A stretch of 64,000 nt of DNA from Burkholderiales bacterium (GCA_020854035.1 JADZGE010000087.1:1-64000); one strand, 5' to 3'; shown: positions 1 to 64,000, counted from the stretch's first letter. A program made the numbers and translations. The notes: generated by a model from the sequence alone, not told the origin.

Positions 1-88
1 GCGCCAGCGCGAGAAGCCCCGCCGCAAGCGCCCAGTAGAGCACGCCCAGCGCGCGCAGCACGGTGTCGAGCCCAGTGAATTCCAGCAT
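1..88 (-). CDS. N-terminus of a hypothetical membrane protein, truncated by the left window edge
   Basis: Minus strand from ATG at 88 reads MLEFTGLDTVLRALGVLYWALAAGLLALA..., open to the edge; hydrophobic. Confidence 0.45.
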   Translation of the reverse strand, partial: MLEFTGLDTVLRALGVLYWALAAGLLALA

Positions 89-203
89 CGCCTTCCCCGC
101 CCTCGCGGATTACTGTAGGCGCGTGCGCCAGGACTGTCCATGTGGTTTGGCGCACCGCGCGATTCCTTACGTGGCGTTGCTGCGCTGCGGAAACTGCCGA
201 ATG

Positions 204-244
204 CGTAGATGCGGTTTGTGAACTTTCGCAGCCAAGCATCTACG
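204..244. repeat. 9-bp perfect inverted repeat CGTAGATGC / GCATCTACG in a long intergenic region
   Basis: CGTAGATGC at 204-212 and its reverse complement at 236-244. Confidence 0.5.
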
Positions 245-273
245 GTGACGACCATAGTCGCGCCTGGGGACGC

Positions 274-303
274 GGGGTCTGACCCCGAGGTCCATCTCGG
301 GGT
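274..303. repeat. Two overlapping, mutually exclusive GC-rich hairpins, REP-like
   Basis: GGGGTC-T-GACCCC (274-286) overlaps ACCCCGAG-GTCCAT-CTCGGGGT (282-303); intergenic. Confidence 0.45.
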
Positions 304-549
304 GACCTCAAGACAACGGGATGGCCAAGTCAATTGCTTCAGGGAGAATTGGACGGGCGCCGGCCGCTCCGAGTAGAGTAGCGGCGGGAATACCCTGACG
401 GGTGCGGCCCGCCGCCCTCGCAGAACCGGGCGTGGGAAGCGGCATTTGAGCCTGGCCCCTTTTCTCTTCTCGCTGCTCGCCGTCGCGGCCAGGCCCGTTA
501 TTCACCACATCCCTAATCGGTGACCCCACGTGCACATGTATGCGCCACC

Positions 550-1683
550 TCACGCAGCCTCATGGCTGCGCGGGGTGGCGCCTGCCTTCTGCCGCTCTGC
601 GGACTTCGAGCCGGTGCTTGCGAGTGCGCCTTGCTCCAAGGCGACACCGGAGCACTCGACGATCTGCAGCAAACCAATGCCCTTGACGTTGGTGCGCCCA
701 ATAGGGCGCCCCGCAAAACCATCGTCGAGACGCTGCCAGGCATCGCGGGTCATCGCGATGGTCCCAGGCCGCGCGAACTCCGTGAGGCGCGCCGCGAGAT
801 TGACTGTCCGGCCCCAGACATCGAACTGGAATTTCTGGCGACCCAGCACTCCGCTTACCAGTGGTCCGCAATCCACGCCCACGCGCACCGGCCAGTCCGG
901 CGCCACTTCCGCCGCTGCCGCGATCATGTCGAGCCCGCAGCGCACTGCGGACGTAATCGGAGTCTTGATCGTGCGCGGCATCCCTGCCGTCGCCATGTAG
1001 GCGTCCCCGATGGTCTTGATCTTCTCCAGGCCATGCCGCTCCGTGATCGATTCAAACCGCTCGACGAGCCTCTGCAGCCGCGATACCACGCCTTCGGGCT
1101 CATGACGCTCGCAATAGGCGGTAAAGCCGACGATGTCGCAGAAGAGCACGGCGACCTCTTCGTGGCGGCGTGATGCGACGGTACCGCGGTCCTTCAATTC
1201 GCGAGCCGCGGCTGCGGGAAGGAGGACGTGCAGGAGCGCCTCCGTCTTCTCCTGTTCGCCGCGAATCTGCGCGAGTCGCGTCGTCTCCAGCCGGCGCAGG
1301 CGGCGCTTCTCCAGGCTCGCGCCGATGCGCGCCCGCAGGATCGCCGGTTCGAACGGCTTGGGCAGGTAGTCCTCGGCGCCAAGCTCGATGCAACTCGCGA
1401 CGCTCGCGATATCGTCCACGCCGGAGATCACGATGATGGGGACGTCACCGCCGGGCATCTCGGTTCGCAGCCGCTTGAGCACGCCCATGCCGTCCAGTTC
1501 GGGCAGCTCGATATCGAGGAGCACCAGATCCACGTCCCCGGCACGGATCAACGCCAGCGCGTTATGCCCGTCTTTGGCCACGGCGACGTTGTGGTATCCT
1601 TCGCGGCGCAGCTGCCGCACGAGCAGACCGCGGAAGAATGCATCATCCTCAACGACGAGGATGCGGGCGCTTTGTTTCTTCAC
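550..1683 (-). CDS. Response regulator (REC) fused to class III adenylate cyclase domain
   Basis: REC: ILVVEDD...DLVLLDIELPELDG...PKPF. Cyclase: VAVLFCDIVGFT...EKIKTIGDAYMA...FDVWGRTVNLAARL; metal Asp residues and ATP-type K/D present. GTG start overlaps upstream stop (GTGA). Confidence 0.9.
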   Translation of the reverse strand: MKKQSARILVVEDDAFFRGLLVRQLRREGYHNVAVAKDGHNALALIRAGDVDLVLLDIELPELDGMGVLKRLRTEMPGGDVPIIVISGVDDIASVASCIELGAEDYLPKPFEPAILRARIGASLEKRRLRRLETTRLAQIRGEQEKTEALLHVLLPAAAARELKDRGTVASRRHEEVAVLFCDIVGFTAYCERHEPEGVVSRLQRLVERFESITERHGLEKIKTIGDAYMATAGMPRTIKTPITSAVRCGLDMIAAAAEVAPDWPVRVGVDCGPLVSGVLGRQKFQFDVWGRTVNLAARLTEFARPGTIAMTRDAWQRLDDGFAGRPIGRTNVKGIGLLQIVECSGVALEQGALASTGSKSAERQKAGATPRSHEAA

Positions 1684-2879
1684 CCCTTGGTCTCCACAAG
1701 CTCTCCGCGGCGCTGCGCCCATTGCGCCATCCACCCGGCGAGAGCGTCCGCGGCCATGGGGCGGGCGATGAAGTAGCCCTGCGCCGCGTTGCAGCCGGCG
1801 GCGCGCAGAAAGTCCCAATCGGCCCGGTCTTCCACGCCCTCCGCAACAGTCTTCATTCCCAGCTCGCGTGCCATCCGCAGACTCGCCTCCACGATCGCCC
1901 GCAGCGACGCGTCGCGCCAGGCGCCGTGCACGAATCCGCGATCGACCTTGAGCTCCCCGAACGGCAGATCGCGCAACTGCGCAAGTGAGGAGTGGCCGGT
2001 GCCGAAATCGTCGATCGAGAGATCGACGCGCTTCAGTCGCAGGCGGGTTAGGATATCGAGCACCGCGAGCGGGTCCTTCATCAGGCGGCTCTCGGTCACT
2101 TCCAGCGTGAGCTGTGTGGGCGAGATGCCAGCGCCGGCCGCGACGCCGAGCAGCCACTCCGGGAAATCCAGGGCGTGCAGGTTCTCCATCGACACGTTGA
2201 CCGCCACGTGAAGGTCGGTGCCTGCCGCGCGCCAGTTGCCCGCTTGGCGCGCGGCCACGGCGAGCACCGTCCGGGTAAGATCATCGATGAGATCGTGCCG
2301 CTCGGCGACGGCAATGAACTGGTCGGGGTAGATCACCCCGTCGTACGGATGCTGCCAGCGCACCAGTGACTCGACGCCCACCACGACACCAGTTGCGAGC
2401 GCCACCTTGGGCTGGTAGTGATTGACGAGTTCTCCGTTCGTGATTGCACGGCGCAGATCGTCGGGATCGCGGGCGCGCACCACGCGCTGAGCTGCAGCGC
2501 CTCTCGCCAGCGTAGGCTTAAGCACGGCGCTGAGCTCTTGGATGGAGACCGGCTTGCGCAGGGCGCCGGCCACGTTCAGCTTGTGGGCGTGCGCGAGCCG
2601 CTCCGCCGCCTGCAGGATGCGCTCGTCCTCGCCGCTGACGAGCACCAGCTGGCCGGCGTAGCCGAAGCGCGCCAGGTGCCGCACGAATTCCACGCCATCC
2701 ATCTCCGGCATCTGGAGATCGACGAAGATCAACTCGAACGTTTGCCCCGAATCTTCCAGCTCGGCCAGCGCCTCCTGCGCCACCTCACGGAGCACGCAGC
2801 CGGACACCCCCAGGTTCGCGAGTTGTCGCCCCAGCACCTTCAAGGCGAACGGGTCGTCATCCACGACGAGCGTCCTCAT
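1680..2879 (-). CDS. Response regulator (REC) with EAL domain, probable c-di-GMP phosphodiesterase
   Basis: LVVDDDPFAL...IFVDLQMPEMDG; VESLVRWQHP (EAL-type), EVTES, DDFGTGHSSL, KVDRGFV, TVAEGVED. Confidence 0.9.
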   Translation of the reverse strand: MRTLVVDDDPFALKVLGRQLANLGVSGCVLREVAQEALAELEDSGQTFELIFVDLQMPEMDGVEFVRHLARFGYAGQLVLVSGEDERILQAAERLAHAHKLNVAGALRKPVSIQELSAVLKPTLARGAAAQRVVRARDPDDLRRAITNGELVNHYQPKVALATGVVVGVESLVRWQHPYDGVIYPDQFIAVAERHDLIDDLTRTVLAVAARQAGNWRAAGTDLHVAVNVSMENLHALDFPEWLLGVAAGAGISPTQLTLEVTESRLMKDPLAVLDILTRLRLKRVDLSIDDFGTGHSSLAQLRDLPFGELKVDRGFVHGAWRDASLRAIVEASLRMARELGMKTVAEGVEDRADWDFLRAAGCNAAQGYFIARPMAADALAGWMAQWAQRRGELVETKG

Positions 2880-3358
2880 GTGGGATCCTTCCGATAGCCT
2901 TCCGTGCCGACGAGATCGACGATGTTCTTCTCGATCCGGGCGAACCGCGCCTCGAACTGCGGCGCGAAGCGCGCGAGGAGCGCTCGGTTCCCCGCCTTAC
3001 CAGCGGCATCCAGCTCGGCGCACAAGTCGCCGAACGCGAGCGCGCCCACAGAACGCGACGAGGACTTGAGCTTGTGGGCGACAGCACCGACCCGTAACGC
3101 ATCGCCCGACGCCAGCGCCTCGCGCAGCTCTGCGGCCTGCCGGCGCGCGGTCACGAGGTAATCGGAGAGCAACTCCCGTGCGGTCCCGGCGTCATCACCG
3201 ATTAGGCCGCTGCGATTAGACTCCTCACCACCGGGGTTTTGACATGACGGCTTCGAGCGCAGCGCATCGACAGCGGTGCCACTTCTCGGAGTGTGCTTCT
3301 TACCAAGAGTACAAGGGGGACGAAGCGGAATAGTTGGAGCTGTCGATACCCAGTGCAA
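2876..3358 (-). CDS. HPt (histidine phosphotransfer) domain protein, N-terminus uncertain
   Basis: ARELLSDYLVTARRQAAELREALASGDALRVGAVAHKLKSSSRSVGA; 4-bp ATGA overlap with the next gene. Confidence 0.75.
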   Translation of the reverse strand: MHWVSTAPTIPLRPPCTLGKKHTPRSGTAVDALRSKPSCQNPGGEESNRSGLIGDDAGTARELLSDYLVTARRQAAELREALASGDALRVGAVAHKLKSSSRSVGALAFGDLCAELDAAGKAGNRALLARFAPQFEARFARIEKNIVDLVGTEGYRKDPT

Positions 3359-3675
3359 CAGGAAGGGTCGTAAGCGGTCAGACTCTCAAGATTCTCTCGC
3401 CGGAGGCCGCCGGCGAAGCGACGCGCACAAGTGCCGCCGCCGCCCGGGATCTGCCGAGGGTCGAGCGTGCCGCCAAGATCCTGCGCGAGGCAGCAGAGCG
3501 GCTCGGCGTCGGTGTGGTGCAGCTCGCCGAGGCGACTACTTGGAGTACGTAAACCGGATAGGAATCGGAGTGGACGGCCAGTGGAATGCTGCGGGTACAG
3601 ATCGTGGACCGGACGAGGACTCCGTTCAGGCGTGACGGAGCAGAGCAGCAATCCGACGGGCCAGCGGTGGATCGG

Positions 3676-4077
3676 TCAGGGTGCGCGGGTCTCGAGCGCA
3701 GCTACCCGCGCCTCCAGCCGGTCGATTCGCTCGTTCATTACCGGCACGGTGGCGAGGAGCGCAGCCATGTGCCGCTCCAGGGAGGTGAGGCGCTGTTTCA
3801 CGTCATTCAGGCCGGTCTCTACCAGACCGAGTCGCGATTCCACGGACTCGAGCCTGGTCTGTACCGACCCCAGCCCGGTCTCCACCGACCCGAGCCTGGT
3901 CTCCACCGACCCGAGCCTGGTCTCCATCGACCCGAGCCTGGTCTCCATCGACCCGAGCCTGGTCTCCACCAACGCGACCCGGTGAAAGACGGTCCTGAAA
4001 TCCTCGCGCGTCTCGGCGCGGGCTTCGCGTGCCTCGTCGCGGATCTCCGTCAGAATCTGTGCCGTGATGTCGGCCAT
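3676..4077 (-). CDS. Coiled-coil protein with perfect heptad repeats (RLGS[VM]ET)n
   Basis: 133-aa ORF; heptad periodicity encoded by 21-bp tandem DNA repeats. Confidence 0.6.
   Translation of the reverse strand: MADITAQILTEIRDEAREARAETREDFRTVFHRVALVETRLGSMETRLGSMETRLGSVETRLGSVETGLGSVQTRLESVESRLGLVETGLNDVKQRLTSLERHMAALLATVPVMNERIDRLEARVAALETRAP
3850..3975. repeat. Six tandem 21-bp repeats, consensus gagcctggtctccaccgaccc
   Basis: Direct reading: units at 3850, 3871, 3892, 3913, 3934 and 3955; in frame with the coiled-coil ORF. Confidence 0.9.
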
Positions 4078-4396
4078 GACGGTGATCTTACCATCCGGGA
4101 TGGATTTGTCGCCAGGGTTTCAGTCTTAACGGTGCCGCAATGTCGTCGAACAGCGCGCCGAGTCGAGCAGGCTGTCGGGCCGCGGTGGTTGCGGAAGTCG
4201 CGCACGTAGCACCGCGCGATTGAACGAGTGGCTGGCGCGCCGCTGTTGGCGCCGTGGGCGGAGACGGCACGCGCGGAGCAGCCCGGGCGCGCGATCGCGG
4301 GAACGCCGGGAGTCGTCATCGGCGGGGTTTGCATTGCAATTGCTCGCGATTCCTTCATACTTCGATTTCGCAAACACTTCTGGCAGGGGCAACCAC

Positions 4397-5350
4397 ATGA
4401 AATTTCTTCGTGCGATATGCGGTGCATGGCTGTTCGCTGTCGTGCCGCCGGCGATCGCCCAGCAGTTTCCCGCGAAATCGGTGGAGCTCGTCGTGCCCTT
4501 CGGCGCGGGAGCCGCGCCGGACACGGTGGCGCGCGAGCTCGCGCGGGGAAGGTCCAGGCGACTGGGCGCCCAGGTGATCGTGGTCAACAAGCCGGGCGCC
4601 GGCGGGGCGATCGGCTACAAGTACGTCGAAGCGAAAAAGCCGGATGGATACACCATCGTGCTGAGCTCGAACTCGGTGTCCACCGCGTACTACGGCGGCA
4701 TGATGTCGTTCAACTACACGGCGTTCGATCCGGTCGCGCGCGTGACGCTGGAGATGCCGGTGCTGGCCGTTCAGGCCGGCTCCCCGTACAGGAATCTCAA
4801 GGACCTGGTTGCGTACGTGCGCAAACACCCCGGCGAAATGCGGGTGGGCTCGACCAGCATCGGCAGCCACATGCATCTCACCCTGGTGGGGTTTTTCGAC
4901 GGCAACAACCTGAAGGTCACGGCCGTTCCGTTTCCGACGGGTGGCCATGTCGCGAGCCTGCTCGGCGGCGAGATCGCCGCGGTCGTCACCTTGCCGGCAT
5001 CGCTCTCGTCGCAGGTGAAGGCCGGATCCCTCCGGGTGCTCGGCGTGCTCGCGTCGGCCCGGGAACCCATTTTCCCCGATGTGCCGACCGCCACGGAACA
5101 GGGCTTTGCGTTCCAGTCCGATCTGTGGCGCGGCATCCACCTGCCGAAGGGCACGCCCCAGAACGTGGTCGCGCGTCTCGAGGAGGCGGTCGCCCAGGCG
5201 GTCGAGAGCCCGGACTTCAGGAAGCTTGGCGAGAACGTCGGTTTTCTTCCCGCGTACCTCAATAGCGCGGAATTCGGGAAGATGGTCGTCAAGGACGACG
5301 CGGTGATCGCCGACCGGATGGCGAGGGCAGGCATCAGGAAGAACCAGTAG
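4397..5350 (+). CDS. Tripartite tricarboxylate transporter substrate-binding protein (Bug/TctC)
   Basis: Signal peptide, FPAKSVELVVPFGAGAAPDTVAREL, VVNKPGAGGAIG, KPDGYTI. Confidence 0.92.
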   Translation: MKFLRAICGAWLFAVVPPAIAQQFPAKSVELVVPFGAGAAPDTVARELARGRSRRLGAQVIVVNKPGAGGAIGYKYVEAKKPDGYTIVLSSNSVSTAYYGGMMSFNYTAFDPVARVTLEMPVLAVQAGSPYRNLKDLVAYVRKHPGEMRVGSTSIGSHMHLTLVGFFDGNNLKVTAVPFPTGGHVASLLGGEIAAVVTLPASLSSQVKAGSLRVLGVLASAREPIFPDVPTATEQGFAFQSDLWRGIHLPKGTPQNVVARLEEAVAQAVESPDFRKLGENVGFLPAYLNSAEFGKMVVKDDAVIADRMARAGIRKNQ

Positions 5351-5417
5351 CCGCGGTCGTCTCGCGATCGAAACACCGGGCGGCCGACACGAACCCGTGA
5401 AAGGAATGGGAGAAGCG

Positions 5418-6845
5418 ATGTCCACCGTCTTGATCCGGAACGCCTGCGTATTGACGATGGAACCCGCCACCGGGGACCTCGACCCCGGAGACGTGCTGGT
5501 AGCGGGCGACCGGATCGCGGAAGTCGCGCCGCGCGTAGAGGCCCGGGCAGACCGGGTTATCGACGGGACGGGCGCCATCGTGCTGCCCGGCCTGATCAAC
5601 GCCCACGTTCATACCTGGGAGACGGCGCTGCGCGGCATCGGTTGCGACTGGGCCGGTTCGGACTACTACAACTTCTTCCACGCGAAGCTTGCGCCGCTCT
5701 TCACGCCGGAGGATACATTCATCGGCACCCTGATCGGCGCCCTTGCCCAGGTCGACGGGGGCGTGACCTCCATATTCGACTGGTGCCACAACAACTCGAC
5801 ACCGGCGCACACGGACGCGGCGGTGGACGCGCTTTTTCGATCGGGTGTTCGCGCCGTCTTCGGGCACGGGACGGTGAAGCCGCATCCCAGGCCGGGCGAG
5901 CCGCATTTCTCGCAGATTCCTCACCCGGTCGGGGAGATACGCAGGCTGAGGGAAGGGCGGCTCTCCCGCGACGACGCGCTCGTCACGCTCGCGATGGCGA
6001 TACTCGGGCCGGATTACTCGACGCCCGAAGTGTGCCGGCACGACTTCCGCGCGGCGCGTGATCTGGGGCTGCTCTCGAGCGCGCACGTGTGGGGCAGGGC
6101 GAACCGCCTCGTGCCGGGGGGCTATCGCGCGATCGCCGCGGAAGGCCTGCTGGGGCCGGATCACAACGCCGTTCACGGCAACTACATCGAGGACGATGAG
6201 CTCAAGGTCCTCGTCGACAGCGGGGCATCGGTCACCTCTACCACTACCGGCGAGTTGAATAATCATGTCCGCCCGTCATTGAGCGGCCGGGTCCGCCGGC
6301 TCGGCGGTTACCCGTCGATCGGAACCGACAGCGAGGTGGGCACCAAGGGCGATATGTTCGGGGCGATGCGCTCGGCGCTGCGAGTCCAGCGCTTCTTCGC
6401 CAATCAGGAAATCATCCGGGAAATGGAAGGGGCGCCGCAAGGCGCCGCCGCCGAGTACGCCCGCGAGAACCTGAAGACGATAGGCACGGGCGGCTCCTTC
6501 ATCGAAAAGGTCTCCTTCACGGCGAGGGAAGTGCTCGAGTGGGCGACGATCAACAACGCGAGGGCCTTGCGCATCGATCACCGGGTGGGTTCCCTGAAGC
6601 CCGGCAAGCTGGCCGATCTCATCATGATCCGGCGCGACGCCCTGCATATCGTCTCGGCGCAGGATCCCGTTCAGGCGGTAGTTTCGTACGCGCAGACGAA
6701 CGACGTCGACACGGTCATGATCGCGGGGCGTATCGCGAAGGAGAAGGGGAAGCTGAACTTCGCCGGCCTGGAGGAGAAGTGCGGCGAGCTGCGCGCGTCG
6801 GCGCAACGGCTGCTGTCACGGGCGCGCACGCCGGCCGCTCACTGA
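5418..6845 (+). CDS. Amidohydrolase family protein (cytosine deaminase/chlorohydrolase-like)
   Basis: GLINAHVHTWE, SIGTDSE, NARALRIDHRVGSLKPGKLADLIMI. Confidence 0.88.
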   Translation: MSTVLIRNACVLTMEPATGDLDPGDVLVAGDRIAEVAPRVEARADRVIDGTGAIVLPGLINAHVHTWETALRGIGCDWAGSDYYNFFHAKLAPLFTPEDTFIGTLIGALAQVDGGVTSIFDWCHNNSTPAHTDAAVDALFRSGVRAVFGHGTVKPHPRPGEPHFSQIPHPVGEIRRLREGRLSRDDALVTLAMAILGPDYSTPEVCRHDFRAARDLGLLSSAHVWGRANRLVPGGYRAIAAEGLLGPDHNAVHGNYIEDDELKVLVDSGASVTSTTTGELNNHVRPSLSGRVRRLGGYPSIGTDSEVGTKGDMFGAMRSALRVQRFFANQEIIREMEGAPQGAAAEYARENLKTIGTGGSFIEKVSFTAREVLEWATINNARALRIDHRVGSLKPGKLADLIMIRRDALHIVSAQDPVQAVVSYAQTNDVDTVMIAGRIAKEKGKLNFAGLEEKCGELRASAQRLLSRARTPAAH

Positions 6846-6905
6846 GCGCGGGGCCATATTGCGCCGGCACCGTGCTTACCCCGTTCGGTCGAACCGGGGT
6901 CGCGC

Positions 6906-6944
6906 ATGGCACGCATCGTGAAGCGCACCCGGCACGAACCGTGA
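6906..6944 (+). pseudogene. 5' relic of a CDGSH iron-sulfur protein gene (MARIVKRTRHEP*)
   Basis: 24 nt ATGGCACGCATCGTGAAGCGCACC identical to the start of the intact CDGSH gene at 14977-15000, followed by a stop. Confidence 0.6.
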
Positions 6945-6966
6945 CGTTCCGCCGCCGGATCACCGC

Positions 6967-7509
6967 ATGAACGTCCGGGTCTGCGGGCAGTCCGACTTCG
7001 CGGCGATCCTCGCCATCATCAACGATGCCGCCCGGGCTTATCGCGGCGTCATTCCAGCCGATCGCTGGCACGAGCCGTACATGGGTGAATCCGGGTTGCG
7101 GCACGAGCTTGACGCGGGCGTGACGTTCCGGGGCGGCGAGCAGGATGGCCGGCTACTGGGCGTGATGGGCATTCAGCCGGTGCGGGACGTGACGCTGATC
7201 CGCCACGCCTACGTGCGCACGGCGAACCAGGGGCAGGGTATCGGGAGCACGCTGCTGGCGCACCTGCTGGGTCTCGCCGACCGCCCGGTGCTCGTGGGTA
7301 CCTGGGCCGCCGCCTCGTGGGCGATCAACTTTTACCGGAAACACGGCTTCCGGCTCGTCACGCCCGCCGAAAAGGATCGCCTGCTGCGCAAGTACTGGGC
7401 CGTTCCGCAGCGGCAGATCGAGACTTCCGTGGTGCTGGCGGATCGCGGGTGGTTCGAATCCGCGGGTTACGCGGATTCACGAGGAGACTTCCCGTGTCCG
7501 GCCGATTGA
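6967..7509 (+). CDS. GNAT family N-acetyltransferase
   Basis: HAYVRTANQGQGIGSTLLAHLL; AINFYRKHGFRLV. Confidence 0.88.
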   Translation: MNVRVCGQSDFAAILAIINDAARAYRGVIPADRWHEPYMGESGLRHELDAGVTFRGGEQDGRLLGVMGIQPVRDVTLIRHAYVRTANQGQGIGSTLLAHLLGLADRPVLVGTWAAASWAINFYRKHGFRLVTPAEKDRLLRKYWAVPQRQIETSVVLADRGWFESAGYADSRGDFPCPAD

Positions 7510-7606
7510 CCGCATCCGCCCCTTTATCCGGGTGATCCGGGGGATTTCGACGGCGACACCGGCGTCGCGCGCAGAGATCTCGACGTAGCGATCATCCGTG
7601 CGCCGC

Positions 7607-8161
7607 TCACGCGGCCGGCTCCGCGGTATATGCCAGCCGCCCGGCGACGAGGCGTGCCGGCGGTCTCAACGCGTGCGGCGCCGCCTTGCCGGGGCCGAGG
7701 ATATGCGCGACCGGAATGCCGGCTGCGACGAGCGCATCGGCGATCAGAGCGCGATGGCAGCGCCACCAGAGCAACTCGGCGCAGAGCAGTGCCGCCGGCT
7801 GCTGCGCGGCGAACGCCACGAGCTTCCCGAACCCGGCGCGGAATGCTTCGCTCTCCATGTGATCGGCATAGCCGCGAAACGCCCCGTTGCGCCACGCGGT
7901 ATTCGGCGATCCCGGCAATGCCTTGCGCCGCCCGCCGAGTTCGGGAAACCACCGGTAGCCGAGGCCATCTGCGGCGAGCGCCGCGGCGAGCGCGTCACTG
8001 CCGTAAGCGGGGTTGCGCCGGGAGCCGGGAAAGCGGCGCACGTCGGCGATCGCCGCCACGCCGTGCGCCGCGAGGAGGCCCAGGAACTCCGGCAGCGGCC
8101 GCGTCGAGTGGCCGATCGTGAAAACCGTCGCGGGCCGCGCCAGAGGATCCGTCGCGCCCAT
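7607..8161 (-). CDS. DUF488 family protein
   Basis: VFTIGHSTRPLPEFLGLL..ADVRRFPGSRRNPAYG; LCAELLWWRCHRALIAD. Confidence 0.88.
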   Translation of the reverse strand: MGATDPLARPATVFTIGHSTRPLPEFLGLLAAHGVAAIADVRRFPGSRRNPAYGSDALAAALAADGLGYRWFPELGGRRKALPGSPNTAWRNGAFRGYADHMESEAFRAGFGKLVAFAAQQPAALLCAELLWWRCHRALIADALVAAGIPVAHILGPGKAAPHALRPPARLVAGRLAYTAEPAA

Positions 8162-8164
8162 CGT

Positions 8165-10207
8165 TCAGGCGAGCAGCGCCTTCGCGCGTGCGACGACGTT
8201 GTCCACGGTGAAACCGTATCGGGCGAGCACGGTTTCGCCGGGCGCGGAAGCGCCGTAGCGATCCACGCCGATCCCGGCGCCTTCGTCGCCGACCCAGCGC
8301 TCCCAGCCCTGCCGCACGCCGGCCTCGATCGCGAGGCGCCTCCTGACACCCGGCGGCAGCACCGATTCGCGGTACGCATGATCCTGCGCCGCGAAGAGTT
8401 CCCAGCACGGCATGGACACCGCGCGTGCCCGGATGCCTTCGGCCTGCAGCTTCTGCACGGCCTGCACGACGAGGTCCGTTTCGGCGCCCGTGCCGATCAG
8501 GATCAGCTCCGGCGCGCCGCCGGGCGCGTCGAGCAGCACGTAGGCGCCCCGGCGCAGGCCCCCGGCGCTCGCGAACACGTTGCGGTCGAGCGTCGGCACG
8601 TTCTGGCGCGACAGGATGATGGCGGTCGGCCGATCGGCGGTTTCGATCGCCACCTGCCACGCCACCGCGGTCTCGTTGGCGTCGCCGGGGCGGATCACGT
8701 TCAGGCCCGGCACCGAGCGCAATCCGGCCAGTTGTTCCACCGGCTGATGCGTCGGGCCATCCTCGCCGACGGCGATCGAATCGTGCGTGAACACGTGGAT
8801 GACGCGCAGCCCCATCAGCGCGGCAAGGCGCATCGGCGGGCGCATGTAGTCGGAAAACACCATGAACGTCGCGGTGTACGGTATGAATCCGCCGTGCGCG
8901 GCCATGCCGTTCGCGATCGCCCCCATCGCGTGTTCGCGCACGCCGAAGTGCAGGTTGCGCCCGGCGTAGCTCCAGATTTCGCCGGCCACGCTCCGCCCGT
9001 CCGGTTCGTTGCCGGGTGAAAATACGCCGAGGCCCGCCATCGCGGTGTGCGTGGACGGGTCGAGGTCGGCCGAACCGCCGCTGATCGCCGGCAGCTTCGG
9101 CGCGATCGCCGACAGCACCTTGCCGGCGGCGACGCGGGTCGCGAGGCCTTTCGCGTCTGCCGGAAATACCGGAACGTCGGCGTCCCAACCGGGAGGCAGC
9201 GTGCCGTCGAACGCATGCCGCAACTCGGACGCGAGCGCCGGATACGCCTTCGCGTACCCGTCCCAGCGGCGCTGCCACGTCGATTCGGCGCGCCTGCCCT
9301 TCGCGACCGCCTCGCGGAACCGCGCGAGTACGTCTTCCGGAACGAGGAAGGGCGGTTCGACCGGCCAGCCGAGCCGCTTCTTCGTCGCGGCGACGTTCCC
9401 GGCGCCGAGCGGGGAGCCGTGCGCCTTGCAGGTATCCTGCAGCGGCGAACCGTAGCCGATATGCGTGCGTGCGAGGATAAGCGACGGCCGGTCCTTCCTG
9501 CGCCGCGCGCGGCGGATCGCCCGCGCGACGGCGGCGGTGTCGTTGCCGTCGGCGAGCGCCTGCACATGCCAGCCGTAGGCCTTGAAACGTGCCGCGCGGT
9601 CCTCGGTGAACGTGATGTCGGTGCCGGCGGCCAGCGTGACACGGTTGTCGTCGTAGAGGCAGATCAGCTTGCCGAGCTTGAGGTGTCCCGCCAGCGATGC
9701 CGCTTCCGAGGCAACACCCTCCATCAGGTCCCCGTCACTGACGATCGCGTAGGTGTAATGATCGACCACGGTGTGGCCGGCGCGGTTGTAGCGCGCCGCG
9801 AGTTGCGCTTCGGCCATCGCCATGCCGACCACGTTGGCCATACCCTGGCCGAGCGGCCCCGTGGTGGTCTCGACGCCCGGTGTATGACCGCGCTCGGGAT
9901 GCCCCGGCGTCTTGCTTGCCCATTGGCGGAATTGCCTGAGGTCGTCTAGCGAGAGGTCGTATCCGGTAAGGTGGAGCAGGCTGTAGAGCAGCGCCGAACC
10001 ATGCCCCGCCGACAGCACGAAACGGTCGCGATCGATCCAGCGCGGATTCTCCGGGTGGTGCTTCAGGAACTTCGTCCACAGCACGTAGGCGATCGGCGCC
10101 GCGCCGAGCGGCAGGCCCGGGTGCCCGCTATTCGCCTGCTGCACCATGTCCACCGAAAGAAAGCGGATGGTGTCGATCGCGGCGCGTTCGAGCGTGTCGG
10201 TCGTCAT
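8165..10207 (-). CDS. tkt: Transketolase
   Basis: [74 protein letters not shown]. Confidence 0.96.
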
Positions 10208-10241
10208 GCCGGTTCCCTGTCGTGGCGGGTCGAAGCGCCGG

Positions 10242-11333
10242 TCACCGCACACCCGTTTCCCGCGCGCGCGTTCGCGCCGAAAGTGCCAGCACCGCCGCGG
10301 TCACGATGAAAAGGCCGATAGCGGCCGCGTTGCCCGCGCCGCCGCCGGCGCGCAGTGACGCGCTCGCCGCGAGATCGCCTGCGACGCGCAGCGCAAGCGT
10401 CGCGTGCAGGAGAACGAGCGGCAGGTAGAGCACCGGGCGATAGGGGAGCGGCGCGCGCAGCACCGCGGGCAGGATCACCGGCGCGTGCCCGAACACCATG
10501 GAGAACACGAAGCCGAGCATCACCGCGTGCAGCGCGGCGTCCCAGAGCCCGGGGGCGCCGGACGCACCCGCGAGCGCGAAGAGCGCGCCGCCGAAGGCGA
10601 GCCAGACGTAGCCGGCGAGCAGGCAGAGCGCGATGTAGCGCGTGAGCCCGTTCGCGCGCACGGTGCGCGTGGCGATGTCGTAGCGCGATAGCCAGAGCGC
10701 CGCAGCGACGAGCAGCACGCCGGCGGCGCGCGCGGCCGCGTCGATCGCCCACGGCGCGAAGAATGACGCGACGAGGAGAGCGCCGGCGATGAGCGCGAAG
10801 ACGCGGCGCGCCGCCGGTGGCGGCCGGGCGATGCGCGAGAGCTCCAGCCGCTCGCCGCCGATCGTGAGAGTGAAGAAGGCGATCCAGCCGAGTGCCGCGG
10901 CGGCGGGCGCGGCGCCGCCGGCCAGCGCGACGTTCGCTCCGAGGAGCGCCACCGCGCCGAGCACCAGCACCGCGGTATGAAGCGCGCGCTGCTTGAGGAA
11001 AAGGAGCAACGACACCACGCCGAAGAGCGCGGCGCCGGTCACGAAGAGCGCGAAGGCCGCGCCGCCGTGGCCCGCAAGCAGCGTCACGCCGCCGGCGCCG
11101 CAGGCCAATGGCGCCGCGTAGGCCCAGAGCGTGCCCATCGCGACCGCGCGCTCGAGCGAGATCAAGGTGCCGAAGAACGCGCCCGCCATGAGCGCGCCGT
11201 GCCAGGCAATCCCGGCTGAAGGCGCGCCGAGGGCGAATCCGAGCCGTGCCATGCCGCCCGCCGTCGCGGCCGCGAGCGCGAGGAAGCCGAGGACGAGCAG
11301 CGGCGCGCGCCCGAGCGGGGGGAGGTCCTTCAC
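10242..11333 (-). CDS. NnrS-like multi-pass membrane protein
   Basis: [37 protein letters not shown]; located in an NsrR-linked operon. Confidence 0.7.
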
Positions 11334-11336
11334 CCG

Positions 11337-11651
11337 CTACCACCCGAAGCGCCGCTTCACGTCCGCGCTCATGTATTCCGGTGTCCACGGCGGATCGAAT
11401 ACCACCTCGACGCGCACCCGCGTGCCCTCGGGGCAGGCGCGGCGCACCGCGGCCCCGGCTTCCTCGGCGATCGAGCCGGCCGCCGGGCACGCCGGCGTCG
11501 TCATGGTGATGTCGAGGTCGACCGCGCCGGGACGCGTTTCCACGCGGTACACCAGCCCGAGATCGACGATGTTCTCGCCGACCTCGGGGTCGTACACGGT
11601 GCGCAGCGCTTCCCGGATCGCGGATTCCTGCGGGCGCGCGGCTTCGGTCAC
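11337..11651 (-). CDS. MIP18/DUF59 family metal-sulfur cluster assembly factor
   Basis: IREALRTVYDPEVGENIVDLGLVYRVE..MTTPACPAAGSI..VVFDPPWTPEYMS; GTGA overlap with upstream gene. Confidence 0.88.
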   Translation of the reverse strand: MTEAARPQESAIREALRTVYDPEVGENIVDLGLVYRVETRPGAVDLDITMTTPACPAAGSIAEEAGAAVRRACPEGTRVRVEVVFDPPWTPEYMSADVKRRFGW

Positions 11652-11881
11652 GCGAGCGGCCGGCCGATTCGCACGCGCCACACCTCGGGGCCCTGCTCGA
11701 GGTATTCCCAGTCGAACGGGGCGTCGAGCTCCGCCTGGAACTGGTAGTAGAGCGGCTTCGGGTCGTGGTCGTTCACGAGTTCGAACGCTTCGCCCGGCTT
11801 CAGGGAATGGAAGTTCCGGAAAATGCGCGGATGGCGCTCGCGCGGGATGATGGCGCGAACGTCGATGACCGCCTGCGTCAT
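11648..11881 (-). CDS. DUF2249 domain protein
   Basis: IDVRAIIPRERHPRIFRNFHSLKPGEAFELVNDHDPKPLYYQF. Confidence 0.85.
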   Translation of the reverse strand: MTQAVIDVRAIIPRERHPRIFRNFHSLKPGEAFELVNDHDPKPLYYQFQAELDAPFDWEYLEQGPEVWRVRIGRPLA

Positions 11882-11902
11882 GTGACCTCCTCAAGTCGTG
11901 AT

Positions 11903-11925
11903 AAGATATACGAAGAATACATCTT
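11903..11925. promoter_or_regulatory. Putative NsrR operator AAGATATACGAAGAATACATCTT
   Basis: 23-bp imperfect palindrome resembling the known NsrR consensus (AAGATGcATtT-N-AaATgCATCTT); lies between nsrR and the divergent DUF2249 operon. Confidence 0.75.
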
Positions 11926-11942
11926 CAAGATAGCATGTCCCG

Positions 11943-12386
11943 ATGCGCCTGACAACCTTTTCCGACTACGGCTTCCGGGTACTCATCTATCTGGGCGCCA
12001 CCTCCGGAGAGCTCGCCACCATAGACGAAATCAGCGCGGCCTACGGCATCTCCTCCAACCACCTGATGAAGGTGGTGCACCGGCTGGGGCAGCTCGGGTA
12101 CATCGAAACGGTGCGTGGCAAGGGAGGCGGCATGCGCCTCGCGCGGGCGCCCGCCGGAATCAACGTGGGCGAAGTGCTGCGCGCCACCGAGGACAGCTTC
12201 GAACTCGTGGAATGCATGGACGGCGGCGACTGCCGCATCACCCGCGCCTGCGTGCTGCGCCACGCGCTCGCCGACGCGCGCGAAGCGTTCCTGCGGGTGC
12301 TCGATGGCTACACGCTCGCGCAGCTCCTCGAGCCGGCGCGCCCGCTCGCGAGGGCGCTCCTTGCGCCGCGTCTCAGGGATACTTGA
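11943..12386 (+). CDS. nsrR: Rrf2 family regulator, NsrR-like
   Basis: MRLTTFSDYGFRVLIYLG; VGEVLRATEDSFELVECMDGGDCRITRACVLRHAL with three Fe-S-type cysteines. Confidence 0.88.
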   Translation: MRLTTFSDYGFRVLIYLGATSGELATIDEISAAYGISSNHLMKVVHRLGQLGYIETVRGKGGGMRLARAPAGINVGEVLRATEDSFELVECMDGGDCRITRACVLRHALADAREAFLRVLDGYTLAQLLEPARPLARALLAPRLRDT

Positions 12387-12508
12387 GGAAGGTCCGGCGC
12401 CGGGCGGGCCGCGGAACGGCGCGCCCGAAGGTGCCGGGCGGGCCGAACTGCCCGGATGCGACCATCGTCACGGAGCCGGGCGCCGGCGCCTTCGCGAGCG
12501 GCAGCGCC

Positions 12509-12876
12509 TCATGCAGGCCCCGACGTGCCGCCCAGCCGGAATGCGGCCCAGCCCGCCCACAGCGTCGCGGCGATCATCGCCGTGCCGCCGAGCAACACCA
12601 GCACCGGCGGCAACCCGAAAAGGGCGTGCAAAAGCACGCCGGCCGGCATCGACAGGCCGGCGAGCGCGAGCCACGAGATCCAGCGCGCCTCGCCAGCGGG
12701 GGACCCGGAAGCTTGACGAGCAGCAAGCCGATGGCGACGTTGATGATGCCGAAGAGCGACCCGTGCGCGTGCGCGATGCGGATCTCGAAGTGCGTGCCGG
12801 TGGCGTACTCGGCGAGCCACCGCTCTTTCCCCGGCGCGAGGTCGTGCATGTAGCCGAGGAAGAAGCCGATCGCCAT
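12509..12876 (-). pseudogene. Small membrane protein gene split by an apparent +/-1 frameshift
   Basis: N-part MAIGFFLGYMHDLAPGKERWLAEY...GLLLVKLPG is in one frame. C-part AGEARWISWLALAGLSMPAGVLLHALFGLPPVLVLLGG is in another. The switch is at a 5-C/G homopolymer near 12700-12710. Confidence 0.55.
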
Positions 12877-12900
12877 GAAGAGCGCGAGGTAGCGGGTTTT

Positions 12901-13506
12901 CTACCGGTTCTTCCTGACCGCCTTCGCCTTCAGCTCCGCGAGCACCGGGCGCACCGAGGAGGCGAAGCGTGCTGGGTCCTCGCAGGAGCGGGCGAGGACC
13001 ATCGCGCCCTCCAGGGCGCTCACGATCATGCGCGCGACATCGCGCGCCGGCGCGCCCGGGCGCAGGGATTTCTCCCGGCGCCCGCGCTCGACGAGCGCGG
13101 CGACCCAGTCCTCGTTCTTCTCGAAGAAGCGCCGCACCTGCACGCGCATCCCGGCGGGCAGGGTCGAATACTCGGCGGCCAGCATGCCGCAGAGGCAGAG
13201 GCGGTCGTCCACCAGCACGCGCTCGTAGAGCTTCATGTAGCGCGACAACCTGCCGTAGGCGTCCTCGCCCGACGCGTCGATGCCGGCAAGCGCAGCCTCG
13301 AAGCTGTCGCTGTAACGCTGCATGAGGGCGCGCCCGAGGTCGGCCTTGGTGGGGAAGTGGTGGTGAAGGCTCGCCTTGGCGATGCCGAGATCGGCGGCGA
13401 TGTCGGAGTAGCTGAAGCCGTTGAAGCCGCGTGTCTGCGCCAGGCGCTCGGCGATGTCCAGCATGCGATTGGCCGTGTCCCCCCTGCGGGGCCTCGTGGC
13501 GTCCAT
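12901..13506 (-). CDS. TetR/AcrR family transcriptional regulator
   Basis: GFNGFSYSDIAADLGIAKASLHHHFPTKADLGRALMQRY. Confidence 0.92.
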   Translation of the reverse strand: MDATRPRRGDTANRMLDIAERLAQTRGFNGFSYSDIAADLGIAKASLHHHFPTKADLGRALMQRYSDSFEAALAGIDASGEDAYGRLSRYMKLYERVLVDDRLCLCGMLAAEYSTLPAGMRVQVRRFFEKNEDWVAALVERGRREKSLRPGAPARDVARMIVSALEGAMVLARSCEDPARFASSVRPVLAELKAKAVRKNR

Positions 13507-13521
13507 CGCTTGACAACATAC

Positions 13522-13537
13522 CCTACCTATCGGTAGG
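13522..13537. promoter_or_regulatory. Operator-like palindrome CCTACC-TATC-GGTAGG
   Basis: Perfect 6-bp arms in the divergent tetR/methyltransferase intergenic region. Confidence 0.65.
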
Positions 13538-13546
13538 TTGTCACCT

Positions 13547-13564
13547 ACCTACCACTTGGTAGGT
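13547..13564. promoter_or_regulatory. Operator-like palindrome ACCTACCA-CT-TGGTAGGT
   Basis: Perfect 8-bp arms; shares the CCTACC/GGTAGG core with the adjacent palindrome. Confidence 0.7.
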
Positions 13565-13585
13565 ACTGCCGGAGAGGAGGAGACG

Positions 13586-14635
13586 ATGGTCAACGAGGAG
13601 CGGTTGAATGCATTCCTGGGCAAGGCGGTTGGCGATCTCGGCGCGGCCATCAGCGCCGTGCTGCTCTCGCTCGGTGACGAGCTGGGGCTCTACCGGGAAC
13701 TCGCGAAAGGGCCAGTCGGCCCAGAAACCCTCGCCGAACGCACCGGCACCGCCGAGCGCTACGTTCGCGAGTGGCTCGCCAACCAGGCGGCCGGCGGCTA
13801 CGTCGAGCACGACGCGGCGAGCGGCAGGTACTTCCTCAACGAGGAGCAGAAGCTCTGCCTCGCCGACCCCGCCGGCCCGGTGGACCTGCCGGGAGCCTAC
13901 CAGATCGTGGAGGACCTCTTTCACATCAAGGATCGCGCGCGCGAGAACTTCCGCACCGGCCGGGGCATGGAGTGGGGCGAGCACCACGCCTGCCTCTTCC
14001 ACGGCACCGAGCGCTTTTTCCGGGCGAGCTACAACGTCAACCTGCTCTCGTCGTGGCTCCCGGCGCTCGACGGGGTGGTGGCGGCGCTCGAACGCGGCGG
14101 CCGCGCCGCCGACGTCGGCTGCGGCCACGGTGCGAGCACCATCCTGATGGCGAAGGCGTACCCGCGCTCCGAGTTCATCGGCATCGACTACCACGAGCCG
14201 TCGATCGAGACGGCCCGCAAGCGCGCGGCGGCCGCCGGCGTGGGGAACGCTCGTTTCGAGACGGCCGACGCCACCTCCTACCAGGCCGGTGACCTCGACT
14301 TCATCGCCTTCTTCGACTGCCTGCACGACATGGCGGACCCCGTGGGCGCCGCCCGCCGCGCGCGCGCGGCGCTGAAGCCCGGGGGCCGCTGCATGATCGT
14401 CGAACCATTCGCCGGCGACAGGGTCGAGGACAACCTGAACCCAGTCGGGCGCGTTTTCTACGGGGCCTCGGCGCTCATCTGCATCCCGGTGTCGCTCGCC
14501 CGCAAGGGGCCGGCGCTCGGCGCCCAGGCGGGCGAGCAGCGGCTGCGCGAGATCGTCGTCGGCAAGGGGGGGTTTGGCGAACTGAGGAGAGCCACCGAGA
14601 CGCCGTTCAACCTCGTATTGGAGGCGCGTCCGTAG
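13586..14635 (+). CDS. Class I SAM-dependent methyltransferase with N-terminal winged-helix/dimerisation domain
   Basis: AADVGCGHGASTILMAKAYPRSEFIGIDYH; FFDCLHDMADPVGAARRARAALKPGG. Confidence 0.88.
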   Translation: MVNEERLNAFLGKAVGDLGAAISAVLLSLGDELGLYRELAKGPVGPETLAERTGTAERYVREWLANQAAGGYVEHDAASGRYFLNEEQKLCLADPAGPVDLPGAYQIVEDLFHIKDRARENFRTGRGMEWGEHHACLFHGTERFFRASYNVNLLSSWLPALDGVVAALERGGRAADVGCGHGASTILMAKAYPRSEFIGIDYHEPSIETARKRAAAAGVGNARFETADATSYQAGDLDFIAFFDCLHDMADPVGAARRARAALKPGGRCMIVEPFAGDRVEDNLNPVGRVFYGASALICIPVSLARKGPALGAQAGEQRLREIVVGKGGFGELRRATETPFNLVLEARP

Positions 14636-14654
14636 GATCCGGAATCCGGGATTC

Positions 14655-14845
14655 GCTGCGAGAAATACGCCGGGCATCGTCGCCATGGCGGCGCTGCTCG
14701 CCGCGGCGCGCCAGGCCGAACCGGCGCGATGCGGGCGGCGCGTGTGAGCACGACGGCGCGTCCTCCGATGCATGCTCCGCGGGCGTCCCGCCCCACGGCG
14801 GGGGAACTTCGTGCAGGCGGGCGGCTCGAACCTTTTGAGCCGTGA
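14655..14845 (+). pseudogene. Degenerate 3' relic of an isocitrate lyase/PEP mutase-family gene
   Basis: Pieces GFAARNTPGIVAMAAL and AMRAARVSTTAR...AGELRAGGRLEP match the C-terminus of the intact gene at 16780-17619 (IAARPGVPDLAELARMGVARVSTATR...ARELRVSGRFE). DNA similarity is also visible (gtgagcac, ggaacttcg, gcgggcgg..tcgaa). Left boundary approximate. Confidence 0.5.
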
Positions 14846-14976
14846 AAAGCACCACGGTCTGCACGAGCAGATCAATCCTGTCCGCGCGATCGAACGCGAC
14901 GAGGTCCGGATGGTGAGACCGGGGCGATGGCATGGCGATGCCACGCCCGGCCCCGCGCGGCCGAACGGAGGCATCC

Positions 14977-15198
14977 ATGGCACGCATCGTGAAGCGCACC
15001 TGGCGGGAACCGTACAAACTCACCGTCGGCGGCGAGGACAAGTACCTCTGCCGCTGCGGGCTCTCCCGGAACCAGCCCTTCTGCGACGGTTCGCACAAGC
15101 TCACCGCGACGGAAGAAGAGAACAAGCTCTACTGGTACGACGCCGCCGGCGGCCGCCACGAATGCCCGGACGATTTTCCCGGCATCCGCACTTTCTGA
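14977..15198 (+). CDS. CDGSH iron-sulfur domain protein
   Basis: YLCRCGLSRNQPFCDGSHK. Confidence 0.92.
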   Translation: MARIVKRTWREPYKLTVGGEDKYLCRCGLSRNQPFCDGSHKLTATEEENKLYWYDAAGGRHECPDDFPGIRTF

Positions 15199-15212
15199 AC
15201 CGCGAGGTCCCG

Positions 15213-15935
15213 ATGCCGGTCCACGAAGTGCGGTTGACGCGGAGCGCGAGCGTTGCCGAGGGCACGAAGGCGTTTTTCTTCTCCCGCCCGGCGGGTTTCA
15301 CCTTTCACGCGGGACAGTCGCTGCTTCTCAGCCTGATCGCCCCGCCCGAAACCGACGGCGAGGGTGACAGCCGCACCTTTACCATCGCGAGCGCCCCGCA
15401 CGAGCCGGAGTTGATGATCGCGACGCGCATGCGTGACACTGCGTTCAAGCGCGTGCTGCAATCGCTGCCGCCGGGAACGGGGCTCGATATCGACGGCCCG
15501 AACGGCGAGATGATCCTCGAGGACGACGCGAGCCGCCCCGTGGTGTTCCTCGCGGGCGGCATCGGCATCACGCCGTTTCGCTCGATGGCGCTCTGTGCCG
15601 CGCACGCGCGCCTGCCCCACCGTATCGTGCTCATCTACGGCAACCGCCGGAGCGAGGACGCGGCGTTCCTCGACGAGCTGGAAGAGACCGGCCGCCGCAA
15701 CCCGAATTTCCGCCTGGTCGCCGTCATGTCCGAGGCCGGGAAGTCGGCGCATCCGTGGAGCGGGGAGACGGGCTTCATCCGGCGCGCGCTGATCGAGCGC
15801 CACGTGGCGGAGCCGAAGACGGCGCTCTACTACTTCGCGGGCCCGCCGGCGATGACCGCGGCGATGCGCGCGCTGCTGGAGGAACTCGGCGTGGGCGAGG
15901 CGTCGATGCGCTACGAGGAGTTCTACGGCTACTGA
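15213..15935 (+). CDS. FAD-binding ferredoxin/flavodoxin-NADP reductase-like oxidoreductase
   Basis: HAGQSLLLSL, SRTFTIASAP, VVFLAGGIGITPFRSM, YYFAGPPAMTAAM. Confidence 0.88.
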   Translation: MPVHEVRLTRSASVAEGTKAFFFSRPAGFTFHAGQSLLLSLIAPPETDGEGDSRTFTIASAPHEPELMIATRMRDTAFKRVLQSLPPGTGLDIDGPNGEMILEDDASRPVVFLAGGIGITPFRSMALCAAHARLPHRIVLIYGNRRSEDAAFLDELEETGRRNPNFRLVAVMSEAGKSAHPWSGETGFIRRALIERHVAEPKTALYYFAGPPAMTAAMRALLEELGVGEASMRYEEFYGY

Positions 15936-15973
15936 GCCGCTCGCGCGGCCCGGCCCGTCCGGACGAAATACCC

Positions 15974-16210
15974 ATGGCGAGAACATTCTCGGTCGGCGAT
16001 CACGTGAGCTGGAACTCCGAGGCCGGGCGCGTGCGCGGCAGGATCGTACGGGTGCACACCGCGGACGTGAACTACAAGGGCTACATCCATCACGCGAGCG
16101 CGGCGGATCCGCAATACGAGATCAGGAGCGACAAGACCGATCACGTCGCGCTGCACAAGGGGCGCGCGCTGAGGAGGCTGGGCAGCCGGCGCGGGAGCGT
16201 GGAGCCGTGA
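15974..16210 (+). CDS. DUF2945 / hypervirulence-associated TUDOR domain protein
   Basis: FSVGDHVSWNSEAGRVRGRIVRVHT...YEIRSDKTDHVALHKGRALRRL. Confidence 0.85.
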   Translation: MARTFSVGDHVSWNSEAGRVRGRIVRVHTADVNYKGYIHHASAADPQYEIRSDKTDHVALHKGRALRRLGSRRGSVEP

Positions 16211-16674
16211 ACCACGACGGCGAGGCGGCATTCGGCGCCGGCCTCGACACGGAGCGGTTCTGCCGCACGCTCGCGCAAGACGCGCCGGATGCGATGGTGT
16301 ACGCGGACGCCGAGGGCCGCATCCGGTTCTGGAACCGGGGCGCGAGCCGCGTCTTCGGTTTCGACGAAGCCGAAGCGCTCGGGCACTCCCTCGACATCAT
16401 CATCCCCGCGCGGTTGCGCGCGCGCCACTGGGCCGGCTATGCGCAGACCATGCGAACCGGCCGAACACGCTACGGCGAGGGCGACGTGCTGGCGGTGCCG
16501 GCCCTGCGCAAGGACGGCAGCGAGATCTCGGTCGAGTTCACGGTGCTGCCGTTTCACGACGAGCACGGCGCCATGGTCGGCATTGCGGCGATCCTGCGCG
16601 ACGTGACGAAGCGTTTCGAGGAGACGAAGGCGATGCGGCGCGAACTCGCCGCGCTGCGCGAAAGCGCGGCTTGA
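16207..16674 (+). CDS. Stand-alone PAS domain protein
   Basis: DAMVYADAEGRIRFWNRGASRVFGFDEAEALGHSLDIIIP...FHDEHGAMVGIAAILRDVT; GTGA overlap. Confidence 0.88.
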   Translation: MNHDGEAAFGAGLDTERFCRTLAQDAPDAMVYADAEGRIRFWNRGASRVFGFDEAEALGHSLDIIIPARLRARHWAGYAQTMRTGRTRYGEGDVLAVPALRKDGSEISVEFTVLPFHDEHGAMVGIAAILRDVTKRFEETKAMRRELAALRESAA

Positions 16675-16779
16675 TCGCGTCGCCCGCGCGTGGAATCCTG
16701 CCTCGATGGCGCCGCGCCGCGAGTCGAACGCACCGCTGCCGGCCGTTCACCGCCGGGGCCGGCCGGCAAGGAGAAGTCG

Positions 16780-17619
16780 ATGGACAGGGAGGAGCAGGTT
16801 CGCAAGGCCCGGATCTTCCGGAAAATGCATGATCGCTCGGGCATGCTCGTCCTGCCCAACGCATGGGATGCGGTCACCGCGCGGTTGCTCGCCCGATCGG
16901 GATTTGCCGCCATCGGCACCACGAGCGGCGGTATTGCCTGGTCCCTCGGGTACGCCGACGGAGAGCTCGCGCCCCTCGACGACGTTGTCGCGGTCACGGC
17001 GCGGATGGCGCGCGCGGTGGATCTGCCGGTGACGGCCGACATCGTGGCGGGCTACGGCGCGACCCCGGAAGCGGTCGCCGATACCGTGCGTGCGATCATC
17101 GATGCCGGCGCGGTCGGCTTCAATCTGGAGGACGGGCTGCACATGCCCGGGGAATTGCGTGAAGTCGGCGCCATGGCGGCGAGGCTCGGTGCGGCGCGCC
17201 AGGCGGCCGCTGCCGCCGGGGTGCCCGCGGTGATCAACGCCCGGACGGACACCTATCTCCTGAAGTACGGATCGAGCGACGCCGAGCGTTTCGACGAGAC
17301 CGTGCGGCGGGCGCGTGCCTATCTCGACGCGGGCGCCGATTGCGTGTACCCGATCGGCCTCGCCGACGGCGCCACCATCGCCGCGCTGACAAGGGCGCTC
17401 GATGCGCCGCTCAATATCGCCGCCAGGCCCGGCGTCCCGGACCTGGCGGAGCTGGCGCGCATGGGGGTGGCGCGCGTGAGCACGGCGACACGCCTTGCGA
17501 CGCTTGCCCTGTCGGCGGTCGAGCGCGCGGCGAGGGAACTTCGCGTGAGCGGGCGGTTCGAATGTCTTGGGTCGACGTTGAGCCATCCGGACCTGCAGCG
17601 GCTCTTTGACGGCGGGTGA
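16780..17619 (+). CDS. Isocitrate lyase/PEP mutase family protein
   Basis: MLVLPNAWDAVTARLLARSGFAAIGTTSGGIAWSLGYADGE; GFNLEDGLH; VINARTDTYLL. Confidence 0.9.
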   Translation: MDREEQVRKARIFRKMHDRSGMLVLPNAWDAVTARLLARSGFAAIGTTSGGIAWSLGYADGELAPLDDVVAVTARMARAVDLPVTADIVAGYGATPEAVADTVRAIIDAGAVGFNLEDGLHMPGELREVGAMAARLGAARQAAAAAGVPAVINARTDTYLLKYGSSDAERFDETVRRARAYLDAGADCVYPIGLADGATIAALTRALDAPLNIAARPGVPDLAELARMGVARVSTATRLATLALSAVERAARELRVSGRFECLGSTLSHPDLQRLFDGG

Positions 17620-17653
17620 TGCGCGAAGTCCTGACCTGACACGAGACGCAAAG

Positions 17654-18571
17654 GTGCAACGCTTCACGCTCGTGCCGGTGCCCCCGTTCCGGCTCGACCT
17701 CACCGCCTGGGCGCTGCGGCGCCGCGCCTCGAACCAGATCGACCGCTGGGACGGCGAAACGTACCGGCGAACGCTCCTCGTGGCGGGCGCGCCGGCGGAA
17801 GTCGAGGTGCGGCAACGGGGCGGGGCCCGCGTCCCGCGGCTCGACGTGAGCTTAAGCGGTGTCGGTCGCTCGAAACGGCGCGCGGTCACAGGGGCGCTCG
17901 AGCGCCTGCTCGGCCTGCAAGTCGACCTCGGGGGGTTCTACCGATTCGCGGCACGCGACAGGCGGCTCCGCGCGCTCGTGCAGCGGTTCCGGGGTGTCAA
18001 GCCGCCGCGCTTCCCGACGCTGTTCGAGACGCTCGCGAACGCGATCGCCTGCCAGCAGGTGACGCTCTCCCTCGGGATCGTGCTCCTCAACCGGCTCGCG
18101 CAGTCCTGCCGTCCCGCCGCGCCGGCAACACGGGGTGCACCCGCGTGCCCGTTTCCGCGCCCGCAGGACCTGCTCGCGCTGGAGGAGCCGGGAATGCGCC
18201 ACCTCGGCTTCAGCCGACAGAAGATCCGGGCACTGCGCGAGCTCGCGGCGGCGGCCTGCGAGGGACGGCTCGACGAGAACGCGTACGCCATGCTCGGCGA
18301 TCACGCGGCGCTCGAGCGGCTTTCCGTGCTGCGTGGCGTCGGACGCTGGAGCGCCGAGTACGCGCTCCTCCGCGGCCTCGGGCGCCTGCACGTCTTCCCG
18401 GGCGACGACGTGGGCGCGCGCAAGCACCTCGGGCGCTGGCTCGGCCTGGAACAGCCGCTCGACTACGCGGGCGTCGCGCGCGCGCTCGAGCGCTGGCGAT
18501 GCTACCGGGGTCTGGTGTACTTTCACCTGCTGCTCACGCGCCTCGCCGACGAAGGCGCCATTGCCGCATGA
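17654..18571 (+). CDS. DNA-3-methyladenine glycosylase II-like (HhH-GPD)
   Basis: LANAIACQQVTLSLG; LSVLRGVGRWSAEYALLRGLGRLHVFPGDDVGARKHL (HhH plus catalytic Asp). Confidence 0.85.
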   Translation: MQRFTLVPVPPFRLDLTAWALRRRASNQIDRWDGETYRRTLLVAGAPAEVEVRQRGGARVPRLDVSLSGVGRSKRRAVTGALERLLGLQVDLGGFYRFAARDRRLRALVQRFRGVKPPRFPTLFETLANAIACQQVTLSLGIVLLNRLAQSCRPAAPATRGAPACPFPRPQDLLALEEPGMRHLGFSRQKIRALRELAAAACEGRLDENAYAMLGDHAALERLSVLRGVGRWSAEYALLRGLGRLHVFPGDDVGARKHLGRWLGLEQPLDYAGVARALERWRCYRGLVYFHLLLTRLADEGAIAA

Positions 18572-18780
18572 ACGAGAAACGAGACGCCGGGAACTGCGAT
18601 CCGCACGCCGGGCGCCTGCCGCGCGAGGCGCTGGATGAAGTCCTGGTCTGCCTGCAGTGCGGTGGAACGATACCCGCGAGCGCGGCGGTGACCTTCGAAG
18701 GGTCCGACTATGTCCGACATTTCTGCGGCGGCGATTGCCTCGCCGGCTGGTGTGCAAGAACCGAAGGGCTGCCCGACTGA
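18568..18780 (+). CDS. Small Cys-rich (DUF3330-like, putative Zn-binding) protein
   Basis: LVCLQCGGTIPASAAVTFEGSDYVRHFCGGDCLAGW; ATGA overlap with the glycosylase. Confidence 0.65.
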   Translation: MNEKRDAGNCDPHAGRLPREALDEVLVCLQCGGTIPASAAVTFEGSDYVRHFCGGDCLAGWCARTEGLPD

Positions 18781-18970
18781 GGGCGGACGCATTGCCCTCC
18801 TGCTCGAACGCGACGGCATGCGAGCGACCCGGGAATGGGTAACGCGCACGCTCGCGATCTACCGTCGCGCCGTGCTGGATCCCGCGCATTTCGCGAGTTC
18901 GCCGCAATATCGAAGGACGTACCTTTCGTCGTGCGCCGACTTCCGGCGTTGGCTGGGGAGAGGAAAGTGA
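18710..18970 (+). CDS. Conserved hypothetical small protein, start uncertain
   Basis: LLERDGMRATREWVTRTLAIYRRAVLDPAHFASSPQYRRTYLSSCADFRRWL; coding-like and packed between neighbours. Confidence 0.55.
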   Translation: MSDISAAAIASPAGVQEPKGCPTEGGRIALLLERDGMRATREWVTRTLAIYRRAVLDPAHFASSPQYRRTYLSSCADFRRWLGRGK

Positions 18971-19088
18971 CGCGGAAGCGGGAGCCCGGGCAAGCCATGG
19001 AGCGCGCCTCGCCGGCGAGAGACCCGTTGCGGGTCGAACCGGAGACCGCGGTGTGTCCCGGAACCGCGGGCGAAAGGAGCGTTGCCGG

Positions 19089-19463
19089 ATGCCACGCGCG
19101 CGCCGGCCGGTCTTCCTGAACCTCGCGCGCATCCGTTACCCGGTCGGCGCGGTCGCGTCGATCGGGCACCGGATCTCGGGTGTGCTGCTGGTTCTCGCGC
19201 TGCCTTTCGCCGTGCTTGCGCTGGAGCGCTCGCTGTCGGGCGAAGCGGCGATCTCCTCGTTGCTCGAAGCCGTTCGATCGCCTGCGGGTCGCGCCGCCAT
19301 GGTCCTCGTCGCCTGGGCATGCGCGCACCATCTCTTCGCCGGCATCCGCCATCTCGTCTCCGACGCCGGCATCGGCGCGTCGCTCGCGGCCTCGCGCCGC
19401 AGCGCCCACGCCGTGCTGATTACCGGCGCCCTCGTCGCGGCGGCGGCCGCGCTGCTCCCGTGA
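19089..19463 (+). CDS. sdhC: Succinate dehydrogenase cytochrome b556 subunit
   Basis: RPVFLNLARIRYPVGAVASIGHRISGVLL; HHLFAGIRHLVSDAG. Confidence 0.88.
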   Translation: MPRARRPVFLNLARIRYPVGAVASIGHRISGVLLVLALPFAVLALERSLSGEAAISSLLEAVRSPAGRAAMVLVAWACAHHLFAGIRHLVSDAGIGASLAASRRSAHAVLITGALVAAAAALLP

Positions 19464-19810
19464 GGCTGTTCTCCGGCCAGCGCGCGTTCGTCATCCAGCG
19501 CCTGTGCGCGCTCGTGCTTCTCGCGTACGTCGCGGCGGCGGCCCTGCGGCTCGCATTCGGCCCGCCCGCGAGCTTCGAGCATTGGCGGGCGTGGGCCGCG
19601 CGCCCGTCCGGCGCGGTCCTGCTCCTCCTCCTCGCGGGCGCGCTCATCGCGCACGCCTGGGTGGGGCTGCGCGACGTGGTGCTCGACTACGTGCACCCAC
19701 TCGCCCTGCGCCTCGCGGTTCTCGGCGCCGCCGCGACCGGTCTTGCCGCGCTCGCCGCCTGGACACTTTTCATCCTCGCCCGCCATGCGATTTCGCATAT
19801 TGCGTTTTGA
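19460..19810 (+). CDS. sdhD: Succinate dehydrogenase membrane anchor subunit
   Basis: AHAWVGLRDVVLDYV; three hydrophobic spans; GTG start overlaps sdhC stop. Confidence 0.82.
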   Translation: MRLFSGQRAFVIQRLCALVLLAYVAAAALRLAFGPPASFEHWRAWAARPSGAVLLLLLAGALIAHAWVGLRDVVLDYVHPLALRLAVLGAAATGLAALAAWTLFILARHAISHIAF

Positions 19811-20480
19811 CCCGGAGCGGGACGCGAAGCCCGCCTTCCGGGACTACGAGGTGCAACTCGCGCCGTCGGACCGCATGCTTCTCGACGCGCTCGAGCGCTT
19901 GAGAGCGCAGGACGATTCGCTCGCCTACCGCCGCTCCTGCCGCGAAGGCGTGTGCGGCTCGGACGCGATGAACATCAACGGCCGCAACGGCCTCGCCTGC
20001 ATCACCTCGCTCGCGGGGCTGCGCGAGCCCGTGACGCTGGCGCCGCTACCCGGATTTGCGGTGATCCGCGACCTGGTCGTCGACATGACGCGGTTCTTCG
20101 CTCACTACCACGAGATCCGGCCCTATCTCGTCAACGACGAGCCGCCGCCCGAGCGGGAGCGCCTGCAGTCCCCGGAGGAACGCGCCCGGCTCGACGGCCT
20201 GTACGAATGCATCCTCTGCGCGTGCTGCACCGGCTTCTGCCCATCCTACTGGTGGAACCCGGACAAGTACGTCGGCCCGGCCGGTCTCCTGCAGGCCGAG
20301 CGCTTCATCGCCGACAGCCGCGACCGCGCGAGCGCCGAACGGCTGGATTTCCTCGACGACGTCTACCGGCTCTACCGCTGCCGCGCGATCATGAACTGCA
20401 CCGAGGTGTGCCCGAAGGGACTGAACCCGGCACGCGCCATCGAGGAGATCAAGCTGGAGCTCCTGCGCCGCTCCGGTTGA
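19785..20480 (+). CDS. sdhB: Succinate dehydrogenase/fumarate reductase iron-sulfur subunit
   Basis: CREGVCGSDAMNINGRNGLAC; CILCACCTGFCPSYWWNPDKYVGPAGLLQA; CRAIMNCTEVCPKGLNPARAI. Confidence 0.95.
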   Translation: MRFRILRFDPERDAKPAFRDYEVQLAPSDRMLLDALERLRAQDDSLAYRRSCREGVCGSDAMNINGRNGLACITSLAGLREPVTLAPLPGFAVIRDLVVDMTRFFAHYHEIRPYLVNDEPPPERERLQSPEERARLDGLYECILCACCTGFCPSYWWNPDKYVGPAGLLQAERFIADSRDRASAERLDFLDDVYRLYRCRAIMNCTEVCPKGLNPARAIEEIKLELLRRSG

Positions 20481-20583
20481 TGCGCCGGCGCCGGTCCCTC
20501 AGGCGCCCCGGAGCGAGTCGCAAACCGCGCTTCGACCCCGGGAGTGGGAATGCGGCGGGTCGATGCGCCTTCCCGTCGATGCA

Positions 20584-21591
20584 TCAGTTGACCGCCACCC
20601 CGAGGTCTTTCACGATCGCCGCCCAGAATTCGGTCTGGCTCTTCATGAAGGCGGCCAACTCCGCGGGTGACTTGCTCGTCAGGACCTCCGCACCGCCGCT
20701 TGCCAGGCGCTCGACCACCCACGGATCCGCCATGACCTTGACGATGATGGAATGGAGCTTCTTCACGATGGCCGGCGGCGTGCCGGCCGGCAGGTAGAGT
20801 CCCTGCCAGGAGCCGGTGACGAGTTCGGGGAATCCGGACTCGGCCATGGTCGGCGTGCCGGGAAGCTGCGCGGCGCGCTTCGGCGATATCACGGCGAGCA
20901 CTTTGAGCTTGCCGCTTTTCACGTGAGGTATGAAGGACGCGACGGTCGCCATGGTCACCGCCACCTCGCCGCTCAGCACCGCGATGGTGGCCGCGCCCGC
21001 ACCCCCCTTATAGGGGACTTCCACCACCTTGATCCCCGACTTCCGCATGAGGAAGCCGAATGCCAGCGTTGAAGGGCTGGCAGGTCCCGCGGATCCGAAG
21101 TTCAGCTTTCCCGGACGACTCCTGGCATATTCGACGAATTCCGGCACGTTCGCCGCCGGCACGGAAGGATGGGCGGCCATGGCACCCGGCAGATCGGTGA
21201 CGAGCGTTATGCCGATGAGATCCCGCGCCGGCCGGTAGGGAAACTTCGGATAAACGCTCGGGTTGATCGTCATGGGACTCACGTGGCCGAGCAACATCGT
21301 GTAGCCGTCCGGTGCGGCCCGTGCCGCTATCTCCACCGCGATATTGCCCTCGGCGCCGACGCGGTTGTCCACGACCACTTGCTGGCCCAGCGCTTCGGTC
21401 AGCTTCGGTTGCAGGATACGCGCAGCGAAGTCCGAGGCGCCGCCGGCACCGAACGGCACGATCATGCGCACCACGCGAACCGGGTAATCCCGTGCCGATG
21501 CGTCAGGGGCCGCTCCGGGCCGGGCGTGCGCGGGGAGTGCGAGGATCAGCAAGACAGCAACGACCGCGACGCACTGCGACAAGGGTTTCAT
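20584..21591 (-). CDS. Bug/TctC substrate-binding protein
   Basis: YPVRVVRMIVPFGAGGASDFAARIL, VVDNRVGAEGNIA, APDGYTMLLG, VPYKGGAGAAT. Confidence 0.93.
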   Translation of the reverse strand: MKPLSQCVAVVAVLLILALPAHARPGAAPDASARDYPVRVVRMIVPFGAGGASDFAARILQPKLTEALGQQVVVDNRVGAEGNIAVEIAARAAPDGYTMLLGHVSPMTINPSVYPKFPYRPARDLIGITLVTDLPGAMAAHPSVPAANVPEFVEYARSRPGKLNFGSAGPASPSTLAFGFLMRKSGIKVVEVPYKGGAGAATIAVLSGEVAVTMATVASFIPHVKSGKLKVLAVISPKRAAQLPGTPTMAESGFPELVTGSWQGLYLPAGTPPAIVKKLHSIIVKVMADPWVVERLASGGAEVLTSKSPAELAAFMKSQTEFWAAIVKDLGVAVN

Positions 21592-21610
21592 GGCCTCCTC
21601 CGTGCACCGG

Positions 21611-23014
21611 TCAACAGGCTACGGGCTTCTCTTCTCCGAACCAGGCCGTCGCGGAAATCGACACCTCCACACCGGGAACAGGGGCCGGGTGCGGCACTTC
21701 CAGGATCGTCATCGCGGGGCGCCATCGTCCGAACGCCCCGGCAAGCAGGCGCTCCACGGATGTCACGCGTTCGATGTCCCGCAGATAGACGGTGAGGTGC
21801 GCGACGCGGTCGAGACCGTGACCTGCATCCTGCAGGAGCCGCTTCAGCGCGTGAAGAATCGCGGCGCACTGCAACGCGACGGTATCGCGCGCCAGGTCCC
21901 GGGCGACCCGGGCACGGACCGCGGCGGGAAGCGCTTTCAAGGAATCGACGGGCGCTCCCGAGTCGCCCACGCCGAGAAGACCCGAAAGGAACGCAAGCCC
22001 GCCCGCCTCGACCAGTGCGCTCATGTGCGCGGGAGCGTGCCAGTCCCGGGGGTTGAAGATCCTGCGCTTGGCGCTCCGGCCCGGGAGTATCGCGGTGGGT
22101 TCGATCTCGATCAACGTACCCTTGTGTCCCACCTCGTTCGCCTCGATGACCGTCAATGCCGGCGGGTCGGACCCGAAGAAGCGTTCGTGCACGCGGTGGA
22201 AAGTCGGGAAATCGCGGATGTCCTGGAGATATACGACGAGATTCAGTATCGAGGCGAGCGAAGAGCCGATCGCTTCGAGATGCCGGCGGATCACGTCGTA
22301 GGTAAACCACGTTTGCGCCGCGATGGGGCCGTTGCGGGTGTCCTCGTGGCTGCGTCCCACGCGCAGGAAGCGCCCCGCCTCCGGGATGTCCTCGTAATTG
22401 CGAATGAGGGGTGCGCCCGGTTGCGCGGTGTCGATCGGGATTTGTCCGGCGACGAAAAGATAGTGGCCGGCGCCGATCACGTGCGAAAAAGTCGCGGGCG
22501 CGGCGTACGACGCCGCGCCGGTCAGGACCTCGCGGCGCCCGAGCGTGCGTTCCGCCGCCGGGCGCAGCCCCACCGCGTCGATGCACAGGCGCGCCCGGCC
22601 GGTGGGCTCGAACCGTCCCAGGCCGACCGCGGTGCTCGAGGGCGGCGCCGTTTCATGGTGCCTGCGGACCCGGTCGAACACCGGGAAAAACCGCTTGTCG
22701 CGCTGATACACGTGGTAACGCAGCAGATGGGCGAACGTCGCGCCTTCGCGCCGGAACAAGGAGCGGTATTGCCGGTAAATCGCGATCGCCTGCGCGCCGA
22801 CCGGCGCTTCCATCGTGCTCACCCAGGCAAATGCGTTTCCCGGCCCCGGAGCTTCTCCCGCGACATCCGAATAACTCGAACAGAATCTCCGGCCGTCGGC
22901 CGCCCTGCCCATCTGGCCGCTGAAGAACAGGAACGGCCCGGCGGCGACACAGGCCGGCGCGCGCGACCGCGATGACGAGGATCGCCCGGACATTTCCGCC
23001 GGCCGCCTATTCAA
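21611..23014 (-). CDS. Protein with three tandem RidA (YjgF/UK114)-like domains
   Basis: Three RidA-like blocks: GPFLFFSGQMGR...FAHLLRYHVYQRD; HYLFVAGQIPID...LASILNLVVYLQDIRDF; GLAFLSGLLGVG...LDRVAHLTVYLRDI. Confidence 0.78.
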   Translation of the reverse strand: MNRRPAEMSGRSSSSRSRAPACVAAGPFLFFSGQMGRAADGRRFCSSYSDVAGEAPGPGNAFAWVSTMEAPVGAQAIAIYRQYRSLFRREGATFAHLLRYHVYQRDKRFFPVFDRVRRHHETAPPSSTAVGLGRFEPTGRARLCIDAVGLRPAAERTLGRREVLTGAASYAAPATFSHVIGAGHYLFVAGQIPIDTAQPGAPLIRNYEDIPEAGRFLRVGRSHEDTRNGPIAAQTWFTYDVIRRHLEAIGSSLASILNLVVYLQDIRDFPTFHRVHERFFGSDPPALTVIEANEVGHKGTLIEIEPTAILPGRSAKRRIFNPRDWHAPAHMSALVEAGGLAFLSGLLGVGDSGAPVDSLKALPAAVRARVARDLARDTVALQCAAILHALKRLLQDAGHGLDRVAHLTVYLRDIERVTSVERLLAGAFGRWRPAMTILEVPHPAPVPGVEVSISATAWFGEEKPVAC

Positions 23015-23447
23015 CCGCCTGCTTGAGACGTTCCGGTTCGATGATGGCTTCCACCTCGATCTCCACCATCGCGTCGGGATGGCCCAGCCGGGAGACCTCG
23101 ATCAGGACGCTCGGCGGGCGGTTGTTCCGGAAGAACTTGAAGCGCTCGTCCGAGACCTTGTAGTACTCGACGATATTGGTGACGTACGTGGTCGTGCGCA
23201 CCACGTCGTCGAAGGTCGCGCCGGCATGCGCGAGACCGATCTCCACGTTTTCGCAGGTCCTGCGGAGCTGCGCGCGCAAGTCGCCTTTCCCGACGATCTC
23301 CCCGCTCGGCATGCGGGCCATCTGGCCCGCGACGTAAACGTGGGCATGGTCGGCGCCGTGGATCGTGGCGAGCGGAGAATACAGCAAATGACCGTTTTCG
23401 AACCGCCGCCACATGTCCCCGGGTTGCATGAATTGCCGCTTGATCAT
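23007..23447 (-). CDS. RidA family protein (single domain)
   Basis: AHVYVAGQMARMPSGEIVGKGDLRAQLRRTCENVEIGLAHAGATFDDVVRTTTYVTNI...MVEIEVEAI. Confidence 0.9.
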   Translation of the reverse strand: MIKRQFMQPGDMWRRFENGHLLYSPLATIHGADHAHVYVAGQMARMPSGEIVGKGDLRAQLRRTCENVEIGLAHAGATFDDVVRTTTYVTNIVEYYKVSDERFKFFRNNRPPSVLIEVSRLGHPDAMVEIEVEAIIEPERLKQAVE

Positions 23448-23693
23448 GAAGCCATTCTCCCCTTTCGTGAAGTGCCGCCCGCAGTCGAGAGGCAGCCGCG
23501 ACGACACCGGACACCGTATGAGGGGACTATACACCCGCGCAATGGGGGGAGGTAAGCGTCGAGCGGCGCGTATCGCCTGCTGGAGCTCCGAGGCGCCGGC
23601 ACGGAAGAAGCGGGCCGGTGCGGCACGACCGAAGACCCCGCACGTTGCATCACGTTCCGGGAGCTTCGCGGGAAAGCGCGCGATGTACCCCGG

Positions 23694-24584
23694 TCAGGAT
23701 TCGACACCCGGCACGCACAGCTCGATGAAGTAGGCGAGATGGCGGCCGACGTAATGGCCGCGGCGAATGCCCAGCGCGGCAGTACTGGGTTCGAAGAGCC
23801 GGCTCGCGTCAAGGACTTCCAGTCTCGCGTTGTCCTCCCTCACCGCGAGCTCGGAGATGATGCCGATCCCCAGGCCCCGGCGCACGTAGGTCTTGATGAC
23901 ATCCGAGTCCTGCGTCGTCAGCAGCACGGTGGGTTTCAGGTTCTCCGCCGTGAACGCGCGGCGGATTTTCGAATCCGAATCGAACAGCGCGCCATAGGTG
24001 ATGATCGGGTAGCGGGCTACCTCCTTGAGGCTCAGGGGCCGGCAGCGTACGAGCCGGTGTCCGACCGGGGCGATGACGCAACGTCGCCACTTGTAGTAGG
24101 GCAGGATGTCGATGCCTCGGAATTCCTCCATCACTTCCGTGGAAATGCACACGTCGGCCTTGCCGCTCGCGACCCATTCCGCGCATTCGGTCGGCGTTCC
24201 CTGCCGGATCTCGATCTGCACGCCGGGATACCGGGCCAGGAATCTCTCGATGACGTCGGGCAACACATAGCAGGTCTGCGTGTGTGTCGTGGCAATCGTC
24301 ATGCGGCCTCCCGCTTCCTCGTTCACGTCCCCGGACACCCGCTTGATATTCTCCGCGTCGCGGATCATTTTCTCGGCGATGGACCGGATCTCGCGCCCGG
24401 CCTGCGTGATGGCGGCGATCTTCCTGCCCTGACGCAGGAACAACTGAACGCCAAGCTCGTCTTCCAGCAGCTTGATCTGCTTGCTGACCGCCGCCTGCGA
24501 CACGTGAAGCGCCCGCGCGGCGCTCGAAATGTTCATCTCTCCTTCTATCACCGCGAGCAGGTAGCGCAGTTGTTTCAGCGTCAT
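23694..24584 (-). CDS. LysR family regulator, CysB/Cbl-like
   Basis: MTLKQLRYLLAVIEGEMNISSAARALHVSQAAVSKQIKLLEDELGVQLFLRQGRKIAAIT; THTQTCYVLPDVIERFLARYPGVQIEIRQGTP. Confidence 0.9.
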   Translation of the reverse strand: MTLKQLRYLLAVIEGEMNISSAARALHVSQAAVSKQIKLLEDELGVQLFLRQGRKIAAITQAGREIRSIAEKMIRDAENIKRVSGDVNEEAGGRMTIATTHTQTCYVLPDVIERFLARYPGVQIEIRQGTPTECAEWVASGKADVCISTEVMEEFRGIDILPYYKWRRCVIAPVGHRLVRCRPLSLKEVARYPIITYGALFDSDSKIRRAFTAENLKPTVLLTTQDSDVIKTYVRRGLGIGIISELAVREDNARLEVLDASRLFEPSTAALGIRRGHYVGRHLAYFIELCVPGVES

Positions 24585-24637
24585 CTCGCGGCTGCCGGAA
24601 GGAGAATCGGTCGCTTATAACGAAAAGTTCGATGCTT

Positions 24638-24656
24638 TAAAGATAATAATACTTTA
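24638..24656. promoter_or_regulatory. AT-rich inverted repeat TAAAG-N9-CTTTA in the lysR/etfB-like divergent region
   Basis: Low-GC island in a high-GC window; candidate LysR-type site or promoter; also contains CTTTAAAG. Confidence 0.4.
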
Positions 24657-24765
24657 CAGCAGATGCAGCGACACTTACCTTTCAACGAATACGGGAGAGA
24701 ACCTGCCGCCGGCAATGGAGGGGGACGGGCAACGGGTGAAATCCGGGTGTCGCGGAACCGCCGTG

Positions 24766-25266
24766 ATGAAGGTTGCAGCGCTCATCAAACAGATCCCCGC
24801 CGTCGAGTCGCTGAAGCTCGATCGGGAAGGGCGTCTCGTCCGGGCGGGCGTGGTGCTCGAAATGAACGCATACTGCCGCCGCGCCGTGTCGCTCGCGATC
24901 ATGCTGAGCGCAAGGACAGCGGGGCGCTGCACCGTGCTCACGCTCGCGCCGGAATCCGGCGAGGAAGTGATCCGCGATGCGCTGGCGGCGGGTGCCGACG
25001 ACGGCATCCTGATTTCCGACCCGGCCTTTTCCGGCTCCGACACGCTCGCGACTGCACGTGCGCTCGCCGCCGCGCTGCGGAAAATCGATGCCGTCGACCT
25101 GGTGACGTGCGGGCTCAATTCCGTGGACGCCGATATCGGGATCGTCGGCGACTGGCGCGATGTCGTGCCGCTGCTCGCGCCGCGGCTCGTTTCCCGCGAC
25201 CTGACCGCGTCGGCGAGACCTCGCGCTCACGCGTGCCGCGCCGAACCGTCTCGCTCGGGGGCATGA
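24766..25266 (+). pseudogene. Truncated electron transfer flavoprotein beta subunit
   Basis: MKVAALIKQIPAVESLKLDREGRLVR...VVLEMNAYCRRAVSLA...TLAPESGEEVIRDALAAGADDGILI...VDLVTCGLNSVDADIG; similarity fades into low-complexity Arg-rich sequence and stops; no etfA follows. Confidence 0.65.
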
Positions 25267-25371
25267 ATCCATGTACCCGAGCGTGCCGAAACCCCGTGGC
25301 AAGGCGGCATCCACCGCCATGACACAGGCAAGCTGGAAGGTCTGACCGATGTACCAACCAAGGAGAGACGC

Positions 25372-25731
25372 ATGATACTTCGAATCGTACACGCGACGCT
25401 GCTGCCGGGGAAGAAGGAAGAGTTCCTGAAGTTCATCAATTCGAAACTTGTTCCAGCGACTCAAACCAACAAGGGACGGCTCTTCAGCGCCCGGGGTTTT
25501 TGCGTGGAAGAAGGCCACGAGAACGAAGTGATCTTCGTGAGCGGCTGGGACAGCCTGGAAAGCGCGGAAGCTTTCGAGAACGCGCCGACCTACGGCGAGC
25601 TTGCCCCCGAGCACGGCCCCGGTGGAATCAAGGCGTTTTACACGCATCGTTACAGCGAGCACGGCGCGGTGCACATTCATTACAAGACTTTCACGACGGA
25701 CCTGTTCACGAACGCGGCCAACTTCAAGTAA
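25372..25731 (+). CDS. Antibiotic biosynthesis monooxygenase (ABM)-like dimeric alpha-beta barrel protein
   Basis: ILRIVHATLLPGKKEEFLKFINSKLVPATQTNKG...IFVSGWDSLESAEAFE. Confidence 0.65.
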   Translation: MILRIVHATLLPGKKEEFLKFINSKLVPATQTNKGRLFSARGFCVEEGHENEVIFVSGWDSLESAEAFENAPTYGELAPEHGPGGIKAFYTHRYSEHGAVHIHYKTFTTDLFTNAANFK

Positions 25732-25851
25732 CCCGCGGCCCCGCGCGCGTGACCGTGCTCGACGAGATGGTGGAGGATGTGGAACACGGTCATGCGCGCC
25801 CCGGGCGCAGCAGGGCGATCGAACGAGGAATCGGGCAGAGAGGAGGTCGTC

Positions 25852-26829
25852 ATGATGCGTGGAACCGTCGTGGTATCCGTACTATCATTGCTGATTGCGC
25901 CGGCCGTACCGTCGTTCGGCGCGGCACCGGGCTACCCCGAGAAGCCGGTGACGATCGTGGCGCCGTTCGCGCCGGGTGCGGCCGATACCGTTGCGCGTTT
26001 ACTGGCGCAGCACATCGGAACGGCGCTCGATCAGCGCTTCATCGTGGAGAACCGGGCGGGAGCGAGCGGGGAAATCGGGGCGGTGTACGTCAAGCGCGCG
26101 AAGCCGGATGGCTACACCGTGCTCTACGGCACCGCGAGCGGGATGTCGGTCAATCCGCAGATCAGGAAGGTGGACTATGACCCGCGACGCGACTTCACGA
26201 ACATCGCCTTGATCGGCGTGGCGCCGTACGTGATCGGGGTCAACGCTTCGTTGGGAATCGGTTCGGTCGCCGAGCTCATCAAGTACGCGAAGTCGAATCC
26301 GGGACCGCTCAAGCTGGGCAACGCGGGCACGGGCTCGTTGAGCGATCTCGCCGCCGTTCTGTTCGGCCAGCGCGCGGGTCTCGACGTCCTGTCGGTGCCG
26401 TTCAAGGGCACCGGCCCGGCGGCGACCGCGATGCAGGGCGGAGAGACGCAGGCGCTCATTGCCTCTTACGTGAGCTTCATCGCGGGCATGCAGGCAGGCA
26501 GAGCCAGAGTACTTGCCGTCGCGGCCTCGGAGCGCCTGGAGATCGCGCCCGACGTGCCGACGGCCGAGGAGGCCGGACTGCGTGATTTCGACGTGAGTCA
26601 GTGGTGGGGCCTGTACGGCCCGGCGGGCGTTCCGAGACCCGTCGTGGAAAAGCTCAACGCCGCGATGAACGAAGTGCTGCGCGGTGACGAGGTGAAAAAG
26701 CGCCTGTCGGCGCTTGCGGTACGCCCGGTCACCGGAAGCCCCGACGATCTGACCGCCTACCTCGAGAAGGAGTACAGGAAGTGGGGTGATGTCATTCGTG
26801 CGCAGAAAGCGGCGCAGAAACCGCAATAA
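25852..26829 (+). CDS. Bug/TctC substrate-binding protein (close paralogue of 32065-33033)
   Basis: YPEKPVTIVAPFAPGAADTVARLLAQHIG, IVENRAGASGEIG, KPDGYTVLYG. Confidence 0.94.
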   Translation: MMRGTVVVSVLSLLIAPAVPSFGAAPGYPEKPVTIVAPFAPGAADTVARLLAQHIGTALDQRFIVENRAGASGEIGAVYVKRAKPDGYTVLYGTASGMSVNPQIRKVDYDPRRDFTNIALIGVAPYVIGVNASLGIGSVAELIKYAKSNPGPLKLGNAGTGSLSDLAAVLFGQRAGLDVLSVPFKGTGPAATAMQGGETQALIASYVSFIAGMQAGRARVLAVAASERLEIAPDVPTAEEAGLRDFDVSQWWGLYGPAGVPRPVVEKLNAAMNEVLRGDEVKKRLSALAVRPVTGSPDDLTAYLEKEYRKWGDVIRAQKAAQKPQ

Positions 26830-26938
26830 TCGGGCACACTCGCTCCTTCGAGGTGGAACGCGTCGGGCTGCCCGCGCCCGGGTGCCGGCGGCGGCGGGCG
26901 GGGAATCGTGAAGGGACCGGGTATCCTCGCCGGGTGGC

Positions 26939-26965
26939 GGGAGCGCCGGTAGTGCCGGCGCTCCC
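26939..26965. terminator. Perfect 11-bp stem hairpin GGGAGCGCCGG-TAGTG-CCGGCGCTCCC, terminator-like but no U-tract
   Basis: Directly read inverted repeat downstream of the Bug gene and upstream of the M19-like gene. Confidence 0.5.
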
Positions 26966-27010
26966 CGGTTATCCGCGGCGAGCTGGCAGGACGGACACGG
27001 AGAGATTGGG

Positions 27011-28027
27011 ATGACCGAGCATCTGGCCCGGGCAGGCGAGCTTCTTCGCGAATCCATCGTGATCGACGGACTGGGGGGCGCGGTCGTGCATCCGAGCCCT
27101 CACGTCGCCGAGGGAACCTACGAGCAATCGCTGCTCGGTTACGGTTACACGGCGATCAACGTCACGCTCGTCTCGGAGCCGACCTACACGCCCACCTTCG
27201 ACGAGGTACTCGCCGCGATCCACGAGAATCTCGTCAACTTCGAGATCAATCCGACGGCCCGCCACGTCGAGCAAGCCGCCGACATCCTGGAGGCGAAGAA
27301 GAACAACCGGCTCGGCGTGATCTTCGGTCTGCAAAGCGCGAGTTGCATCGGGCAGGATCGTAATCGCGTTCGCATACTGCACAAGCTGGGTTTGCGGATA
27401 CTGCAGCTCACCTACATGGAGCGGAATTTCCTCGGCGACGGCTGCCTGGAGCCCGAGAATCGCGGTTTGACCCATTTCGGCATCCAGGTGGTGCGGGAAT
27501 GCAATCGCCTCGGCATACTCGTGGACTGCTCGCACGTGGGGATCCGGACAACGCTCGATGCGGCGCGGCATTCGGCGCAGCCGATCGTCATCTCGCATAC
27601 CGCGGCGCGGGCGCTCAACGACAATCCGCGCTGCGTGACGGACGATCAGATGAAAGCCGTCGCCGAACGCGGCGGCGTGGTCGGCATCACCCCGTTTGCC
27701 TCGCTCATCCGCTCCGACCGCCAGCCCACGATCGAGGATTACGTCGATCACTTCGACCATGCGCTGAACGTGATCGGCCCGGATCACGTCGGGTTCGCGA
27801 CCGACATGAACGACGGCAGGACCAGGGTGAACTGGGTCACGCCGTGGTACTACCCGGAAATGACGAGGGGCGCGGATTACGTGACGCGGCGCACGGTCGG
27901 CTTCACCCGGAAGTCCGATATCGTGAACATGGTTGCCGCCTTCGTGAAGCGGGGCTACGACAGGGAGCTCGTCGGGAAACTGCTGGGCGGCAATTTCCTG
28001 AGGGTCATGCAGGCCGTGTGGAAATGA
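27011..28027 (+). CDS. Membrane dipeptidase (M19) family protein, divergent metal site
   Basis: ILVDCSHVGIRTTLDAARHSAQPIVISHTAARALNDNPRCVTDDQMKAVAERGGVVGI...VGFATDMNDG. Confidence 0.85.
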   Translation: MTEHLARAGELLRESIVIDGLGGAVVHPSPHVAEGTYEQSLLGYGYTAINVTLVSEPTYTPTFDEVLAAIHENLVNFEINPTARHVEQAADILEAKKNNRLGVIFGLQSASCIGQDRNRVRILHKLGLRILQLTYMERNFLGDGCLEPENRGLTHFGIQVVRECNRLGILVDCSHVGIRTTLDAARHSAQPIVISHTAARALNDNPRCVTDDQMKAVAERGGVVGITPFASLIRSDRQPTIEDYVDHFDHALNVIGPDHVGFATDMNDGRTRVNWVTPWYYPEMTRGADYVTRRTVGFTRKSDIVNMVAAFVKRGYDRELVGKLLGGNFLRVMQAVWK

Positions 28028-28098
28028 ATGGCGCGCAAGACGTGGATCACCACGGACAGCGCGGGTCGCAGGCAAAGGGAGCGTAGCGAGGAGAACAG

Positions 28099-29346
28099 AT
28101 GGCCACCGCCTCTTCGACGTTGTTGCGCGCGGCGCGGGTGATCGACGGGAAAAGCGACTTGCCGCTGCAGAACCATTCCGTCCTCGTCCGGGGCGATCGC
28201 ATCGGCGGGATCTTTTCCGGGGGCAAGGAGCCGCCCGCGGATACGGTGATCGACTGTACCGGCATGACGGTGTTGCCCGGCCTGATCGATGCCCACGTGC
28301 ACCTCGCGTTTCGGTCCGTTCCGGACCGACTGAGGTACCAGGTGACGGCGTCACCCATGTTGAAGGCGTTCTACGCCGCGAAGCACGCGAAGCTCACGCT
28401 CGATGCGGGCTTCACGACGGTGCGCACGATGGGCGGCGAGGAATGCATGGCGGTCAAGCAGGCGATCGAGGCCGGCGTGATCGAGGGGCCGCGGCTGCTC
28501 GTATCCGGCATCGTGGACATGACGTGCGGGCATATCGATCTCATTCGTCATCCCGCACTGCCCCGCGCGCCCGAAGACACGGCGGACGGCGTGTGGGAGG
28601 TGAGAAAGCGCGTGAGGCAGCACGTGAGGAATGGCGCGGACTTCATCAAGATCTGTACGAGCGGCGGCGTGACATCCGCGATCGACGAGCCCGACTGGCG
28701 CAACTACACGCTGGAAGAGATCATGGCGATCACCGACGAAGCGCACGCGATCGGCAGGCGGGTGGCCGCCCATGCTCACGGGAATCTCGGCATCAAGAAT
28801 GCCGTCCGCGGCGGCGTCGACACGATCGAGCACGGCATCTTTCTCGACGAGGAAGCGATCGACATGATGCTGAAGGCCGGCAGTTACCTGGTGCCGACCC
28901 TGACAGTGGGGCACGCCGAGATGGTGCGCGGCAGGGAGTCGGGGTTGTCCGAGCATGCGCTCGAGAAAGCGCACCGGGTCCATCCGATACGGCTGCGCAG
29001 CGTGAGAATGGCGTGCGATGCCGGCGTGAAGATCGTGTGCGGCACGGATACGGCATCGATCGCGCTTCACGGAGAAAACGCCAAGGAACTCGAGCTGCTG
29101 ATGCAGGACGGCGGCCTCACCGCGATGCAGGCCATCAGGGCCGCGACGTCGATGGCCGCGGAGGCGATCGCGATGTCGGACAGGATCGGCACGATCGAGC
29201 CCGGCAAGTACGCCGATCTGCTGGTCATCGACGGCGATCCGCTTTCCGATATCCGGGTGTTCCAGGACCGCGGCAGGATCAAGGCCGTCTACAAGGGCGG
29301 AAAAATCATCGCTCCGACGCCGCTGCCCGAGCGGATCATCTGGTGA
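28099..29346 (+). CDS. Metal-dependent amidohydrolase (imidazolonepropionase/prolidase-like)
   Basis: GLIDAHVHLAF, FIKICTSGGVTS, AHAHGNLGIKNAVRGGVDTIEHG, CGTDTAS, GKYADLLVIDGDPL. Confidence 0.92.
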   Translation: MATASSTLLRAARVIDGKSDLPLQNHSVLVRGDRIGGIFSGGKEPPADTVIDCTGMTVLPGLIDAHVHLAFRSVPDRLRYQVTASPMLKAFYAAKHAKLTLDAGFTTVRTMGGEECMAVKQAIEAGVIEGPRLLVSGIVDMTCGHIDLIRHPALPRAPEDTADGVWEVRKRVRQHVRNGADFIKICTSGGVTSAIDEPDWRNYTLEEIMAITDEAHAIGRRVAAHAHGNLGIKNAVRGGVDTIEHGIFLDEEAIDMMLKAGSYLVPTLTVGHAEMVRGRESGLSEHALEKAHRVHPIRLRSVRMACDAGVKIVCGTDTASIALHGENAKELELLMQDGGLTAMQAIRAATSMAAEAIAMSDRIGTIEPGKYADLLVIDGDPLSDIRVFQDRGRIKAVYKGGKIIAPTPLPERIIW

Positions 29347-29368
29347 AACGCGCCGCCGCGAGCGGGAG

Positions 29369-30349
29369 ATGCGCATGGAAGGACCGATCACCGTCGATAA
29401 GGTCGTCCTGAAGCCCGGGGAAAAGATCAGGACCTGGCTCGACATCGCGGAGGATTTTTCGGGTCCTATCCGCATCCCGTTTCTGGGCGCGAGCGGAACG
29501 AAACCCGGCAAGTGCTTTTACGTCGTCTCGGGACTGAACGGGGACAACTACGCGGGCATGGATGCCATCCTGAGGGTGTTTCGCGCGCTGGATCCCGGGA
29601 CGATGCGCGGTCAGGTCCTCGCGATACCCATGCTCAATACGCCCGCGTTCGATCGGATCTCCAAGGCGGGCGCGGATGGTCTCATGCTCAATCGCACCTC
29701 GGGCGGGCGCAGGAGCGGCTACCTCACGGAACGAATCGCCCATTTCGTGCTCGAGAAGATCGTGAGCCACGCGGACTACGCGCTGGAGATCATCACGGGC
29801 GCGGCCCACGCGATGACCGCCTTCGTCTCCCTGGTCGGGGAGGGCGGGGCGCCGGAGCACACCGAAGGCTACCTCGACTACGCCAGGGCTTTCGGCTGCG
29901 ATCTCCTGTGGACGGGATCGGCCTCCCCGACGGTGCTGCGCAACGCCGTCGCGAAAATGGGGGTGCCGGTCATCATGACCGAGCTTGCGAGCGAGGGATA
30001 CCGCGACGAAACCAGTGTCGAATATGAAGTCCGCGGGATCCGGAATCTCCTCGGTTTTCTCGGTATCATCGAGCACGAGCCCGCCGACCTTCCTTCCCGC
30101 TACCGTTTCTTCGATGGTTTCTTCCTGCACGCGGACAACGGCGGTATCTTCAGGAGCGAAGTCCGACTCCGCCAGAAAGTGGCGAAGGGCGAGCCGCTCG
30201 CCCGCATCAGCGACCTGCTGGACAACGAAGTCGAGGTCGTGAGAGCCCCTCACGATGGCATCGTCATCGGCTATCGGTCCATTCCCCGCATTTATCCGGG
30301 AGACTGGAGCGTCTGGGTGGGCAATCTACGGGATCGAGGGGAGCCGTGA
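29369..30349 (+). CDS. Succinylglutamate desuccinylase/aspartoacylase (AstE/AspA) family protein lacking canonical Zn ligands
   Basis: FYVVSGLNGDNYAGMDAILRVFRAL...RGQVLAIPMLNTPAF...C-terminal GGIFRSEVRLRQKVAKGEPLARISDLLDNEVEVVRAPHDGIVIG. Confidence 0.8.
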   Translation: MRMEGPITVDKVVLKPGEKIRTWLDIAEDFSGPIRIPFLGASGTKPGKCFYVVSGLNGDNYAGMDAILRVFRALDPGTMRGQVLAIPMLNTPAFDRISKAGADGLMLNRTSGGRRSGYLTERIAHFVLEKIVSHADYALEIITGAAHAMTAFVSLVGEGGAPEHTEGYLDYARAFGCDLLWTGSASPTVLRNAVAKMGVPVIMTELASEGYRDETSVEYEVRGIRNLLGFLGIIEHEPADLPSRYRFFDGFFLHADNGGIFRSEVRLRQKVAKGEPLARISDLLDNEVEVVRAPHDGIVIGYRSIPRIYPGDWSVWVGNLRDRGEP

Positions 30350-30402
30350 ACCTCGACCGGCGACTGACGGTGCTCCCGGGAACGGCCGGCCGGCCGCGGT
30401 TC

Positions 30403-30425
30403 ACGGGTCACGGCCAATGACCCGT
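30403..30425. other. 8-bp perfect hairpin ACGGGTCA-N7-TGACCCGT just upstream of the lyase start
   Basis: Directly read inverted repeat, 14 nt before the GTG start at 30440. Confidence 0.45.
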
Positions 30426-30439
30426 CGTTAGGCTGCCGC

Positions 30440-31948
30440 GTGGAATCGAAGCTCAGCGGATTTCTCTCCGAGCCTCTGGCGCCGGAGATCCAGGAGAACC
30501 TCCTTGCGCCGGCGCTCAAGCGGCTTTTCCCGGCGTCCCTCCCGCCGATCACCGCGATAAACAAGGCGCATCTCGTGATGCTGGCGCGGACCGGGATCGT
30601 CGATGCGGCGCTTTGCCGCAGGCTCGCCGCGACCATACTCGAGCTCGAGCGCGAAGGCCCGGATGCGTTCAAGCTCGACGGCGCGCTGGAAGACGCGTAC
30701 TTCAATTACGAAGCGGAATTCAACAGGCGCCTCGGCGCCGATGTCGGCGGTTATCTCCATGTTGCGCGCAGTCGCAACGACATCAAGGCGACCCAGGACC
30801 GCATGCGGGCGCGGGACTACGCGTTGCGGATCATGCAGGGGCTGCTGCGACTGCGGGCGCGGATTCACGAGCGGGGCGCGCTCTTCGCGGACGTGGTGAT
30901 GCCCGGTTACACGCACATGCAGCCGGCTCAACCCGTCACCTTCGGCTATTACCTGCTCGGCGTCGCGCATGCCCTGGAGCGTGATTTCCAGCGCCTGGGC
31001 GAGTGCTACGCGCGGCTCAATCAGTGTCCGATGGGCGCCTGCGCGCTTGCGGGAACGTCGTTCCCGATCGATCGCGCCATGACGGCCGACCTGCTCGGCT
31101 TCGACGAGGTCATGCCGCACGCCCAGGACGCGGTCGCCACGCGCGAGAGCGTCATCGAGCTCGTGGGTCATTGCGCGCTGCTCGCCGGCACGATCGGCCG
31201 GCTCGCGCAGGACTTCTACAACATGACCACGCACGAATTCTCGACGCTCCACCTGCCGGACAGCGTCGCGGCGACCTCGAGCATCATGCCGCAGAAGAAG
31301 AACATGGCCGTGCTCGAGTGCCTCAAGGGGCGCGTCGCACCCCTGACCGGCGCGCTGGTGACGGCGCTCGCCGCGTACAAGGCGACGCCCTACACGCACA
31401 TGCAGGATGGCCACAACGAGGGCCTGCGCTGGGCATGGGATGCCCTGGAGGAAAGCGTTGCCGCGGTCACCCTGTGCCAGGTCGTGGTCGAAAGGGCGAC
31501 CCCCGACAGGGAGCGCATGTATGCGCTGGTACGCGCCAATTTTTCGACCGTCACGGACCTTGCCGACCTGCTGGTGAAGGATGCCGGACTCTCGTTCCGG
31601 GAAGCGCACCATGTCATCGGCCGCGTCGTGCGCCTCGCGCTCGCGCAGGGCCTCACCGCGGACCGGATCTCGCCCGAGCACATCGCCCGGGCCGGACGGG
31701 AAATCCTGGGCCGGGCCGTGACGCTGGACGAGGCCGCGCTGCGCGACGGTCTGGACCCGGGCCGCGCCGTCGAACGCCGGGCGGGAAGCGGCAGCCCGGC
31801 GCGCAGCGACCTCACGGCGATGCTCGCGACGCTCTCGGCCCGGCTCGACGCCGACGCGACGAGGACCGAATCGCGTCGCGCGAAGCTCGACGCCGCCAAT
31901 GCGCGTCTCGAGGAGGCAATTCGGTCACTGGCCACCGGCTTGAAGTGA
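30440..31948 (+). CDS. Argininosuccinate lyase/fumarase superfamily lyase
   Basis: ARSRNDIKATQDRMR, PGYTHMQPAQPVTFGYYLL, TSSIMPQKKN. Confidence 0.88.
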   Translation: MESKLSGFLSEPLAPEIQENLLAPALKRLFPASLPPITAINKAHLVMLARTGIVDAALCRRLAATILELEREGPDAFKLDGALEDAYFNYEAEFNRRLGADVGGYLHVARSRNDIKATQDRMRARDYALRIMQGLLRLRARIHERGALFADVVMPGYTHMQPAQPVTFGYYLLGVAHALERDFQRLGECYARLNQCPMGACALAGTSFPIDRAMTADLLGFDEVMPHAQDAVATRESVIELVGHCALLAGTIGRLAQDFYNMTTHEFSTLHLPDSVAATSSIMPQKKNMAVLECLKGRVAPLTGALVTALAAYKATPYTHMQDGHNEGLRWAWDALEESVAAVTLCQVVVERATPDRERMYALVRANFSTVTDLADLLVKDAGLSFREAHHVIGRVVRLALAQGLTADRISPEHIARAGREILGRAVTLDEAALRDGLDPGRAVERRAGSGSPARSDLTAMLATLSARLDADATRTESRRAKLDAANARLEEAIRSLATGLK

Positions 31949-32064
31949 CGGGCGGCCTCGCGCATGGCCAGGGTCGGCGAGAGCAGGGATCGCGCGGAAC
32001 GCGACTTCGGGCGCCGGGCGCACCGGGCAATCGGCTGCGGGATCGGGCACAAAGGAGGATGGTC

Positions 32065-33033
32065 ATGATACGAGGAGCCGTGGTAGTTGCCGCATTGTCG
32101 TTATTTGTTGCGCCGGGCGTGCCGGCCTTCGGCGCGCCGCCGGGTTATCCCGACAGGCCGGTTACGATCGTGGCCCCCTTCGCACCGGGCGGCGGAGATA
32201 CGGTTGCGCGCCTGCTGGCGCAGCACCTCGGGAGATTGCTCGATCAGCGTTTCATCGTGGAGAACCGGCCGGGAGCCGGCGGCGAGACGGGGGCGGTATA
32301 CGTCAAGCGCGCGAAGCCCGATGGCTATACGCTGCTCTTTGCTTCGGCGAGTCAGATGTCCGTCATACCGAACGTGAGGAAGGCGGACTATGATCCGCGC
32401 CAGGACTTCACGAGCATCGCGTTTCTTGCCGTGGCGCCGTCCGTGATCTCGGTCAACGCTTCGCTCGGAATTGGTTCACTTGCCGAGCTCATCCGGTACG
32501 CGAAATCCAGCGGGGGACCGCTCAAGCTGGGCAATGCGGGTGCGGGCTCGTTGAGCGATCTCGCCGCCGTCCTCTTCGGCCAGCGCACGGGCCTTGATAT
32601 CCTGTCGGTGCCGTTCAAGGGTACCCGTCCGGCGGCGATCGCCATGGAAGGGGGAGAGACGCACGGGTTGATATCCACCTATGCGAGCGTTATCGCGGGC
32701 GTTCAGGCAGGGCGGGTCAAGGTGCTTGCCGTTGCGGCCCCGCAGCGCCTGCTGGACATCGCGCCCGACGTGCCGACCACCGACGAAGCCGGTCTGCGCG
32801 ATTTCGAGGCGAGTCAGTGGTGGAGTCTGTCCGGTCCGGTGGGCGTTCCAAGGGCTGTCGTGGAAAAGCTCAACACGGCGATGAACGAGGTACTCCGCAA
32901 CGACGAAGTGAGGAAGCTCCTCGCGACCATTACCGCGCGCCCGGCCGGGGGAAGCCCCGAGGACCTCGCGGCCTATCTCAACAAGGAGTACAGGAAGTGG
33001 GGCGACGTCATCCGCGTGCAGAAATCGAAATAG
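32065..33033 (+). CDS. Bug/TctC substrate-binding protein (close paralogue of 25852-26829)
   Basis: YPDRPVTIVAPFAPGGGDTVARLLAQHLG, IVENRPGAGGETG, KPDGYTLLFA; AAAGGAGG RBS. Confidence 0.94.
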   Translation: MIRGAVVVAALSLFVAPGVPAFGAPPGYPDRPVTIVAPFAPGGGDTVARLLAQHLGRLLDQRFIVENRPGAGGETGAVYVKRAKPDGYTLLFASASQMSVIPNVRKADYDPRQDFTSIAFLAVAPSVISVNASLGIGSLAELIRYAKSSGGPLKLGNAGAGSLSDLAAVLFGQRTGLDILSVPFKGTRPAAIAMEGGETHGLISTYASVIAGVQAGRVKVLAVAAPQRLLDIAPDVPTTDEAGLRDFEASQWWSLSGPVGVPRAVVEKLNTAMNEVLRNDEVRKLLATITARPAGGSPEDLAAYLNKEYRKWGDVIRVQKSK

Positions 33034-33183
33034 TCGGGCACGGCCTCGCGTCGGCCGCGGAACTCGCGGTGCCCGCGGGTTGGAGCGGCCGGCGGATGGG
33101 GCGATCGTTCGAGGTGCGGGTGGACCTCGCGGATCGCGCGAAGGCGGCGCCGTTTCTCACCGGTTGAAATCCGGGAGGACGAT

Positions 33184-33876
33184 ATGGCGGTCCGTGGCGA
33201 AACGTTCGTCGGCCGGGGAATCGAGTCGCGCACGTTCCTCTACTTCCGCGTGCCGGGGCCGGCGCTGCGACAGTTCGTGCCGGAAGGATTCGAAGTCCGT
33301 CCCCCCGGTTCCGGGCCCGGGGCCGGGGCGAATCTCCTCGCCGCGTTCGTCGACCAGTCGACTGCACTTGACGCCGGGGGCGAGCCGCAGGACACGATGC
33401 GCTACGTGCTCTTCGAGATTCCGGTACGAGCGCCGGACACGGATGCCGCGGCGTGGCTCCTCGTCGCGGGTCTGTCGACGGGCGGCGCGGGGGTTTACGG
33501 TACCAATTCGGAGGCTGAAGCGAGGGTCGAGCGGCGCATCCGCCACGACGGGGCCGGCACCGCGATCGAGGAAGCGTGGGATTTCGAAGCCGGCGGCGGG
33601 GAACGCGTGTCGCTGCGTTTGCGGTTCAGCCGCGGCCCCGTTTCCGTGGGGGAGGTCGAGTCCCGCGTCTATTCGCAGGTACGGCCCCGGTTCTACCGCA
33701 TCTACCGGGTCGAGCAGGCGGTCGACGTCGTCCGCCCGCCGGCCGGGGCGAGCCGTCCGGCCGAGGTTGCCTTCGAGGCGGCCGGCGGCAGGCTCGCGCA
33801 GCTCTTCGAGGGCGCCGTGCACCCGTTCGCCGTCGTGTCCGTCCCGGTCTACGCGCGCAGGATATTTCTGCCGTGA
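33184..33876 (+). CDS. Hypothetical protein, tentatively acetoacetate decarboxylase-like fold; contains no Lys or Cys
   Basis: 230-aa ORF with coding character; ESRTFLYFRVPGPALRQFVPEGFEV...RPRFYRIYRVEQAVDVVRP. Confidence 0.6.
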   Translation: MAVRGETFVGRGIESRTFLYFRVPGPALRQFVPEGFEVRPPGSGPGAGANLLAAFVDQSTALDAGGEPQDTMRYVLFEIPVRAPDTDAAAWLLVAGLSTGGAGVYGTNSEAEARVERRIRHDGAGTAIEEAWDFEAGGGERVSLRLRFSRGPVSVGEVESRVYSQVRPRFYRIYRVEQAVDVVRPPAGASRPAEVAFEAAGGRLAQLFEGAVHPFAVVSVPVYARRIFLP

Positions 33877-33899
33877 GTCACGGGCGGAACCGGTCTCGT

Positions 33900-33918
33900 C
33901 CCGCGCGCGGCGCGCGGG
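33900..33918. terminator. GC hairpin CCCGCGCG-CGG-CGCGCGGG between convergent genes
   Basis: 8-bp perfect stem, 3-nt loop; no U-tract. Confidence 0.4.
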
Positions 33919-33930
33919 GGTGCCGTCCCC

Positions 33931-34383
33931 TCAGAAGTAACCCTCGATGAAATGTCCGACCCATTCGGGCATCTTCGCGTCGGCCGGGCCGTCGAAGGGC
34001 GGCATGTAGGGCTTGATGTCCAGAACCGGTGTGCCGTCGAGCGCGTCGAGTCCCCGAACCCGGAGCGTGTTGCCCTCGATGCCGAGGAGCTTCACGGCGG
34101 TGATGCCGATCGGGTTGGGGCGGAAGCGGGTGCGCTGTGCGAACACGCCCACGGCGGGGAGAGCGTCGCGGCCGCGCGGTTTGCGCAGGAGCTGCGTCCC
34201 CGGGTCGAAGGGGGGAACGCGATCGAGGAAGAACACGACGATGACGTGGGAGAACTCCGCAAGTCCCCGCAGCCCGCCGGAATGGACCGGGTCGATCTCG
34301 ACGCGGGACTCGACCTCCGCCCAGTTCCCGCGGGAAGTCTCGTTGACGGAACACCTGACGATGCCGATGGGACGAACTTCCAC
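33931..34383 (-). CDS. trmO: tRNA m6t6A37 methyltransferase TrmO (TsaA/VirR family)
   Basis: VRPIGIVRC, HVIVVFFLDRV, GVFAQRTRFRPNPIGITAVKLLGIEGNTLRVRGLDALDGTPVLDIKPYMP; start uncertain. Confidence 0.85.
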   Translation of the reverse strand: MEVRPIGIVRCSVNETSRGNWAEVESRVEIDPVHSGGLRGLAEFSHVIVVFFLDRVPPFDPGTQLLRKPRGRDALPAVGVFAQRTRFRPNPIGITAVKLLGIEGNTLRVRGLDALDGTPVLDIKPYMPPFDGPADAKMPEWVGHFIEGYF

Positions 34384-34662
34384 GAGGTGCGCTCCCGCTG
34401 GTGGTGAAGCCCGGTCGAGCCGCCGTCCGTGCTGGCGCCATCCGTTGCAACGCGCGCGAACCGCGGCCGAAACCGCGAAAAGGGACACCGGCCCCGTGTT
34501 GCTGGATACCAGATGGCGGGCGGGGAAGCAATGGCGGCCGGCCGTGCGGGGCGGCCTCGGGACGGGGCAGCGCCGTCGTAATCGAATCGTTGACCGGCTT
34601 CACCGGGGCCGCCGCCGGGCGGAAGCGGCGGGATGTAGTGGACCGTACGCGAGGCAAAGCCT

Positions 34663-35661
34663 GTGAGCGAAGGGAACGCGGGAGAGGGCGGCGGCGCGCT
34701 CGTGACGAGCATCTCCTCGGACGGCCGCGACGATCCGCCGGCGGCGTTCGATCTCAAGGTCGCCGCCGGCGACGAGGGTGGCGCGGCGAGGATCTGGGTC
34801 GCCAACCACCTCTTCCAGCGCGATCCGGTCACCCGCGCGGCGCGCGCGCTTTCCCGGACGGAGCGCCTCGGCGCGGCGCTGATGGCGGTCAACCCGTTCA
34901 CGATGCACCCCGTGCAGGCGGCGATGGCGGCCGCGACCCTCGACGAGTTCCACCCCGGGCGGGTGACGCTGTGCCTCGGCTCCGGCGGCCCCGCCGATCT
35001 CGACACGCTCGCGATACCGTCCACCCGGCCGCTGAAGGCCATGCGCGAAGCGCTGGAGATCGTGCGCGCCCTGCTCGCCGGCGAGAAGGTCCGCTACGAG
35101 GGCGAATCCTTCAAGGTGCGCGAGCGTTCCCTTGCGACCGGGCGGCGTCCCGTGCCGGTCGTGCTCGCGGCGTCCCGGCCCCGCATGCTGGAACTCGCGG
35201 GGGAGCACGCGGACGGCGTGCTGATCAGCGGCGCGGCTTCCGTCGAATTCGTGCGCTGGTGCCTCGATCACATACGGCGCGGGTCGCGCGGGCGGCCGGT
35301 GCGCGTGAGCGGGCTGGTCTACGCCGCGACCGGCGCGGACGGCGGCATGGTGACGCGCCTGCGCCGGCTCCTCGCGATGCTGCTCCGCCAGCCGCACCAC
35401 CAGCACAACATGGACCTCGCCGGCACGCGCGTTGACCAGCAGCGACTGCGGGCCGCCGTCGCGGGCGGGGACTGGGCGGCGGTGGAAGCGGCGATCACCG
35501 ACGATGTCCTCCACCGGCACGCCGTCGTGGGCGGCCCGCCCGAAGTGCGCGCGCGCCTCGCCGAGTACCACGCGGCGGGGCTCGACGAGGCGGTGTTCGC
35601 GGCGACGCGCGACGCCGCGCAGATCAAGGAGCTGCTGGCGGCCGTGCATCCGGCGCGCTGA
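34663..35661 (+). CDS. LLM class flavin-dependent oxidoreductase
   Basis: IWVANHLFQRDPV...HPVQAAMAAATLDEFHPGRVTLCLGSGGP...KAMREALEIVRALLAGEKVRYEGESFKV...PVVLAASRPRMLELAGEHADGVLI. Confidence 0.9.
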   Translation: MSEGNAGEGGGALVTSISSDGRDDPPAAFDLKVAAGDEGGAARIWVANHLFQRDPVTRAARALSRTERLGAALMAVNPFTMHPVQAAMAAATLDEFHPGRVTLCLGSGGPADLDTLAIPSTRPLKAMREALEIVRALLAGEKVRYEGESFKVRERSLATGRRPVPVVLAASRPRMLELAGEHADGVLISGAASVEFVRWCLDHIRRGSRGRPVRVSGLVYAATGADGGMVTRLRRLLAMLLRQPHHQHNMDLAGTRVDQQRLRAAVAGGDWAAVEAAITDDVLHRHAVVGGPPEVRARLAEYHAAGLDEAVFAATRDAAQIKELLAAVHPAR

Positions 35662-35710
35662 CCGTGCCGGCGCGCGGATCCGCGGCCGGCCGTTTCCGGG
35701 CCGACGCCCG

Positions 35711-36679
35711 CTACAGCCGCAGCAGGCGCTCCGCGGTTCCGTGCGCGATCTTCTCGCGGTCGTTCTCGCTGATCGGCGCCGAGCCGAGGAAGGCGGTGCC
35801 GACCTTGTTCGACTCGTAGGGCCAGTCGACCGAGAACATGATGTTGTCGGCGCCGAGCGTGTGGATGCTGCAAAGGAGCGCCGGTACCGAGAACGCCCCG
35901 GCCGTCGTGATGGCGAGGTTCTCCCGCATGTACTCGAGCGGGTGCCGCTTGAGTCCGCGTCGCGCCGCGACGTAGCCGGTGTGATCGCCCAGCCGGTGCA
36001 TGCCGAAGGGCAGCCCCTCGCCCATGTGCCCGAGGATGATGCGCAGCCCGGGAAACCGGTCGAATGCCCCCGAGAACAGTATCCGCAGGAAATGGATGCT
36101 GGCGTCGATCGCGAAGCCCCAGGGGGCGAACGCGAGCTCCCGGTAGCCTTCCAGGTACGCGGTGGTGAACCCGGGAACCGGCGCCGCCGGGTGGACGTAG
36201 ATCGGCAGGCCGTGCGACTCCGCGCACTCGAAAAGCCCCCAGTACTTCGGGTCGTCGAGGAACACGCCCCGGGCGTGGCCGTTTACCATGGCCCCCCGGA
36301 AGCCGAGGCGCGTTATCGCGCGGTCGAGTTCCTTTACCGCGGCTTCCGGGTCCGGCGTCGGCAACGCGGCGAAGCCGGCGAATCGCGTCGGGTGCGCCTT
36401 CACCGCTTCGTGCATGAGGTCGTTCGCCTCGCGCGCGAGGGCGACGGCGGGGCCGGGATCCATGGTCTCGCACGCCGGCTGGCCGAGCGAGAGCACCTGC
36501 AGGTCGATCCCGGCGGCGTCCATCGCGGCGATCCGCCGCTCGCCGATGTCGTTCAGTTCCGCTTCGATGTCGTGGCCGACGTGCGGGCTCCGGTCCCTGA
36601 AGACGGGCTTCGCCACGTGTTTCGTCAGCTCGATCTGCATCGGCGAGGCGAAGTGTTCCTCCAGCGTGATGATGCGCAT
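35711..36679 (-). CDS. Amidohydrolase family protein (ACMSD/gamma-resorcylate decarboxylase-like)
   Basis: MRIITLEEHFASP, RFAGFAALPTPDPEAAVKELDRAI, LPIYVHPAAP, GHMGEGLPF, NIMFSVDWPYES. Confidence 0.9.
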   Translation of the reverse strand: MRIITLEEHFASPMQIELTKHVAKPVFRDRSPHVGHDIEAELNDIGERRIAAMDAAGIDLQVLSLGQPACETMDPGPAVALAREANDLMHEAVKAHPTRFAGFAALPTPDPEAAVKELDRAITRLGFRGAMVNGHARGVFLDDPKYWGLFECAESHGLPIYVHPAAPVPGFTTAYLEGYRELAFAPWGFAIDASIHFLRILFSGAFDRFPGLRIILGHMGEGLPFGMHRLGDHTGYVAARRGLKRHPLEYMRENLAITTAGAFSVPALLCSIHTLGADNIMFSVDWPYESNKVGTAFLGSAPISENDREKIAHGTAERLLRL

Positions 36680-36691
36680 GGCGCCGCCCCC

Positions 36692-37681
36692 TCAGTCGAC
36701 CCTGATGTTCGCCTTGCGCGCGACCTGGAACCACTTCTCGGATTCCGCCTTGAAGAAGGCGTCGAACTCCTCGGCGGTGCTGCCGACGGCAACGCCGCCC
36801 ATCTCCAGCAACCTCGCGCCCGCATCCGGCGTCCTGAGGAATCGCGCCGCGTCTGCGCTCACGCGCCGGACGATCTCGCGCGGCACGCCGGCCGGCATCG
36901 ACAGCCCCTGCCACGAAGCCGCGTCGAAACCCTTCAAGCCGGACTCGTCCACGCTCGGCACTTCTGGCAGCGCCGGGAAGCGCTGCTTCGTCGACACCGC
37001 GATCACCCGGAGCTTGCCGCTCTTCACGTGGGGCATGACGCCCACCGCGAGATTGAAAGCGGTCTCCACGCGGCCGGCGAGCTGGTCGGCGAGCTGCGCG
37101 CCGCCCCCCTTGTAGGTGACGAGAACGATGTCGACTCCGCCCTGCTGTTTCAGCATCTCCATCGCGAGGTGATGGCTCGCCCCGCCGCCGCTCGAAGCGT
37201 AGTTCAGGGCGCCGGGCCTGCGCTTCGCGAGCGCGAGGAGATCCCTGACGTTTCGCACCGGCAGGGCGGGGTGGACGAGCAGCAGCATCGGCATCGAGAC
37301 GACCTGCGTGACGTGCGCGAAGTCCTTGAGCGAGTCGAATGGCACGTTCGACGAGAGGCGCGAAGCCGTCGCCTGCGCGGGCGCCACCATGCACATGGTA
37401 TAGCCGTCCGGCGGGGATTTCACGCAGAGGTTCGTGCCGATGGCGCCCGAGGCGCCGGGACGGTTGTCCGGCACCACCTGCACGCCCCAGGTCTCCGACA
37501 GGGCCCGGCCGAGCATGCGTCCGAGCACGTCGGTTGCGCCGCCCGGCGGGTAGGAGAGGATCAGGCGCACCGGCTTCGCGGGATACGCCGGTGCGAGCGT
37601 CGAGTGGGTTTGCGCCAGCGCGGGCGCGAGCTGCGCCACCGCGAACGCGGCGGCGGCGAGGAGGAGGAGCGGGTTTTTCAT
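36692..37681 (-). CDS. Bug/TctC substrate-binding protein
   Basis: YPAKPVRLILSYPPGGATDVLGRML, VPDNRPGASGAIG, PPDGYTMCMV; ATGA overlap with upstream gene. Confidence 0.94.
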   Translation of the reverse strand: MKNPLLLLAAAAFAVAQLAPALAQTHSTLAPAYPAKPVRLILSYPPGGATDVLGRMLGRALSETWGVQVVPDNRPGASGAIGTNLCVKSPPDGYTMCMVAPAQATASRLSSNVPFDSLKDFAHVTQVVSMPMLLLVHPALPVRNVRDLLALAKRRPGALNYASSGGGASHHLAMEMLKQQGGVDIVLVTYKGGGAQLADQLAGRVETAFNLAVGVMPHVKSGKLRVIAVSTKQRFPALPEVPSVDESGLKGFDAASWQGLSMPAGVPREIVRRVSADAARFLRTPDAGARLLEMGGVAVGSTAEEFDAFFKAESEKWFQVARKANIRVD

Positions 37682-40464
37682 CGGGTATCCCCAGGCAAGG
37701 TAACGAACGACTCGAGCGGGTTCGGCGAGGAGTCTCGCGCGTTCAGCAGCTCCCACAGGCGCGTGGGCGTGAGCGGCGCCCTGCGCGGTCGCACGCCGGC
37801 GGCGTGCGCGACGGCATTGAGAATGGCCGGCGCGGTCGGAATGAGCGCGGGCTCGCCGATGCCCTTGGCGCCGAACGGGCCGAGCGGCTCTCCGGCCTCG
37901 ACGAGGAAGATCGTCACTTCGGGCATGTCGCCGAACGTGGGGATGAGATAGTCGTGGAGGTTGTCCGTCCTGCCCGGGACGTACTCCTCCATCAGCGCGA
38001 GGCCCATCCCCTGCGCGATGCCGCCGTGGATCTGCCCCTCGATCTGGGTCGGGTTGATGGCGCGCCCCACGTCGTGCGCGGCCCAGACGTGCCGCACCTT
38101 GACGCGCGCGAGCACGGTGTCCACTTCGACGAGCGCGAGCTGCGCTCCGAAGGCATAGGTGGCGTAGGGCGAACCCCGATGGTTCGCGTCGAGCTCGGTC
38201 GTCGGAGGGTTGTAGAACCCGGTGCCGGTCACCACCATGCCGGCCGCATCGGCTGGCAGCGCGCCGAGCGCGAGCCCGGTCGACGCGCCGCCCGCCCCGA
38301 CGGCGACGGTGCCCTTCCCGAACACGACCTGTGCGCCGGCCGATGCTCCCGCGTGCCGCCGGATCCGCGCCTTGAGGTCCTCCACCGCGAGCAGGACCGC
38401 GTTGCCCGAGATGAAGGTATGCCGCGAGGCCGAGCTTTTCCCCGCGTCGAGCGTCCTGTCGGTGTCCCCGGAGACGAGCTCGATCGCGCCGACCGGGACC
38501 CGCAGCGCATCCGCGCAGATCTGGAGGAGTACCGTGCTGACCCCCTGGCCGATGTCCACCGCGCCGCTGAAGAGCGTGATGCGCGCGCGCGCGTCGATGC
38601 CGACCTGGATCGACGAGGGATTCGGCTGGGACGTATTGCCGATTCCGTACCACATGCAGCCGATGCCGACTCCCCGGCGCGTGCGTCCGGGCGTCGCATT
38701 GAAAGCCGTAACGGCCGCGAGCTGCTCGTGCCACACCGGCTGCAGCCGCTCGAGACATGCTTTCATCCCGACGCTGTGCTCGAGCTTCTGCCCCGTGACC
38801 GTCCTGTCGCCCTCGTCGAGCGCGTTCAGCAGCCGGAACTCGAGCCGGTCCATGCCGATCGCCTCCGCGAGCTCGTCCACCAGCGCCTCGTGAACGATCG
38901 CGCACTGGGGCACGCCGAAGCCCCGGAACGCGCCACCGATCGCGTCGTTCGTGTGAACCGCGCGCGTCGTGGCGCGCAGCGCCCGGACGCGATACGGCCC
39001 CGCGGCGTGAATCGGCACGCGGCTCGCGACGATCGGGCCGCAGGACGCATAGGGGCCGGTATTGAAATCGGCGTGAAACTCGTAGCTCGCGAGCCTTCCG
39101 CTCTCGTCGCAGGTGAGCTTCGCCGCCATCACGGCCGGATGGCGTTTGGTCGTGACGCACATGCTCTCGCCGCGCGAATACGCGCACACCACCGGCCGGT
39201 CCGCGAGCCATGCGGCGACCGCGAGGACCGGCTGCAGCGACATGTCGATCTTGCCGCCGAAACCGCCGCCCACGGCGGACGGAACGATGCGAACGGCCGC
39301 GGGCTCGATGCCGAGCACCCACGCGATCTCGTCGCGGTTCATGTACGGTGTTTGCGTCGAAACGAACATCTCGATGCGATCGCCGATCCGCCGCGCCATG
39401 CCGGCTTCGAGCTCGATGTATGCGTGCTCGACGAACGGGGTTTCGAAGCGGCCGGTCACGCCGCGGCCGCCGGCCTGCGCGGTGACGTCCCCGGTGATCT
39501 GTCGCCCTTCGACGAGGACATTGCCGGCTCGCCCCGCGTGCAGTGTCATCGCCCGCGGATCGAGCGCCGCAGCAATGCCGCTCGCGGCGGGAAGCTCCTC
39601 CCAGGCGACCGGCAGCTCCGCCACCGCAAACCGCTCCACCGCGTCGCGCTCGCCCAGGAGCGCCGCGATGGCCTCGCCGCGGTAGCGAGCGTAGCCGTCG
39701 GCGAGCACGGGCTGATCGCGCAGCCTCGGAAAAACACTGAAAACGTTGTGAGGAACATCGCGCGCGGTGAGGATGCGAACCATCCCCGGGTGGCGGGCGA
39801 GAATGTCCCCGGTATCCCCGATCCGGAAGCGCGCGTGGACGAAAGGCGATCGCACGATCCGCAGGCAAAGCGCGTCGCGCGGCACCTCGTCCGCGCCGTA
39901 CTTCGCGCGTCCCGTGACGCGGGGCCAGCCGTCGACCCTCGGCAGGCGCGTGCCGACGGCGCCGGTGCTCCCGCCGCCGGCGGGCGGCGCGAGCGCGATG
40001 CGGTGCAGGCACGCCTGCACCGCTTCCACGATCTTGATGTAGCCGGTGCAGCGGCACAGCACGCCGCCCAGGGTGTCGTGGATCTCTTCGGGCGTCGGGG
40101 CGGTGCCGCGCGACGCGAGCTCCGCGGCCGCCATCAGCATTCCCGGGGTGCAGATGCCGCACTGGGTGGCGCCGGCCAGTACGAACGCTTCCTGAAGCCG
40201 GCGCAGGCGCTCGTCATGCTCGAGACCTTCGACGGTGAGCACGGCGCGTCCGCGCGCCTGGCCAAGGGAGGTGAGGCAACTGCAGACCTGCCTGCCGTCG
40301 AGCAGCACCGTGCACGCGCCGCAATCACCCGCGTCGCAACCGACCTTCGTACCGGTAAGACCGAGATCGGACCGCAGCACCTCGGACAGGCGCCGGGAAA
40401 GGGGCGCCCTCACGCGGCGCGTCTCGCCGTTCACGGTGAGCAGGCTTTCGATCTCGTCGTTCAC
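37678..40464 (-). CDS. Molybdenum hydroxylase: 2Fe-2S subunit fused to molybdopterin-binding subunit (xanthine dehydrogenase family)
   Basis: CDAGDCGACTVLLDG; CGICTPGM...CRCTGY; GGGFGGK; AFRGFGVPQ; GAKGIGEPAL; GTGA overlap. Confidence 0.93.
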   Translation of the reverse strand: MNDEIESLLTVNGETRRVRAPLSRRLSEVLRSDLGLTGTKVGCDAGDCGACTVLLDGRQVCSCLTSLGQARGRAVLTVEGLEHDERLRRLQEAFVLAGATQCGICTPGMLMAAAELASRGTAPTPEEIHDTLGGVLCRCTGYIKIVEAVQACLHRIALAPPAGGGSTGAVGTRLPRVDGWPRVTGRAKYGADEVPRDALCLRIVRSPFVHARFRIGDTGDILARHPGMVRILTARDVPHNVFSVFPRLRDQPVLADGYARYRGEAIAALLGERDAVERFAVAELPVAWEELPAASGIAAALDPRAMTLHAGRAGNVLVEGRQITGDVTAQAGGRGVTGRFETPFVEHAYIELEAGMARRIGDRIEMFVSTQTPYMNRDEIAWVLGIEPAAVRIVPSAVGGGFGGKIDMSLQPVLAVAAWLADRPVVCAYSRGESMCVTTKRHPAVMAAKLTCDESGRLASYEFHADFNTGPYASCGPIVASRVPIHAAGPYRVRALRATTRAVHTNDAIGGAFRGFGVPQCAIVHEALVDELAEAIGMDRLEFRLLNALDEGDRTVTGQKLEHSVGMKACLERLQPVWHEQLAAVTAFNATPGRTRRGVGIGCMWYGIGNTSQPNPSSIQVGIDARARITLFSGAVDIGQGVSTVLLQICADALRVPVGAIELVSGDTDRTLDAGKSSASRHTFISGNAVLLAVEDLKARIRRHAGASAGAQVVFGKGTVAVGAGGASTGLALGALPADAAGMVVTGTGFYNPPTTELDANHRGSPYATYAFGAQLALVEVDTVLARVKVRHVWAAHDVGRAINPTQIEGQIHGGIAQGMGLALMEEYVPGRTDNLHDYLIPTFGDMPEVTIFLVEAGEPLGPFGAKGIGEPALIPTAPAILNAVAHAAGVRPRRAPLTPTRLWELLNARDSSPNPLESFVTLPGDTR

Positions 40465-41309
40465 GAGGCGAGCTCGGTCGCGAGTTCGCGCACCGTTTCG
40501 TCGACCAGGGATTTCACGGCGTGGCGGCGGAACGGGGCGCTTCCCCGCACGTCGTCGATCGGCGCGAGGGCGGCAAGCTCGGAATCCGTCACGTGGAAGG
40601 CGTCGAGCCGGCGCGCGTCGGCACCCGCAAGGCGCCGTTCGGCGTCGGCAAGCCGCAGGGCGCGATCGGCGCACGCCCCGACCGCGATCCCGGCGCTTCG
40701 CACCCGCCGCGCGTCGTCGAGTTCAATCGCGACGGCGACCATGACGATCGATATCACGAGATAGCGCCTGCCGCCGAGCTTCCTGAACGTCGAGCCGTGA
40801 CGGCCACTGCGCTCGGGCACGATCACGCCACGCAGGATCTCGCCGGGCTCGAGCCCGCAGCGGCGGTTGCCAAGGATGAAATCGCCGAGCGGGACGCGAC
40901 GCTCGCCCGCCGCGCCCGCGAGCACCACGGTCGCCTCCAGCGCGAGCAGCGCCGCGACGCCATCGGCGGCCGGCGACGCGTTGCAGATGTTGCCGCCGAC
41001 CGTCCCGGCATTCTGGACCTGCCGGCCGCCGATCTCGCGCGCCGCCTGCGTCAACGCGCGCAATCGGGGCGGCAGCCCCGCCTCGATGAGCTGCGTCCAG
41101 GTCGTGAGCGCCGGAATGACCCAGCCCTCTTCCGCGCGCCGAATCGGTTCCCGGAGCGCCGCCACTCGCGAGATGTCGATCATGCCCGCGGCGCGAACGC
41201 CCTGGCCGAGCGCCGGGTAGAGATCGGTGCCGCCCGCGAGCAGCGGGAATCCGGTCTGCCGCCGCAGCCGGATCGCCTCCGCGAGGTCCGCCGCGACGAG
41301 GTAGCGCAT
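40461..41309 (-). CDS. FAD-binding subunit of molybdenum hydroxylase (CoxM/XDH subunit M family)
   Basis: FPLLAGGTDLYPAL, GGRQVQNAGTVGGNICNASPAADGVAALLAL. Confidence 0.93.
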   Translation of the reverse strand: MRYLVAADLAEAIRLRRQTGFPLLAGGTDLYPALGQGVRAAGMIDISRVAALREPIRRAEEGWVIPALTTWTQLIEAGLPPRLRALTQAAREIGGRQVQNAGTVGGNICNASPAADGVAALLALEATVVLAGAAGERRVPLGDFILGNRRCGLEPGEILRGVIVPERSGRHGSTFRKLGGRRYLVISIVMVAVAIELDDARRVRSAGIAVGACADRALRLADAERRLAGADARRLDAFHVTDSELAALAPIDDVRGSAPFRRHAVKSLVDETVRELATELAS

Positions 41310-42280
41310 CAATCGGCCTTCGCGCCGGAGAGCCGCACGATCCTGCGCCATTTTTCCGTTTCGGCCGCGAGGTGCTTCGCGAGGTCCCGCGGCGAGCCGC
41401 CGCCGGGATCGGCGCCGAGCGCGACGAGCCTGTCGCGTACTTCGGGTTTGCGCAGCATGCGGTTCACTTCGGCGTTCACCAGCGCGATGACCGGTGCCGG
41501 GGCGCCGGCCGGCGCCACCAGCGCGAGCCACGAGCTCGCCTCGTATCCGGGCACATAGGTCGCGATCGTGGGTAGATCGGGCAACGTGGCCGAGCGCTGC
41601 GCGGTGGACACGGCCAGTGCCGTCACCTTGCCCGCCCTGACGTGCGGCACCATCGCCGGCAGCGTGTTGAACATCATCTCGACCTGGCCGGAGAGCAGCG
41701 CCAGCAGCGCGGGCCCCGATCCCTTGTACGGAATGTGCACGAGATTGATGTTCGTCATCGACGTGAAAAGCACGGTCGCGAGGTGCGCGCTGGTGCCGCT
41801 TCCGCCGGTGGCGTAATTGATCGTGCCCGGCTTCGCTCGCGCTCTCTCGATCAGCTCCGGCACCGTTTTCACCCCCACCGACGGATGGACCGTGAGGACG
41901 TTGCCCTGCCGCGTCACGAGCACGACCGGCGCGAAATCCTTCTCCGTGTCGTAGGGCATCTTCGAGTAGAGAAACTGGTTGATCGCCTGCGGGCCGGGCG
42001 AGCTCATCAGCATCGTGTAACCGTCGGGGGCGCTTTTCGCGACCAGCTCCGCCCCGAGGTTGCCGCCCGCGCCCCCGCGGTTGTCCACGATGAACGACTG
42101 CCTGAGCCCCTGCTGGAGCTGGTCCGCCATCAGGCGCGCAACGATGTCGGTGCTGCCGCCCGGCGGAAACGGCACGACGATCCGCACCGGCTTCACCGGG
42201 TATTCGGCGACGCCGGCGGCGGCATGCGCGCCGCCGCTCGCGAGCGCGGCCAGCAGCGCGGCGGTGGTGGTTCGCAGCAT
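41309..42280 (-). CDS. Bug/TctC substrate-binding protein
   Basis: YPVKPVRIVVPFPPGGSTDIVARLM, IVDNRGGAGGNLG, APDGYTMLMS, ATGA overlap. Confidence 0.95.
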   Translation of the reverse strand: MLRTTTAALLAALASGGAHAAAGVAEYPVKPVRIVVPFPPGGSTDIVARLMADQLQQGLRQSFIVDNRGGAGGNLGAELVAKSAPDGYTMLMSSPGPQAINQFLYSKMPYDTEKDFAPVVLVTRQGNVLTVHPSVGVKTVPELIERARAKPGTINYATGGSGTSAHLATVLFTSMTNINLVHIPYKGSGPALLALLSGQVEMMFNTLPAMVPHVRAGKVTALAVSTAQRSATLPDLPTIATYVPGYEASSWLALVAPAGAPAPVIALVNAEVNRMLRKPEVRDRLVALGADPGGGSPRDLAKHLAAETEKWRRIVRLSGAKAD

Positions 42281-42305
42281 CGGTATGTCTCCTCGGTCAT
42301 GGTTT

Positions 42306-42944
42306 TCAAGAGGTGCGGAAGGACTTCTCCTCCTCGGTCGGCAGAATTTCGCGGCGCTCGATGCGCTCGACGAACCGGATGAAGCGATACTTGTTTTCCT
42401 TGCCGTCGATCGTCGGCATCGGCACTTTCTCGGGCAGGTGGTCGTCGAGCTTCACCACCACGAGGCACATCCCGGGCGCGCGCAGCCAGGCGCCGACGGC
42501 CTGTTCGAAGCGTTCGACATCCGTTACCGTGACGACGTTCCCGATGCCCGCGCCGCGCGCCATCGGCTCGAAGTCCACCCCGAACGCCGTCGCGCTCCGC
42601 TGCACCCCGCCCGGGCTGAACGCGCGCGTGGTGGAGAAGTAGCATTCGTTGTCGAAGACGAGCACGAGCAGGTTCTTCGGCGCATATCGTCCGAGCGTGG
42701 TGAGCATCCCGAGACCGAGGAGCATGCTGCCGTCGCCGTCGAGCGCGACCACGCGCTCTTTCGGCAGCGAGAGGGCGAGGCCGAACGCGACGGGGCTCAC
42801 GCAGCCCATGCCCTGGCGCAACAGGTTGCCGTCGCTCGGTCTGAGGTGCTGCCATTCGTAGGTCGTATCCTGGAGGTTGCAGACGACCAGGGTCTCCTCC
42901 GGGATCATGGCGGCGAGCCGCTTCAGGCAATCGAATCGGCGCAT
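42306..42944 (-). CDS. TPP-dependent decarboxylase, PP/beta subunit (sulfopyruvate/phosphonopyruvate decarboxylase-like)
   Basis: MGCVSPVAFGLALSLPKERVVALDGDGSMLLGLGMLTTLGRYAPKNLLVLVFDNECY. Confidence 0.85.
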   Translation of the reverse strand: MRRFDCLKRLAAMIPEETLVVCNLQDTTYEWQHLRPSDGNLLRQGMGCVSPVAFGLALSLPKERVVALDGDGSMLLGLGMLTTLGRYAPKNLLVLVFDNECYFSTTRAFSPGGVQRSATAFGVDFEPMARGAGIGNVVTVTDVERFEQAVGAWLRAPGMCLVVVKLDDHLPEKVPMPTIDGKENKYRFIRFVERIERREILPTEEEKSFRTS

Positions 42945-42946
42945 GG

Positions 42947-43441
42947 CTATCGCTCCAGCCCGATCCCGCGGCGCAGGATGAGCGCGACCGGGTACTTGCT
43001 GTGGAGCATGCTGCGCACGAGACGCGGCACGAACGTCGCGACATCGGCGGCGGTATCCGCCATGAGCCACGGAACGCGCAGCGCGTCGAGCACCGGCGTC
43101 ATCGACCAGCCGAGCGGCATCGCCCACCAGTTTCCCTCGCCGGGCCCGCCGCGGTGATCGAGCACCATCAGGAGCGGCACGTCGTACGCCGCATTCAGGC
43201 GCATGAGCTGGTAGGCCGAGAGCAGCATGCCGGAGTTCTCCATGAGCAGCGCGGGACGCTTCCCGGCGAGCCACGCCCCCGCGCAGATCGCCGCGCCTTC
43301 GCCTTCGTTGCTGGGGTAGATGCAGGTGAAGCGCGGGTCGCCGTCGATCTCCTTCTGCGTGGCGGACATCCCGCTCGAGGGGAAGACGCAGACGAAATCG
43401 ACCCCCGCTTCGGCGAGCGCTTCGGTGAGGGCATTCTTCAT
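42947..43441 (-). CDS. TPP-dependent decarboxylase, Pyr/alpha subunit (sulfopyruvate decarboxylase alpha-like)
   Basis: VDFVCVFPSSGMSAT...CIYPSNEGEGAAICAGAWLAGKRPALLMENSGMLLSAYQLMRL. Confidence 0.85.
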   Translation of the reverse strand: MKNALTEALAEAGVDFVCVFPSSGMSATQKEIDGDPRFTCIYPSNEGEGAAICAGAWLAGKRPALLMENSGMLLSAYQLMRLNAAYDVPLLMVLDHRGGPGEGNWWAMPLGWSMTPVLDALRVPWLMADTAADVATFVPRLVRSMLHSKYPVALILRRGIGLER

Positions 43442-43474
43442 GCAACTCGCTCCCTTGTCCGTCGCGGAAACCGC

Positions 43475-44452
43475 TCAATGTATCGACTGGGGCTCGACGC
43501 CGGCGGCTTTCGCGATCTTCGCGTATTTCTCCACCTCGGCCCTGATGAAAGCGCCGAACTCTTCCGGCGTGCCGGTCGAGGCCGCGTCGATGCCGAGCGC
43601 GGTGAAGCGCTCCCTGAGATCGGCCATCCGCGCCATTTTCGCCGTGTGCTGCGCGAGCCGGCTGACGATGTCGCGCGGCGTGCCGGCGGGCGCCACGAGT
43701 CCCCACCACGTGCTGAACTCGTAACCGGGCACGCCCGCTTCCGCGATCGTCGGCAGGGCGGGAAGCGCCGAGCTGCGCTGGGCGCCCGTGACCGCGAGCG
43801 CTCGCAACTTGCCGGCGGTGACGTGCTGCGACACGGACGAAATGCCGATGAAGGAGAGATCGACGTGGCCGCCGAGGAGATCGGCGATCGCCGGCGCATC
43901 GCCCTTGTACGGGACGTTCGTCATCTTCACGCCGGTCATCGTGTTGAACAGTTCCGCCGCGAGATGCGGAGTCGAGCCCATTCCGGTCGAGGCGTAGTTG
44001 AGACGGCCGGGCGTCGCTTTCGCGATCGCGACGAGCTGCTTCACCGACTTCGCGGGCACGCTCGGGTGCAGGACCAGGAGATAAGCGCTCTTCGCCGCGA
44101 GGCCGATCGGGGCGAAATCCCGGGTGAGATCGTAGGGAAGCTTCAGGTACAGGCTTTGCGCGAGCGCGTGCGCTCCGGCCGCGAGGAGGAGCGTGTAACC
44201 GTCGGGCGCGGACTTCGCCGCGTAATCCGCGCCGATGGTGCCACTCGCGCCGGCGCGGTTCTCGATCACGACGGAGCGTCCCGCGAGATCCGAGAGCTTC
44301 TGCCCGAGCGCGCGCCCGACGATGTCGGTGCTGCCGCCCGCCGGATACGAGACGACGATACGGATCGGCTTCGACGGGTAGCTCTGCGCGGCGGCGCCCG
44401 CCGCCGTGGAAAGCGCAAACGAAACGAGTACGAGTTTCACACCGGCTTTCAT
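43475..44452 (-). CDS. Bug/TctC substrate-binding protein
   Basis: YPSKPIRIVVSYPAGGSTDIVGRAL, VIENRAGASGTIG, APDGYTLLLA. Confidence 0.95.
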   Translation of the reverse strand: MKAGVKLVLVSFALSTAAGAAAQSYPSKPIRIVVSYPAGGSTDIVGRALGQKLSDLAGRSVVIENRAGASGTIGADYAAKSAPDGYTLLLAAGAHALAQSLYLKLPYDLTRDFAPIGLAAKSAYLLVLHPSVPAKSVKQLVAIAKATPGRLNYASTGMGSTPHLAAELFNTMTGVKMTNVPYKGDAPAIADLLGGHVDLSFIGISSVSQHVTAGKLRALAVTGAQRSSALPALPTIAEAGVPGYEFSTWWGLVAPAGTPRDIVSRLAQHTAKMARMADLRERFTALGIDAASTGTPEEFGAFIRAEVEKYAKIAKAAGVEPQSIH

Positions 44453-44477
44453 GGAACGCTCCCGTGATAGCGTGAAT

Positions 44478-45476
44478 TCAATCGCTCAGGATCTGCGCGA
44501 GCATGCCGATCCCGCGCATCCGGTCTTCGCTCGTTCCCACGAGCGCGAGCACGATTTCGTCGAGACCCGCGTCGCGATAGTCACGAACGCGCCGGCGACA
44601 CTTCACCGCATCGCCGGTGATCGTGAAGAGATCCACGGCTTCGTCCGGCACCAGCGCGCCGGCGCCGGCGAGATCGCGGCGGGCGACGGCCGCCATGACC
44701 GCGTCCTGATCGATCGGAAGACCGCTCAGCTCGAGGTTTTCCCTGATCGTCCGGTTGCGAAAGACGAAGGCGAGCTTTTCGCGGACCCGGCGCCGCGATT
44801 CGCGCGGCTCGCCCCCGGCCATGAAATAGACGTAGCCCGATTTCGCGAGGCGCGCCGGATCCCGCCCCGCGGCGCGCGCCCCTTGCGCGGCGATGGCGAG
44901 GCTGCGCGTCACGTAATCCGCGGAGAGCCCCGCTGAAACGACCACGCCGTCGGCGATCCGGCCGGAGAGCTCCAGCATGCGCGGACCCATCGCGGCGATG
45001 TAGATCGGCGGCCCGGTCCCGGCCCCGAATGCCACGCGCGCGCCCGCGAGCCTGAAGGTGCTCCCTTCCTCGTGCGCGGGTTCGGTGGTGAACAGTGCCC
45101 GAAGGGCCCGCACGTAGCCGCGAATCGCCTCGAGCGGTTTCTCCGCTTCGAATCCCGCTTCGCGCAGGAACATCGGATTGCCGGCACCGATCGCGACACC
45201 GGCGCGGCCCGGGGCGAGCTCCGCGAGGCTTGCGAGCGCCATCGCGACCGGTACCGGGTGTCGCAGGTAGGGACTGATCGCGGTCGGATAGAGGACCGCC
45301 TCGCGCGTCGCGAGCGCGATCGCCGTGGCCGTCACGAACGCCTCGCGGTAGCCGAGGTGATCGGCGATCCAGAACGATCCCGCCCCGGCCGCCTCGGCGC
45401 GCCGCGCGACCTCGGCGGTTTCGCGCACCGGCGTGAAGCCGTCGAAGCTCACGCCGAAGCGGATCGACTCAGGCAT
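44478..45476 (-). CDS. LLM class flavin-dependent oxidoreductase
   Basis: GSFWIADHLGYREAFVTATAIALAT...HPVPVAMALASLAELAPGRAGVAIGAGNP...PPIYIAAMGPRMLELSGRIADGVVVSAG. Confidence 0.9.
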   Translation of the reverse strand: MPESIRFGVSFDGFTPVRETAEVARRAEAAGAGSFWIADHLGYREAFVTATAIALATREAVLYPTAISPYLRHPVPVAMALASLAELAPGRAGVAIGAGNPMFLREAGFEAEKPLEAIRGYVRALRALFTTEPAHEEGSTFRLAGARVAFGAGTGPPIYIAAMGPRMLELSGRIADGVVVSAGLSADYVTRSLAIAAQGARAAGRDPARLAKSGYVYFMAGGEPRESRRRVREKLAFVFRNRTIRENLELSGLPIDQDAVMAAVARRDLAGAGALVPDEAVDLFTITGDAVKCRRRVRDYRDAGLDEIVLALVGTSEDRMRGIGMLAQILSD

Positions 45477-46572
45477 AGCCGTCCTCGACGAGCCGGCGCA
45501 CCCGCGGCGCGTCGAGGCCCTGCATGCCGAGCTTGCGGGCGTTCAGTCCGGTCTCGCGGTACGGTTTGCCGGCAATCGTGCTCGCGAGAAGGATCACCGC
45601 GTCGGTGACCGGCGTCGGCACGCCCGCGAGCCCGCCCAGCTCCGAAAAGGGCACCAGGCCGAACGGGATGTCTTCGTTGAAGAACCGGTGGTCGATGGAC
45701 GATGGCGCCTTGATCCAGCGGTTCGGCTCGCTGTTGTGAAACACGGCGTAGGCGGTGCCGCCCGCCCGGCCGTTCGCATCGGTGTATCCCATCTGGAAGA
45801 AATGCTCCGACAGCCTGTCGACGCTGCAGCCGTACGCGGCGCCGATCGCGCGGCGCTCCTCGTCGAGCCGGTCGATCAGCGCGCCGACCGAGGGCGTGAT
45901 CCCCTCGTAGTAGTGGCAGTAGTCCCCGCCGGTCGATTCGACGCGGCCGATGTTGCAGAGCAGCGCCGGCGGGTGATGGATCGCGTTGGTGTAAGGGAAC
46001 AGCGTGTCGAGCAGGGTCGGGACCGGGAAGAGCGAGGGAAAGAGCGGCCGCAGCCGCTCGGCGAGCTCCGCGGTGCGATACGCCGGAAACGCGGCGAAGC
46101 GCAGCTTCGCGGACGCCCGCGATACGCGCACGCGCGTGGCGCTCGTCTTGCGGCAGATATAGGGCAGCGTCGAGCTGCCGCAGGTCACGGGCCGGGCGTG
46201 GCCGAGGCGACGCAGCGTCCCGGGTACGAGGGTGAGCGTATGGCCAGGGGCTGCGAAACAGATCTGCCGCTTCTCGAGATGCGGCGCCACCGCGGCGGCG
46301 ATCCCCTCGTGCGCCTGCGCGGGGGCCATGATGATGACCGCCCCGGCGCCGCTCATCGCTTCGCGGACGTCGTTCGTGATGACCTCGATCGGGACGAAAC
46401 CTTCACCGAAGATGCCTTCGTGCTCGACGCCGCCGCGCTCCCTGAGCGGCTGCACCGTGGACGGGCTGCGGCCGTAGAGGCGCACCTCGCAACCGCGCAA
46501 CGCGAGATCGACCGCCGCGGCGCAACCGCCGTTGCCGGCGCCCACGACGGCCACGACCGGGTTCGGCTTCAT
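45469..46572 (-). CDS. Opine/octopine dehydrogenase family protein
   Basis: VAVVGAGNGGCAAAVDLALRGCEVRLYGRSP; NAIHHPPALLCNIGRVES. Confidence 0.85.
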   Translation of the reverse strand: MKPNPVVAVVGAGNGGCAAAVDLALRGCEVRLYGRSPSTVQPLRERGGVEHEGIFGEGFVPIEVITNDVREAMSGAGAVIIMAPAQAHEGIAAAVAPHLEKRQICFAAPGHTLTLVPGTLRRLGHARPVTCGSSTLPYICRKTSATRVRVSRASAKLRFAAFPAYRTAELAERLRPLFPSLFPVPTLLDTLFPYTNAIHHPPALLCNIGRVESTGGDYCHYYEGITPSVGALIDRLDEERRAIGAAYGCSVDRLSEHFFQMGYTDANGRAGGTAYAVFHNSEPNRWIKAPSSIDHRFFNEDIPFGLVPFSELGGLAGVPTPVTDAVILLASTIAGKPYRETGLNARKLGMQGLDAPRVRRLVEDGYA

Positions 46573-47553
46573 TCAGTCTTCTTTTTCGATGCCCTTCGCC
46601 CTGACGATGGCGCCGAATCGATCGAGTTCGGACTTGAGGAACGCGCCGAACTCCTCCGGCTTCGCGTCGGTGGCGACGTGCCAGCCGAAGGCCGCGATGG
46701 GCTTCGCGACCGCCGGATCCTGCAGCGCGCCGGAGATTTCCGCGCCGAGGCGCCTGCGGATGTCGGGCGGCAGGCCGGCCGGGCCGACCACGCCGTACCA
46801 CGAGCCCGCTTCCGCGCCGTGCACGCCCTGTTCGGCGAACGTCCTCACCTCGGGCAGCCACGGCAGCGCGCGGCGCGACGCGGCGACGCCCAGCACCTTG
46901 ACCTTGCCCTGCGGCAGGTTGGTGTAGGCGGCGAGCGGGCTGCCGATCATGAGATCGACGTGCCCGCCGACGAGCGCGGTCAGCGCCGGGGCCGCGCCCT
47001 GGAACGGCACGTGCACGAGCTGCGTTCCGGTCGCCGACTCGAGCAGGGCGAACGCGACGTGGCCGGCGCTGCCGATGCCCCACGTGCCGTAGGTCATCTT
47101 GCGCGGGTTGCGCTTCGCCGCGGCGATGACTTCCTGCAGCGTGTTCTCTGGGAGCGTCGGGCGCGAGATCAGCACGAACGACGCGGTCGCGACCAGCGCG
47201 ACGGGATCGAAGTTCCGGAGCGCGTCGTACGGCAGGGCCTTGTAGACGTGCGGGCTGATCGAGTGGGTGTCCCCGTTCGCCATGAGCAGCGTGTAGCCGT
47301 CGGCGGCCGATCTCGCGACGTAGGTGGAACCGATCGTGCCGTTCGCGCCCGGCCGGTTCTCGACGATGACCCGCTGGTTGAGCCGCTTGGCGAGCGCGTC
47401 CGCGATGATCCGCGCGGAGCCGTCGGTGGTCGATCCGGGCGGCCACGGCGCGACGATCTTAAGCGGCTTGTCGGGATACTGCGCGAGCGACGGCGTGGCG
47501 GCGCCCAGCGTGAGTGCGAGCGCGGCAAGGACGGCATGTCCGAACATGTGCAT
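46573..47553 (-). CDS. Bug/TctC substrate-binding protein
   Basis: YPDKPLKIVAPWPPGSTTDGSARII, IVENRPGANGTIG, AADGYTLLMA. Confidence 0.94.
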   Translation of the reverse strand: MHMFGHAVLAALALTLGAATPSLAQYPDKPLKIVAPWPPGSTTDGSARIIADALAKRLNQRVIVENRPGANGTIGSTYVARSAADGYTLLMANGDTHSISPHVYKALPYDALRNFDPVALVATASFVLISRPTLPENTLQEVIAAAKRNPRKMTYGTWGIGSAGHVAFALLESATGTQLVHVPFQGAAPALTALVGGHVDLMIGSPLAAYTNLPQGKVKVLGVAASRRALPWLPEVRTFAEQGVHGAEAGSWYGVVGPAGLPPDIRRRLGAEISGALQDPAVAKPIAAFGWHVATDAKPEEFGAFLKSELDRFGAIVRAKGIEKED

Positions 47554-47560
47554 CTCCCCG

Positions 47561-48733
47561 TTACGGCTGCACGGCGTACCTGCGGAGCTTCGCCTCGTCC
47601 ACCTCGATGCCGAGACCCGGCCCCCGCGGCACGACGAGGCGCCCGTCCTCGTACTCGAAGGGCATCCCGATGATGTCGTCGAGATACTTGCGCCCGGCGA
47701 CCTTCGTGCGTTGCACTTCCGCCGTCGAAGTGACCGGGATCGTGCCGGCGAGCGTGATCTCCGGCGCGGCGGCCGCGAGCTGGAGGTTGGCGGCGTTGCC
47801 GATGCCCATTTCCGCCGAGCCGTTGATGTCGCATTGCATGCCGAACGCACCAGCCACGGTGAGCAGCCGCTTCGCCTTCCACAGGCCGCCGGGCTTGGTG
47901 TAGTAGACCGAGAGGTACTGCGCGGCGCCGCGGGCGGCGATCCGCGTCACGTCGCGCTCGGTCCACGCGCTCTCGTCCGCCATGACCGGCACCCCGCAGC
48001 GCGCGGATACCTCGGCCATCGCCTCGACCCCGTCGACGGGCTGCTCGGCGTACGATATGCCGAATTCGCTCATGCGGCCGATCGCGGCGACCGCCTCGCG
48101 CCAGCTCCTGTAGCCCTGGTTCGCGTCGACGCGGATGCGCGGGGCATCGCCCACGGCGCGCCTCACCGCGCGAACCAGGGCGACGTCGCGCTCGATGTCG
48201 ACGCCCACCTTGATCTTCAGCGTGGCGATGCCTTCCCGCACGACCTGTTCGGCTTCGGCGACCGCGTCGTCGATCTCCATGAGGCCGATGCTGTGCGCGA
48301 GCTCGACCCGGTCGCGAACGCGCCCGCCGAGAAGCTGGTAGACGGGGACGCCGAGCCCGCGCGCGACGGCGTCTAGCAACGCCACCTCGACCGCCGCTTT
48401 CGCGTACGGATAGCCGCGAATCGTGCGGTTCATCGCGGCGTGCACCGCTTCGAAGCATCTCGCGTCGACGCCTTTCAGCGCCGGAACGAGATAGTCGTTG
48501 ATGATCGTGACGGTGGTCTTCGGCGTCTCGCCGTAACGGCTGGCGTCGTCGCCGCCCCACGTCTTGATCACCTGCGCTTCGCCCCAGCCGGTCGAGCCGT
48601 CCGCGAGCCTCGCGCGCGTGACGACGTAGCCCGAGCCGATCGGCGAGTCGAGTCCCACCCAGCGGTGCGCGCGGCGGACCGGCAGGCCGACGACGAAGGT
48701 GTCGAGCGCGGCGAGCTCGAGAACGCGCTCCAT
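47561..48733 (-). CDS. Mandelate racemase/muconate lactonizing enzyme family protein (enolase superfamily)
   Basis: TLKIKVGVDIERDVALVRAVRRAVGDAPRIRVDANQGYRSW; ISYAEQPVDGVEAMAEV; VMADESAWTERDV. Confidence 0.92.
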   Translation of the reverse strand: MERVLELAALDTFVVGLPVRRAHRWVGLDSPIGSGYVVTRARLADGSTGWGEAQVIKTWGGDDASRYGETPKTTVTIINDYLVPALKGVDARCFEAVHAAMNRTIRGYPYAKAAVEVALLDAVARGLGVPVYQLLGGRVRDRVELAHSIGLMEIDDAVAEAEQVVREGIATLKIKVGVDIERDVALVRAVRRAVGDAPRIRVDANQGYRSWREAVAAIGRMSEFGISYAEQPVDGVEAMAEVSARCGVPVMADESAWTERDVTRIAARGAAQYLSVYYTKPGGLWKAKRLLTVAGAFGMQCDINGSAEMGIGNAANLQLAAAAPEITLAGTIPVTSTAEVQRTKVAGRKYLDDIIGMPFEYEDGRLVVPRGPGLGIEVDEAKLRRYAVQP

Positions 48734-48734
48734 G

Positions 48735-49913
48735 TCAGCCGACCGCGATCAGCTCGTCGTTCGGGCAGATACGCCCGGTGATCGCGTCGCAGCCGTTCTT
48801 CGTGATCACGTACATGTCCTCGACGTGAAAGCCCATCTCGCCCGGGATCATGTAGAGCGGCTCCATCGTGAAGGTGATGTTGGGCTCGAAGACGATGTCC
48901 TTCGTCTCGGTCAGGTACGGCTCCTCGTGTATCGTCTGGCCGATGCCGTGTCCCAGGAACTTCAGCGTCGGCTCGATGCCGCCCTCGCGGCAGATGCGCA
49001 GGTAGGTGCGCCAGACCTCGGCGACGGCGGTGCCGGGCCGCAGCAGCTTCCCGCATTCGTCGCGCGCTCGCATGAGGGTCGCCCACGTGCGCGCCTGCCG
49101 CTCGTCCGGGCGGCCGGCGACTGCGGTGCGCGTGACGTTCGAGCGGTAGTTGTCGATGTCGCCGAGCACCTCGATGCGGATCGTGTCGCCGGGCTCGATC
49201 TTCTTCGAGGTCGTGCCGCAGTTGGTGATGGAGCTGTTGGCGCCGGACCCCACGCGGTACTTGAAGTTCGACGATCCGCCCGCGATCATGCCGTCGACGA
49301 GGCGCCGCGACACGTCGATCTCCGTCATCCCCACCCGCACGCCGCCCAGCACGTCCTTGATCACCCGCTCGGAGAGCGTGCCGACACGGCGCAGGGTGGC
49401 GATCTCCTCCTCGCTCTTGATCATGCGCGTGCGGAAAAAAAGCTCCGCGCAGCCCTCGAACTCGGCGCGGGGCAGGCGCTTCACGAGCCGTATGTAGTCC
49501 TGCGCGGGCAGGAAGTCGAGCTCGATCGCGATGCGTCCCCCGGCGACGCCGGCCTCGGCGAGGGCGTCGGCGAGCGTGTCGGCCGGATTCTCGGTGAACT
49601 GGTTGTAGGAGCGGATGTCCCGGAACCGGGACCGGGATCTCGCCTGCAGTTCCTCCACGTTCACCACGATCTGCGCGGCGAAGGTGTCGCCGGCGAGGAT
49701 CACGATCGTGCGGCGGAAGCGGTTCGTCGCGTGGCTGGGAACGAGGAAGCCGGAGGCGTAGGTCACGTTGTCCTGCGACAGGGCGACGAGCGCGTCGCAG
49801 CCGGCGTCCTTCATTGCCCGGCGCAGCCTGCGCAACGTCTCGTGTTCGCCGGAATCGCCGCCGGCGGGATCGCGCTCCCGCGCGGGCGCCGCCGGTGGTG
49901 GTGCGCTGTTCAT
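48735..49913 (-). CDS. M24 family metallopeptidase (Xaa-Pro aminopeptidase/creatinase-like)
   Basis: GDTIRIEVLGDIDNYRSNVTRTAVAG; LGHGIGQTIHEEPYL; NITFTMEPLYMIPG. Confidence 0.88.
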   Translation of the reverse strand: MNSAPPPAAPARERDPAGGDSGEHETLRRLRRAMKDAGCDALVALSQDNVTYASGFLVPSHATNRFRRTIVILAGDTFAAQIVVNVEELQARSRSRFRDIRSYNQFTENPADTLADALAEAGVAGGRIAIELDFLPAQDYIRLVKRLPRAEFEGCAELFFRTRMIKSEEEIATLRRVGTLSERVIKDVLGGVRVGMTEIDVSRRLVDGMIAGGSSNFKYRVGSGANSSITNCGTTSKKIEPGDTIRIEVLGDIDNYRSNVTRTAVAGRPDERQARTWATLMRARDECGKLLRPGTAVAEVWRTYLRICREGGIEPTLKFLGHGIGQTIHEEPYLTETKDIVFEPNITFTMEPLYMIPGEMGFHVEDMYVITKNGCDAITGRICPNDELIAVG

Positions 49914-50154
49914 GCCTCGACTCCTTGCATCGTTCCCGTTCGATCGAAGATCGGAGTGCGCGCGCTTCCGGGCGCGGCGACGGCGACGGTGTCACGTCAC
50001 GGGCGAATCTACGACAAGGAATGGCGCGAAGCAAGGATGAAGCCACATTGTGATCGCGCCGCGTGCGTGCAAGCGTCCCGCCCGCGGGCGAGGGAAGACG
50101 CCTTCCCTGGCGGGCACGCCGGCCTCGTCGCGGAGGGCTTCCCGCCCCCCGCCG

Positions 50155-50964
50155 TCATCTCGCCGTCCACCCTCCGTCGATGACGATGCTCGTGCCGGTC
50201 ATCAGCGACGCCGCCGGGGAAGCGGCGAAGAGCACCGCGGTCACGACTTCGTCGAGCCGGCCGAGCCGTCCCATCGGGATGCGGTCATGCACCCACTTGC
50301 TGAAGCCCGGACGCTCGAACATGGGGGCGGTCATCGGCGTATCGATGAACGTCGGCGCGACGGAATTCACGCGGATGTTGTGCGGCGCGAGCTCGACCGC
50401 CAGCGCCTTCGTGAGTCCCTCCATCGCGTGCTTGGTGAGGCAGTAGACGGTGCGGTTCTCCGCGCCCACGTGCCCCATCGTCGAGGTGATGTTGACGATC
50501 GAGCCGCCGCGCACGTTGCGATCGGCGCTCGCGAGCATCCTTCTCACCGCCGCCTGCGCCACGAGAAACGCGGCCCTGACGTTGAGCTCGAGTATCCGGT
50601 CGAGATGCGCTTCGGTGACGTCGACAAAGGGCTCCGGAATGTTCGAGCCGGCATTGTTGACGAGCACGTCGAGCGCCGGCATCGCGGCAACCACGCGGCG
50701 CATGCCCGGCGCATCGGTCACGTCGCAGGCTTCGGCGTGGGCCCGGCCGCCCGCCGCGCGGATCTCCGCCGCCGCTTCCTCGACGCGCGCGAGCGTGCGC
50801 GCCACCAGCCACACTTCCGCGCCGGCCTGCGCCAGTGCCGCCGCCACGCTGCGACCGATCCCGACGCCCGCCCCCGTGACGAGCGCGACGCGGCCATCGA
50901 GGCGAAAGCGCGATGCGATCCCGCACGAAACCGTGTCGATCTGGCTCGACGAGTGCTCGCTCAT
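50155..50964 (-). CDS. SDR family oxidoreductase
   Basis: VALVTGAGVGIGRSVAAALAQAGAEVWLVART, DVLVNNAGS, YCLTKHAMEGLTKALAVELAPHNIRVNSVAPT, GTSIVIDGGW; GTG at 51030 is an alternative start. Confidence 0.93.
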   Translation of the reverse strand: MSEHSSSQIDTVSCGIASRFRLDGRVALVTGAGVGIGRSVAAALAQAGAEVWLVARTLARVEEAAAEIRAAGGRAHAEACDVTDAPGMRRVVAAMPALDVLVNNAGSNIPEPFVDVTEAHLDRILELNVRAAFLVAQAAVRRMLASADRNVRGGSIVNITSTMGHVGAENRTVYCLTKHAMEGLTKALAVELAPHNIRVNSVAPTFIDTPMTAPMFERPGFSKWVHDRIPMGRLGRLDEVVTAVLFAASPAASLMTGTSIVIDGGWTAR

Positions 50965-51026
50965 GGCGTGCGGCCCCGCGGCGCCCCGGCGATCGTCCCG
51001 GCTGGCTCGTTCATGATCCGGTCTCC

Positions 51027-52070
51027 TCACTCGCCCTTGATGCCGGCGTCGCGAGCGATCTTGCCGAACAACGCGAGCTCGGAGCGGATCTTCGCGGCGA
51101 ATTGTTCGGGGGTATCGCCGAGCGGTTCATAACCCAGTTCGTCGAGTTGGGCCTGCACGTCCGGCGCGCGCATGCCCGCGGCGATCGCGCCGTGGAGCAG
51201 CCTGACGATCTCGTTCGGGGTGGCGGCGGGCGCGACGACGCCGGACCACGCGGTGATGTCATAGCCGGGAAGGCCCGACTCCGCGAGTGTCGGCAGCTCC
51301 GCGAGGACGCGAATGCGCCTTAACCCGGTCGTCGCGAGCATTCTCAGTTTGCCGCCCCTCGCAAGCGGGCGAACGAGACCCTGATCCGCGATCATCATGT
51401 CCGTGTGACCGCCTGCCAGCTCGACCAGGGCCGGCGCCGTCCCGCGGTAAGGTACGTAGACGATGTTAACCCTCGCCATGGACTTGAACAGCTCGGCGGC
51501 GAGCCGGGAAGTCGGCGCGCCGGACGCGTAGCTCAGAAAACCACTGCGCTTGCGCGCGAGCGCGATCAGTTCCTGCACGCTCCTGGCGGGCACCGCCGCG
51601 TTGACGGCAAGTACGTAGGGAACGAGCGCGGTGTTCGAGACCGGCGCGAAGCTGCGCAGCGCATCGTAGGGCACGCTCTGGAGATGCGGCAGGATCGCGA
51701 GATTCCCCGAACTGCCCATGCCGAGCGTGTAGCCGTCGGGCGAGGCCTTGGCGACGAGATCGAGGCCGATGAGTCCGCTCGCTCCCGGGCGGTTCTCGAC
51801 CACGACGGACTGCCTCAGCGCTTCCGAGATTTTCCTCGCGGCCATGCGCCCGAGTATGTCGTTCAAGCCGCCCGGCGCATAGGCGACGACCAGGCGCACG
51901 GGTTTCACGGGATAAGCGACCGGCTGGGCGGAGGCATTACCCAGCGCGAGGCAGGCGAGCGCGGCCGGCGCGATGATCCGCGGCGAGCGTCCGCGCGGCA
52001 CATTCCCTCGCGCAGCCCGGGATTCGATGGTGCGCATACCGGTTGATCCTGTTCTCGTGATGGCCTTCAA
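51027..52070 (-). CDS. Bug/TctC substrate-binding protein
   Basis: YPVKPVRLVVAYAPGGLNDILGRMA, VVENRPGASGLIG, SPDGYTLGMG. Confidence 0.94.
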   Translation of the reverse strand: MKAITRTGSTGMRTIESRAARGNVPRGRSPRIIAPAALACLALGNASAQPVAYPVKPVRLVVAYAPGGLNDILGRMAARKISEALRQSVVVENRPGASGLIGLDLVAKASPDGYTLGMGSSGNLAILPHLQSVPYDALRSFAPVSNTALVPYVLAVNAAVPARSVQELIALARKRSGFLSYASGAPTSRLAAELFKSMARVNIVYVPYRGTAPALVELAGGHTDMMIADQGLVRPLARGGKLRMLATTGLRRIRVLAELPTLAESGLPGYDITAWSGVVAPAATPNEIVRLLHGAIAAGMRAPDVQAQLDELGYEPLGDTPEQFAAKIRSELALFGKIARDAGIKGE

Positions 52071-53752
52071 GGGGCTCGACTTCCTTCCCAGACCACCTTG
52101 CCGCCCACCACGGTCATGTCGGAGGCGATATCCTTCAGCGCGTCCTCGTCGACGGTCAGCGGGTCCGCGTTCAGGACGGCGAGATCGGCGAGTTTACCGG
52201 GCTCGATCGAGCCCTTCTCCCGCTCTTCGAAAGTCAGCCACGCGCCGTTCACCGTGGCGCCGCGCAAGGCATCCTCGCGCGAGAGCCTCTGCCCGGGCGC
52301 GACGGCGCGCCCGGTGTAAAGACTCGTGCGCGCGACCGATTGCCAGACCGGATAGAACATCGACACCGGTACGTTGTCGGTGGCAAGAGACACTCTCACG
52401 CCCGCTTCCGAGAGCGCGCGCAGGGGCGAGATCTCGTCCTCGCGCTCGGCGCCGAGACGTTGCTGCAGCAGGTGCCCCTCCTTGTAGATATAGCGATTCG
52501 TGTGCGTCGTCACCATGAGTCCGAGGTCGCGCACGCGGGAGACCTCGCCGGGTGTCAGTGTCGAAACGTGGCCGAGAACCCAGCGCAGGTCGCGGATCGG
52601 CGCGACGCGATTCGCTTCCTCGTAGAGCGCAAGCATGTTGCGGCGCGTCGTCGTCACGCGAATGCCGTTGCGCGCGCAGGCGGCGAGCAGCTCGCGCATG
52701 CGTTCGCGCGAGAGCGAGGTGTCGTAATGGAAACCGGCCCAGCCCGTATACGGCAGCGCTCTCGAGCGGACCCGGTTTTCTTCCTCCACGTCGATGTTCG
52801 CGTAGATGCCGGTGATGCGCAGGAACGCGTCTCCCAGCGAAGGTTCGGACAGCCAGCCGAACCACCCGGTCACGACGCGCTCGAGCGCCACCCCATCGAG
52901 GAACGTCCAGTCGGGGCTCACCACCAGCGCCGTACGCATCGTGAGCCCGCCGCGGCGGCGGACCTCCTTGTAGGCACGGAGGACTTCCGCCGACGCGCCG
53001 TGCTCCTCGAACACGCTGGTCGTTCCGAAAGCGTGGTAGGCACGCAGCGCATCGGGCAACGTCCGCACGCGGTCCGCATGCGAGAACCCCGGGGCGCAGC
53101 GCATCAGCGTGAGCTCCACCACCGGCATCAGCGTATTCTCGATGAACACGCCGGTCGGTTCGCCGCTCGCGTCTTTTTCGATTTCGACGCTGGGCAGCGG
53201 CGAAGCCGTCTCGCGCGTGATGCCGGCGAGCTCGAGCGCGCGCGTATTGGCTATCGATACGAGCGGAGTCGTGTGGCGCCAGAAGCCCCAGATCGAGCGG
53301 ATGTAGACCGGATTGCGGGGCGCGACCCGGTCGAGATCGTGCCGCGTCGGGAAGCGGCGCTCACGGAGGATCTCCGGCACGTTGAAGTAGGTCGGCGGAT
53401 CGCCGATCGGCATCGTGACGATCCATTCCCCGGGTCTCGCGCCACGCACGAGCGCCGCGATGCGCTCCTGGATATCGGCGATCGAGCGCACCTTGCCGAG
53501 CGAGGGGAACACGAGCTTCAGCCCTTCGCGATCGACGTGCGCATGGCCGTCGATCAACCCGGGCACAACCGCGCGCCCGCCGAGGTCGACTACCCGCGTG
53601 GCGGGGCCGGCGAGTTCCCGGACTTCGGCGTCGCCGCCGACAGCGACAAAGCGGTCAGCGCAGATCGCGACGGCCTCGGCGATGCGAAACCGCCCGTCCA
53701 CGGTGATGACTTTGCCGTTGCAGAGGATGAGGTCCGCTTCGCCTGCGCGCAT
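52067..53752 (-). CDS. Amidohydrolase family protein (YtcJ-like)
   Basis: DLILCNGKVITVDGRFRIAEAVAI; VVPGLIDGHAHVDREG; VRVSLATDNVPVS; GSIEPGKLADLAVLNADPL. Confidence 0.92.
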   Translation of the reverse strand: MRAGEADLILCNGKVITVDGRFRIAEAVAICADRFVAVGGDAEVRELAGPATRVVDLGGRAVVPGLIDGHAHVDREGLKLVFPSLGKVRSIADIQERIAALVRGARPGEWIVTMPIGDPPTYFNVPEILRERRFPTRHDLDRVAPRNPVYIRSIWGFWRHTTPLVSIANTRALELAGITRETASPLPSVEIEKDASGEPTGVFIENTLMPVVELTLMRCAPGFSHADRVRTLPDALRAYHAFGTTSVFEEHGASAEVLRAYKEVRRRGGLTMRTALVVSPDWTFLDGVALERVVTGWFGWLSEPSLGDAFLRITGIYANIDVEEENRVRSRALPYTGWAGFHYDTSLSRERMRELLAACARNGIRVTTTRRNMLALYEEANRVAPIRDLRWVLGHVSTLTPGEVSRVRDLGLMVTTHTNRYIYKEGHLLQQRLGAEREDEISPLRALSEAGVRVSLATDNVPVSMFYPVWQSVARTSLYTGRAVAPGQRLSREDALRGATVNGAWLTFEEREKGSIEPGKLADLAVLNADPLTVDEDALKDIASDMTVVGGKVVWEGSRAP

Positions 53753-53956
53753 GTGCCGCCCGCTCGCTCCAGCGTATCACAGGAACGCGCTTCCCCGCGA
53801 AGCCCGGCGGCAGCGGCTCGGCGCCGATACCGGCCGCGAATGTTCCCGGGCGCAGGCCCGCCGCGAGAGCGATGATCGGCTGCCACGCAGGCGGCTTCGG
53901 GGAGTCGATGTGCGTCGTCGTGGAACGCGCCCGCGGCCCTGAAGAGCGGCACGGGT

Positions 53957-55582
53957 TCAGACCGGCACGGGACACACGAAGGCCGGATCATCGCTCCACT
54001 CGTGGTGGCGGCGCACGCGCGCGGCGCGCGCCAGCGCAAATGGGGCTACTTCGCACAGGAGCGTGAGCTCCTTTTCGTCGAGATCGAGGCCCGCGCGCCG
54101 GGCGAGCGCGCTCACCGCCGAACGGGTCGCGCCGTCGACGGGGATCCCGGTGAATGCCGATGGAGGCGTAACGGGTACACGCGGCGCGCCGGGTGCAAGC
54201 TTCGGCCGGCGCTCGCGCCATGGCGTCGCGTGTTCGTAGGCGTACGCGACGCGCAATACCTTCGCTTCCTCGAACGGAGCGCCCGCGATCTGCATCGAGA
54301 GCGGTAATCCATCGCTCGTGTAGCCGTTGCAGATGGCGAGCGCCGGCCCCGCGGTCACGCTGAACGCGGTATGGATGTTCGGCTTCTCCCACGCGTTTCG
54401 CGGCGAGTACTGATCGAAGCGCGGCGCCGGGCCCGAACTCGCGGTGACCAGCACGTCGTACTTCTCGTAGAGCGGTTTCATCTGGAGCTGCATGCGCCTT
54501 CTCTCGCGCTGAGCGGCGAAGTACTCGACCGACTGGAACAGGCATCCCGTGAGCGTCTGCGAGAGAAAATTCAATCCGAATTCGCGTGCACGCGTGGACA
54601 GGTCGCGCTGGTGGACACCGAACACCTCGGTTTCCGCGATGACGGTTTTCACGTCCGTGTAGTCCTGCAATGGCCGCATTCGCGCGTTCTCGACCGTGGC
54701 CCCGAGGCGCCCCAGCACGTCGAGCGCTTCGTCCATCGTGCGGGCAAGCCGGGGGTCCGTGACGAGGTCTTCCTCCCAGAAATGCCGGATCACCCCGACG
54801 CGTATGCCGCGAATGTCCGGCGTGAGCGCCGCTCGATAGTCGGCGACGGGACGATCGGCGCTCGCCGGATCCCGTCGATCGAAACCCGCTATCGTGCCCA
54901 GCACGATGGCGCAGTCTTCGACGGTCCACGTGAGCGGCCCGCAATGGTCGAATGAATACGAGTTCGGCGTGACGCCATGGCGGCTGACGAGACCATAGGT
55001 CGGCTTGAGGCCGACGGTGCCGCACATTGACGCGGGTCCGCGCACCGATGCGCCGGTATCGGTACCGAGCGCGCCGGGAAGAAATCCCGCCGCCACCGCA
55101 GCCCCCGAACCGCTCGAAGAACTACCGGTGAAATGCTCCGTATTCCACGGATTGCGCGCCGGCGGCCAGGGTGCATCGAAAGACGGTGCGCTGTGTGCGA
55201 ACTCGGTCATCGAGAGTTTTCCGAGCAGCACGGCGCCAGCCTGGAAGAGCTTGTCCACGGCCGCGGCGTTCGCCACGGGGACATGGTTCATGCAAACGCG
55301 CGAGTGATTGGTCGTCAGCACACCAGCCGTGGCGTACATATCCTTGAGGCCGAAGGCAATGCCGTGCATCGGTCCCCTGTGATTGCCCGCGGCAATCTCC
55401 GCTTCGGCCCGGCGCGCCTGCTCGAGCGCGAGTTCTCCCGTCACCGTGATGAATGCATTGATCTGGTCATCGAGCGACTCGATACGGCGCAGCCACGCCT
55501 GCGTCAGTTCGACCGGCGAGAGCTTGCGGGAACGGATCAGTCCCGCGGCTTCGGCAATGGTCAGAAAGTGCAGGTCGGACAT
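53957..55582 (-). CDS. Amidase (amidase signature family)
   Basis: HGIAFGLKDMYATAGVLTTNHS; HFTGSSSSGSGAAVAAGFLPGALGTDTGASVRGPASMCGTVGLKPTYG. Confidence 0.94.
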   Translation of the reverse strand: MSDLHFLTIAEAAGLIRSRKLSPVELTQAWLRRIESLDDQINAFITVTGELALEQARRAEAEIAAGNHRGPMHGIAFGLKDMYATAGVLTTNHSRVCMNHVPVANAAAVDKLFQAGAVLLGKLSMTEFAHSAPSFDAPWPPARNPWNTEHFTGSSSSGSGAAVAAGFLPGALGTDTGASVRGPASMCGTVGLKPTYGLVSRHGVTPNSYSFDHCGPLTWTVEDCAIVLGTIAGFDRRDPASADRPVADYRAALTPDIRGIRVGVIRHFWEEDLVTDPRLARTMDEALDVLGRLGATVENARMRPLQDYTDVKTVIAETEVFGVHQRDLSTRAREFGLNFLSQTLTGCLFQSVEYFAAQRERRRMQLQMKPLYEKYDVLVTASSGPAPRFDQYSPRNAWEKPNIHTAFSVTAGPALAICNGYTSDGLPLSMQIAGAPFEEAKVLRVAYAYEHATPWRERRPKLAPGAPRVPVTPPSAFTGIPVDGATRSAVSALARRAGLDLDEKELTLLCEVAPFALARAARVRRHHEWSDDPAFVCPVPV

Positions 55583-55596
55583 GGCGCTGCCGCGCC

Positions 55597-56571
55597 TTAC
55601 TTCACGGTGATACGCGCGTCCTTGATGACGCGCGCCCACAATTCCATGTTCGCCCTGGTCATGGCCCTGAAATCCTCGGGGGTGCTCCACGCGGGCTCAA
55701 ATCCCTGAACGGCGAGCTTCGCCTTGACATCGCCCATCTTCGCGATCTTGCGGATCTCCGTATTGAGCGCCCTGATCACCGCACCAGGCGTCCCGGCCGG
55801 TGCGATCAGCCCGTAGTCGACGGTCACGGCGTATCCCGGAAAGCCGGACTCGGCAATCGTCGCCACCTCCGGCAGCACTTCGATGCGTTTCGCGCTCGTC
55901 ACGGCAATTGCATGGACACGCCCGGACTTGATCACGGCCATCGCGGATGCGGTCGTTCCGAGGGCTACCGGAACCTCGCCGGCCGCGAGCGCAACGATGG
56001 CGGGCGCGGCGCCCTTGTAGGGAACATGATGAAATCGCGTTCCCGAGCGGCTCTGCAGGAGCTCCATCGCAAGGTGGCCCCCGCCAGCCACTCCCGAGCT
56101 GCCATAGCCGATTTCCCCCGGTTTCCCTCGTGCCGCGGACAATAGATCCGCCAGTGACTTCGCTCGCATGGATGGATGCGTGACCATCACGAATGCGCCC
56201 GCCGCGACCAGGGACACGTACGCGAAGTCCTTCAGCAGGTCGTAGTCGAGCTTGGGATAGATGCTTGGGCTCGTCGCGAGCGTCGAACCGGCCAGCATCA
56301 GCGTGTACCCGTCGGGAGTCGCGCGCGCCGTGATCCCGGCAGCAAGTGTCGCGCCCGCGCCGGGCCGGTTGTCCACGATCACCGCCTGACCCAGGCTCTC
56401 GGTGATCTTGGGGCCGATCACGCGCGCGACGTAATCCGATCCACCGCCAGCGGCGAAGCCGTCGAGTACCCGGATCGGCCTGGTCGGGTAGCCATCGGTT
56501 CTATCGCTCGCGGCCCACACGCCGCAGCTCGCGTGCGCAACCATTACCGAACAAAGCAGCGATTTCCACAT
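55597..56571 (-). CDS. Bug/TctC substrate-binding protein
   Basis: YPTRPIRVLDGFAAGGGSDYVARVI, IVDNRPGAGATLA, TPDGYTLMLA, HVPYKGAAPAI. Confidence 0.93.
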   Translation of the reverse strand: MWKSLLCSVMVAHASCGVWAASDRTDGYPTRPIRVLDGFAAGGGSDYVARVIGPKITESLGQAVIVDNRPGAGATLAAGITARATPDGYTLMLAGSTLATSPSIYPKLDYDLLKDFAYVSLVAAGAFVMVTHPSMRAKSLADLLSAARGKPGEIGYGSSGVAGGGHLAMELLQSRSGTRFHHVPYKGAAPAIVALAAGEVPVALGTTASAMAVIKSGRVHAIAVTSAKRIEVLPEVATIAESGFPGYAVTVDYGLIAPAGTPGAVIRALNTEIRKIAKMGDVKAKLAVQGFEPAWSTPEDFRAMTRANMELWARVIKDARITVK

Positions 56572-56812
56572 GGAGTACCTCGCTTCCTTTCGGGTGCATG
56601 AAGGGCCTGAATGCTGCGGCGCCGGCACGCGGTTACGCATGGTTCTCGTCACCTCGTCCTGTCCGTGCATGGGCAGCCCGCCCTGAGCCGGTCGCAGCGC
56701 GCGATCTGCATCGAGTGCTCGTTCGCCTCCGGGCCGCTCGCTTGGCATCGGTGCGGGATGGGTGATCGGGGACCCGCAAGGTGAGGCGCGCGATGCGGCG
56801 CCGGCCGTGGCC

Positions 56813-57607
56813 TCAATAGCCGCCGGCGGCCGCGGGGGCGAGCGGCTTCCAGCCCGTGAGCCGGGCGACTTCCGCCTTCATGAAGTTCGCCATGGCGATG
56901 CGATCGGCGCCGAGCATCACCATCCGGAAACCCTGGTCGAGGTAGCGCTGCGTGAATTTCGAGCTGGAGGTGTGTATGCCCGCGACGATCCCGTGCCGGT
57001 TGCAGGCGTCGAGAATCCGGTTGACGGTCGCGACGTGCTGCGGATCGTCGTTGTCCATCACGGGCGGCAGCCCCAGGGCAAGCGCGAGGTCGGTCGGCCC
57101 GATGTAGGCGGCGTCCACGCCCGGAGTGGAGACGATCTCGTCGAGCTTCGCGATGCCTTCCGGCGTTTCGATCATCACCACGCACGCGATTTGCGCGTTC
57201 GCGTGCTTCTGGTAGTCGGCGCCGGCGTAGAGCAGCACGCGGTTCGGCCCGTTGCTGCGCATGCCCGCCGGGGGGTAGCGACAGGCGGCGACGGCGCGCT
57301 CGGCCTCGGCGCGGTTACTCACCATCGGCACGATCACCCCGTAGGCGCCGGCGTCGAGAACCTTCATGATCATCGCGGGCTCGTTCCATGGCACCCGCAC
57401 GAACGGCGTGACGCCGGTCGTCGAGATCGCCGTCAGCATCGGCACCGTGTCGGCGTAGTCGATGCAGCCGTGCTGCATGTCGATGCAGAGCCAGTCGAGC
57501 CCGGTATGAGCCATGACTTCGGCCGGCAGGCAATGCGGAATCGAGAGCCAGCCGCCGACGGCCGGCCGGCCCTCACGCCAAAGCTGCTTCACGCGGTTGA
57601 TGCGCAC
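56813..57607 (-). CDS. HpcH/HpaI aldolase/citrate lyase family protein
   Basis: VGGWLSIPHCLPAEVMAHTGLDWLCIDMQHG; CVVMIETPEGIAKLDEIVSTPGVDAAYIGPTDLALALG. Confidence 0.93.
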   Translation of the reverse strand: MRINRVKQLWREGRPAVGGWLSIPHCLPAEVMAHTGLDWLCIDMQHGCIDYADTVPMLTAISTTGVTPFVRVPWNEPAMIMKVLDAGAYGVIVPMVSNRAEAERAVAACRYPPAGMRSNGPNRVLLYAGADYQKHANAQIACVVMIETPEGIAKLDEIVSTPGVDAAYIGPTDLALALGLPPVMDNDDPQHVATVNRILDACNRHGIVAGIHTSSSKFTQRYLDQGFRMVMLGADRIAMANFMKAEVARLTGWKPLAPAAAGGY

Positions 57608-57981
57608 GTGCTTCCTCCCGGGGATGTGCGAAACGGACCGAGCCGGGATTGTAGCCGCTCGGTCGCGCACCGGGGCGATAAGGCGGGGCTCAAGCCTCGG
57701 GCGGCGGCGCCGATACATGAGGGCGTTGCACGAAGCGATCGCCACCGGGCGGGCGTCGAACCCTCGGCGTCGCGAGCGTGAGATCCGTCCGGTTCGCGGG
57801 GCAGGGAGCGGGTTTTCCCGGTGCGGCAGCCGGGTGCTCCGCGGGGAGGCGCCGCACGTCGGCTTCCGGCGGGTCCCAAGTCAGCTCCGTGCACCGGGCA
57901 CGGAACTTGCGATGGACAAAGTGCCACGCTCCTGTCCGGCGAGTGGCGAGCGGCAATTGCGAGGATCCAGGGGGAAGCATC

Positions 57982-58212
57982 GTGTCGTCCAAACCGTGTG
58001 GGCGTTGCCGCGACTGGGCAACTTCGCCCGAAGTGTTGCCCGAGGTGCTCGGCAACCGGTGGAGCGCCTGCGATGGCTGCACCCACGAACGCCATATGAA
58101 GGCGGTGACCGAGCAATACCAGACTCGCCGCCCGCGCTGGTGGATGGTGGGCAACGTGGTCGTCGTGCCGATCTGGATGGTGGAGGTGCTGAAGACCCGC
58201 AAGACCATCTGA
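57982..58212 (+). CDS. Small putative zinc-ribbon protein
   Basis: KPCGRCRDWATSPEVLPEVLGNRWSACDGCTHERHMKAVTEQYQTRRPRWWMVGNVVVVPIWMVEVLKTRKTI; paired CxxC motifs. Confidence 0.4.
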   Translation: MSSKPCGRCRDWATSPEVLPEVLGNRWSACDGCTHERHMKAVTEQYQTRRPRWWMVGNVVVVPIWMVEVLKTRKTI

Positions 58213-58309
58213 GGTAGGATTTCCCCGGCGGGCGTGCGGGCACGGCCCCGCGCGCGCATCGAGGCGCGGGTCGCATCCGCCGTCTGCGCCGATTACGGGG
58301 GAGGAGTCC

Positions 58310-59302
58310 ATGGCGCTTGTTCCTGCGCGCGGTGCTGCCCTCGCCTGCGGAATGTTCGTCGCGCTGGCGAGCGCCGCCGCCCTCGCGCAGCCGGCCGCGC
58401 CGGCCGGCTGGCCCGCGAAGCCGATACGGCTCATCGTGCCTTTCCCCGGCGGGGCGTCGAGCGATATCGTGGGGCGGATGCTGGTCCAGAAGATGGCCGG
58501 GGAACTCGGCCAGCAGGTGGTGGTGGACAACCGGGCCGGCGTCGGCGGAAACCTGGGAATCGGCGTCGCCGCCAAGGCCCCGCCCGACGGCTACACCATG
58601 GTCATCGCGACCGCGAGCATCGCCGTCAGCGCCTCGCTCTATGCAAACCCCGGCTACGACGCCGTCCGGGATCTCGCGCCGGTCGCCCGGCTCACCTCGA
58701 TCCCCAACGTGCTGCTGGTCCACCCATCGGTGCCGGCGCGGACGCTGCGGCAATTCGTCGAACTCGCCCGGGCGCACCCGGGCAGACTCAACTTCGGATC
58801 GGGCGGCGCCGGAACGACCAACCATCTCGCCAACGAGCTCCTGAAGCACCTCGAGCGAATCGATCTCGTGCACGTGCCCTTCAAAGGCGTCACCCAGGCG
58901 ATGACGGCGATGATGAGCGGCGAGGTGGACAACGTGGTCATGCCGGTCACGACGGCCTTGCCGCAGGTCCGGGCGGGCAGGGTGCGGGCGCTGGCGGTGC
59001 TGACGGAAAAGCGCGTCGCGGTGCTTCCCGAGGTCCCGACCAGCATGGAGGCGGGCGTGACGGGCTTCACGATGCCGTTGTGGTATGGCATGTTCGCGCC
59101 GGCCGCAACGCCGCTCGAGATCGTGGCGCGCTTGAACGCCGGGCTGGTGAAGGCGCTGCAGGCGCCGGACGTGCGCGACCGGCTGATCGCCATGGGTGTC
59201 GATCCGTGGCCGGGCAGCGCCGGGGAGCTCGCGGAACTGCTGCGCGCGGACATCCAGCGCTACGGGGTCGTCGTGCGCGCCGCCGGGCTCCCGAGGCAGT
59301 GA
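58310..59302 (+). CDS. Bug/TctC substrate-binding protein
   Basis: WPAKPIRLIVPFPGGASSDIVGRML, VVDNRAGVGGNLG, PPDGYTMVIA. Confidence 0.95.
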   Translation: MALVPARGAALACGMFVALASAAALAQPAAPAGWPAKPIRLIVPFPGGASSDIVGRMLVQKMAGELGQQVVVDNRAGVGGNLGIGVAAKAPPDGYTMVIATASIAVSASLYANPGYDAVRDLAPVARLTSIPNVLLVHPSVPARTLRQFVELARAHPGRLNFGSGGAGTTNHLANELLKHLERIDLVHVPFKGVTQAMTAMMSGEVDNVVMPVTTALPQVRAGRVRALAVLTEKRVAVLPEVPTSMEAGVTGFTMPLWYGMFAPAATPLEIVARLNAGLVKALQAPDVRDRLIAMGVDPWPGSAGELAELLRADIQRYGVVVRAAGLPRQ

Positions 59303-59318
59303 TGGAGAAGGGGAGATC

Positions 59319-59435
59319 ATGGCACTGACACCCGTTCGGCTCGTCGTCACCGGCACCGACGGAGAGGGGCGATCCCGGGTGGTGTGGGACGGCCCGATGC
59401 GGCCCCGGCCCGTCGCGGGCTGCCGGACGGTGTGA
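59319..59435 (+). pseudogene. N-terminal fragment of a cupin-type protein gene
   Basis: MALTPVRLVVTGTDGEGRSRVVWDGPMRPRPVAGCRTV*: resembles the (R)RVVTGxDxxGRSVVxxDGP start of cupin proteins, then terminates. Confidence 0.45.
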
Positions 59436-59610
59436 AGCCGCAGCGGCGCATCGTCGCCATCGACCGCGAAGCGAGGAAATCGAGACCGAGCAGCGCCGCG
59501 GTTGCGGGTTCCGCGATGTTGAGCGGAGTGCCCGCACGATCCGCCCGCGGGCGGACGTTGCTTGATAAACTGCGCGTCGGGAATCGAGTGAAGCGCGCTG
59601 CGGCGCGCAG

Positions 59611-60714
59611 ATGTCCACCAACCGGAGAGCCGTCTTGGCCAACGAGCCGTACCCGTCCGCCGTCAAGCACGATGTCGCGCCCGGGAGCGAGGGGAAGCCC
59701 GCGGGCACACGCCGCTACCGCCGCGTCATCGATGCCCACATGCACTGGTATCCGGAGGCGTTCGTCGATCTCATGAAGAAGAAGGGGCCGGCGAACGGCG
59801 CCGTCATGGGCGAGGATGGCGAGGGCAACCCGGTGGTGCTGTCCGTTCCGGGCTGCACGCAGACCTCGGTCATGCGCCGGAGCATGACCCGCCTCGACGA
59901 CATCATCGAGGCCATGAACCGGCGCAAGGTGGACACCTATGCGCTGTCGATGACGAATCCGCTCATGTACTGGGCACCGGCCGGCTTCGGGCTGGAACTC
60001 GCCGCCGCCCACAACGACGCCTGCGTTGATGCGCACCGGAAGTACCCGCAGCGCTTCTTCGGCACGATCATCCTGCCGATGCAGGACGTGAAGCTCGCGG
60101 CGCAGGAACTGGAGCGCATGGCGAAGTACCCGTGCATGCGGGCGGTGTTCATCGCCGAGCATATCAACGGGAAGAATCTGCACGAGAAGGAGTTCTGGCC
60201 GATCTACGAGCGCGCGCAGGCGCTCGGGCTGCCGCTTTTCCTGACCAACCTCTACCCGACCGGCGCGGAACGGATGAAGGACTTCTTCATGATCAACGTT
60301 CTCGGCAATCCGCAGGAGGCGGGCTATGCCGCGATGAGCCTGGTCTGCGGCGGGGTCCTCGACGCGTTCCCGAAGCTGGAGGTTTTCCTGCCGCACGCCG
60401 GGGGCACGTTTCCGTGGCTGATCGGAAGGCTCGACCTCGGATTCCGGGTGAGCGCGGACCTCGGGCACATGACGAAGCCGGCGGCCGGGTACCTGCGGCG
60501 CTTTCACTACGATCTCATCACGCACCACCCGGTCATCATGCGCAACCTCATCGATCTCGTCGGCGTCGACCGCATCGTCGCGGGGACCGATTTTCCGCAG
60601 GGCATGTCGGTGAGGCAGCCGGTCGATTTCGTCGAGTCGATACCGGGCCTCACGCACGAGGAGCGCTCGGCGATCCTGTGCGAGAACCCGGCGCGGCTGC
60701 TCGGCATCGCGTGA
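59611..60714 (+). CDS. Amidohydrolase family protein (ACMSD-like)
   Basis: YRRVIDAHMHWYPEAFVDLM; LPLFLTNLYPTG; FLPHAGGTFPWLIGRLDLGF; VDRIVAGTDFPQGM. Confidence 0.92.
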   Translation: MSTNRRAVLANEPYPSAVKHDVAPGSEGKPAGTRRYRRVIDAHMHWYPEAFVDLMKKKGPANGAVMGEDGEGNPVVLSVPGCTQTSVMRRSMTRLDDIIEAMNRRKVDTYALSMTNPLMYWAPAGFGLELAAAHNDACVDAHRKYPQRFFGTIILPMQDVKLAAQELERMAKYPCMRAVFIAEHINGKNLHEKEFWPIYERAQALGLPLFLTNLYPTGAERMKDFFMINVLGNPQEAGYAAMSLVCGGVLDAFPKLEVFLPHAGGTFPWLIGRLDLGFRVSADLGHMTKPAAGYLRRFHYDLITHHPVIMRNLIDLVGVDRIVAGTDFPQGMSVRQPVDFVESIPGLTHEERSAILCENPARLLGIA

Positions 60715-61017
60715 GCCGTGCGGGGCATTGGTCCCCGCGCGGAGCGCCCCGCCGAGGTCAACCGGTCGGGCAAGGCGGTTCGCCGCTACCCTGCAGCGCC
60801 ATGGCCGCCGGCGCTCATGGCTGGCCTGGAATGTGCATATAATCACCACCATGCGAGGCGTCGGCGGCAAGTCCGGGCCGTGTGGCGGGATGTCGGCGGA
60901 AGTCCTTGAATTCATTGGGGCGGGTGGGCGACCCCGGAACACGCGTCGGGGCGGTCCCGGGGGGAACCGGAGGCAATGTCGTAATTTCGTCGGCGTGGCC
61001 GGCGAGGGGGCAGGAGG

Positions 61018-61314
61018 ATGGACATGGCGGGCGGAATCTGGGTGCTGGTGCTGCTCGGTATGGTGACCGTGCTGCTCGTCATCGCGGTCGTGCTGATGGC
61101 CGCGATCGCGGCGCAGCTGCGTGGCCTTCGCGCCGAGACCACGAAGGCGCGTGACCAGCTCGCGAAGATGGACTGGACGCAGCTCCTCTTCAACGGGGTG
61201 CAGCACCTGAAGGAGACCCGCCAGGCGCTCGAAACGATCGACAAGCGCCTGCAGAAGCTCGAGGCGCTGGAGAAGGTGCAGCTCTCGCACATCAATCTCC
61301 GGGCGGGACGATAG
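61018..61314 (+). CDS. Small membrane protein: N-terminal TM helix plus coiled-coil
   Basis: GGIWVLVLLGMVTVLLVIAVVLMAAIAAQLRGLRAETTKARDQLAKMDWTQLLFNGVQHLKETRQALETIDKRLQKLEALEKVQ. Confidence 0.7.
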   Translation: MDMAGGIWVLVLLGMVTVLLVIAVVLMAAIAAQLRGLRAETTKARDQLAKMDWTQLLFNGVQHLKETRQALETIDKRLQKLEALEKVQLSHINLRAGR

Positions 61315-61335
61315 CGGCACCGGCGCCGGCTCGCG

Positions 61336-61359
61336 GGGCGGCCCGCCAGCCGCCCTTTT
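61336..61359 (+). terminator. Rho-independent terminator GGGCGGC-CCGCCA-GCCGCCC-TTTT
   Basis: 7-bp GC stem with T4 tail, 21 nt after the stop of the preceding gene. Confidence 0.75.
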
Positions 61360-61503
61360 CGCGTACCGGGGCGCGGCGAGCGGACCCGCGGTCGCGTCGT
61401 GGCCCGATGCCGGGGCGCATGCTAGGATGGCCGCTCCCGCCGGGGCGAACCGCGCAACGGCTCGTCGCTCATCACTCGCAGCTCGTCACGCCCAGGTTCC
61501 GCG

Positions 61504-62610
61504 ATGCCGGATTTCCGCCATGCGCACGCCGCGAACGCCGACTGGCGGGAGGCGGTGGCCTCCTGCATCGAGCGGCTCGGCAGTGGGCCGGCGAGCCTCG
61601 GCTTCGTGTACGTCACGGATCTCCTCGCGGAGCATGCGGCGGAGATACTCGCCGCGTTCAGGAAGGCGACCGGCATTCCGCACTGGGTCGGTACCGTCGG
61701 CATCGGCGTGTGCGCGAGCGGGCGTGAATACTTCGACGAGCCGGCGGTCGCGGTGATGGCCGGCGATTTCGAGCCGGGCTCGTTCCAGGTGTTCTCGGGA
61801 GTCGCGAGCGCTTCCGACGTGGAGAACGTCGGGGTGAAATGCGGCGGGGCGCCGGCGAATTTCGCGATCGTGCACGCCGATCCCGCGAACGGGCGGCTCG
61901 CCGATCTCGTCTCGCGCCTCGCCGGCAGGGTCGAGAGCGGATTTCTCGTGGGCGGGCTCACCAGCTCGCGGCGCGAGAACCTGCAGTTCGCCGACGGCGT
62001 GGTGGAGGGCGGCATTTCGGGGGTGGCGTTCTCGGACGGGGTCACCATCGCGACGCGCCTCACCCAGGGGTGCTCGCCGCTCGGGCCCAAGCACGCCATC
62101 ACGGGCTGCCAGCAGAACGTGATCATCACGCTCGACGGGCGCCCGGCGCTCGATGTCTTTCGCGAGGACATCGGCGAAACACTCGCCCGCGACCTCAGCC
62201 GCATCGGCGGCCACGTGTTCGCCGGCTTGCCGATCGCGGGCAGCGATACCGGCGACTACGTGGTGCGCAATCTCGTCGGCATCGACCCGGCGAACAAGCT
62301 GATCGCCATCGGCGACATGGTCCAGGCGAATTCGAGCGTTCTCTTCTGCCGGCGCGACGCAAGGACGGCGCGGGAGGACATGAAACGCATGCTGGAGAGC
62401 ATCCGGCAGGGGATGTTCACCCGGCCGCGCGGCGGCGTGTACTACTCCTGCATCGGGCGCGGGGCGACCCTCTTCGGCCCCGACTCCGGGGAGCTCGGCA
62501 TGATCCGCGAGGCGCTCGGCGAGTTTCCGCTGGCGGGCTTTTTCTGCAACGGCGAGATCTCGCACAACCGGCTCTACGGCTACACCGGCGTACTGACGAT
62601 CTTCATGTGA
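61504..62610 (+). CDS. FIST domain (FIST_N/FIST_C) protein
   Basis: GIPHWVGTVGIGVCASGREYFDEPAVAVM; FLVGGLTSSRRENLQFADG; VSF-like GGVYYSCIGRGATLFGPDSGELGMIREALGEFPLAGFFCNGEISHNRLYGYTGVLTIF. Confidence 0.88.
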   Translation: MPDFRHAHAANADWREAVASCIERLGSGPASLGFVYVTDLLAEHAAEILAAFRKATGIPHWVGTVGIGVCASGREYFDEPAVAVMAGDFEPGSFQVFSGVASASDVENVGVKCGGAPANFAIVHADPANGRLADLVSRLAGRVESGFLVGGLTSSRRENLQFADGVVEGGISGVAFSDGVTIATRLTQGCSPLGPKHAITGCQQNVIITLDGRPALDVFREDIGETLARDLSRIGGHVFAGLPIAGSDTGDYVVRNLVGIDPANKLIAIGDMVQANSSVLFCRRDARTAREDMKRMLESIRQGMFTRPRGGVYYSCIGRGATLFGPDSGELGMIREALGEFPLAGFFCNGEISHNRLYGYTGVLTIFM

Positions 62611-63317
62611 TCGCGTTCCTGGAGAGACTTCCCGCCGTGCTGGCGCTCGGCTGGCTCGACGTGGTGGCGGTGGCGCTGTTCGCCGCGCTGTGGTTCGGCT
62701 ACGGCTGGTACGCGGACTACAGCGCCACGCCGCGGCCGCGGCTCGGCATGGAGTTCGCCCGCTACACGCGGGAGTGGTACGAGCGGATGATCGAGCGCGA
62801 CAACCGCATGATCGACGTCAATATCCTGCGCACGCTGACGCGCAGCTCCCAGTTCTTCGCGTCCACCACCATGCTGATCCTCGGCGCGCTCGTCGCGCTC
62901 CTCGGCTACGCGGAAACCGCCGCCCGGCTGGTGGCGCAGCTGCCGTTCACCCAGCAGGTCTCGCAGCGGCTGTGGGAGATCAAGATACTCGTGCTGCTGC
63001 TCATCTTCGTCTACGGCTTCTTCAAGTTTTCCTGGGCGATCCGGCAGTACGGTTTCGCATCGGTGCTCGTCGGGGCGGCGGCGAAGGGACCGGCGGACGC
63101 GGCGATGCACGGCCCGCATGTCGAGCGGCTCGCCGTCATCACCGGCTTCGCGAACCGCAACTTCAACCAGGGGCTGCGTGCCTATTATTTCGGCGTGGCG
63201 GCGCTGGCGTGGTTCCTGCACCCGGTGCTGATGATCGCCGTGACGCTCGGCGTGGTCTACGTGCTCCACCAGCGCGAGTTCCGGTCGCGGACGCTCGAAG
63301 TCCTTCGGAACAAGTGA
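62607..63317 (+). CDS. DUF599 family membrane protein
   Basis: LGWLDVVAVALFAALWFGYGWYADY...DVNILRTLTRSSQFFASTTMLILGALVALL...LVLLLIFVYGFFKFSWAIRQYGFASVLVGAA; GTGA overlap with FIST gene. Confidence 0.85.
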   Translation: MIAFLERLPAVLALGWLDVVAVALFAALWFGYGWYADYSATPRPRLGMEFARYTREWYERMIERDNRMIDVNILRTLTRSSQFFASTTMLILGALVALLGYAETAARLVAQLPFTQQVSQRLWEIKILVLLLIFVYGFFKFSWAIRQYGFASVLVGAAAKGPADAAMHGPHVERLAVITGFANRNFNQGLRAYYFGVAALAWFLHPVLMIAVTLGVVYVLHQREFRSRTLEVLRNK

Positions 63318-63401
63318 AGCCCTCGCCCACCGGCCGCCGGCGGCGACGCTCACCCGGTCAACTGCCCGTACAGGCTGACCGCTGGCGCCTGGCGCTTCCT
63401 C

Positions 63402-64000
63402 CTACTGCCCGGGCTTGATCCCTGCTTCGCGGATCGCCGCGCCCCACTTCTTCATCTCCTCGCGGAGAAAGGCGGAGAACTCCGCCGGCGTGCTGCCGAC
63501 CGCCGTGGCGCCGTCCGCCTCGAAGCGCTTCGCTATCTCGGGCAGCCTGACGATGCGACCGACCTCGGCCGCGACCCTGGCGAGAATCTCCGCCGGCACG
63601 CCGGCGGGCGCGACCATGCCCTGGAACGCCTCGGCACGGTAGCCTGGAAGCGTCTCGCCGACGGTCGGCACGTCGGGCATGGCCGCGAGCCGCTTCGCGC
63701 TGGTGATCGCGACGGCGCGGAGCTTCCCGGCGTTCACGTGCGGCGCGGCCGAAATGGTCGTCGTGAAGAGCATGGCGACGCGACCGCCGATCACGTCGGT
63801 CACCGCCGGCGGTATCCCCTTGTACGGCACGTGGATCATGGCGATCCCGGCGGCGCGCTGGAACATCTCGGCGGAGAGGTGCGGAGCGGAGCCGGCGCCC
63901 GGCGTGGCGAAGGCGAGCTCGCCTGGCTTCGACCGCGCGAGCGCGATGAGATCGTTCACCGTGCGCGCGGGCAGCGCCGGGCTCACCACCACGATATTGG
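63402..64000 (-). CDS. Bug/TctC substrate-binding protein, C-terminal part (continues past the right edge)
   Basis: VVVSPALPARTVNDLIALARSKPGELAFATPGAGSAPHLSAEMFQ...MIHVPYKGIPPAVTDVIGGRVAMLF. Confidence 0.93.
   Translation of the reverse strand, partial: NIVVVSPALPARTVNDLIALARSKPGELAFATPGAGSAPHLSAEMFQRAAGIAMIHVPYKGIPPAVTDVIGGRVAMLFTTTISAAPHVNAGKLRAVAITSAKRLAAMPDVPTVGETLPGYRAEAFQGMVAPAGVPAEILARVAAEVGRIVRLPEIAKRFEADGATAVGSTPAEFSAFLREEMKKWGAAIREAGIKPGQ

Follow-up and report, generated by a model that had tools for sequence, protein, structure and literature searches.

An M19-like protein without the dinuclear metal site and an AstE/AspA-like protein without zinc ligands in a Burkholderiales gene cluster

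Members of peptidase family M19 are described here with the ligand numbering of renal dipeptidase (His20, Asp22, Glu125, His152, His198, His219, Arg230, and Asp288), in which a His and an Asp hold the first metal, a Glu bridges the two metals, and a pair of His residues belongs to the second. Arg230 of renal dipeptidase binds the substrate carboxylate. Amidohydrolase-superfamily members with a single metal are well known, and human DPEP3 is an M19-fold protein that has been reported as inactive. A solved structure of an M19-like protein from Pseudomonas aeruginosa, PDB 2i5g, exists without a function assigned in its records. The AstE/AspA family includes the N-acetyl-diaminobutyrate deacetylase DoeB and carries an H/E/H set of zinc ligands together with a catalytic Glu. 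In the argininosuccinate-lyase superfamily, the EDDS lyase of Chelativorans BNC1 catalyzes both the formation and the cleavage of N-substituted aspartates (PMC12363623). Proteins resembling members of these families are encoded in a 64,000-nucleotide stretch of DNA from a Burkholderiales bacterium (GCA_020854035.1 JADZGE010000087.1:1-64000), hereafter called the window, whose first letter is position 1 for all coordinates.

The M19-like protein of 338 amino acids (27011..28027, + strand) is followed on the same strand by an amidohydrolase (28099..29346, +), an AstE/AspA-like protein of 326 amino acids (29369..30349, +), and an argininosuccinate-lyase-superfamily protein (30440..31948, +), with gaps of 71, 22, and 90 bp. 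The first three open reading frames were open and intact. A TctC solute receptor gene (25777..26829, +; PF03401, 185 bits) lies upstream of the M19-like gene on the same strand. The family placement of both altered proteins held in Pfam searches, the M19-like protein matching PF01244 at 267.8 bits against a curated cut-off of 26, and the AstE-like protein matching PF24827 at 55.5 bits against a cut-off of 25. The amidohydrolase between them (PF01979; best PDB match 3mtw, Cc2672) resembles the Xaa-Pro and Arg-Lys carboxypeptidase group. As had been claimed for it earlier, it keeps its metal ligands (H66xH68, K184, H225 and H227 of an HAH motif, H245, and D317). The closest solved relative of the downstream lyase-like protein is EDDS lyase, to which 475 residues could be aligned, with the SRN and SSIMPQKKN motifs retained. 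Its catalytic loop reads KKNMA instead of KKNPD.

Several other features of the window were recorded. TctC-type solute receptor matches occurred at very high density, in twelve stretches of the 64 kb. A truncated ETF beta-like open reading frame (24715-25266; PF01012, 183 amino acids, with the match stopping at residue 142), flanked by the LysR gene on one side and the cluster on the other, looks like a remnant. Divergent from the cluster, a region on the minus strand (21611-23534) encodes a Rid-family protein (23007-23534; TIGR00004) and an adjoining longer open reading frame with putative Rid repeats, assigned by reading. Rid proteins hydrolyze imines and enamines. No flavin amine oxidase gene was found in the window, and the contig's closest DAO gene lies at a distance of about 50 kb.

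Alignment of the M19-like protein with a canonical member from the same class (L182) gave DGLGGAV for DGHNDLP, FGLQSA for LGIEGG, LTY for LTH, DCSH for DLAH, SHT for SHA, RC for RN, and TDMN for GDFD. Four residues are replaced: both first-metal ligands, the bridging Glu, and His152. Leu21 and Gly23 stand in place of His20 and Asp22 (codons 21-23, LGG; 27071..27079, +), Gln108 in place of Glu125 (27332..27334, +), and Tyr135 in place of His152 (27413..27415, +). The second-metal His pair and the equivalents of Arg230 and Asp288 are kept as His175 (27533..27535, +), His196 (27596..27598, +), Arg207 (27629..27631, +), and Asp265 (27803..27805, +), and Arg207 is invariant in the aligned relatives. 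The original prediction, that the early His/Asp pair and the bridging Glu were missing while the later His, His, and Asp remained, was thus confirmed. In an AlphaFold2 model of the protein (pLDDT 92), the residues at the ligand positions lay on barrel strands or directly behind them. A Foldseek search with this model returned 2i5g first and then true dipeptidases at query TM-scores of 0.78-0.86, so that the model gave no indication of displaced ligands. A shift of the canonical ligands to other positions was also unsupported by the alignment with L182. Sequencing error in the M19 gene was ruled out, since orthologues with 80%, 66%, and 63% identity carry identical substitutions.

The same replacements were found far beyond the window. 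With each species represented by a single genome, a profile scan yielded 588 relatives, and Gln occupied the bridging position in all 80 of the genome relatives that were fetched; the HxD ligands were absent from every one of these 80 whose N-terminus was covered. These Gln-type proteins occur in Pseudomonadota, Chloroflexota, Acidobacteriota, Actinomycetota, Verrucomicrobiota, Spirochaetota, Deinococcota, and Bacillota, and in a haloarchaeon found through plasmid records. In a maximum-likelihood tree, ten Glu-type (canonical) rows were separated from 52 Gln-type rows by a single change, with support of 88/91. The window protein belongs to the Gln-type clade both by its tree placement and by its residues (Gln at the bridging position, Tyr at His152, no HxD pair, and the retained His/His/Arg/Asp). 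Among 40 aligned members Gln108, His175, His196, Arg207, and Asp265 are invariant, Tyr135 and Asn139 are nearly so, and position 135 is Tyr or Phe throughout the clade, which thereby has a fixed alternative pocket of Gln108, Tyr/Phe135, His175, His196, Arg207, and Asp265. In 94 sampled genomes of the class, four of seven good-length M19 matches were of the Gln type, including that of the window. Loss of the ligands is old and family-wide, not local to the window, and defines a clade that spans many bacterial phyla and haloarchaea.

The window lineage is under strong purifying selection. Comparison with the 80% orthologue gave dN of 0.13, dS of about 2.5, and dN/dS of about 0.05, with dS near saturation, and comparison with the 66% and 63% orthologues gave dN of 0.23 and 0.28, respectively, with dS of about 2. 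A distinct Gln-type subgroup with the motifs DAL-TP and ITQAADM (L038-L045 and L225-L231) regularly adjoins TctC receptors in the bacterial family of the window. The clade is already visible in public data but is filed under the dipeptidase name; here it emerges as one coherent group, its pocket replaced, within a known fold family. In the literature collection searched, no paper was found on the missing metal site of the clade or on its function, and searches there on PA5396, 2i5g, and M19 pseudoenzymes returned nothing useful.

The M19-like protein would be functional and belong to an old clade, derived from M19, in which the dinuclear zinc site was abandoned and a different pocket became fixed in its place. 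It most likely works without a dinuclear metal, with His175, His196, and Asp265 serving in acid/base chemistry or holding at most one metal. By analogy with Arg230 of renal dipeptidase, Arg207 may hold the carboxylate of the substrate, which would be an N-substituted amino acid, or an imine derived from one, in a catabolic pathway. A doubtful but serious alternative is that the Gln-type proteins are still metallohydrolases, in which a single metal sits on His175 and His196 with Gln108 or Asp265 and an unusual substrate is hydrolyzed. Invariance of the canonical site's two His residues and its Asp would fit such an arrangement, for which the single-metal members of the superfamily offer a precedent, but neither the HxD pair nor the bridging carboxylate is left, Gln binds metal weakly, and His152 has also become Tyr or Phe.

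Recurring partners of the Gln-type genes were sought in eight plasmid and 80 genome neighborhoods. A flavin amine-oxidoreductase-type gene lay within 5 kb of 47 of 95 Gln-type loci and of none of 11 Glu-type (canonical M19) loci; these counts ignore shared ancestry, so that the link to flavin enzymes is a lead and not a test. Such a gene is absent from the window cluster and from all seven further Gln-type loci of the same bacterial family. The closest orthologues outside that family, from Pusillimonas (L101) and Candidimonas (L102), adjoin a DAO-family gene resembling D-amino-acid dehydrogenase. In Burkholderiaceae, Grimontia, and Halomonas the partners were the dimethylglycine demethylation genes DUF5943, dgcA, dgcB, and ETF. 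The same arrangement has been described for Vibrio natriegens and P. aeruginosa, where the Gln-type gene beside dgcAB is called pepD (PMC12093977). The partner in Paracoccus was a carnitine-type cluster, and in Chloroflexota and Acidobacteriota it was an FAD enzyme of the N-methyl-tryptophan/sarcosine-oxidase type whose score reaches or comes near the NCBI cut-off for N-methyl-tryptophan oxidase. Agrobacterium and its relatives had an N-monooxygenase-like flavoprotein, a DsbA-fold isomerase, and a polyamine-type ABC transporter as partners. A conserved alphaproteobacterial operon (L094, L096, L098, L136, L138, L141, L146, L168, and L179) was also observed, consisting of an N-monooxygenase-like flavoprotein, an HCCA-isomerase-like protein, a Gln-type M19 protein, and a polyamine-type ABC transporter. 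No dominant partner emerged from the neighbor families checked at Gln-type loci without flavin enzymes.

The second altered protein has a different history. In the AstE-like protein the zinc ligands H/E/H are replaced by Asn57, Asn60, and Ile142: codons 57-60 read NGDN instead of HGDE (29537..29548, +), and codon 142 encodes Ile instead of the third-ligand His of DLH (29792..29794, +). Asn108-Arg109 and Glu205 (29981..29983, +) are kept, Arg109 and Glu205 being the equivalents of the substrate Arg and the catalytic Glu, the latter invariant in the aligned relatives. The complete H/E/H set and the catalytic Glu were present in 81 of 82 aligned AstE relatives, and the remaining one was short of the third His only, which bears out the claim that the HxxE motif and third ligand had been lost from the window protein. 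In one relative (L022:1501-2418), DIRTG replaces DLHTG, converting the third-ligand His to Arg, and HGDE is kept. The NGDN motif was found in none of the 82 aligned relatives and in none of the class, order, family, and phylum samples. No relative above 33% identity was found in these overlapping samples of 274 class, 249 order, 74 family, and 399 phylum genomes (about 1,000), in genome contigs, or in plasmids; plasmids gave best matches of 28-29% identity, genome contigs gave no close relative, and viral contigs gave one weak partial match. The TIGR02994 (DoeB) model scored 81.6 bits, far under its cut-off. The sequence alignment around the motifs was gap-free, and the AlphaFold model, built on two relatives only, reached a pLDDT of 35. 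The loss thus appears to be an orphan, lineage-specific change. Sequencing error seems unlikely as its source, since the frame is open and the three ligands were substituted at separate sites.

Decay of the gene could also account for these changes, if it were a pseudogene whose active-site differences are neutral drift. No orthologue was found, and eight of 21 near-invariant columns are altered, all three ligands among them, so that divergence goes beyond the ligands alone. Against old decay argue the 326-codon open frame and a third-position GC of 0.80, close to the 0.82-0.87 of the operon neighbors, and structural glycines, Arg109, and Glu205 are retained; we regard decay as quite unlikely. 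The AstE-like protein may instead represent a separate, lineage-specific divergence from a zinc deacylase with the scaffold, Arg109, and Glu205 kept, and it probably binds a related carboxylate ligand or performs non-zinc chemistry.

Both proteins could alternatively be non-catalytic binding or regulatory subunits (pseudoenzymes) of a catabolic cluster. The absence of every zinc ligand from the AstE-like protein and of three from the M19-like protein would suit such a role, as would the precedent of DPEP3. The M19 clade, in contrast, shows no drift but fixed, specific replacements in its pocket, a pattern more in keeping with catalysis, or with the binding of a specific ligand, than with a scaffold role, and a pseudoenzyme role for the two proteins is considered unlikely.

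The original prediction described the two altered genes as adjacent and suggested a co-evolved subfamily pair. An intact amidohydrolase gene separates them, and the pairing was contradicted at several points. The M19 change is family-wide, the AstE change was present in no other searched genome, and M19 orthologues occur without an AstE neighbor. Neither an AstE gene nor an intact amidohydrolase gene adjoined the 80%, 66%, and 63% M19 orthologues in the DNA examined. Gln-type M19 and NGDN-type AstE genes were not found together elsewhere in the genomes searched, and co-occurrence of the two metal-less proteins was rejected. Only one further locus with Gln-type M19 and AstE genes as neighbors was found, on a Chloroflexia contig (L147:904-4166), where a peptide-binding-protein gene and two tandem Gln-type M19 genes precede an AstE gene with intact ligands (HGEE and DLH). 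This contig, together with the common strand and short gaps in the window, might suggest that both losses arose as a co-evolved pair in one pathway, but the AstE protein of L147 retains its ligands, the closest M19 orthologues (L057, L101, and L102) lack an AstE neighbor, and an NGDN-type AstE is missing from the class, order, family, and phylum samples. Such a pair is very improbable. Because the M19 loss is ancient and widespread and the AstE-like loss a lone case, the metal sites were not lost together; the losses combine one inherited state with one lineage-specific change. The earlier suggestion of non-hydrolytic or repurposed chemistry is reasonable for the M19-like protein, as a member of a conserved clade without the dinuclear site.

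The reading we tentatively prefer, at a little under an even chance, is that the cluster combines an M19 enzyme that lacks a dinuclear site and has been repurposed for N-substituted amino acids with a separately diverged AstE-fold protein. By analogy, the EDDS-lyase-like protein downstream would be consistent with a cluster for N-substituted amino acids, although its KKNMA loop indicates that it is not a canonical member itself. A broader and improbable proposal is that the Gln-type clade is a large unrecognized family, misannotated as dipeptidases in many phyla, whose members act, without metal or at least without a dinuclear site, on the imines or hemiaminals that arise when flavin enzymes oxidize N-methyl amino acids; the AstE-like protein would have become metal-free independently, in a related pathway. 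PF01244 fails to distinguish true dipeptidases from the Gln-type proteins, which are named dipeptidase or pepD in public records and in a recent paper (PMC12093977) despite missing the residues by which that chemistry is defined. Because Gln-type genes lie in operons of well-studied bacteria for the catabolism of glycine betaine, carnitine, and N-methyl amino acids, their role is directly testable. The AstE-like case warns against naming a deacylase from a domain match alone.

Comparison with the known systems places the cluster as follows. The best solved relative of the lyase-like protein, EDDS lyase (6g3d; PMC12363623), has Gln159 at a position occupied in the window protein by His, as in argininosuccinate lyase. 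The AstE-like protein shares PF24827 and the Arg and catalytic-Glu equivalents with DoeB (6twl and 6twm) and is 25-33% identical to canonical AstE/AspA relatives, but lacks all three zinc ligands of that family. The M19-like protein shares with renal dipeptidase (1itq), Sco3058 (3id7), and GliJ (5lwz) a common fold (query TM-scores of 0.83-0.85), PF01244, and the equivalents of His198, His219, Arg230, and Asp288. Equivalents of His20, Asp22, Glu125, and His152 are missing, and it should therefore not be named a dipeptidase. Its best match in both sequence and fold is 2i5g, an "amidohydrolase" of the same clade with about 29% identity, which has DGL for DGH and GFQNA for GVEGG and retains the same His/His/Arg/Asp. 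Relatives in the 2i5g branch adjoin dgcAB (L099), whereas the window gene adjoins TctC, amidohydrolase, AstE-like, and argininosuccinate-lyase-like genes.
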